Below, in pieces: positions 1-33,210 of a stretch of 33,210 nucleotides of DNA. Every line of letters begins with the position of its first letter. Within the stretch, counting starts at the first letter, position 1. Origin of the DNA: Phycisphaerales bacterium (GTDB lineage Bacteria > Planctomycetota > Phycisphaerae > WQYP01); NCBI GenBank assembly GCA_013044165.1, contig JABEVB010000002.1:1-33210 (forward strand), given 5' to 3'. The notes under the pieces are model-generated. The model did not search any database. It was not told the origin of the DNA and saw nothing but the letters and a program-made list of their open reading frames with translations. A program made the position numbers and the translations under genes.

Positions 1-96
1 GAGGCATATTCGAAAATATGGCGAGGAGCGAGAACGCAGCAGACGGCCGCCCTGGGCCGCAAGACGATCCCGCCGGAGTTTTCAAACAGGCTCTAA
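1..96 (+). CDS. possible 3' end of a truncated gene, unknown product
   Basis: Frame 1 is open from the first base of the window to a TAA at 94-96, giving 31 residues rich in Arg, Ala and Gln that end in SNRL. I do not recognise the protein. The open stretch is short enough to be chance, so this is only a candidate C-terminus of a gene that starts outside the window. The following 88 bases, up to the tRNA, hold no evident gene. Confidence 0.2.
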   Translation, partial: EAYSKIWRGARTQQTAALGRKTIPPEFSNRL

Positions 97-184
97 GGGT
101 CAACGCGCACGGTGCAAGACGGGCCAGGGCGCCCCAGGGCATGTTGTAATTTTTCTTTTGGTCAAGTACCGTTATGGCGCATCA

Positions 185-271
185 GGAGGCGTGGCAGAGC
201 GGTTGATTGCGCCGGTTTTGAAAACCGGTTTGGGTGAAAGCCCAACGGGGGTTCGAATCCCTCCGCCTCCG
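185..271 (+). tRNA. tRNA-Ser (anticodon TGA)
   Basis: The acceptor stem pairs GGAGGCG (185-191) with CGCCTCC (264-270), with discriminator G271. The anticodon stem pairs CCGGT with ACCGG around a 7-base loop with TGA at 219-221. A long variable arm (TTGGGTGAAAGCCCAA), as in class II tRNAs, and a T-arm with GTTCGAATC follow. The anticodon and long variable arm identify serine, reading UCN codons. CCA is not encoded. A Nudix gene starts 35 bases downstream with no visible terminator between them. Confidence 0.96.
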
Positions 272-305
272 ATTTCGGTTACTTATCCAGGAGACGACCG
301 CCGAC

Positions 306-887
306 ATGAGCGATCCTTTGCCTTACCGCATCGCGGCGCTGGTCTACCTCTTTAACGCTCAAGGCGAACTGCTGCTGCTGCACCGTCGGCGATCACCCAA
401 TAAAGACTTATTTTCGCCCATTGGCGGCAAGCTTGAACAAAGTCAGGGCGAATCACCGTTTCAATGCGCCATCCGCGAAACCTTTGAAGAAGTCGGCATA
501 ACGCTTGGCGCGTCGGAGTTACGCGTGTGCGGCATTATTTCGGAGAAGGCTTTTGAAGGTCACGGCCATTGGCTTATGTTCTGTTTTGAAGCTTTGACCC
601 CGCAAACGTTTCCCGCACGCGACATCCCTGAAGGCCGCCTGGAATGGGTGCCACCGCAGCAGGTGCCGACACTTAACATTCCTGATACCGATAGGCACAT
701 TATCTGGCCGTTGATGCTCGACCACAGCCGCATGCTCAGTCGGCACAATGCCAATAACAAAGGCTCGACCGCCAATGCCACGGCGAGCGAGCCTTTTTAC
801 GCCCATATAGATTGTTCCAACCCGAAGCAACTTGCGGTGCACTGCGAGTACCCTGTTGCCAAGCACTGGGTGGTGCCCTTGGCTTAA
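306..887 (+). CDS. Nudix (NUDIX) family hydrolase
   Basis: This 193-residue protein belongs to the family that hydrolyses a nucleoside diphosphate linked to another group; the substrate cannot be told from sequence. The Nudix box lies at about residues 41-65, with the catalytic run REtfEEvG at 57-64. The spacing from the first Gly (41) to the next Glu (49) is seven residues instead of the usual five, because of a two-residue insertion (GGKLEQSQGE). The start at 306 is preceded by AGGAGA at 289-294. An upstream in-frame start would lie inside tRNA-Ser, so 306 is preferred. The C-terminal ~50 residues carry no motif I know. It converges on the acidic-tail gene at 939. Confidence 0.88.
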   Translation: MSDPLPYRIAALVYLFNAQGELLLLHRRRSPNKDLFSPIGGKLEQSQGESPFQCAIRETFEEVGITLGASELRVCGIISEKAFEGHGHWLMFCFEALTPQTFPARDIPEGRLEWVPPQQVPTLNIPDTDRHIIWPLMLDHSRMLSRHNANNKGSTANATASEPFYAHIDCSNPKQLAVHCEYPVAKHWVVPLA

Positions 888-938
888 CCTAAACGGCTAT
901 GCCGAGCGCCAGAGGTGTTTGGCTAATGGTGTACCGCA

Positions 939-1319
939 TTACTCCTCTTCATCCTCATCGTAGTACAGGTCGTCCTCGTCATCATCGCCGATAGTATCAT
1001 CCTCAAAATCGTCGTCGAGGTCGTCGTAGTCGTCGTCATCATCATCGTCTTCGTCATCATCATCGTCGAGGTCGTCTTCGTCCTCATCTTCAGGTTCGTC
1101 CTCCTCATCCTGCCGACGTTTGGCAAGCATGACGATCTCCCCATTGCCAGCGGGCGATTCTTCCAGCAGTCCCACCAGCGATGCAGTCAGCGGCGAGCAG
1201 AGCTGCGAATCGCCAAGCTCCGGCAATCCGGCGGCCTGAAACAGCTCCAATGATGCCGCATCTGATTCAATACAATTCAACATACGATAGCCCTCATGAA
1301 CACAAGTGTAGGTCGTCAT
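939..1319 (-). CDS. small protein with highly acidic C-terminal tail
   Basis: This is a 126-residue unrecognised protein. The first ~65 residues look like a normal soluble domain with two Cys. From about residue 70 the chain is almost only Asp and Glu with a few Tyr, Phe and Leu, encoded by GAC/GAT/GAG repeats seen as a TCG/TCA-rich tract at 945-1110. The start at 1319 has GGAG about 10 bases upstream. Reading further upstream would add 43 basic, low-quality residues, so the shorter form is chosen. Acidic tails occur in proteins that bind basic partners or compete with nucleic acid, such as the RNA polymerase delta subunit, but I see no domain homology to any of these. It could be a non-conserved protein. 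Confidence 0.6.
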   Translation of the reverse strand: MTTYTCVHEGYRMLNCIESDAASLELFQAAGLPELGDSQLCSPLTASLVGLLEESPAGNGEIVMLAKRRQDEEDEPEDEDEDDLDDDDDEDDDDDDDYDDLDDDFEDDTIGDDDEDDLYYDEDEEE

Positions 1320-1586
1320 TAATAGTCGCTCCAACTTAAGATGAGGTTTTATAAATCGGCCCCGCCAAATACGCAATAGCGCCGACAAAAACCCCCGACG
1401 CGCGGGCCATAAGCGTCTAAAACGCCGCCTCGCCCACCGAGGCTGCATAACAGGCCCTGCGCCGGTAAAATAACGTGTGTTGTCGGTAAGTCAACAGGCG
1501 CGCGGCCAAATGTTGGCTCCGCAGGCAAAGCCCCTCTCCCGGAGCCTTGCCACCAGAGCCGATGCTTGAACTTGGAAAGGGCCTTT

Positions 1587-2144
1587 ATGGCAAAGAAGAG
1601 TCAACTGATTGCGGTATTTCCCGGCACCTTTGACCCGGTAACGCTGGGCCATCTGGATGTAATAGAGCGAGGGCGCAGGCTTTTTGACCATGTAATTGTG
1701 GCTATCGGACGCAATCCAGATAAAACGCAGCTTTTTCCACTGGAAGAACGGCTGGATATGATTCGTCGCCTGGTGCCCGCAAGCAAGCCGGGGCTGGCCA
1801 AGGTTACGGTGGAGGCCTATAACGGCTTAACGGTGGAGTTGGTGCGCCGCCGCCGCGCCATTGCCATTCTGCGTGGCCTGCGCAACATGACCGACCTTGA
1901 ATATGAGTTTCAACTCGCTTTAACCAATCGAGCGGTGGCCGGGGTGGATACCGTCTTCATTATGACCAGCGAACGACTTGGCTTTACCAGCAGCAGCCTT
2001 ATCCGACAGGTTGCAACCTTGGGCGGCCCGCTTCAAAGCCTTTCGAGCTTTCTGCCCAAGCTGGTGATTGCCCGGCTGCGCAACTATCGTAAAAATAAGA
2101 GTCACTTGTTTAACAAGCTGCCAGTAAGCCCTGATTTGGGCTAA
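1587..2144 (+). CDS. coaD: phosphopantetheine adenylyltransferase
   Basis: This enzyme transfers AMP from ATP to 4'-phosphopantetheine to make dephospho-CoA, the fourth step of CoA synthesis, in the cytoplasm. At 185 residues it is somewhat longer than the usual ~160, with the extra at the C-terminus. The nucleotidyltransferase signature PGTFDPVTLGH spans residues 12-22, including the (T/H)xGH motif at 19-22. The typical NPDKTQLFPLEERLDMI segment follows. The second ATP-binding motif, SSSLIR, appears late in the chain. ATG 1587 is chosen because a GGAAAGG ribosome-binding site lies 7 bases upstream and the family motif begins ten residues in. It stands alone between genes transcribed towards and away from it. 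Confidence 0.95.
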   Translation: MAKKSQLIAVFPGTFDPVTLGHLDVIERGRRLFDHVIVAIGRNPDKTQLFPLEERLDMIRRLVPASKPGLAKVTVEAYNGLTVELVRRRRAIAILRGLRNMTDLEYEFQLALTNRAVAGVDTVFIMTSERLGFTSSSLIRQVATLGGPLQSLSSFLPKLVIARLRNYRKNKSHLFNKLPVSPDLG

Positions 2145-2267
2145 GCTGAGGTCACAAATCTGAGCGCTGTTGCCATATACAAGTCCGGCGGCTTGAAAAT
2201 CGCCCCATTTGCCGTAGCAATCCATATCCGCTTAACACCCGCTGCTTAAGGCAATCTGCGAGCGGAT

Positions 2268-3305
2268 TCAGTGCCGGTCGAACTGGGCATCAAACACAAT
2301 GCGGCTGGGGGCGAAATCGAGCTTCTTTACAAAAGAAGCCGCTTCGGTGGCTCCGTGGCAACGGTCCATGTTCTGATCTTCCCACTCCACTGAAAGCGGA
2401 CCGCCATAGGCAATTTCATTCAGTGCGCGAATAATTTGCTCAAAATTAACGCAACCGCGCCCCAACGAACGAAACTCCCAAAACCGCTGGGCATGTCCAA
2501 ATGGCAAATGCCCCCCGAAAACACCGCTGCGCCGCGGGACCGGGCTGACCCAGACATCCTTCATATGCACGTGATAGATGCGGTCGCGGAACTCGCGAAT
2601 AAAATCAACGTAGTCAACCCCCTGATACGCAAAATGCGACGGGTCAAAATTAAAGCCAAAACTCTTGCGGCCACCAACGGCCTCAACCGCCATGCGGGCG
2701 CTGGCGGCATCAAAGGCAATTTCGGTTGGATGCGCTTCGAGCGCGAAGACCACGCCGTGTTCATCAAATACGTCAAGTATTGGATTCCATCGGCAGGCAA
2801 AATCTTTAAAGCCATCTTCGATCTGGCCCGCCAGCACCGGCGGAAAGCTATACACCAAATGCCAAATGCTGCTGCCCGTAAAGCCATTGACCACGGGCCG
2901 CTTGATTTTGCGCTTCACCGCAGCCGGGGCCGCATCAAAAAACTTGCGCGCGGTGCGGGCGGTGTTCTTCATCTCCTCGGCGGCACGCTGCCGCACGGCC
3001 TCGGGCTTGCCATCACCCCATACATGCGCCGGCAGAATGGCCTTGTGCCGGGCGTCTATGTTGTCACAAACGGCCTGGCCAACCAAATGAGCGCTGATGC
3101 CGTGGCAAACAAGCCCATGCTTCTGAAGCAGTTGCCACTTGTGGCGCGCATAGTCTTTTTCTGCCAAGGCACGCCCCACCTCAAAATGGTCGCCCCAGCA
3201 AGCCAGTTCGAGGCCATCGTAGCCAAATTTTTTGGCTTGTCGGCACAGATCGGCAAGTGACAAATCGGCCCACTGCCCGGTAAACAAGGTAACAGGACGC
3301 GACAT
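2268..3305 (-). CDS. sugar phosphate isomerase/epimerase family protein (TIM barrel)
   Basis: This 345-residue protein of the AP-endonuclease-2/IolE-like TIM-barrel superfamily is common in planctomycetes for sugar or inositol metabolism. Signs of the fold are the N-terminal strand with [18 protein letters not shown] and the central [12 protein letters not shown] strand carrying a likely metal-binding Glu. [14 protein letters not shown] and HVHMKDV follow, and [12 protein letters not shown] lies near the end. The conserved Glu, Asp, His and Glu are consistent with a divalent metal site. The start at 3305 is preceded by GGAG. There is no signal peptide, so it is cytoplasmic. Substrate and reaction (isomerase, epimerase or dehydratase) cannot be assigned, and its neighbours do not help. 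Confidence 0.88.
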
Positions 3306-4077
3306 AAAGACTCCATAGGTAAGCGCACATTGCCCACGGCGGCCTCGCTTTGGAGGCCAGCGGCCACCATATTAGCCATTTCAGCAGCCTCTGGCGAGAT
3401 TCGTACTTCGCGGTAATCAATATATTGGTCTTCAATCATGCCCGCGAATGGCGCAACAATTTGCCGTCGTTTAACCGAAACCTTCGCAGCCTTTAGCGCA
3501 AGCGAGCGTTCGCTTTAGGTGCTGAACGCAAGTGTCATCCATCGCAACCGTCAAGCCGCCCCAAGTGTAGCAGCAGCATTATAGCCACAGAACAAAACGC
3601 CACGCCGCCCGAAAGCGCCCCTGCAGGCACGGATGCCTGCACCACAAGCGATCACCCGTTCGCCTGCTCTACCTTCACCTCTTCTCCGCGCAGCCGCCAC
3701 TTCGCTTTTGCACGGCACGCCTGGGCCGCTACACCACACCCCCGGCCAGGGGACTGCGGCCACGGCTCGCCCCGGTGCGCGCCGACTGCGACTCAATCGC
3801 CGCGAAGTCGGATACGGCGACCGACCTGTTACGAATTATCAACACTTCTCAATTCATTCTCATTATCGCCAGCCGTCTCAAATTCCTTTATTGTGAATTT
3901 GCGTTCCTTCACAATCCGCTGGGCCGCTTCACGTCCCCTGCGGTTAACCTACGTCGCGCAGCGTCACGACGATGCGGGGCAGAATGTCTGTCTTACAAGC
4001 TATTATCTTTTCGCGTATTCCAAATGCACATGCCCGCGTCTTGACCTAAGCCCGTCCAGCCACACCGCGCTGCTTCA
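3306..4077. other. gene-poor stretch of about 770 bases
   Basis: No convincing gene is seen. On the minus strand an ATG at 3439 opens a frame (MIEDQYIDYREVRISPEAAE...) with a plausible start to a protein, but it continues into the 3305 gene in another frame. It may be the remnant of a gene disrupted near 3310. The middle (3540-3800) is GC-rich with no ordered codon signal. Around 3840-3900 the sequence turns AT-rich, and an AT-rich 19-base element there resembles a Fur box. No tRNA or terminator was found. Confidence 0.4.
3849..3867 (-). promoter_or_regulatory. Fur-box-like sequence
   Basis: On the minus strand it reads GATAATGAGAATGAATTGA, which agrees with the classical Fur consensus GATAATGATAATCATTATC at 13 of 19 positions by my count. 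Both left-hand hexamers (GATAAT, GAGAAT) are good. The right half is weak and no obvious iron gene starts nearby, so this may be a chance AT-rich match. Confidence 0.2.
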
Positions 4078-5133
4078 TTACGACAGGAGCGATGTTATGG
4101 CCGCCAGCAAGGCGCTGTTTTGTTCTGGTGTGCCAATCGTGATACGAAGCTTATCGCGAAGCCCGGGCAGCGCAAAATAGCGCACCAGAATATTACGATC
4201 CTTAAGCTGCTGATACAGCGCCGCTGCATCCCGGCCGGCCGGCACAGTTGCCAGAATAAAGTTGCTGTGGCTCGATGGAATGCTAAAGCCCTTTGCACGC
4301 AGCTTTTGCGTCAGAGCCTCCCGCTCGGCAATTACTCTTTGCCAGGTGCGTTGGGCATAGGGCTGATCTTGCAGGGCGGCGGTTGCTGCGCCTATCGCCA
4401 CGGCATCGCAGGGGTAACTGTCACGAACCTTATTCAATTCGGCAATAAGCCCCGGCTGCGCGATGCCATAACCAAAGCGCAAACCCGCCAAGCCATAGCC
4501 CTTCGACATGGACCGTAGCAAAATGACGTTGCTGTGCCGCTGCAGTAAGGGCAGAGCGCTTTGCGGGGCAAAATCCACATAAGCTTCATCCACCAGCAGC
4601 AGCCCGCCAAAGCCAGCCGCCAGCTCTGATAGTTGCTCCACCGGCACGAGCGTACCGGATGGCGCATTAGGGTTCACAATCAGCAGCAGTTTGGCACTAA
4701 TGCCCGCCAATCCGTTGGGCAATTTCCAGTCGTTGCCCTGCAGTTCATATTGCACCGGCATGGGCCGGGCGGCCTGCATGGCCGCAAGCACCGGGTAGAG
4801 CGAGTAGCCCGGCTCAAGCCAGGCGATTGTGTCGTTTTCGCCGGCACAGGCTCGCACCACAATGCTTAATAACTCGTCACCGCCGTTGGTTGCGATGATC
4901 ATATCGGGCGAGACACCATGGACCTTTGCAGCCGCCAACCGAAATGCCCGGGCATCCGGTTGAGGATAGCGGCGAAGTTGTTCCGGCGTAACCTGCCGGA
5001 TGGCTTCGATGGCCGCCGGCGATGGCGGATACGGATTTTCATTGGTATTGAGCTTAATAACCGATACATCGCCAGGCTGCTCGCCCGGCGTATACCCGTG
5101 CATGGCTCCAATGTTGCTGCGCACCAAACTCAT
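4078..5133 (-). CDS. hisC: histidinol-phosphate aminotransferase
   Basis: This PLP-dependent enzyme interconverts imidazole-acetol phosphate and histidinol phosphate in histidine synthesis. The 351-residue length is normal. The N-terminal KLNTNENPYPPSP (27-39) is the family's substrate-binding start. ATNGGDE follows at 81-87, NPNAPSG at 154-160 and VDEAY at 181-185. The PLP-lysine motif is RSMSKGYGLAGLRFGY with K211, and the C-terminal RITIGTPEQN holds the phosphate-binding Arg. The start at 5133 has AAGGA about 6 bases upstream. No other his gene is in the window. Members of this family can also act on phenylalanine or tyrosine precursors. Confidence 0.93.
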   Translation of the reverse strand: MSLVRSNIGAMHGYTPGEQPGDVSVIKLNTNENPYPPSPAAIEAIRQVTPEQLRRYPQPDARAFRLAAAKVHGVSPDMIIATNGGDELLSIVVRACAGENDTIAWLEPGYSLYPVLAAMQAARPMPVQYELQGNDWKLPNGLAGISAKLLLIVNPNAPSGTLVPVEQLSELAAGFGGLLLVDEAYVDFAPQSALPLLQRHSNVILLRSMSKGYGLAGLRFGYGIAQPGLIAELNKVRDSYPCDAVAIGAATAALQDQPYAQRTWQRVIAEREALTQKLRAKGFSIPSSHSNFILATVPAGRDAAALYQQLKDRNILVRYFALPGLRDKLRITIGTPEQNSALLAAITSLLS

Positions 5134-5373
5134 AGCCCATCCTTAGATGCCTAAACCGACCACTAAATATGCCTGCCAGTATAGAGGCGGTTCAGGCGTT
5201 GCGGAAGATGGCTCCGACAGCACAGGCACTCCTTCTCAGCGGCGGCTTTGGCGACAGCACGCTTGCTGCAACTCCAAAAGACCGATACCATCGCTATCAA
5301 ACACCCCAGCTCCGGCCAAATCGGCAGTTCGTGCCATGGCTGCTCGTCGGCGTTCTCGCAAAGGAACAGCCCC

Positions 5374-6084
5374 ATGCATAATGCGCCTGCTTCCCGGCTA
5401 TGGCTTCTGGCAATACCGCTGGCTTTTCCGCTGGTCATGACCGTACCTATTTTTCTTGCGGCCCGTTTGGAACGCCGCGCTTCGCGGCCCTATCAACCGG
5501 TAGGTGATGAGACGGCACTCGATATCGGCCAATACGCCGCATCCATGTCGCGGGCATTGCTGGCGCAAAGCTTTGTCCCCAAAAGTGCCGGCCGGCAAAT
5601 TTCCAAGGCGGTCCGCGCACAACTGCTTTGCTGGCTCTCGCCCGATTGCCTCACCTGTGCCGTGGTGGGCGAGGCCAAAGTTTTGAATATACCACAGCAA
5701 CGGACTTGGCTATATTCCCGACTGGCCGATGATTGCTATGTGGTCACCACCGATGACAGCAGTTGGTATGATCTCTCGGGGCTGTTACACGTCGGCCGCT
5801 ACGTAGGGGCAACCTTCGATCGCCTCTACGCCTTTCACCAAGGCCGCCTGGCCAAGGGAAGTAACCCTGCTCCGTGGCCTGCCGACACCTCGCTCGAAAC
5901 CATCAACGACGTGCTCCAGAAGCAGCGAGCCATGATGGTTCAGCGCGGGCGAGCCTATTACCTCGACGCCCAGCAGGAGTTCTGGCGTTATACGTCGCTG
6001 GGCGCGGCGCTCTATTGCCGCGAATATCTCAAGCAGTTGTTCGTGGCGCTGGCGTCGCCACGCCGCTATGCCATTGGCCGATGA
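5374..6084 (+). CDS. membrane-anchored protein of unknown function
   Basis: I do not recognise this 236-residue protein. Residues 8-29 form one strongly hydrophobic segment (WLLAIPLAFPLVMTVPIFLA) followed by Arg residues, as in a single-pass anchor or uncleaved signal. The rest, about 200 residues, is soluble with many Tyr and Trp. It contains DDCYVVTTDDSSWYDLSGLL and a Cys pair in LLCWLSPDCLTC at about 87-98. The start at 5374 follows AAGGAA at 5361-5366, and the hydrophobic segment then sits right at the N-terminus. It is divergent from hisC and converges on pgi. The Cys pair and the anchor suggest an envelope protein, but no function can be assigned. Confidence 0.65.
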   Translation: MHNAPASRLWLLAIPLAFPLVMTVPIFLAARLERRASRPYQPVGDETALDIGQYAASMSRALLAQSFVPKSAGRQISKAVRAQLLCWLSPDCLTCAVVGEAKVLNIPQQRTWLYSRLADDCYVVTTDDSSWYDLSGLLHVGRYVGATFDRLYAFHQGRLAKGSNPAPWPADTSLETINDVLQKQRAMMVQRGRAYYLDAQQEFWRYTSLGAALYCREYLKQLFVALASPRRYAIGR

Positions 6085-6135
6085 CCGTTCACCATGCGAA
6101 CTACCACCAATGATGCAATGTTACCATCGCCCGCA

Positions 6136-7758
6136 TCAGGAACCGCCCGGTAATGCCTCAAACACCGTATCGTATATAGCCTTAATCGGCTTGCCCGCAA
6201 CGCCACGGCCTTTGTTGGCCGCGAGATGCCGCAATATATGAAATACGGTTTCAACCTCATCAACGGCACCAATGGCATGGGCAATTTGCCCGGCGGTGCC
6301 CGCTCCACCGGCGGCCATGTGCTTCTGCACTCTGGCCTGCAGCGCCAGCACGGCACCCGCCGCCTTTTTGCCAGCCTCAACGCCCGGCTGATGGTACGCG
6401 TTGATGTTGATGAGCTCGGCATACAGCCCCACCGCCCGCTCAAACAATGCAATCAGCGCGCCTACGCTCCGCGGGCTGACATCGCTTACGGTTATCGTTA
6501 TGCTTTCGCGCTGGTTTTCGTAAAGCGCCCGGCGCGTGCCTTGAAAAAAGCCATTTAAATAATCTCCGCTGCGCACCTGTGGCTCAACGTCAAGATCACA
6601 AACTGATTCTTTACGGTCGGCAAATGCCCGATCTTCCAGCACTTCAATAAAAGTTACAAAAAAGTTATTCACCCCTTCGCGCAGCTGCTGCACATACGCA
6701 TGCTGGTCGGTCGAGCCTTTGTTGCCATAAACGGCAATGCCTTGATGCACCACCTGCCCGCTGCGGTCAAGCTGTTTGCCCAGCGATTCCATCACAAGCT
6801 GCTGGAGGTATTTGCTCAGCAGCAGCAGCCGGTCTTTGTAGGGCAGAACGACCATATCCTTTCGGCCACGACCTTCGCCGGCGTAGTACCACATGAGCGC
6901 CAGTAATGCGGCGGGGTTGGCGAGCACATCCGCTTTGCGCGTGATGATATCGGCATCGCGAGCGCCCGAGAGCAGTTGATCAACGTTAATGCCCTGCAGG
7001 GCCGCCGGCAGCAGACCCACCGCCGATAGTTCGCTGGTGCGGCCACCAACCCAATCCCACATGGGAAAGCGCTTAAGCCAGCCCTGGGTTGTTGCGGTTT
7101 TATCAAGTTCGCTGTCGACGCCCGTAACAGCCACGGCATGCGGCGGAAAGGCCACGCCAACTGACGCAAATGCCCGCTGAGCCGCAAGCATGCCATTGCG
7201 TGTCTCCTTGGTGCCACCAGACTTACTGATAACGACCACCAAAGTCCGCGCGATGTTGCGGCCCACCGCGCGCAAGACAACATCCATACCGTCGGGGTCG
7301 GTGTTGTCAAAAAAATGCACCGCAAGCCGGTCGCGCCCGGAGCCTAATGCATTGGCCACAAACTGCGGTCCAAGCGCCGATCCGCCGATGCCGATGACCA
7401 GCAGGTCGGTAAACTTTTTCCCGTTGGAGGCCCGCACCACGCCTTTGGCAACATCGCGGGCAAAGTTTTTGATGGCTTCCAGCGTCTGTTCGATTTCTGC
7501 GGTAATTTCGGGTGTTGGAGCCAGCTTGGCATCGCGCAGCCAGTAATGGCCAACCATGCGTTTTTCGTCGGCGTTGGCGATGGCACCTTTTTCCAGAGCA
7601 TCCATGGCAATAAAAGCCGCCTGCATACGAGGGGTCATCTCTTTGATGTAACCGTCCGGAAAGTTCATACGACTTATATCAAGCGTCAGGCCAATTTTAG
7701 GGCATACGCATACATATTTTTGGTAACGCTGCCAAAGGTCTCGGTTGCTTGGAACCAT
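6136..7758 (-). CDS. pgi: glucose-6-phosphate isomerase
   Basis: This enzyme interconverts glucose 6-phosphate and fructose 6-phosphate in the cytoplasm (glycolysis and gluconeogenesis). The 540-residue length is usual. The sugar-phosphate (SIS) domain begins with [20 protein letters not shown], and [14 protein letters not shown] is the phosphate-binding Ser/Thr loop. [14 protein letters not shown] is the PGI signature. [15 protein letters not shown] contains the Gln-His pair near the active site. The second signature expected in PGI lies near [21 protein letters not shown] 7758 is preferred over one 30 bases upstream because AGGAG sits 7-8 bases before it. It follows the glycosyltransferase genes on the same strand after a 137-base gap. 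Confidence 0.95.
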
Positions 7759-7895
7759 CTTTACACTCCTGTTAAAAGCCTGCATCACAATAATGCAGAA
7801 TCAACTTAAGCGAAAGTAAAAAAGATAAATACATTTCGCCCAAATACGCCGGCACGCACCGGCGGTTGGCGGCCCACATCTTCAGCAGTGAAACA

Positions 7896-9716
7896 TCACT
7901 GCGTTTGCGAGGCGGCGGCGCTCTGCGTAATCCTGTAGAGAGTCTGGTGGTAATGGCCGTCAAATATCCGATCAATTATCTGTGCCTCTGCATGTGTTTG
8001 GGCACACGCCTTTTGCAATCGCAGAGCAAAAGGCGCCGCGGCACGCGTGAGCACGTACACGGGCGGATGCTGCTTTATTTTGGCTTCTAACTGTGCCCGC
8101 GAAAGCGATGGCATGATTTTGCCGGCATAATAAAGCGTGCCGAGCCAGGGCGTATCGCCCTGGAGGGTATACACCGGGGCTTGGTGCGTCAGTTGCATGA
8201 GTTGCCGCACAGGCCCACGGTAAGGGCTAACCTGATAGCCCGCGCCCGCTCTGTAAGCCCAGGTGGTGGTGAGCATAAGAAGCCATGCGCCAGCGACATA
8301 CCATATAAAGCTATTGCCAAACCTGCGGCTAAACTGATCCTTCCACAATCGCACGCCCAGCACGATAAACCCAACCGCCGCTGCGCCCCAGCCAGCCACA
8401 CCCAATACATTGAGCGCCGGCCGCAAAAAGTAAATGCGCTGCATAAGCGTGTAATGATCTTCATAAACAGGTTTGGCATGTGAGGCCAGCACCACTGGAA
8501 TAAAACCGAGCAACCCAATGCCCAAGCCCATCATAATAATGGCCTGCGACGCCAGTAAAATCTTGGCGGCGGCCTCCATCGGCGCACTGCGGCGCAGGCG
8601 AAGAAACTCCTTCCAGACAGCCGCCACCAGCAGCGCCGCAAACGGAAACTGCTGCAGGGCATAACGCTGCTTTTTTTGATGAGGCAGGGTTAACAGCGCC
8701 AAGCCCAAAATGAGCACCAACCAAAACATCCAGCGAGCCTGCGATTCCTGCCGACTCGGCGGTGGGTCAGATCGCACCGGCAAAAAGGGCAGCGCCAGGC
8801 CGCCGATCAGCGCCGGCGTCCACGGAAACACCCATGCCAGCATGCCAAAATAGTACCAGCGGGTATCGGTATATTGCCGGCCCGGCCGGGCGACATATTT
8901 AACAAACTGGCTGGTCCAGACCGCCCAGCCGCTGGCATGATACTGTGATTCGTAGCGCGCATTGGCGGCGACGAGCCACGGCAGAAAAACGGCCACCGAT
9001 ACCACAGCGGCCACCAGCAGCCCCCACCAGTTGCTCGCGGGCCGCCGCCGAAACCAGAGCATCCAAATAACAAACGGCACAAGCACATAAGCGGGCGGAA
9101 CCGGACCTTTGCTAAGCACCGCCAGCCCAAAGCCAACGCCCGCCAAAGCAGCCCAGGCCCACCAGCGCTGGGCCTGCTCTATCATGCCCATGATCGCCCA
9201 AAGGCCTACGGTGATAAACGCGGTCGAATAAATGTCATACGATGCGAGCCTCGCCTGGCGCACAAACACCACCATGCTGGCCAGCACCAGTGCCGCCAGC
9301 AGGCCCAGCCGCCGATCGCGGGTGGTAAAGCAGCCGATGCCATAGGTGGCCCAGCAGGTCAGCAGCCCCATCACCACCGAAGGCAAACGCACCACCCATA
9401 AGTTGTCGCTATGAAACAGCTCCGCCACAGCCGCCGGAATCCACACAGGCAGCGGCGGCTTCTGCATGCGCGGGAAACCGTTAAGCGTTGGCAAGAGCCA
9501 ATGATGGTCGCGAAAACACTCGCGCACCGGCACAAGATTAAATAGCTCCATCATGTCGCGTGCCTGACCGGTGCCGAGGCAGATTAAATATAACGGCAGC
9601 GCAAAAGCCGTAATAATTGCCAGCGCCCAGCCGTGGCCAATATGCCAGTCGGCCGGCTCGTTCAGGCGCCCGCTGGGTGCGCCGCCTTGCGAAGCGTATG
9701 ACGTTGTCATGCTCAT
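7896..9716 (-). CDS. ArnT/PMT-like integral membrane glycosyltransferase
   Basis: This 606-residue polytopic inner-membrane protein belongs to the GT39/GT83-type family. Members take a sugar from a polyprenyl-phosphate carrier and add it to lipid A, protein or another envelope acceptor. I count roughly ten to twelve hydrophobic segments. The first periplasmic loop has GQARDMMELF, where family members carry the catalytic acidic residue. RMQKPPLPVW corresponds to the conserved KPPL motif and LVLASMVVFVRQARLASYD is typical of the second loop. Two close ATGs at 9716 and 9710 are both possible; GGAG lies upstream of the first. It starts 80 bases after the GT2 gene, and the pair is likely one transcript. 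The acceptor is unknown. Confidence 0.87.
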   Translation of the reverse strand: MSMTTSYASQGGAPSGRLNEPADWHIGHGWALAIITAFALPLYLICLGTGQARDMMELFNLVPVRECFRDHHWLLPTLNGFPRMQKPPLPVWIPAAVAELFHSDNLWVVRLPSVVMGLLTCWATYGIGCFTTRDRRLGLLAALVLASMVVFVRQARLASYDIYSTAFITVGLWAIMGMIEQAQRWWAWAALAGVGFGLAVLSKGPVPPAYVLVPFVIWMLWFRRRPASNWWGLLVAAVVSVAVFLPWLVAANARYESQYHASGWAVWTSQFVKYVARPGRQYTDTRWYYFGMLAWVFPWTPALIGGLALPFLPVRSDPPPSRQESQARWMFWLVLILGLALLTLPHQKKQRYALQQFPFAALLVAAVWKEFLRLRRSAPMEAAAKILLASQAIIMMGLGIGLLGFIPVVLASHAKPVYEDHYTLMQRIYFLRPALNVLGVAGWGAAAVGFIVLGVRLWKDQFSRRFGNSFIWYVAGAWLLMLTTTWAYRAGAGYQVSPYRGPVRQLMQLTHQAPVYTLQGDTPWLGTLYYAGKIMPSLSRAQLEAKIKQHPPVYVLTRAAAPFALRLQKACAQTHAEAQIIDRIFDGHYHQTLYRITQSAAASQTQ

Positions 9717-9796
9717 CAGCGCTTTATCTCCATGATTTTTGCCGCGTCGGCGTGAGCCGACGGGCTACATACAATTGCTGCGACTGCTATTGGGCA

Positions 9797-10861
9797 CTAC
9801 GCCAGCGGCGGCATATGTCGCTGGCGGGCGGGCGTGAGGGTACGCCCGGCCATACGAACTTCACGCACGGTATACACCCGTTTGCCTTGGGCTTCAAAGT
9901 AAACGCGGGCGATAAGCTCCGCCAACAGCCCGGTTGAGAAAAACATCAGCGACATTAAAAACAGCAGCGCGCCGACAATAAGCAGCGGCCCGTGCGCCGC
10001 GAGAATGCTGTAGCCGGCAATTTTTTCGGCCATCAAAAACACGCCGATCACAAACGACAGCGCCATAGAGGCCAAGCCCACCTTGCCAAACAGATGCAGC
10101 GGCCGAGTAAGGTAACTGTTCAAAAACTTAATAGTCAAAAGGTCCAGCAGCACACGAAAGGTGCGGCCAATGCCATAATTGCTCGGCCGATAGGGTGCAT
10201 TGATGTTGCGAATGGGCACTTCCGTAATGGTGGCCCCGGCCATGGCCGCCAACGCCGGAATAAACCGATGCGAATCGCCATAAAGATTGATGTGCTCAAG
10301 CACCTCGCGGCGGTAGGCCTTGAAGGTCGTGCCGAAATCGTGAATCTCCACGCCCGAAATTTTGCGAATCAACTTGTTGGCCGTGGCGCTGGGCAAACGC
10401 CGCAAGAAAAAGCCATCCACCCGCCGCTCCCGCCAGCCTGAAACCACGTCGTAGCCTTCGGCAATCTTGGCAACAAATTTTGGTATCTCATCCGGGTCGT
10501 GCTGTAGATCGCCGTCCATGGCAATAATGACCTCGCCGCGGGCATAGTCAAAACCGGCCGCCAAAGCCGGCGTTTGGCCGAAATTACGCCGCAGTTTCAC
10601 CAGCATCACACGCGCATCGGCGTCGGCGATCGCGGCAAGTTTGTTGTAGGTCTGATCTTTGCTGCCATCATCCACAAAGATGATTTCGTAAGGCTTGCCC
10701 AAGCTCTCGCCGTTGCGTTTTAATCCGTCGTAGAGTTCCTGAACCGAATCTTGCTCGTTGTACATCGGCACCACCAGCGAATAGTACGCCTCGGGGCACG
10801 CAGCTTCGCGGCGGACTTGGGTAAGAGCATTGTCCTGAAGTTGTTCGGCCATAATGGTCAT
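9797..10861 (-). CDS. GT2 polyprenyl-phosphate glycosyltransferase (ArnC/GtrB/DPM1-like)
   Basis: This 354-residue membrane enzyme is likely to transfer a sugar from a nucleotide donor to undecaprenyl phosphate on the cytoplasmic face. The GT-A domain occupies residues 25-230. SLVVPMYNEQDSV opens the domain, IIFVDDGSKDQT binds the nucleotide, and RNFGQTPALAAGFDYARG and AMDGDLQHDPDEIP follow the DPM1/ArnC pattern. Two strong transmembrane segments lie near 255-320, as in GtrB. Starts at 10861 and 10852 are both possible; AGGAG at 4 and 13 bases respectively does not decide. It lies upstream of the ArnT-like gene on the same strand: one protein would make the lipid-linked sugar and the other would use it. 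Confidence 0.9.
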   Translation of the reverse strand: MTIMAEQLQDNALTQVRREAACPEAYYSLVVPMYNEQDSVQELYDGLKRNGESLGKPYEIIFVDDGSKDQTYNKLAAIADADARVMLVKLRRNFGQTPALAAGFDYARGEVIIAMDGDLQHDPDEIPKFVAKIAEGYDVVSGWRERRVDGFFLRRLPSATANKLIRKISGVEIHDFGTTFKAYRREVLEHINLYGDSHRFIPALAAMAGATITEVPIRNINAPYRPSNYGIGRTFRVLLDLLTIKFLNSYLTRPLHLFGKVGLASMALSFVIGVFLMAEKIAGYSILAAHGPLLIVGALLFLMSLMFFSTGLLAELIARVYFEAQGKRVYTVREVRMAGRTLTPARQRHMPPLA

Positions 10862-10983
10862 GATACTCCTGTCGCGGCAAAGTATACCCCCTGCCGCTAT
10901 TCGCTTACAGTGTCACACGTACCGCCAAGCGGCGCAAGGCCGTCGCGTCTGCCCGACCGACACACGATGCTGCCATGAGCGGG

Positions 10984-11913
10984 TTAATCCAGATGGACGC
11001 CGGCGAGCATGTCGGCCAGCGATTGCGGCTCGCGCGCAATATCCGCAAACCCGCGCGGCAGCGGACGCCGCCCCGCAACCGCCTCGGCTCCGCGGTGCAC
11101 GCACCATTGCCGTACGGCTTGGCCCCAGTCAAACGCTTTGCTGTTGGCAAGCGAAAAATAGGCTTCACAGAATGCCTTGGCACGGGGATATATACCTGTG
11201 CCATCCGCCTGAACGCACCACAAAACCAACGCGTCAACAATGTCGCTTTCTGTTGTGCCCAGCCCCACAGCGCCCCAGTCGGTTATGGCGGTGATAAGCC
11301 TGTCGCCGTCAAGCATGATTGCCGCCGGGTCGAGTGAGCCGTGCCCCAGCACCGGTTCACCGGGAGGCTTGAGTGCAGCCAATTGCTCAAAGGTTTCAGT
11401 TCCGAGGGCTGCGGCGATGCGCGTGGCACGCGCTTCGTGCGCCGCCGCAGCCACGCGCAGCCTATTGCCGCAGCCAAGATTGATCGGCGGAAATGGCACG
11501 TGGGCCAGGGAACGGTGCATCCACGCAAGGCGCACGCCCAATTGCGACAAGTCCTGCTCGCTCCATTGCTCCACCGGGAGGCTCTGGCCATGCAGCATAT
11601 CCAGCAGCAGCATCAGGCGGTTCTGTGGTCCCACACACGCAATTGCGGCGTCTTTCTGCTTCAGGCCCACCGGGTGCCCCACCGGAAAGCCATCCTGCGA
11701 TATAAGCTCCAGCACCGCTGCGGTGCGGTCGAGTAACTCTTGCGTAAACTCTGGTAGGTACACCTGCAGCGTATACTCCTGGCCGCCCGCCGTCAGCAGT
11801 TCATACGACTCGCACTGGCGGCCGCGCTGCACCGGCCTGAATCGCACAATGCGGCCAACGTTGTAATGACGCTGCACCAGAGCGTTAAGGGCATAGGCTG
11901 TTTGATCATCCAT
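10984..11913 (-). CDS. APH/ChoK-fold protein with degenerate active site (probable pseudokinase)
   Basis: This 309-residue protein has the layout of aminoglycoside phosphotransferase or homoserine kinase II proteins. The N-lobe is at 1-100 with YTLQVYLPE. The middle holds QLGVRLAWMHRSL. The catalytic region is at 191-214. The family motif HGDLHPGNIL reads HGSLDPAAIM here: the catalytic-base Asp is Ser193 and the metal-binding Asn is Ala198. The DWG Asp (212) remains. The position where the family has an ATP-anchoring Lys or Arg before a hydrophobic residue is Gln50. I therefore infer that phosphotransfer is lost or unusual. It lies 122 bases upstream of the GT2 gene on the same strand. The start at 11913 has only a weak GAGG upstream. 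Confidence 0.8.
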   Translation of the reverse strand: MDDQTAYALNALVQRHYNVGRIVRFRPVQRGRQCESYELLTAGGQEYTLQVYLPEFTQELLDRTAAVLELISQDGFPVGHPVGLKQKDAAIACVGPQNRLMLLLDMLHGQSLPVEQWSEQDLSQLGVRLAWMHRSLAHVPFPPINLGCGNRLRVAAAAHEARATRIAAALGTETFEQLAALKPPGEPVLGHGSLDPAAIMLDGDRLITAITDWGAVGLGTTESDIVDALVLWCVQADGTGIYPRAKAFCEAYFSLANSKAFDWGQAVRQWCVHRGAEAVAGRRPLPRGFADIAREPQSLADMLAGVHLD

Positions 11914-12240
11914 TGTGCACTCGTTTGCCTCTTTGTGGGGTCAGCGCGCCACCGCACCAAGGCCTCATGGCTTCAGCGGCGGCCACGAGTGCCTTTTCAC
12001 TCGCCGGGTGCTATTCTATACGCGGTGAGCTTAGGCTTGAAGCTGGCGAAGCCGCCGCATGACACAAGATTCTGTAACGCCGGCGCTGGATGAGGCTTTT
12101 TTGCCTTGCGGAGGGGGCTTTGGCAAAATCACCCCATGCACCGCTATAGGCCGATAAGATGAATTGCCGATTGTAAGCGGTGCGTCACGGCGTTTTTGTT
12201 TATGCCGACGTTCGAGTCACTCATAACAGGAAGTTAATTG
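11914..12240. other. 327-base divergent intergenic region
   Basis: This lies between the APH-like gene (leftwards) and the glycogen-synthase-like gene (rightwards), so it should hold both promoters. A weak candidate for the rightward gene is TTGGCA at 12120-12125 followed 19 bases later by TATAGG at 12145-12150. No RNA gene or clear terminator was seen. Confidence 0.35.
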
Positions 12241-14028
12241 ATGAAATCTGTTGTTCACGTCACGCACGAGGCTGTGCAAAAAATTGGCGGCATCGGCGCG
12301 GTGCTTCACGGTCTGTTAACGTCCAAAGCCTATTCTGAAGAAATTGATCGCGACATATTGGTTGGCCCGCTGTTTTCGACCGATGGGCCGGGCCACTTGC
12401 GACTCGGGGCCGACGGCGAGGTGCTGTACAGTTCCATTGACGGCATCGTCCGCCACCCGTTTGGGCATGCATTTGCCGAAATTGAGCGCAAATATCACGT
12501 AAATATCGTGTATGGCCGCAAGGCGTTTTTTGATTCAATCACCGGCATCCGGGCGTATCCGGAGGTGCTGCTGTTTAACGTAAACCACTACGACCAGCAA
12601 CGAATCAATCTTTTTAAATTTCGGCTCTTTCAAGAGTTTGGTATCGAATCGAGCAAATACGAGTATATCTGGGATTATGAACAATACTGCCGCATTGCCG
12701 AGCCTGCCCTCGAGGCGCTGCACGCCATTGGCTGCCCCGACGGGCCAGACCCGGCGGTGATTTTATCGCATGAGTACATGGGCATGCCGACCGCTCTGGC
12801 CGCCATGCTTAACAACCCTGAACGCTTTCGTACAGTATTTTATGCGCACGAAGTTGCCCCCATGCGCCGCATTGTTGAATCGCATGCCGGGCACGACATC
12901 ACATTTTACAACGCGTTGGAACTCGCCCATAAGCAGAAGCTCAATGTCAATGATGTTTTTGGCCCACAGGATCATTTCTACAAATATCCGCTGGTGGATG
13001 CCGCTCGCCACTGCGACAACATTTTTGCCGTAGGCGATTACATTGTGCGGGAGTTTCGGTTTCTTAATCAGGCATTTGAGTCGCGCAACATTGACCTCGC
13101 GTACAACGGCGTGCCCGCACTTAAAATCAGCCTCGCCGACAAGCTGGCCTCGCGCAGGCGTTTACAGCGGTATATCGGCAAGCTGCTTGGCTTTGAGCCG
13201 GACTATGTATTTACCCATGTGACCCGCATGGTGCTTTCCAAAGGCTTGTGGCGCGACATTCGCGTAATGGAGCAACTTGAAACCCGCCTGGCCCGCGAGC
13301 ATAAGCGTGCCGTGCTGCTGGTGCTTTCCACCGAAACCTCCGCTCGCCGTACCGATGATGTCATGAACATGGAAAGGGATTACCGATGGCCCGTGGCACA
13401 CCGCGAAGGCTACCCTGACCTTACGGGCGGTGAGGCCGCGTTTTACGCCGGCGTGCAGGAGTTTAACGCCCGAAGCTGTGCTGCCAAGGTTATCTACATC
13501 AATCAATTTGGCTTCACGCGCCAAACCTGCGGCCAACGCATGCCCGCCGATATGGACTTTATGGACATACGCCAAGGCTCCGATCTGGAATTTGGGCAAT
13601 CTATTTACGAACCCTTTGGCATTGCGCAGGTGGAGCCGATTTCCTTTGGCGGCATCTGTCTGTTCACGTCGCTTTGCGGCTGCGCCGGCTTTGCGCGTCA
13701 TGCCGCAGGCAACGGACCAACTCCCAACGTGATTGAAGCCGACTACACCGTGGCTCCGGAGCTTAAAATCGCCAACATTAAAGACTGCCTGGCGATCACA
13801 CGCGAAACGCGGGATGCCATCGAAACCGCCACCGCGGCGCGGCTTGCCGATGAAATTCATCGCCGCCTGCCCGCCACCGACAAGCAAATTGACGAGTTTT
13901 TGCAGCGAGGCTACGCCCTGGCGGAAAAAATGAGCTGGGATGCCGTCGCCCGGCACTATGTGCTTCCCGGCATAGCCCGGGCGCTGGCCAAACAACCCCG
14001 CCACCACCAGCAGCCGGTGCTGGTGTAA
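12241..14028 (+). CDS. glycogen/starch-synthase-like glycosyltransferase (divergent GT-B)
   Basis: This 595-residue cytoplasmic GT-B protein opens with VVHVTHEAVQKIGGIGAVLH, where K14-x-G-G17 matches the nucleotide-sugar loop of glycogen synthases. ILSHEYMGMPTALAA and FRTVFYAHEVAPM fit the N-domain. SIYEPFGIAQVEP near the C-terminus has the E-x7-E motif of GT-B retaining enzymes (E457, E465). The chain is longer than bacterial GlgA (~480) and the EPFG segment resembles both bacterial GT5 and eukaryotic GT3 glycogen synthases. Donor and product are therefore unsure; glycogen or another alpha-glucan is likely. ATG 12241 is chosen over the TTG just before it because AGGAAG lies 6-8 bases upstream. 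A long antisense frame across the 3' half is a shadow. Confidence 0.8.
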   Translation: MKSVVHVTHEAVQKIGGIGAVLHGLLTSKAYSEEIDRDILVGPLFSTDGPGHLRLGADGEVLYSSIDGIVRHPFGHAFAEIERKYHVNIVYGRKAFFDSITGIRAYPEVLLFNVNHYDQQRINLFKFRLFQEFGIESSKYEYIWDYEQYCRIAEPALEALHAIGCPDGPDPAVILSHEYMGMPTALAAMLNNPERFRTVFYAHEVAPMRRIVESHAGHDITFYNALELAHKQKLNVNDVFGPQDHFYKYPLVDAARHCDNIFAVGDYIVREFRFLNQAFESRNIDLAYNGVPALKISLADKLASRRRLQRYIGKLLGFEPDYVFTHVTRMVLSKGLWRDIRVMEQLETRLAREHKRAVLLVLSTETSARRTDDVMNMERDYRWPVAHREGYPDLTGGEAAFYAGVQEFNARSCAAKVIYINQFGFTRQTCGQRMPADMDFMDIRQGSDLEFGQSIYEPFGIAQVEPISFGGICLFTSLCGCAGFARHAAGNGPTPNVIEADYTVAPELKIANIKDCLAITRETRDAIETATAARLADEIHRRLPATDKQIDEFLQRGYALAEKMSWDAVARHYVLPGIARALAKQPRHHQQPVLV

Positions 14029-14209
14029 CAGAGCGGATGAGAAGCTGTCGCTGCCACCTTCGGTTGCGGACACTGCCTCGGTAGAGCCGATGCTTCTGAA
14101 CCTATATCTACCGTGTATGAGCCATACTACGGCCCAACGCACTACCCAGCCCCGCGCCGCCACGCGGTGCGCACGATCGCGCCGCAGCTTTCTTGGAAAC
14201 ACCTTACGG

Positions 14210-14239
14210 TTGTTGCCGGATGCACACCTCTCTTATACT
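14210..14239 (+). promoter_or_regulatory. candidate promoter placing ribF mRNA start at its ATG
   Basis: TTGTTG (14210-14215) and TATACT (14234-14239) are 18 bases apart. Transcription starting about 7 bases after the second box would begin at or next to the ribF ATG at 14247, and no ribosome-binding site precedes that ATG. A leaderless mRNA is the simplest reading, but this is inferred from spacing only. Confidence 0.4.
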
Positions 14240-14246
14240 TCGCCGG

Positions 14247-15269
14247 ATGAAGGTTGTTGCCAACATGGCGGAGTTTCCATCGGCGGCTCGCGGAGGCGTG
14301 CTTTCGGTCGGCAATTTTGATGGAGTACACCTCGGGCACCAGCAGATGCTCTCCACCGCAGCGGCCATCGCGCAGCGCGAAGACTGCCCGCTGGTTATCT
14401 TAACGTTTGACCCGCACCCGCTGGCCGTTATCAAACCTGAAATTAAGCGATCCGGGCTGCTTACGCTGTCGCAGCGACTGGACCTTCTGGCCGGCTTTTC
14501 ACCGGATGTGCTTGTGGTGCAGCAGGCCGACGCCGCGTTTTTAAGCATGGTGGCCGATGATTTCCTGCGGCATATCGTACGCGACACCTTCGCCGCCCGT
14601 TGGATGGTGGAAGGGCCTAATTTTACATTCGGCCACCGGGCACAGGGCACCGTGCAAACACTTATAGAGCGCGGGCACGAATTTCATTTTCAGGCAACAA
14701 TTGTCGCCACCGCCACCACAGCCCTTAGCGATTTAACACTGGTAGACGTGAGCAGTTCGCTTATTCGCTGGCTTATTGCCCAAGGCAGAGTACGGGATGC
14801 GGCCATCACCCTTGGACGACCCTATGCCATTCGCGGACGTGTGGAGCATGGCGCTGCCCGTGGCCGCACTATTGGCTGGCCCACGGCCAACATTCAGACC
14901 CAGCAGGCGATTCCGGCGGCGGGTGTCTACAGCGGCTGGGGCATCCTGGGCGCGAAGCGCTATCCCGCAGCCATAAGCATTGGCAACAACCCCACATTTG
15001 CCGGCGCGCCAAGCACGCTTGAGGCCCATTTGCTCGATTTTTCGGGCGATATTTATGGCCATGAAGTTGAACTGCAATTTTTTCGCTGGCTGCGCGACCA
15101 GCAGAAGTTTGCCTCGGTGGATGCCCTTAAGCGACAAATAGAGCTTGACGTCGCCCATGTTCGGCAGGCCTCGCGAAGCCAGACGCTGCCAACCGCAACC
15201 GACCTCCCTGGCCCGATACGACATCAGCCGGCATCTGCCGGTGCAACTGCAAAGGAGCATGCATCGTGA
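14247..15269 (+). CDS. ribF: bifunctional riboflavin kinase / FAD synthetase
   Basis: This 340-residue cytoplasmic enzyme phosphorylates riboflavin to FMN and adenylates FMN to FAD. The N-terminal adenylyltransferase domain has VGNFDGVHLGHQ with the HxGH motif at 28-31, and LTFDPHPL. VEGPNFTFGHRAQGT is a family hallmark. The C-terminal kinase domain begins near PYAIRGRVEHGAARGRTIGW, continues through WPTANI with the conserved PTAN motif, and ends in AISIGNNPTF. The start at 14247 matches the family's MKV-type beginning, but a second ATG at 14265 cannot be excluded. The stop overlaps the nrnA start by four bases (GTGA), which suggests translational coupling. ribF near nrnA is a common bacterial gene order. 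Confidence 0.94.
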   Translation: MKVVANMAEFPSAARGGVLSVGNFDGVHLGHQQMLSTAAAIAQREDCPLVILTFDPHPLAVIKPEIKRSGLLTLSQRLDLLAGFSPDVLVVQQADAAFLSMVADDFLRHIVRDTFAARWMVEGPNFTFGHRAQGTVQTLIERGHEFHFQATIVATATTALSDLTLVDVSSSLIRWLIAQGRVRDAAITLGRPYAIRGRVEHGAARGRTIGWPTANIQTQQAIPAAGVYSGWGILGAKRYPAAISIGNNPTFAGAPSTLEAHLLDFSGDIYGHEVELQFFRWLRDQQKFASVDALKRQIELDVAHVRQASRSQTLPTATDLPGPIRHQPASAGATAKEHAS

Positions 15270-16309
15270 CCTTCCACGCCACCACCCTTGCTGAAGAAGA
15301 AAAAGTGCAGGCCGATCTTGCGGCCATTGCGCAGCGTCTGCAAGACTGTTCTACGGTTGGCATATTTACTCATGCAAGGCCCGATCCTGATGCAATAGGT
15401 TCGCAGCTTGCCTGCGCCCGTGCACTGCATTCGCTGGGCATCAGGCCCACACTTATAGACATTACGCCGGTGCCGCCCACCCTGGAGTTTTTATATGCTG
15501 ATGCCGAGCCAGTCTCGCGCATCAGCCTGGGCGCTGCGGCGGCCGACCAGGCGCCGGCTCTGCCGGATTTTGACTGCATACTTCTTGTGGATACTCATTC
15601 GGTTTCGCAACTCGAGGGCGCCCGCGACTATATTTTACAGCGGCGGGCGACCACATTGGTTGTTGACCATCACCGCACCGGCGACAGCATCGCTTCGGTG
15701 CTGGCCTGCGACACCTCCGCGGCAGCATGCGTGGAACTCATCGCCGATTTGCTTACACCGCTCAACGTCCCCTTGTCGCACGCAATTGCCGAGCCGCTTT
15801 ATGCCGGCCTCGTCGGCGACACGGGCTGGTTTCGATTTGACAGCGTAACACCGCGTACGCACGCATTGGCCAGGCAACTTCTGGCCACGGGCGTCGAGCC
15901 GGCCACCATGTATCGGCAACTTGCGCAGCAGGAATCGCCGGCTAAACTGCGGCTTATGGCTGCAGCCCTGGCGAGCCTGCAGTATTTGGGACAAGAGCAA
16001 ATTGCCGTTATGACTCTTTCTAAAAATGATTTTACCCAGGCCGGCGCAGAGTCGTGGCAAACCGATGGTCTGGTGGATTGGCCCATGAGCGTCGGCACGG
16101 TCGAGGTTGTGGCACTGCTTTCCGAAACGGACGACGGCCGCACGCGCGTTAATTTGCGAAGCAAAACCAGCATAGACGTAAGCGCCATTTGCGCCCATTT
16201 TGGCGGTGGAGGCCATGCGCGTGCCGCTGGTTGCCGCATCACCGGCTCGCCCGCGACTGCCGCCGCGCAACTCACGCCAGAGTTGCTTAAGGCGGTCAAA
16301 ACGTCATAG
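15266..16309 (+). CDS. nrnA: DHH-family phosphoesterase, NrnA-like (nanoRNase / pAp phosphatase)
   Basis: NrnA-type enzymes degrade very short RNA oligonucleotides and dephosphorylate pAp, in the cytoplasm with Mn2+. This 347-residue protein has the DHH domain metal motifs in order: H36-ARPDPDA, D109-TH and D134-HH. AGLVGDTGWFRFDSV matches the fourth motif. The C-terminal DHHA1 domain ends with the RNA-binding loop FGGGGHARAAG. It starts with GTG at 15266, preceded by AAAGGAG at 15251-15257, inside the last codons of ribF. Among DHH proteins the length and motifs fit NrnA rather than RecJ or the cyclic-di-AMP phosphodiesterase GdpP, which are longer. Confidence 0.92.
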   Translation: MTFHATTLAEEEKVQADLAAIAQRLQDCSTVGIFTHARPDPDAIGSQLACARALHSLGIRPTLIDITPVPPTLEFLYADAEPVSRISLGAAAADQAPALPDFDCILLVDTHSVSQLEGARDYILQRRATTLVVDHHRTGDSIASVLACDTSAAACVELIADLLTPLNVPLSHAIAEPLYAGLVGDTGWFRFDSVTPRTHALARQLLATGVEPATMYRQLAQQESPAKLRLMAAALASLQYLGQEQIAVMTLSKNDFTQAGAESWQTDGLVDWPMSVGTVEVVALLSETDDGRTRVNLRSKTSIDVSAICAHFGGGGHARAAGCRITGSPATAAAQLTPELLKAVKTS

Positions 16310-16430
16310 GAGGCGGGAGCGATCTGCCTGGAGGACATTTCTCCGCCACAAACTCATCATGCTGCCGGCACGCAGGCAACCGGGAAGACTGTTTTGTTGC
16401 GCAGCCGAAAAAAAAATAACCACCCGATGC

Positions 16431-16937
16431 TTACCGGCGCGTGCTGACGGCAGGATGAGCTGCGGCTGCAAAGCGAAGAAACGGGCTGATTTTCTCGAGG
16501 GTATCTTTGCCAAAACCACGAATGTGGCGCAAGTCGGCCAGTCGCATAAAAGCCGGTTGCCCCGAATGCGCCTTTGCAAATGCCGCGCGATATGCCAGCA
16601 GCCGCCGCACCTTGGCCGGGCCAAGGCCTGGCAAGCGCGTCAGCGATGCAAAGTCGGCGGTATTGACATCGAGGCGATAATCAGGCAGCGCCGCATGCTC
16701 TATATGCAGCTTCCCTCCCTGCCAATACGCGCTTTGCCGCCGCCACTGAACAGCAAGCAGCACCAGCAGCAAAGCCAGAAGAATAGCCAGGCTTAGCTGA
16801 TGTGCCCAAGTCCAACCCCATGCCTCGGCATCGGATAAAGCATTCAGCGGCTGGGGCGCACTTTTGGCGGCACCGGCATCCATACGCCCTATATGGCCGT
16901 TTTCAGCTGGTGCATTTGGATTATTGGCAGCAGGCAA
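16431..16937 (-). CDS. membrane-anchored helix-hairpin-helix protein (ComEA-like)
   Basis: This is a 168-residue protein. After a Pro/Ala/Asn-rich N-terminus comes one membrane segment (LAILLALLLVLLAVQW, near 51-66). The C-terminal helix-hairpin-helix pair runs from DVNTADFASLTRLPGLGPAK to LADLRHIRGFGKDTLEKI. This layout is that of ComEA, the DNA receptor of natural competence. It is also seen in helix-hairpin-helix proteins of unknown role. The start is uncertain: TTG at 16937 has GGAG 9 bases upstream, while ATG at 16883 has only AGGG next to it. It begins 45 bases after the GH10-like gene and is probably co-transcribed with it. No other competence gene is visible. Confidence 0.8.
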   Translation of the reverse strand: MPAANNPNAPAENGHIGRMDAGAAKSAPQPLNALSDAEAWGWTWAHQLSLAILLALLLVLLAVQWRRQSAYWQGGKLHIEHAALPDYRLDVNTADFASLTRLPGLGPAKVRRLLAYRAAFAKAHSGQPAFMRLADLRHIRGFGKDTLEKISPFLRFAAAAHPAVSTRR

Positions 16938-16982
16938 TCGTCAACTCTCCGAGGCATTTGCTGTGGCAGCGAGCCTGGCACA

Positions 16983-18509
16983 TCAGACGTTCGCTTGCTT
17001 GGCGGCTTTGACCGCCTCGGCATGTTTTGCCGCGTTCTGCCTTACGGACAGCACCGCTCGCCGCATTTTCACCCACGTTTCAAACGAAGGCTTGGGGGTC
17101 AAATCTTGGGCCAACAGACCTGCACATGGCAGGCTCGCATCTTCGGTATCGGCGAGGCGGCTCCAACAGACGGCATCCACAAAAGGCTTACTCAAGAGTA
17201 TGTTCACCACCGCCTCAAGCCATTTGGCCTGGTGTTGCTCGTTCCAGGGACGCCTCCACACACCCCCACTGGCTTGCCCTTCCAACGGCTTGCTGGGCAC
17301 GTCCAGCTTGGTAATGACCAGTGGCTTGCCAAAGGGGGCAAAGCGATCCACCAGAGCGCTGATCTGAAATAAGTCGCGCTGCCAGCAACCGTCCTTGGGC
17401 ACCCCAAAGCTCAACTGCAGGCCCAGCATATCAAAGGCGATGCCGCTCTGCACAGCCATTTCGGCATAGAGCAGGGGTGGTATGCTGCGCTGATTGCGCG
17501 CGTAGTATTCGCCCCACGGCTGGGTGACTTCAATCATGGTTTGAGCGCTGGGAATGACCTTTTTAACCAGGCCAACCGCCATACGCGTAAGGTCCATAAT
17601 TTGATCAAACGTAAACGAAAATTGCGCATTGACGTGCAAGCCGCTTAGCACATTCCACAGCACCACCTGCGGGCCGTAGCGGCTAACCACACGCTCAATA
17701 TGCTCATATAGCAGGCCGCGCACCTGCTCATAATCGTGCTCCCACATGTAAAGCCAGTCGGGCACGGCTGCTTCCGAAAACTGCACCAGCGGGCCTGCGA
17801 CCACCGGCAGTTTGGCCCGCCGTAAAAATTCCGTCCACTCGTCGCTCACGCCCCAGGCAAAGCTCTGGGCCTGCGGCTCTATTTGCCGCCAAAACGTGGG
17901 TAACGCCACAAAATCACCGGCCAGCACGAGTTTGCGCCGGTAGGGCTCGCCGATCTGTTGAACGTCCGTTTGGCAGCCAAAGACATTTCGCGGAAAACTG
18001 CGCGTCGCTATTCTTCTTTGCAACAGCAGCTCGGCATGTACCACAGCCGCCTGCTCTGAAAGCGGCAGCGCAATGGTCAAGCAACGATCCGCATGGCGGG
18101 CCGCGTCGGCAGGAGTGTCAAGATTTTCGAGCGCGTTGATCAGGCAATCGCGCGCTTCATTAAATTTTTCATTGATGGCTTGTGCTTCAGGCAGGTCAAA
18201 AAAGCCCCATTCTTCGCGTTTCTGCAAAAGGCGCATCATGCGGCCGCGGGCCAGCTCCACATTCAATATGTAGGGATGTGGACGCTCCGGCAAACGCGTC
18301 GTTTCCTGCATGACGGTGCCAAAGCCCTTGACTTCCCACATCAGCGAAAGCGCCGACGGCCCAGCCGCCCTCTTGCGGCAGGTCACTTCACCCGAAGCAT
18401 ATGTAAACTCCCCGCGGATGGGCACACTGTCAGCGCCCACCAGGTAAGCAGAGGTTAAGTCTAATTCACCTGGCGCTTCGCCATCACGAAACACCAAAAA
18501 ACGCAGCAT
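16983..18509 (-). CDS. GH10-fold protein lacking both catalytic glutamates
   Basis: This 508-residue protein has an N-terminal ~190-residue domain I do not recognise, then a glycoside hydrolase family 10 (xylanase-type) TIM barrel. Barrel signs are FVALPTFWRQIEPQ, VVLWNVLSGLHVN, DMLGLQLSFG, KPLVITKLDV and the closing LTPKPSFETW. In active GH10 enzymes the acid/base Glu lies in W-D-V-V-N-E and the nucleophile in T-E-L-D. Here these read WNVLSG (Gly290) and TKLD (Lys401), so both are replaced. I infer a non-hydrolytic role such as carbohydrate binding. No signal peptide is seen. The start at 18509 is chosen for GAGAAG upstream; the upstream extension is Cys- and Arg-rich and unlikely to be coding. 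Confidence 0.85.
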   Translation of the reverse strand: MLRFLVFRDGEAPGELDLTSAYLVGADSVPIRGEFTYASGEVTCRKRAAGPSALSLMWEVKGFGTVMQETTRLPERPHPYILNVELARGRMMRLLQKREEWGFFDLPEAQAINEKFNEARDCLINALENLDTPADAARHADRCLTIALPLSEQAAVVHAELLLQRRIATRSFPRNVFGCQTDVQQIGEPYRRKLVLAGDFVALPTFWRQIEPQAQSFAWGVSDEWTEFLRRAKLPVVAGPLVQFSEAAVPDWLYMWEHDYEQVRGLLYEHIERVVSRYGPQVVLWNVLSGLHVNAQFSFTFDQIMDLTRMAVGLVKKVIPSAQTMIEVTQPWGEYYARNQRSIPPLLYAEMAVQSGIAFDMLGLQLSFGVPKDGCWQRDLFQISALVDRFAPFGKPLVITKLDVPSKPLEGQASGGVWRRPWNEQHQAKWLEAVVNILLSKPFVDAVCWSRLADTEDASLPCAGLLAQDLTPKPSFETWVKMRRAVLSVRQNAAKHAEAVKAAKQANV

Positions 18510-18770
18510 ACTACTTCTCGCTGATGAGACCTTATCTCCGGTGCCCGCCGCCCGCTGCTGCCACCGCCAAAAGCACCGCGCACACTGCGTCGGCTGTCGG
18601 CAAATGTTGCAGCCCGCCCGAAAGCGGCCACATCGCCCATTACCCGCATGCCCACATGCCGGGGCTTTTTTCGCCAAGCGGCTTGGCATGCCGTTTATAG
18701 CGGATGCCGCGCCAAGGCGTCAAACCACCCATACCGCAAACTGTGGCCGACAATGGTGCCCGGCGGACGA

Positions 18771-19253
18771 CTATTCACTGCTCGTGCGGCCCGACTCCAT
18801 TTCCGACAGGTACGCGAGTGTCCTTTCCAATTGGCTCTTGAGATGCCGCACGCGGAGCAGACTCTTTACCCGCGTAATGAGTTCCAGCTTGTTGATTGGT
18901 TTTGATAGAAAATCGTCGGTTCCACTCTCCACGCCACGCTCGATGTCGCCCAATTCGTTCAGCGCTGTAACCATCAGCACGGGTATGTCGCGCAGTTCCG
19001 CGTTGGCCTTCAGCCGCCGACACACTTCAAAGCCGCTCATGCGCGGCATCATAACATCCAGCACAATTAGGTCGGGCCGCACCTGCTGAACTTTTTCAAG
19101 GGCTTCCACGCCATCGGTGGCCACTTCCGTCACGCAGTTCAGGCTTTCCAGATAGGCTTGGATCAGTTCCACGTTCTGCGGATTATCATCCACCACCAGC
19201 ACGGTACTGCGCGGTAAGTGCGTGTCGTGACTGTTCAAGGTGCCACCGGTCAT
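18771..19253 (-). CDS. stand-alone receiver-domain response regulator
   Basis: This 160-residue protein is a CheY-like receiver. The acidic pair is D22-D23, the phospho-acceptor is D66 in LIVLDVMMPRMSGFE, T96 is in LMVTALN and K118 is in LSKPI. About 25 residues follow the receiver, mostly helical (LRVRHLKSQLERTLAYLSEM), and there is no DNA-binding or enzyme output domain. Such single-domain regulators signal by protein contact or pass phosphate along a relay. ATG 19253 is chosen over a GTG at 19265 because GGTGGAG lies 6 bases before it. No histidine kinase is in the window. It lies 100 bases after lptB on the same strand. Confidence 0.93.
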   Translation of the reverse strand: MTGGTLNSHDTHLPRSTVLVVDDNPQNVELIQAYLESLNCVTEVATDGVEALEKVQQVRPDLIVLDVMMPRMSGFEVCRRLKANAELRDIPVLMVTALNELGDIERGVESGTDDFLSKPINKLELITRVKSLLRVRHLKSQLERTLAYLSEMESGRTSSE

Positions 19254-19353
19254 TGAATGCTCCACCAGACATTACGCCTGCCAAATTATACCCTGCGCCC
19301 GGCTGCGGCACGAATCGGCGGGCGACAACCTGGCTCGCTGCGGCCGTTCGGCG

Positions 19354-20094
19354 TTATCGGTCAAACTCATTACCCTTGAATGTGTGGCCCAGGTACGTCT
19401 TGCGGACAAGCTCATTATTGATAAGCTCGCGCGGCGTTCCCTGTGCCATCACTTTGCCGGCATCAATAATAATGCCCCGATCACATACCTCCAGCGTGCG
19501 CTGCACATTATGATCGGTTATCAGAATCGCTTTTCCCAATTCATCGCGCAACTGGCGGATCTCTTTCTGCAAGTCTTCGACGGCAATGGGGTCCACGCCG
19601 CTGAATGGCTCGTCCAGCAGAATCAGCGATGGGTTTGTTATAAGCGAACGCGCAATTTCCAGTTTGCGACGCTCCCCACCCGAAAGCGAATACGCCTTTT
19701 GCCCGGCGTTTTTCGTCAGATCAAACTGCGCCATCAGTCGCGCCGCCTCGGCATGCCGCTCGCTTCGGGTGCGCCGCGTTGTCTCTAAAATCGCCAGCAG
19801 GTTTTGTTCCACCGTCAGCCGTGTAAAGATGGATGGCTCCTGCGACAGGTACCCCATCCCGCGCCGCGCCCGCTGGTACATCGGCAGGCGGCTGATGTCC
19901 ACCCCGTCAAACAGGACCTGTCCCTCATCGGGGCGAACCATCCCGATAACCATGCGAAACGTGGTCGTCTTGCCGGCGCCGTTGCGACCGAGCAGCCCAA
20001 TAACCTCGCGCTGCCCCACCTCAAACGAAACATGCTGAACCACCGTCCGGCGGCCATAGGTTTTCTGCAAGTTAATGGCTTTGAGAAGTATCAC
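19354..20094 (-). CDS. lptB: LPS export ABC transporter ATP-binding protein
   Basis: LptB is the cytoplasmic ATPase that drives lipopolysaccharide from the inner membrane through the LptBFGC-A-DE bridge. The protein has 246 residues, as usual. Walker A is GRNGAGKTT (36-44), the Q-loop is LSQEPSIF, the signature is LSGGERRKLEIARSL (137-151) and Walker B is LILLDEPFSGVDP (157-169). The H-loop is ITDHN. EPSIFTRLTVEQN and SGVDPIAVEDLQ distinguish LptB from the closely related LivF/LivG. It begins with GTG at 20094. The usual neighbours lptA, lptC and rpoN are absent here, with a zinc-ribbon protein upstream and a receiver downstream. Confidence 0.92.
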   Translation of the reverse strand: MILLKAINLQKTYGRRTVVQHVSFEVGQREVIGLLGRNGAGKTTTFRMVIGMVRPDEGQVLFDGVDISRLPMYQRARRGMGYLSQEPSIFTRLTVEQNLLAILETTRRTRSERHAEAARLMAQFDLTKNAGQKAYSLSGGERRKLEIARSLITNPSLILLDEPFSGVDPIAVEDLQKEIRQLRDELGKAILITDHNVQRTLEVCDRGIIIDAGKVMAQGTPRELINNELVRKTYLGHTFKGNEFDR

Positions 20095-20343
20095 TTAAGT
20101 CCGAATCCCCGGCTAGCTAACACGTTTGGGCATCGCTACTACACACTCAAGCGCCCCGCGAAGAACCAACCTATTGTGGAGGCGAACGCCTCGGACGGCA
20201 AGCATCGCAACTGCCTTGTGACCATTGGGCGTGGCAATTCAGTCAGCTCGTGGCGCGTCTTCATTATCCTGGCGACCAGGCTGAAGGCCTGTATAAAGCA
20301 ACCGCCTCGTTGGCCGCAACCTGCCGACATTCCGCCGCAGGCT

Positions 20344-20802
20344 TTATCCACCGCCAACCTTGCCCGACACTATAACCCCACCCGCACCCATTGCTCCCCC
20401 AAGCGATTTGCCGCAATGCCGACAAAACCGGTCAGGGGCGTCGCACGGCCATCCACAATTGCCGCACCGAGGCTGCGGCGGAGCAACTTCGGGCACAGCC
20501 GGCCCCTCCACCATGCGAGCCAGCCTGCGCACCTGAGCCAATAGCAGATACCAAAGCCCCAGCACCAGCGTAATACTGCTGACTATCAGCAACGCATAAC
20601 CCATCGCAGCCTGCATCAGCGGCTTGCCGTGCATTTTATAAGGGTCTAAGAATGACACCCCGTAAATGCCCCAGCCCGGAACCGCCGTAAGCACCGCAAT
20701 CAGCAGCATCACATAGCCAATGCCACGAAAACGCTTGCGCTTGCCAACAACCTCGGGCGGCAAACCAACATCGTGCGGATGAACGGCAGCTTTTAGGCTC
20801 AT
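20344..20802 (-). CDS. two-helix membrane protein with C-terminal zinc ribbon
   Basis: This 152-residue protein has two membrane segments, at about 25-50 (GYVMLLIAVLTAVPGWGIYG) and 65-90 (GYALLIVSSITLVLGLWYLL). A C-terminal zinc ribbon follows, of form CGNCGWPC then CRHC, giving two CxxC pairs for one zinc. A Gly-rich end closes the chain. The loop GVSFLDPYKMHGK lies between the helices. The start at 20802 has AAGGGAAG 8 bases upstream; a longer frame would run into the end of guaA. Function is unknown. Such ribbon-plus-helix proteins are common in planctomycetes and have no assigned role. Confidence 0.75.
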   Translation of the reverse strand: MSLKAAVHPHDVGLPPEVVGKRKRFRGIGYVMLLIAVLTAVPGWGIYGVSFLDPYKMHGKPLMQAAMGYALLIVSSITLVLGLWYLLLAQVRRLARMVEGPAVPEVAPPQPRCGNCGWPCDAPDRFCRHCGKSLGGAMGAGGVIVSGKVGGG

Positions 20803-20872
20803 AAAAATGGCTTCCCTTGCGGCATTGCCGGGCGAATGGCACAAAAACCTCGCCCCGAGCACGTCAACGCGG

Positions 20873-22453
20873 CTACTCCCACTCAATGGTGCCTGGCGGT
20901 TTGCTGGTGATATCGTACACCACCCGGCTTACCTGCCGCACTTCGTTGACAATGCGATTGCTCACTCGCGCCAAGACATCATAGGGGATGCGGCTCCAGT
21001 CCGCGGTCATAAAGTCCGTCGAGTCCACGCTGCGCAGCGCTATCACCGGCTTGTATCCGCGACCGTCGCCCATCACCGCCACGCTCGATACGGGCAACAA
21101 GGCTGCAAACGTCTGCGACGTGCTCCGATACAAACCCGCCGACACAATCTCCTCAAGAAAGATTTCGTCCGCATGCCGCAGCAGTTCCAGCCGCTCGCGT
21201 GTAATTTCGCCTATGCACCGCACCGCCAGACCCGGCCCCGGAAACGGATGCCGCCATACCAAATGCTCCGGCAACCCCAGCACTTCCCCAAGCCGGCGAA
21301 CCTCATCCTTAAATAAATCGCGCAGCGGCTCTACCAGTTCAAACCCAAGTTCCGCCGGCAGTCCCCCTACATTATGGTGCAGCTTTATGTTGGCGGCGGT
21401 GCGGGCATACCCTTGGCCACTCTCAATTACATCGGGGTACAAAGTGCCCTGCGCTAAAAACCTCGCATCGGCAATACCCTTCGCCTCGCGTTTAAACACA
21501 TCTATAAACAGCCGCCCTATCACTTTGCGCTTTTCCTGCGGATCGGTTACCCCCGCCAGCGCATCTAAAAATAGATCGCTCGCATCCACCGTCCGCAAAT
21601 CTATCCTGAAATGATCGCGAAAGGTGCTTTCAACATTGTGCCGCTCATTTTTGCGCAGCAACCCGTTGTCCACAAAAATGCATGCCAGTTGACCGCCAAT
21701 AGCTCGGTGCAAAAGAGCCGCGGCCACAGCGGAATCTACCCCGCCCGAAAGCCCGCAAATAACCCTGCCTTTGCCGACCTGCCGCCGAATTTTTTCGACG
21801 GCAATCTCCACAAAGTTCCCCATTTTCCACGAACCCGATGCCTTACAGACCCGATACAAAAAGTTTTCGAGCAGTTTGCCGCCGTGCGGCGTATGCGTCA
21901 CCTCCGGGTGAAATTGCACGCCAAAAACCGCTCGCGTACGGTGTCGCAAGGCCGCCATCGGGCATGTGGCCGTGGACGCCAGCGCCACAAAGTCCGGGCC
22001 TAAATCCTGCACCTGATCGGCGTGGCTCATCCAAACGCCCGTTTCGTCGGGTATGCCTGCAAAAAGGTCATCGGCCATTTTGCCCGCAGCCCCATCCGTG
22101 CATACGCGCAATCGGGCTGCGCCATACTCGCCGGCATGTCCGGCACGCACCGCACCGCCGAGCACCTGCGCGGAGATCTGCATGCCGTAGCAAATGCCCA
22201 ATATCGGCACGCCAATGTCAAATATCGCCGGGTCGCATTTGGGCGACTCGGCCTCATACACACTCGCCGGCCCACCCGATAAAATCAAACCTATGGGCGA
22301 TAATTGCCGCAGTTCGTTGGCTGTTATGTCCGGTCGCACCAGCACCGCATGCACCCCGGCTTCGCGCACCCGCCGCGCTATAAGCTGCACATACTGCGAT
22401 CCAAAATCTAAAATGGGAATGGTTTCCTGCATCTGTTTTTCAGTTGTGTTCAT
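20873..22453 (-). CDS. guaA: GMP synthase (glutamine-hydrolysing)
   Basis: GuaA converts XMP to GMP with ATP and glutamine. The protein has 526 residues, the family's usual length. The N-terminal class I amidotransferase has [18 protein letters not shown] and the nucleophile C88 in GICYGMQ, with the His-Glu pair H182/E184 in VQFHPE. The ATP pyrophosphatase P-loop is SGGVDS (236-241). The dimerisation domain has [12 protein letters not shown] and [10 protein letters not shown] closes the chain, as in nearly all GuaA. The start at 22453 has only weak ribosome-binding signal. It is the first gene of a minus-strand run reaching to 16431, although gaps of 70-260 bases suggest more than one transcript. 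Confidence 0.97.
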
Positions 22454-22553
22454 ACGGCGATTCTAACGGATGAGCCGCAAACATAAAACGTTCCGCGTGG
22501 TACAGCCCCCGGCCTGCGGCCCGTTTTTTGGCAGCGCCATATTTTGTGCAATC

Positions 22554-22582
22554 TTGACCGCACCCACGCATTCGGATAGCAT
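22554..22582 (+). promoter_or_regulatory. sigma70-like promoter of tRNA-Ala
   Basis: TTGACC (22554-22559) and TAGCAT (22577-22582) are separated by 17 bases. Predicted transcription start near 22589 lies about 9 bases before the mature tRNA. Confidence 0.6.
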
Positions 22583-22597
22583 TTTATGTTCGACCCA

Positions 22598-22670
22598 GGG
22601 GGCATAGCTCAGTTGGGAGAGCGTCTCGATGGCATCGAGAAGGTCAGGGGTTCGAGTCCCCTTGCCTCCA
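22598..22670 (+). tRNA. tRNA-Ala (anticodon GGC)
   Basis: The acceptor stem GGGGGCA (22598-22604) pairs with TGCCTCC (22663-22669), with discriminator A22670. The D-arm reads TAGCTCAGTTGGGAGAGC. The anticodon stem TCTCG/CGAGA encloses ATGGCAT with anticodon GGC at 22631-22633. The T-arm is AGGGGTTCGAGTCCCCT. GGC reads alanine GCC and GCU codons. CCA is not encoded. Promoter and terminator flank it, so it is probably a single-gene transcript. Confidence 0.96.
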
Positions 22671-22674
22671 TGGC

Positions 22675-22725
22675 AAAAGCCCCGGCAACAGTTGCGTAAC
22701 AGCAGCTAATCGCCGGGGCTTTTTC
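22675..22725. terminator. rho-independent terminator, bidirectional
   Basis: AGCCCCGGC (22678-22686) pairs with GCCGGGGCT (22712-22720), preceded by AAAA and followed by TTTTT. The loop between the arms is about 25 bases. T-runs on both strands mean it can end the tRNA-Ala transcript and the convergent marR-wrbA transcript. Confidence 0.8.
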
Positions 22726-22758
22726 ATTTACCCACGCCTGTTTCTGCAGGCTCAAGCG

Positions 22759-23379
22759 CTACTTTGCAGCCAGCTTGGCCGCTATTTCCGCTACATGTTT
22801 GCCTTGGAATTTGGCAATCGTCAATTCGTTGGCGCTGGGCGTACGCTTGCCATCGCCGCCGGCCAACGTCGAAGCGCCATACGGCGAGCCGCCGCTGATT
22901 TCATTCATCGTCAGCAGGCCCTGCTGCGAATAGGGCACGCCGACAATAATCATGCCATGGTGCAACAGCGTTGTATGAAAGCTCGTAATAGTCGTTTCCT
23001 GTCCGCCGTGCTGGCTCGCCGTGCTTACAAACACACTGCCAACCTTGCCGATCAGCCCGCCCTTAGCCCACAATTGCCCGGTCTGGTCTAAAAAGTTGCG
23101 CATCTGCGCGGCCATGTTGCCAAACCGAGTCGGTGTTCCAAAAATAATCGCGTCCGCCTCCGCAAGTTGTTCGGGCTTCATCACCGGCACATGTGCAAAC
23201 GCCGCACGGGCAGCGGCCGCTCCGTGTTTTTCCAGTACATCGGCCGGAATCAGCTCCGGCACCTGAAAGAGCTGCACCTGTGTGCTCGGCACTTCCCGCG
23301 CCCCCGACGCAACCGCCTCGGCCATTGTGTAAAGGTGCCCGTACATGCTGTAAAAAACGACGTGAACTTTGGTAGCCAT
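22759..23379 (-). CDS. wrbA: NAD(P)H:quinone oxidoreductase, WrbA type
   Basis: WrbA is a tetrameric flavodoxin-like FMN enzyme that reduces quinones by two electrons, avoiding semiquinone radicals. The 206 residues match the family. The FMN phosphate loop is [18 protein letters not shown] near the N-terminus. [20 protein letters not shown] is the conserved WrbA segment, [14 protein letters not shown] is the FMN-ring loop, and [12 protein letters not shown] is a family hallmark. ATG 23379 is chosen over one 42 bases upstream because AAGGAG lies 9 bases before it. It starts 71 bases after marR on the same strand and is probably co-transcribed, ending at the bidirectional terminator. Confidence 0.93.
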
Positions 23380-23450
23380 TATTTGGCACTCCTTATAAAT
23401 AACGCAAAGCGTTACCCGCATTGGCCACGCGCCAACGCCCGGTAAGCGCC

Positions 23451-23954
23451 TTAACCACTTGCTTCTTCGCCGATAAGCCCGGCTTCAAATCGCTCCAAGA
23501 GTCGCAGCAGCAATTGCTGCTCAAGGGGCAAAAATTGCTCCGTCGCCTGCTGCACCAATGCCCGCTGTGTCGGAATCGCCTTGGTAACCAGCGCTTTGCC
23601 CTGCGGAGTTAAATACAGCCGATGTGCCCGGCCATCGTCCGGATCTGGCCGCCGCTCCACCCAGCCATTGGCCTGCATGCGGTCGAGCACCAGGCACACA
23701 TTGCCCTTGGTTACCAGCAGGTGGCGGGCCAAATCTTGCTGGCGCAGCCCCTCGGCTCCGCGCAGCGCCACGAGCACATCAAACTGCGCCAGCGTAAGGC
23801 CATGAAGGTCCAATGCAATTTCAATTCGGCGGTGCATACGCGAAAACGTGCGCATCATCTGCAACCAAAGCTGCCGCGGCAGTTCATCCGGCGGATACAT
23901 CACCGTCAGCCGGTTGGCCAGTTTTCCGCTTGTATGTCTTTCAGTGCGATGCAT
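23451..23954 (-). CDS. MarR-family transcriptional regulator
   Basis: This 167-residue winged-helix protein is likely a dimeric repressor that releases DNA on binding phenolic or quinone ligands or on oxidation. The core is [20 protein letters not shown], followed by [19 protein letters not shown] (recognition helix). The wing is [19 protein letters not shown], with the conserved DxRxxxxxLT pattern. No Cys sits in the usual redox positions of OhrR near the N-terminus. ATG 23954 is chosen over a TTG upstream because GGAG lies 8 bases before it. It precedes wrbA on one transcript, which suggests control of quinone reduction. Three CCCAATTC repeats between its promoter and start are candidate binding sites. 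Confidence 0.9.
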
Positions 23955-23979
23955 CGCCAACTCCAGGGGCAACCGACGG

Positions 23980-24011
23980 CCCAATTCGCTCCCAATTCTC
24001 TCCCCCAATTC
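23980..24011 (-). repeat. three CCCAATTC direct repeats, candidate operator
   Basis: Exact copies lie at 23980-23987, 23991-23998 and 24004-24011, with start-to-start distances of 11 and 13 bases, about one helical turn. They lie just downstream of the predicted transcription start and 26-57 bases before the marR ATG, where a bound repressor would block transcription. Confidence 0.5.
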
Positions 24012-24023
24012 CCTCTTGGTTTA

Positions 24024-24052
24024 ATGCTATACTATTCGCTTCAGCCATGCAA
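24024..24052 (-). promoter_or_regulatory. candidate promoter of marR-wrbA
   Basis: On the minus strand TTGCAT (24052-24047) and TAGCAT (24029-24024) are 17 bases apart. Predicted start of transcription is near 24017, leaving a leader of about 63 bases that contains the CCCAATTC repeats. Confidence 0.45.
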
Positions 24053-24393
24053 TGGCAGCCCAGGCGAAGGCCAGCCGCGCCGGCTCGCACCGGGTAGCAC
24101 CGGCCGCACATTAGCCCCAGTGGCCACTGAGGCGCCATTGCTCGGAAAAGTCCGCCCACCAGGGGCGACTTTGCCATAGCATTGCCGCCAAAAATAGTAT
24201 AAACTTCAGGAGTGTTGCGTAGGGTGGCCTTTCGCCCCGCCGGGAACCCAGGGGCAGAACCACTGGCACCCACGGGTTAACGCAAAACTGGCTGCGGGGC
24301 AAACCCCGACAGCCGATATACTTTGCGGAAGGTACATGGCTCGCCGAACCTTGGTGGTGCGGCATTTGGTTGTTTTTTCCAGAGGAAGACTGC
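24053..24393 (+). promoter_or_regulatory. leader region upstream of pdhA
   Basis: This stretch has no gene I can support. A candidate promoter for pdhAB is TTGCCA (24171-24176) and TAGTAT (24195-24200), 18 bases apart, which would leave an untranslated leader of about 185 bases. An isolated AGGAG at 24208-24212 has no good frame after it. I see no known riboswitch here. Confidence 0.35.
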
Positions 24394-25410
24394 GTGATTA
24401 CATTGGTCGAGCAGAATCAAAAAACCGAACCATCCACCGCTCAAATTCTCGAGTGGTATAAGCAGATGTCCCTGATTCGCCAGTTTGAAACACGCTGCGC
24501 TCAATCTTACCAACAGCAAAAAGTCGGCGGCTTCTGCCACCTTTACAATGGACAGGAAGCGGTTGCCGTCGGCAGCATCGGCGCGGTGCGCCCCACCGAC
24601 TATGTTATTACCGCCTACCGCGACCATGGCCACGCTATTGCCCGCGGCTGCGATATTCATCCGCTCTTTGCCGAGCTTTATGGCAAGGCCACCGGCTGCT
24701 CTCATGGCAAAGGCGGCTCAATGCACTTTTTCGACCAGAAACGCAACTTTTTTGGCGGGCACGCCATCGTCGCCGGCCACATTCCGCTGGCGGTAGGCCT
24801 CGGCTGGGCCATCAAATACCGCAAGGAAGATCGCGTCGTGCTGTGCTACTTTGGCGACGGCGCGATGAATCAGGGTTCCTTACACGAGGCGTTTAATCTC
24901 GCAGGCCTCTTCAAACTCCCCATCATCTTTTTGGTTGAAAACAACAGGTACGGAATGGGCACCCATCTGCACCGCGCCTCGGCGATTACCGACCTGAAAC
25001 TGCGCACCGGCGACGCCTATGGCATTCCGGGTAAGGATGTTGACGGCATGGACTGCCTCGCCATGTACCGCATGACCCTTGACGCGGCGGAATACTGCCG
25101 CAAGGGCAATGGCTCAATCTTCCTCAACGTGCAGACCTATCGCTACCGCGGCCACAGCATGTCCGATCCGCAGAAGTATCGCTCCAAGGAAGAGGTTGAG
25201 AAATTTCAGGCCCACGACCCCATCGGCCGACTCGAAAAAGTGCTCCGCGATAAAGGCATTCTTGACGACAAAAAGATCGAGGCCATCAACCAGGAAATTC
25301 ACAACCATGTTGAGGCCGCCCATCAGCAGGCCGACAGCGACCCATTCCCCCAGCCCGACGACGTTTGGAAAGACATCTACAGCAACCCGTTTGGCCCCTA
25401 CCAGCCCTGA
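24394..25410 (+). CDS. pdhA: pyruvate dehydrogenase E1 component, alpha subunit
   Basis: This is the thiamine-diphosphate-binding alpha chain of the heterotetrameric E1 that decarboxylates pyruvate and passes acetyl to E2. It has 338 residues, normal for the alpha2beta2 type. The family stretch CHLYNGQEAVAVG is followed by YRDHGHAIARG and by HGKGGSMHFF. The ThDP motif begins at GDGAMNQG (154-161) and ends at NN (183-184). YRYRGHSMSDPQKYRSKEE matches the loop phosphorylated in mitochondria. The GTG at 24394 is chosen because AGAGGAA lies 6 bases upstream. A 74-base gap leads to pdhB. A branched-chain keto acid or acetoin E1 alpha is a less likely alternative. Confidence 0.92.
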   Translation: MITLVEQNQKTEPSTAQILEWYKQMSLIRQFETRCAQSYQQQKVGGFCHLYNGQEAVAVGSIGAVRPTDYVITAYRDHGHAIARGCDIHPLFAELYGKATGCSHGKGGSMHFFDQKRNFFGGHAIVAGHIPLAVGLGWAIKYRKEDRVVLCYFGDGAMNQGSLHEAFNLAGLFKLPIIFLVENNRYGMGTHLHRASAITDLKLRTGDAYGIPGKDVDGMDCLAMYRMTLDAAEYCRKGNGSIFLNVQTYRYRGHSMSDPQKYRSKEEVEKFQAHDPIGRLEKVLRDKGILDDKKIEAINQEIHNHVEAAHQQADSDPFPQPDDVWKDIYSNPFGPYQP

Positions 25411-25484
25411 GGATGCCCCACTTGCAACAATCAGCAAAACCACGATGCGGGCTTTAAAGCCCCACAATGCGAGGAAAAGACAGT

Positions 25485-26471
25485 ATGGCCGTTATTCAAT
25501 TTAGAGAAGCGCTCAATCATGCCATGTGCGAAGAAATGCAGCGCGATCCCGATGTTTTTGTCATGGGCGAAGAAGTAGCCGAGTACGATGGAGCTTACAA
25601 AGTAACCCAGGGCATGCTGGCCAAATTCGGCCCGCAGCGCGTCGTGGACGCACCCATTTCAGAAGCCGGCTTTGCCGGCCTGGGCATTGGCGCAGCCATG
25701 GTTGGCATGCGGCCCATCATAGAGTTTATGACGTTCTCGTTTTCGCTGGTTGCCTTCGATCAGGTTGTCAACAACGCTCCTAAAATGCGGTATATGTCGG
25801 GCGGGCAGTTCAAGGTTCCTATTGTGTTTCGCGGCATTTCAGGCCCGGGGCAGCAGCTTGCCGCCACCCACTCGTGGACGGTAGACGCACTCTATGCCCA
25901 TGTGCCCGGCCTTAAGGTTGTTATCCCAACCACGCCCTACGACGCCAAGGGGCTTCTTAAAACAGCCATTCGTGATGATGACCCCGTCATATTTCTTGAA
26001 AACGAAGCCATGTATGGCAACCGCGGCGAAGTGCCCGATGACGATTACACCATCCCCTTCGGCAAAGCCGACATTAAACGACCAGGCAAAGACTGCACCG
26101 TCATTGCCTGGGGCCACGGCTGCCTGACCGCGCTGGCTGCCGCGGACCTTCTCGCCAAAGATCATGGCATGGATGTTGAAGTGGTTGACCCGCGATCGCT
26201 GCGACCGCTCGATTTGCAAACCATTGCTGAATCGGTGCGCAAAACCGGCTACTGCGTGACCGTTGAAGAAGGCTACCCCACCTGCGGAATGGGCGCTGAA
26301 CTTGCCGCACTTGTCCAGGAAACCTGTTTCGACGATCTCGACAACCATGTGGTGCGCGTGGCCTCGCTCGATGTGCCCATGCCCTACAGCAAGCCCCTGC
26401 TTAACCATGTGGTGCCTGGCGTAAACCGTGTGGCCGATGCCATCAAAAAAGCCACCTATTTTCAGGGTTAA
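25485..26471 (+). CDS. pdhB: pyruvate dehydrogenase E1 component, beta subunit
   Basis: This is the beta chain of E1; it completes the active site with PdhA. The 328 residues match the family. FREALNHAMCEEMQRDPDVF opens the chain, GEEVAEYDGAYKVTQGM has the catalytic Glu region, and FAGLGIGAAMVGMRPIIEFM follows. ATHSWTVDALYAHVPGLKVV, PDDDYTIPFGKADIKR and VVDPRSLRPLD are typical. The C-terminal domain ends with LDVPMPYSKPL. The start at 25485 has GAGGAAAAG 6 bases upstream. No E2 or E3 gene follows; a GH88 gene lies 177 bases downstream, so the rest of the complex must be encoded elsewhere. Confidence 0.94.
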   Translation: MAVIQFREALNHAMCEEMQRDPDVFVMGEEVAEYDGAYKVTQGMLAKFGPQRVVDAPISEAGFAGLGIGAAMVGMRPIIEFMTFSFSLVAFDQVVNNAPKMRYMSGGQFKVPIVFRGISGPGQQLAATHSWTVDALYAHVPGLKVVIPTTPYDAKGLLKTAIRDDDPVIFLENEAMYGNRGEVPDDDYTIPFGKADIKRPGKDCTVIAWGHGCLTALAAADLLAKDHGMDVEVVDPRSLRPLDLQTIAESVRKTGYCVTVEEGYPTCGMGAELAALVQETCFDDLDNHVVRVASLDVPMPYSKPLLNHVVPGVNRVADAIKKATYFQG

Positions 26472-26648
26472 CCATCGGCACTCAACAAGCTGGCCGATGA
26501 TGCCGAAGGAAGTTTGCCTGTCCGCAGGACGCTCGCAACACTCATTTAGGCCGTGTGGCCGTAAAGTACAAAGAGCGCCGGCGACGAACCAGACCACCGG
26601 CCCGAAGAGTCACGATATTTTGTCACAATGCCTTAGTTACTGAGATTT

Positions 26649-28088
26649 ATGCACAACCTCAACCATGCCGGCAACACCCTTTCCGCAGCCCTGCTCGATC
26701 GGGTTTTTTCGCTCGCTGCCGACAAAGTGCGCTCGCTCGCGACCGCCTGGAACCATGCCGACGGCGCTCCGGTGTATACCGCACAGGGCCGCTACAAGGC
26801 TCGCAATTGGACACAATGGACTCACGGGTTTCAACTTGGCATGCCGATGCTCACGTTCGACGCCACCGGTGACAAGTCGCTGCTGACGCTGGCCTGCGAC
26901 TCCATTGTTGCCGTCATGCCGGTGCATGTGTCGCACACGGGCGTGCATGATCACGGCTTCAATAATATTTCAACCTACGGCAACTGGCGCCGGCTTATGC
27001 GCGAAGGCCGCATTCCCCACGACACCGCCACTATCAACATGCTCGAACTTGCTCTGAAAGCCAGCGGAGCCGTGCAGGCCAATCGCTGGACTGCCATTCC
27101 CGCCAACCCCGCCGAAAAGCCCTTGCTGTTTGATGGTGGATATATCTATTCCTTTAATGGCCCGCATTCGCTTTTCAGCGATACCATTCGCTCGCTGCGT
27201 TCACTGGTGGTGGCCTGGCAGCTTGGCCATTCGCTGGCTGGTGAAAACGATGTCGGCATTAGCCTGCTGGGCCGGGCGGTGCGCCATGCCCTTGCCACCG
27301 CCAGGTACAATGTCTACTATGGCCAGGGCCGCGACATTTACGATTTTGAACCCGGCCGCGTCGTACACGAATCCATCTTTAACACCAACGACGGCCGCTA
27401 CCGTTGCCCAAGCAGTCAACAGGGCTATTCGCCCTTCAGCACCTGGACGCGCGGTCTCGCCTGGATTCTGCTGGGCTTTGCCGAACAGCTTGAATTCTTG
27501 CAAACCCTTGCCGCGAAAGACTGGGCCGCCCTCGCCGCGGATATTGATCCTGCCGCCAAACCTGCGGCGGTAAGGGCGAGCATAGAAGGCATTTACCTGA
27601 ATGCCGCACGCGCCACCGCCGACTGGTATATTGAACACAGCTTTGATGATGGCATGGTGTACTGGGATGCCGGCGCTCCCGATCTGCCGCGGCCCGTTCG
27701 CTACCAGGGCGCCATGAGCGACCCTCATAACGATCACGAACCTATTGACTCCAGCGCCGCCGCCATTGCCGGCCAGGGTTTCTTCCGGCTGGGACGCCTG
27801 CTGGCTGGTTCCGACGCAACAGCGGCAAAACGCTACCACCACGCCGCGCTGTGCATTGCCCATACGCTCTTCCAAGAGCCGTATTTAAGTCTCCAGAGCG
27901 ACCATCAGGGATTGATTCTGCACAGCGTATACCATCGCCCCAACGGCTGGGATTACATACCGCCGGGCCGCAAAATTCCCTGCGGCGAAAGCAGCATGTG
28001 GGGCGACTACCACGCCTTGGAACTGGCCCTGGTGCTCAAACGCCACCTAGACGGCAAACCTATACCCACATTTTTTGACCAGCCATAA
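26649..28088 (+). CDS. glycoside hydrolase family 88, unsaturated glucuronyl hydrolase
   Basis: GH88 enzymes hydrate the 4,5-unsaturated uronic acid left at the end of oligosaccharides by polysaccharide lyases and so release it. The 479-residue protein forms an alpha6/alpha6 barrel. The first active-site Asp lies in HDHGF (D101) and the second in SDTIRSL (D178), matching the two essential Asp of Bacillus UGL. TWTRGLAWILLGFAEQ, DSSAAAIAGQGFFRLGRL and ESSMWGDYHALELAL are family segments. There is no signal peptide, so it should act in the cytoplasm on imported oligosaccharide. No lyase, transporter or sulfatase is nearby. The ATG at 26649 has only weak Shine-Dalgarno signal. The substrate may be alginate-, pectin- or glycosaminoglycan-derived. 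Confidence 0.9.
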   Translation: MHNLNHAGNTLSAALLDRVFSLAADKVRSLATAWNHADGAPVYTAQGRYKARNWTQWTHGFQLGMPMLTFDATGDKSLLTLACDSIVAVMPVHVSHTGVHDHGFNNISTYGNWRRLMREGRIPHDTATINMLELALKASGAVQANRWTAIPANPAEKPLLFDGGYIYSFNGPHSLFSDTIRSLRSLVVAWQLGHSLAGENDVGISLLGRAVRHALATARYNVYYGQGRDIYDFEPGRVVHESIFNTNDGRYRCPSSQQGYSPFSTWTRGLAWILLGFAEQLEFLQTLAAKDWAALAADIDPAAKPAAVRASIEGIYLNAARATADWYIEHSFDDGMVYWDAGAPDLPRPVRYQGAMSDPHNDHEPIDSSAAAIAGQGFFRLGRLLAGSDATAAKRYHHAALCIAHTLFQEPYLSLQSDHQGLILHSVYHRPNGWDYIPPGRKIPCGESSMWGDYHALELALVLKRHLDGKPIPTFFDQP

Positions 28089-28218
28089 TGCCCCGCGAGC
28101 CTGGGTAGCCGTAAGATAGTGCGTAGATGTACGTCGCAATCGCCGCAGCAATTTTTTACGAGGCCAACCTCATTCGCGTGCCGACATGACGCAAGGCAAC
28201 CAACCCCACCGCCCGAAC

Positions 28219-28959
28219 TTAATACGTTTGATAAGCCGAATTATCCGCCGACAAAAAGCCCGTGCCCGTACCAACCACGGCCGGCGTTGGCTCGGTGATA
28301 GTGTAGCGATCGTGCTGGGCGCCGGCATGCCCATCGCAGTAGGCCACATTGGTGCTGTTGGTATGACGAAACGCCTGTGTGCCGGCGGCACGCTCGTTGG
28401 GCTGCACGGCGTCGGCATTGGGCGGCACCGGACTTAGCCGGTCGGGTGCACGCATAAAGTAATTGATGCCGCCCCAATAGCCGCCATCGCCAAAGATTGC
28501 ACATGTACTTGGCGAGCGTACATCGGTAACCCGTGCCGGCGTTGGATTAACCTCCAGCGCGCCATGCCCTATGTAGCTGGTGTTGTAGTTATAGCCATAC
28601 ACCATTTGCCCAATCGCCGGGTTCTGCTGCACCGCCGGGCACACCATCACATTGATGTTGACCGATCCCAGCCACATGATGCCCGGCTCATACGATCGTT
28701 GCCCGGTTTGCGGATTGACCGCTATATCAAGTGCCCACGATGGATTACCCCCGCCTTCATACGCCAGCGGATAAAACCCGTCACAACTCACCGTATACGT
28801 CTGGGCCGCTATGCCCAGTTGCCGCAGGTTGCTTAAACAGACGGCACACTGGGCATCGGCCTCGGCGGCCGCCAGTGCCGGCAGCAGCAGCGCAATCAAG
28901 ATGGCGATCAATGCCAACACCACCAGCAATTCGGTAAGTGTGAAGCCTTTGCGCACCAT
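28219..28959 (-). CDS. pseudopilin with H-x9-DG motif (prepilin-type cleavage domain)
   Basis: This 246-residue protein has a type IV prepilin N-terminus. The leader is MVRKG, the cleavage is before F, and the mature chain [20 protein letters not shown] has Glu at +5 as required. The globular part has a Cys pair [12 protein letters not shown] typical of planctomycete and verrucomicrobial pseudopilins. [15 protein letters not shown] matches H-x9-DG. A type II secretion or pilus-like system encoded elsewhere would process and assemble it. It begins 2 bases after the stop of the PEP-CTERM gene, so the two are one operon under the cobalamin riboswitch upstream. It converges on the GH88 gene. Confidence 0.92.
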
Positions 28960-28961
28960 GT

Positions 28962-29912
28962 TCAGCAGGTCCTTTCGGCTCGCAAAGCTTTGCCCCTGCG
29001 CCGCCGCAGCAAGGGTAGGGCCATCACCGGCAAAGCCAAAAGCAACAGAGATGCCGGTTCAGGCGCGGGAGCAGCCGCGACCGAATCAAGAATTAACGCA
29101 TCGCCGGTTGGCACGCTTAATTGAATGAAGTTAATCTGCTGCGACGCAGACAAGCCAATCGGCAGCCAGGTTCCACCCGCGCCGCCGCCAAACGCACTCT
29201 CTATGCCGCCCAGCGTTTGATTAGCCAGCGGTTTGAGCGAATCGTACTCGCCGGCAGCCATCTCAGCCGCAGTTGGAGCCGCATAGTACGCTATGGCCTG
29301 GCTGGCTATCTGCGAACCATTGCCGACCACTGCATAGCCGCCGGCGGAGGCCACCGTCACTGTCGTATCGGTGTAGTAATTGCTTGGCACATCCAGCGCC
29401 ACGGCATTGCCCCCGGCCAGCGCCGCAAGCGACGTTGGTACACTCGTGCTGCCGTTGGGAACATAGCCGACCTTAATAACAGCCTGCGACAGCGTGGAAT
29501 ATTCACCAACAGCCGGGGCGGCGCCTGCGGTATAGCTGCCGGTCTGCGGCGCTGCGTTGGCCGCGTTGGGGTTGCCCAGTTCAAAGGCCGCATTGGTAAA
29601 AATGCCGATGTAACTGTTGCCGGCTACCGGGTTCTGCAATTCAATATCCACATAGCCGCCCGCACCCACAAACGCCAACGACCCGCTGTTGTACTGCGAC
29701 GCAAATGGGTTGTAGCCATAGCCGCCGCTGGTGGCCAGCGGCCCCAAAGCTCCGCTCGCGTCTGCCGACGGAGTTACGATCGTATTGGCCCCTGCTTTAA
29801 ACCCAAGCACACTCGCCCCAACATCTGCCGCGGGCGCACCAGTGGCCACCGCCCCGCCAACAACCAAACTACCAGTCAATGCCAACGCACCCGCCATGCA
29901 AAGTGACTTCAT
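28962..29912 (-). CDS. secreted PEP-CTERM sorting-domain protein
   Basis: This is a 316-residue exported protein. A signal peptide ([20 protein letters not shown]...) covers about the first 27 residues. The body is rich in Gly, Ala, Ser and Tyr with few charges and looks beta-rich; I recognise no enzyme domain. The C-terminus has the PEP-CTERM signal: [19 protein letters not shown], then RRRR. Exosortase would recognise this and the protein would be anchored at the envelope or released. ATG 29912 is chosen because GAGGAAAGG lies 8 bases upstream and the signal peptide follows at once. A cobalamin riboswitch precedes it by about 180 bases and the pseudopilin gene follows after 2 bases. No B12-binding motif is visible. 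Confidence 0.88.
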
Positions 29913-30088
29913 ACCCGCGACCTTTCCTCTGGCGGCACCAGCAAATGAGGCCAAGCCACGCGCACAGCCAACAAAGCCGTTATGCCTTCGCCAAGTTGCC
30001 AAAAAACGGCAACACATTCGCATCAACGATGCCAAGCACCAATTACTTACACGGCCTTGTGTCCCGTATTCGCGAGGACTTTGTGGCC

Positions 30089-30322
30089 ATCAACAGGCAG
30101 GTCTTCTGGCTCAGGGCTGGAGAACGACGAACGATCTTCCCGGGGCACGCTTCGCAATTTCATGGCTGAAATTGCCGGCTTTTACCATCCAGCCTGCGCT
30201 GGAGAAACGCACTTCAGTGATCGAACGCCTTTGCTGCCCTTTACAGCGGCGCGTCCGCGGCGGGTTTCAACCGCCTTCCCTTTTCATCCGTCGGCAAACA
30301 CACGACGAACACCTGTTGCAAG
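30089..30322 (-). ncRNA. cobalamin riboswitch (B12 element)
   Basis: Reading the minus strand, the RNA starts with GCAACAGG and ends with CCTGTTG, which pair as P1. GATGAAAAGGGAAGGCGG comes next, then CGCCGCTGTAAAGGGCAGC, both conserved core blocks. GATCACTG and CCCCGGGAAG follow. The B12 box AGCCAGAAGACCTGCCT lies at 30111-30095. Order, spacing and length (about 230 bases) match the Cbl class that binds adenosylcobalamin or a related corrinoid and lowers expression when it is abundant. The only genes downstream are the PEP-CTERM protein and the pseudopilin. A GTTGCC/GGCAAC hairpin at 29995-30013 in the leader has no T-run after it, so control of translation is as likely as termination. Confidence 0.93.
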
Positions 30323-30324
30323 TT

Positions 30325-30352
30325 ATAATAGGCTCGTAACTGCTTTTGTCAA
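30325..30352 (-). promoter_or_regulatory. sigma70-like promoter of the cobalamin riboswitch operon
   Basis: On the minus strand TTGACA (30352-30347) matches the -35 consensus exactly, and TATTAT (30330-30325) lies 16 bases on. Predicted transcription start near 30318 is at the 5' side of riboswitch stem P1. Confidence 0.75.
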
Positions 30353-30607
30353 ATCCAAATCCGAGAATACTGCTTCGTGCATTCATTTTAAAACCGGACG
30401 GCCACTCTCATCATCGAGCCCCGCTGCTATCAGGACCGCGCCCTCCCCCAAACCCGCCACCTGATTTATTGGCGCCCCCGGCGGCGATATTCCAAAACAA
30501 CGACACAACGCATGTTGAAGCATCCCCTCTTTTTCTTCACCCTGATCTATCGCCAACTTTGTGCTGTATCTACCCGTCGCATCGTCGTGTTGAACGCATC
30601 CCGGTCA

Positions 30608-31768
30608 TCATTGTCCTCGCTCGCGCTGGCTACGCCGAAACGCTCCCGGCGGAACGCCTTGGTTTTGACGAAATGCCCGACAAAAATGTTGCACCTCTTT
30701 ATAGCCGCAGCGGGCGGATATTTGCTCCAGCGTATCGCCCGAGTCGCTGAGCAGTCGAATCGCCATTTCCATGCGTACTTGCGTGATTTGCCCGTGTATG
30801 GTGCGCCCCAGCTTTCGCATAAATTGCCGCTCCAGCCAGCGGCGGTTTACAGGCGCTTGCGCCACCACCTTGTCTACGCTGCACGGATCGCACGCATGGT
30901 CGCGGATATAGGCGATCGCAGTGGCCACGTGCGGCTCATCCACGGCCATCACCGCGGTGCTCTGGCGAGCCGCCACACCGGCAGGGGCGATCTCCAGCCA
31001 TCGCTCGGCAGCCGGTATTGGTTCGCCAGTCAACATGCGGTCCAATTGGCGAGCAGCCATATAACCTACCTGCGAAAAATCCACGCGCACGCTCGACAGC
31101 GGCGGCCACGCGCTTTCGCAAAGCAGATCGTCATTATTGACGCCAAGAATGGCCACTGAGTCGGGTACCGCTATGCCCTGCGACTGGCAGAGGGCCGCCA
31201 GGTCATGGGCCGCCATATCGTCCTGCACAAAAATACCCACCGGCTTAGGCAGTGCCATAATCCAACTTGTCAATGCCGGCCAGTGACTGCGCGCAACCCA
31301 ATAATAGGTGGTGGGCCAGGTCACCGGGCTTACCGCAGCCGAGTAGCCGCGTGACTCCAGCGCCTGTTTAAATCCGGCGCAGCGCCGCTCGGCAACCGCC
31401 TCTCCGCTGCGACCATAAAACGCAAAATGTCGCAAGCCGCAGTCAGCCAGATGCTCGGCCGCCATTCGACCGATGGCCACGCTGTCAGCACATACAATGG
31501 GCTGATCAGCCGGATTGTAATTGCCCGAACAAATAACCAGATGCCGACTTTGGCGCCGTATAAGCCCAAGCACCTCCGGGTCAGCCCCTGCAATAATGGC
31601 GCCATCACATTGCGGCCAGTTGGGCAGTGTGGGTTGATTGACGCGCATTTCTTCGTGCAGCAGCCAGTGCCGTCGGGCGTTGGCATACCGCAACACACCG
31701 CGCATGAGTTCGCGGCCGAACTTCATAGTTGTATCCGTCCCAATTCCAACGAGCGGGCGTTTTTTCAT
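30608..31768 (-). CDS. XylR-like transcriptional regulator (LacI-type ligand domain, AraC-type HTH)
   Basis: This 386-residue regulator is built like E. coli XylR (392 residues). Residues 1-270 form a periplasmic-binding-protein-like ligand domain, with VGIGTDTTMKFGRELMRGVL at the start. Later come FVQDDMAAHDLAALCQSQGI, and AILGVNNDDLLCE near the hinge. Residues 285-380 carry an AraC-type double HTH (VMAVDEPHVATAIAYIRDHA... to GYKEVQHFCRAFRQNQGVPP). The ligand is probably a sugar, but nothing shows xylose. ATG 31768 is taken; a start 87 bases upstream would add residues with no motif. It is divergent from the beta-strand-repeat gene at 32096, with a palindrome between them. Confidence 0.9.
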   Translation of the reverse strand: MKKRPLVGIGTDTTMKFGRELMRGVLRYANARRHWLLHEEMRVNQPTLPNWPQCDGAIIAGADPEVLGLIRRQSRHLVICSGNYNPADQPIVCADSVAIGRMAAEHLADCGLRHFAFYGRSGEAVAERRCAGFKQALESRGYSAAVSPVTWPTTYYWVARSHWPALTSWIMALPKPVGIFVQDDMAAHDLAALCQSQGIAVPDSVAILGVNNDDLLCESAWPPLSSVRVDFSQVGYMAARQLDRMLTGEPIPAAERWLEIAPAGVAARQSTAVMAVDEPHVATAIAYIRDHACDPCSVDKVVAQAPVNRRWLERQFMRKLGRTIHGQITQVRMEMAIRLLSDSGDTLEQISARCGYKEVQHFCRAFRQNQGVPPGAFRRSQRERGQ

Positions 31769-31875
31769 AGTGCCATCCCACAGGAGAAAATTATGCAGGT
31801 AAAGCATATCATCAGGTACGATAATATAAAAACTTTTCTCGACGTCAGCGACCATATTTTTCGTAAACTACTATT

Positions 31876-31891
31876 TTGTAACATCTTACAA
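31876..31891. promoter_or_regulatory. perfect inverted repeat, candidate operator
   Basis: TTGTAA and TTACAA flank a 4-base spacer (CATC). It is central in the divergent region beside the XylR-like gene and could bind that regulator or another dimeric protein. No binding evidence exists in the sequence itself. Confidence 0.4.
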
Positions 31892-31948
31892 TACACACTG
31901 CCATCACCTACATGTCTTAAAATGGTAAAAAATAGACGCAAAATGGCC

Positions 31949-31976
31949 TTGTTCACCGCGTCTTTATCACTACAAT
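31949..31976 (+). promoter_or_regulatory. candidate promoter of the beta-strand repeat gene
   Basis: TTGTTC (31949-31954) and TACAAT (31971-31976) are 16 bases apart. Transcription from near 31983 would give a leader of about 113 bases. Confidence 0.4.
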
Positions 31977-32056
31977 TGAATTCATACTCATAGGCTATTG
32001 TGGCCTGTGAAGGCGGCGGATCCACATCGGTCATGTCTGCCGCAGGTTTATGGCGA

Positions 32057-32075
32057 GGCTCTGAATGAGAGAGCC
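32057..32075 (+). promoter_or_regulatory. leader hairpin
   Basis: GGCTCT (32057-32062) pairs with AGAGCC (32070-32075) across a 7-base loop. It lies about 8 bases before the ribosome-binding site (AAGGAG) of the 32096 gene and has no T-run, so it is not a terminator; it may affect translation or mRNA stability. Confidence 0.35.
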
Positions 32076-32095
32076 GCGGTTTAAGGAGTTTCATC

Positions 32096-33210
32096 ATGGG
32101 TAACAAAATGATAACAATGGGAGCTGCGGTATTCGCGGCAGTAGGCTTGGCGGCGGCGGGCCACGCACAAGCGGCAACTATTTACCAATTCACCGGCCAG
32201 ACGCCTGGTACGACTACCACTCCGGTGACTGGCGTATTCACCGGCGGCTTCAATGATGGAACCGCCTATGTGACACCGACAAACAGCAGTAATTCCTACC
32301 TGCAGTTTAATGCTACGAATACCTATACCGCGACCGATGATGGCAGCGTGACTTCAGTAGGGCAATTAACATTTGGAACGGGCAGCCTAGCTACTGTTGC
32401 TTTAAATGGAACCAGCCTTACCGATTCTGGCAACTTAGGTAGCATTTCGGGTACGACGCCAATCATTGAAAACGGCAGCAGTACAACCGCCGCCACGCTC
32501 ACCAACAGCGGAGGTAACAGCTCTTTATCTGCCGTGATCCAAGATGGAGGACCTGCCTCACTTAGCCTGGCAACCAGTGGAAGCGCATACCTTCGGCTTT
32601 TCGGTGCCAACACCTATACCGGAGGCACAACAATCGGCGGTAGTTCGACCATCGAGGCAGATAATAACAGCGCCTTGGGTACTGGATTAGTCACGCTAAA
32701 CGGAGGTACGATTAGCGATGCAAGCAGTCACAGTATTAGTACGACGCTCGCAAATAACATCGCAGGAAGTGGCACCTTGAGTCCGTATAACGTCAACCTG
32801 ACATTGAATGGCTCTCTCACCGGAAGCGGAACATTCCAGCGCATTCAAGCCGGCGGTCAGCAACCCAACAGTGTATTCCTCGGCGGCAATAACAGCGGCT
32901 TCACCGGCACAATGAGCGTTATTTCCGGAGCACTCCGATTTATTGGTGCGAGCTCCAGCAGCGCTTCGGCTCTGTGGATTGATAATGTTGGCGGCAACTA
33001 TTTTTCATTGGGTGCAGTGGGCACTTATCAATTGGGTGGATTACAGGGTAGCACTGCAGGTGCTATTTACAATGGTGCCGGCTCAGGCTCTGATATCTTG
33101 ACGCTGGGCGGGCGAAATGACACCCTGGACAACTATTCCGGAAGCATTGGCGGCGGCAACAACGGCAGCAACGGCGCCAACATCAGCGTCGTCAAGACTG
33201 GCACCGGTAC
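32096..33210 (+). CDS. secreted protein with autotransporter-type beta-strand repeats (partial, 3' end beyond window)
   Basis: The frame is open from ATG 32096 to the end of the window, 371 codons with no stop, so the C-terminus is missing. AAGGAG lies 7 bases upstream. Residues 1-26 form a signal peptide (AAVFAAVGLAAAGHAQA, cut before ATIYQ). The mature part is rich in Gly, Ser, Thr and Asn with almost no Lys. NTYTGGTTI followed by NSALGTGLVTLNGGT is the typical autotransporter-associated beta-strand repeat. Later segments (NNSGFTGTMSVISGALRF) look like further copies. It should form a beta-helix outside the cell. Similar planctomycete proteins end in a PEP-CTERM signal, which cannot be checked here. 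It is divergent from the XylR-like regulator. Confidence 0.87.
   Translation, partial: MGNKMITMGAAVFAAVGLAAAGHAQAATIYQFTGQTPGTTTTPVTGVFTGGFNDGTAYVTPTNSSNSYLQFNATNTYTATDDGSVTSVGQLTFGTGSLATVALNGTSLTDSGNLGSISGTTPIIENGSSTTAATLTNSGGNSSLSAVIQDGGPASLSLATSGSAYLRLFGANTYTGGTTIGGSSTIEADNNSALGTGLVTLNGGTISDASSHSISTTLANNIAGSGTLSPYNVNLTLNGSLTGSGTFQRIQAGGQQPNSVFLGGNNSGFTGTMSVISGALRFIGASSSSASALWIDNVGGNYFSLGAVGTYQLGGLQGSTAGAIYNGAGSGSDILTLGGRNDTLDNYSGSIGGGNNGSNGANISVVKTGTG

Follow-up and report, generated by a model that had tools for sequence, protein, structure and literature searches.

A core gene of the planctomycete class Phycisphaerae matches the profile of GH10 xylanases, yet its product lacks both catalytic Glu residues and cannot be a classical GH10 enzyme. 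The gene is described here from a window of 33,210 nucleotides (the whole stretch of DNA analysed, positions 1 to 33,210 of contig JABEVB010000002.1 of a Phycisphaerales bacterium, assembly GCA_013044165.1). The acid/base Glu was lost once, in an ancestor of the present family, and the protein has since been held under strong purifying selection. With modest confidence, we take it to be a vertically inherited cytoplasmic GH10 pseudoenzyme that acts in Phycisphaerae as a binding or scaffold partner of a helix-hairpin-helix (HhH) membrane protein encoded next to it.

The gene (Table 1) has the boundaries given in a preliminary description of this DNA, which did not state the strand; it is encoded on the minus strand. 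Residue numbering was verified at W285 N286 V287 L288 S289 G290 and at T400 K401 L402 D403. In orthologues L002-L004, L008 and L009, a stop codon immediately precedes the homologous Met, supporting the ATG chosen here and leaving no room for a hidden signal peptide. The N-terminus (MLRFLVFRDGE) was inspected for a signal peptide and none is visible, suggesting that the protein is most likely cytoplasmic.

Table 1. Coordinates of the pseudoenzyme gene, its domains and motifs, and its neighbours in the window
Feature	Coordinates	Strand	Basis or details
GH10-like pseudoenzyme gene	16983..18509	-	508 aa; ATG at 18509, stop at 16983-16985
N-terminal domain, residues 1-172: small beta-sandwich (2-69), three long helices (82-170)	17994..18509	-	AF2
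GH10-like (beta/alpha)8 barrel, residues 173-490	17040..17993	-	Pfam, AF2, profile alignment, Foldseek
Gly290 codon, acid/base Glu position	17640..17642	-	Pairwise and profile alignments
Lys401 codon, nucleophile Glu position	17307..17309	-	Pairwise and profile alignments
Barrel-mouth motif P331-W-G-E-Y335 after strand 5, retained	17505..17519	-	Alignment
R378-D379 after strand 6, retained	17373..17378	-	Alignment
Downstream gene: one membrane helix and HHH_3 (ComEA-type), 168 aa	16431..16937	-	PF12836, E 5.9e-11
Upstream single-domain response regulator	18771..19265	-	PF00072, E 3.8e-31

The Pfam GH10 profile (PF00331) matches the protein with 38.8 bits (cut-off 22.1, E 8.3e-10), and also matches all 22 orthologues scanned. 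A 22-orthologue profile finds GH10 xylanases in the PDB with E-values down to 2e-20, and the alignment with one of these (PDB 8b73) covers profile positions 184-486. The AF2 model of the full protein, built on a 10-sequence alignment (pLDDT 77.5, pTM 0.78), consists of a beta-sandwich, then helices, then a (beta/alpha)8 barrel. Foldseek against the PDB gave a top E of 8e-15, and the 50 matches listed are all GH10 xylanases or GH10-based designs. The least confident parts of the model are the pocket loops at residues 333-339 and 369-377 (pLDDT below 50). The protein thus belongs to GH10 as a fold family both by profile and by its (beta/alpha)8 structure, in agreement with the retained GH10 barrel proposed earlier. 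An ordinary GH10 protein, with the motifs WDVVNE and TELD, is encoded separately in the same genome.

The barrel is preceded by what had been described as an unknown domain of ~190 residues. Such a domain is indeed attached, but it ends at residue 172; modelled alone, it gave an AF2 pLDDT of 91.5. No Pfam family matched it and a Foldseek search of the PDB returned no fold match (best E 0.26), so its assignment to a known module was dismissed. The same domain is present in L090, a planctomycete relative that retains the catalytic Glu pair (hmmsearch E 2.8e-10, with a reversed control that was not significant; hhalign 2.3e-11), and because this Glu-bearing protein shares it, the fusion of domain and barrel probably predates the Glu loss. 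Its match to two further relatives, L106 and L107, is weak.

At the acid/base position after strand 4, phmmer against the PDB sets S289-G290 opposite the N-E of W-D-V-V-N-E in 5mrj, 1ta3 and 1vbr, and the 22-orthologue profile repeats this placement on 8b73, the Glu-less loop of the family lying opposite T-E-N. None of the 93 aligned family members (69 from Phycisphaerae and 24 from other planctomycetes) has Glu at position 290; the residue is Gly (58), Ser (10) or Asp (1) in Phycisphaerae, and Gly, Arg, Ala and others elsewhere. Position 401, that of the nucleophile after strand 7, is Glu in two of the 93. In relatives the residue is Arg, Ala, Gly or Ser, or is missing through a one-residue deletion (as in the 24 members outside Phycisphaerae), and a relative from the same genus reads TRLD. 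Lys at this position is confined to the window protein and L107 among 98 aligned proteins, which suggests drift at a released site; a functional role for it is unlikely, and Lys401 was ruled out as a functional replacement on the same count. The earlier placement of Gly290 is therefore correct and the residue is typical of the family, while Lys401 was assigned to the right position but is not the typical residue there; of the Gly/Lys combination for which orthologues were to be checked, the Gly is prevalent and the Lys recurs only in L107.

Losses extend to most other canonical residues of the -1 subsite, where the Asn is replaced by S289, the His after strand 6 by S367, and the strand-3 Trp-His pair by Q243-F244. 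None of the residues that mark GH10 as an enzyme (acid/base Glu, nucleophile Glu, the Asn before the acid/base and the His) is present. Other residues at the barrel mouth are well kept among the 69 Phycisphaerae members, including P331 (67/69), G333 (63/69), E334 (58/69) and Y335 (58/69) in the P-W-G-E-Y motif, R378 (67/69) and D379 (69/69) after strand 6, and D454 (65/69). The P-W-G-E-Y motif is mostly common to L106 and L107, and among the three Glu-bearing relatives the Arg is present in 3/3 and the Asp in 2/3.

Orthologues occur in 241 of 248 sampled Phycisphaerae genomes (192 of the 194 of high quality), with reading frames open and free of stops in most genomes. In a phylum-wide sample, 88 of 392 genomes were positive, a tally that includes weak-scoring Glu-bearing and ordinary GH10 relatives, and a single-protein scan of 84,980 species genomes, which reaches close relatives only, gave matches in Planctomycetota only. 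In a tree of 57 proteins, calculated with the trait columns left out, all members without the acid/base Glu form one clade (SH-aLRT 96), split into Phycisphaerae and other planctomycetes. The tree requires one loss of the acid/base Glu, a single ancestral event, and four changes at the nucleophile position. In the sister group, made up of L090, L106 and L107, the acid/base Glu persists (W-x-x-x-N-E), and the nucleophile motif reads T-E in L090 and L106 and T-K in L107; the order among the Glu-bearing groups is unsure, since root support there is weak (66). The L107 protein (L107:6398-7900), with the acid/base Glu kept and Lys at the nucleophile (ITKMG), is apparently an independent half-loss within the sister group.

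Six close pairs gave dN/dS values of 0.02-0.07 by counting methods, and chance is excluded because the loss is conserved in 93 orthologues under this degree of constraint. Homology to an enzyme, a loss fixed in a clade and purifying selection together define the protein as a pseudoenzyme, and the class-wide conservation and single ancient acid/base loss, along with the strong purifying selection, lend good support to the stable non-enzymatic use first suggested for it. A phage or plasmid origin was rejected, with no matches in plasmid and phage record collections, and a viral structure library returned generic barrels only. Literature searches found no description of this family.

In Phycisphaerae, 74 distinct loci were compared, one of which is cut by a contig end. 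In 67 of the 73 assessable loci, the next gene downstream, on the same strand, is an HhH gene, often separated by a gap of a few bases, so the HhH membrane protein gene noted earlier does follow and is a conserved neighbour. Its product combines one N-terminal membrane helix (a hydrophobic stretch read from the sequence) with HHH_3, the structure of ComEA-type proteins; this genome has no further PF12836 match and carries a ComEC gene away from the cluster. Of the 24 loci compared in other planctomycetes, none has the HhH neighbour. Among the Phycisphaerae loci, no second neighbour recurs across the class, and no polysaccharide-utilisation genes recur beside the pseudoenzyme gene. Synteny with the response regulator, LptB, NrnA or RibF is limited to the family to which the window belongs and its close relatives, so a conserved association with these genes was rejected. 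In Phycisphaerae families f2 and f8 (loci L095, L096, L121, L122, L125 and others), the HhH gene is followed by a gene read as mfd (transcription-repair coupling factor), the name coming from reading the sequence and not from a profile search.

Elsewhere in the window, ribF and a DHH-family (NrnA-like) gene are preceded by a plus-strand gene (12238-14028) for a glycosyltransferase that weakly matches PF05693, the eukaryote-type glycogen synthase family (E 4e-4); in L121, a relative lies ~5 kb from another pseudoenzyme family member. A minus-strand ORF of 169 aa (939-1448), adjoining a coaD-like gene (1566-2144), ends in a mostly acidic Asp/Glu run of ~60 residues. Also on the minus strand, a protein with a C-terminal PEP-CTERM-like sorting signal (28962-30035) adjoins a pseudopilin-like gene (28219-28959).

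In the history that we favour, the ancestor of Phycisphaerae and part of the other planctomycetes would have had a GH10 enzyme already bearing the N-terminal domain. Loss of the acid/base Glu, accompanied by that of the nucleophile Glu, would then have followed, with the barrel and its P-W-G-E-Y and R-D motifs kept. The present role would not involve glycosidic cleavage; the barrel mouth may bind a partner protein or a ligand, whether a glycan or some other small molecule, with the N-terminal domain relaying this binding or scaffolding a complex. The most likely partner in Phycisphaerae would be the co-encoded ComEA-type HhH membrane protein. Neighbouring genes need not encode interacting proteins, and since the gene pair is absent from family members outside Phycisphaerae, a function shared by the whole family cannot depend wholly on that protein.

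Possible, although we lean against it, is a role as cytoplasmic glycan or oligosaccharide sensor or lectin, in which the dead barrel binds a saccharide and the HhH gene is a mere neighbour. The retention of pocket motifs common to the Glu-bearing relatives and the existence of the family outside Phycisphaerae without the HhH gene are in keeping with such a role, but the canonical -1 subsite residues are gone and the gene has no recurring polysaccharide-utilisation genes alongside. Polysaccharide binding or sensing, as initially suggested, is conjectural for a protein that appears cytoplasmic and has lost most of its canonical -1 subsite residues, and whose strongest genomic association is with a DNA-binding membrane protein, not with genes for polysaccharides.

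An unlikely alternative is that the pseudoenzyme is a dedicated part of DNA uptake or DNA handling, positioning or regulating the ComEA-type protein without binding any glycan. The class-wide gene pair, the HhH protein as the only PF12836 match of a genome that also has ComEC, and the putative repair gene mfd next in line in two Phycisphaerae families point in this direction; against it stand the absence of the pairing in the 24 loci outside Phycisphaerae, the position of ComEC outside the cluster, and a literature search that did not find natural transformation in Phycisphaerae. Quite unlikely in its strongest form, in which the GH10-derived pseudoenzyme with its new N-terminal domain is a core DNA-handling component at the planctomycete membrane together with the ComEA-type protein, the idea would imply that, as a bacterial class arose, an enzyme fold was redeployed from polysaccharide cutting to the uptake or repair of DNA.

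It is improbable that the protein is a rewired enzyme, with catalysis moved to the mouth carboxylates E334, D379 and D454 and directed at a different substrate. The conservation of these residues leaves room for other chemistry, but E334 and D379 are mostly present also in relatives with the normal Glu pair, which identifies them as ancestral pocket residues and makes them unlikely replacements for the catalytic pair, and E334 is replaced by Leu, Trp, Ser or others in some members. A decaying relic or sequence artefact, which the lost catalytic residues might suggest, is practically inconceivable given the low dN/dS, the near-universal presence in the class and the stop-free frames.

The protein clearly exemplifies a single conversion from enzyme to pseudoenzyme whose product was then retained across a class; candidate relatives of the ancestral type still exist, and the conserved gene pair offers a direct lead to function. 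Because it matches the GH10 profile, counts of xylanases in Phycisphaerae obtained by profile may be too high.

Its nearest solved structure is 8b73 (AcXyn10A, a GH10 xylanase of Acetivibrio clariflavus), with which it shares the aligned (beta/alpha)8 barrel, the Trp at strand 4, W449 and D454 in the strand-8 loop, and a C-terminal GL...PK motif. Unlike this and other GH10 xylanases, it lacks both catalytic Glu and most -1 subsite residues, has no visible signal peptide, and carries the extra N-terminal domain. The Glu-bearing planctomycete relatives L090, L106 and L107 match it over the full length, and L106 and L107 carry its motifs as P-W-G-[ED]-Y and R-[DN]. The downstream protein resembles the DNA-uptake HhH protein ComEA in having one membrane helix followed by HHH_3, but its gene adjoins the pseudo-GH10 gene instead of comEC. 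A non-catalytic glycosidase-fold barrel reused for binding, as proposed here, is also seen in the XIP-type relatives of GH18, although these belong to a different family and are secreted plant proteins that act as enzyme inhibitors.
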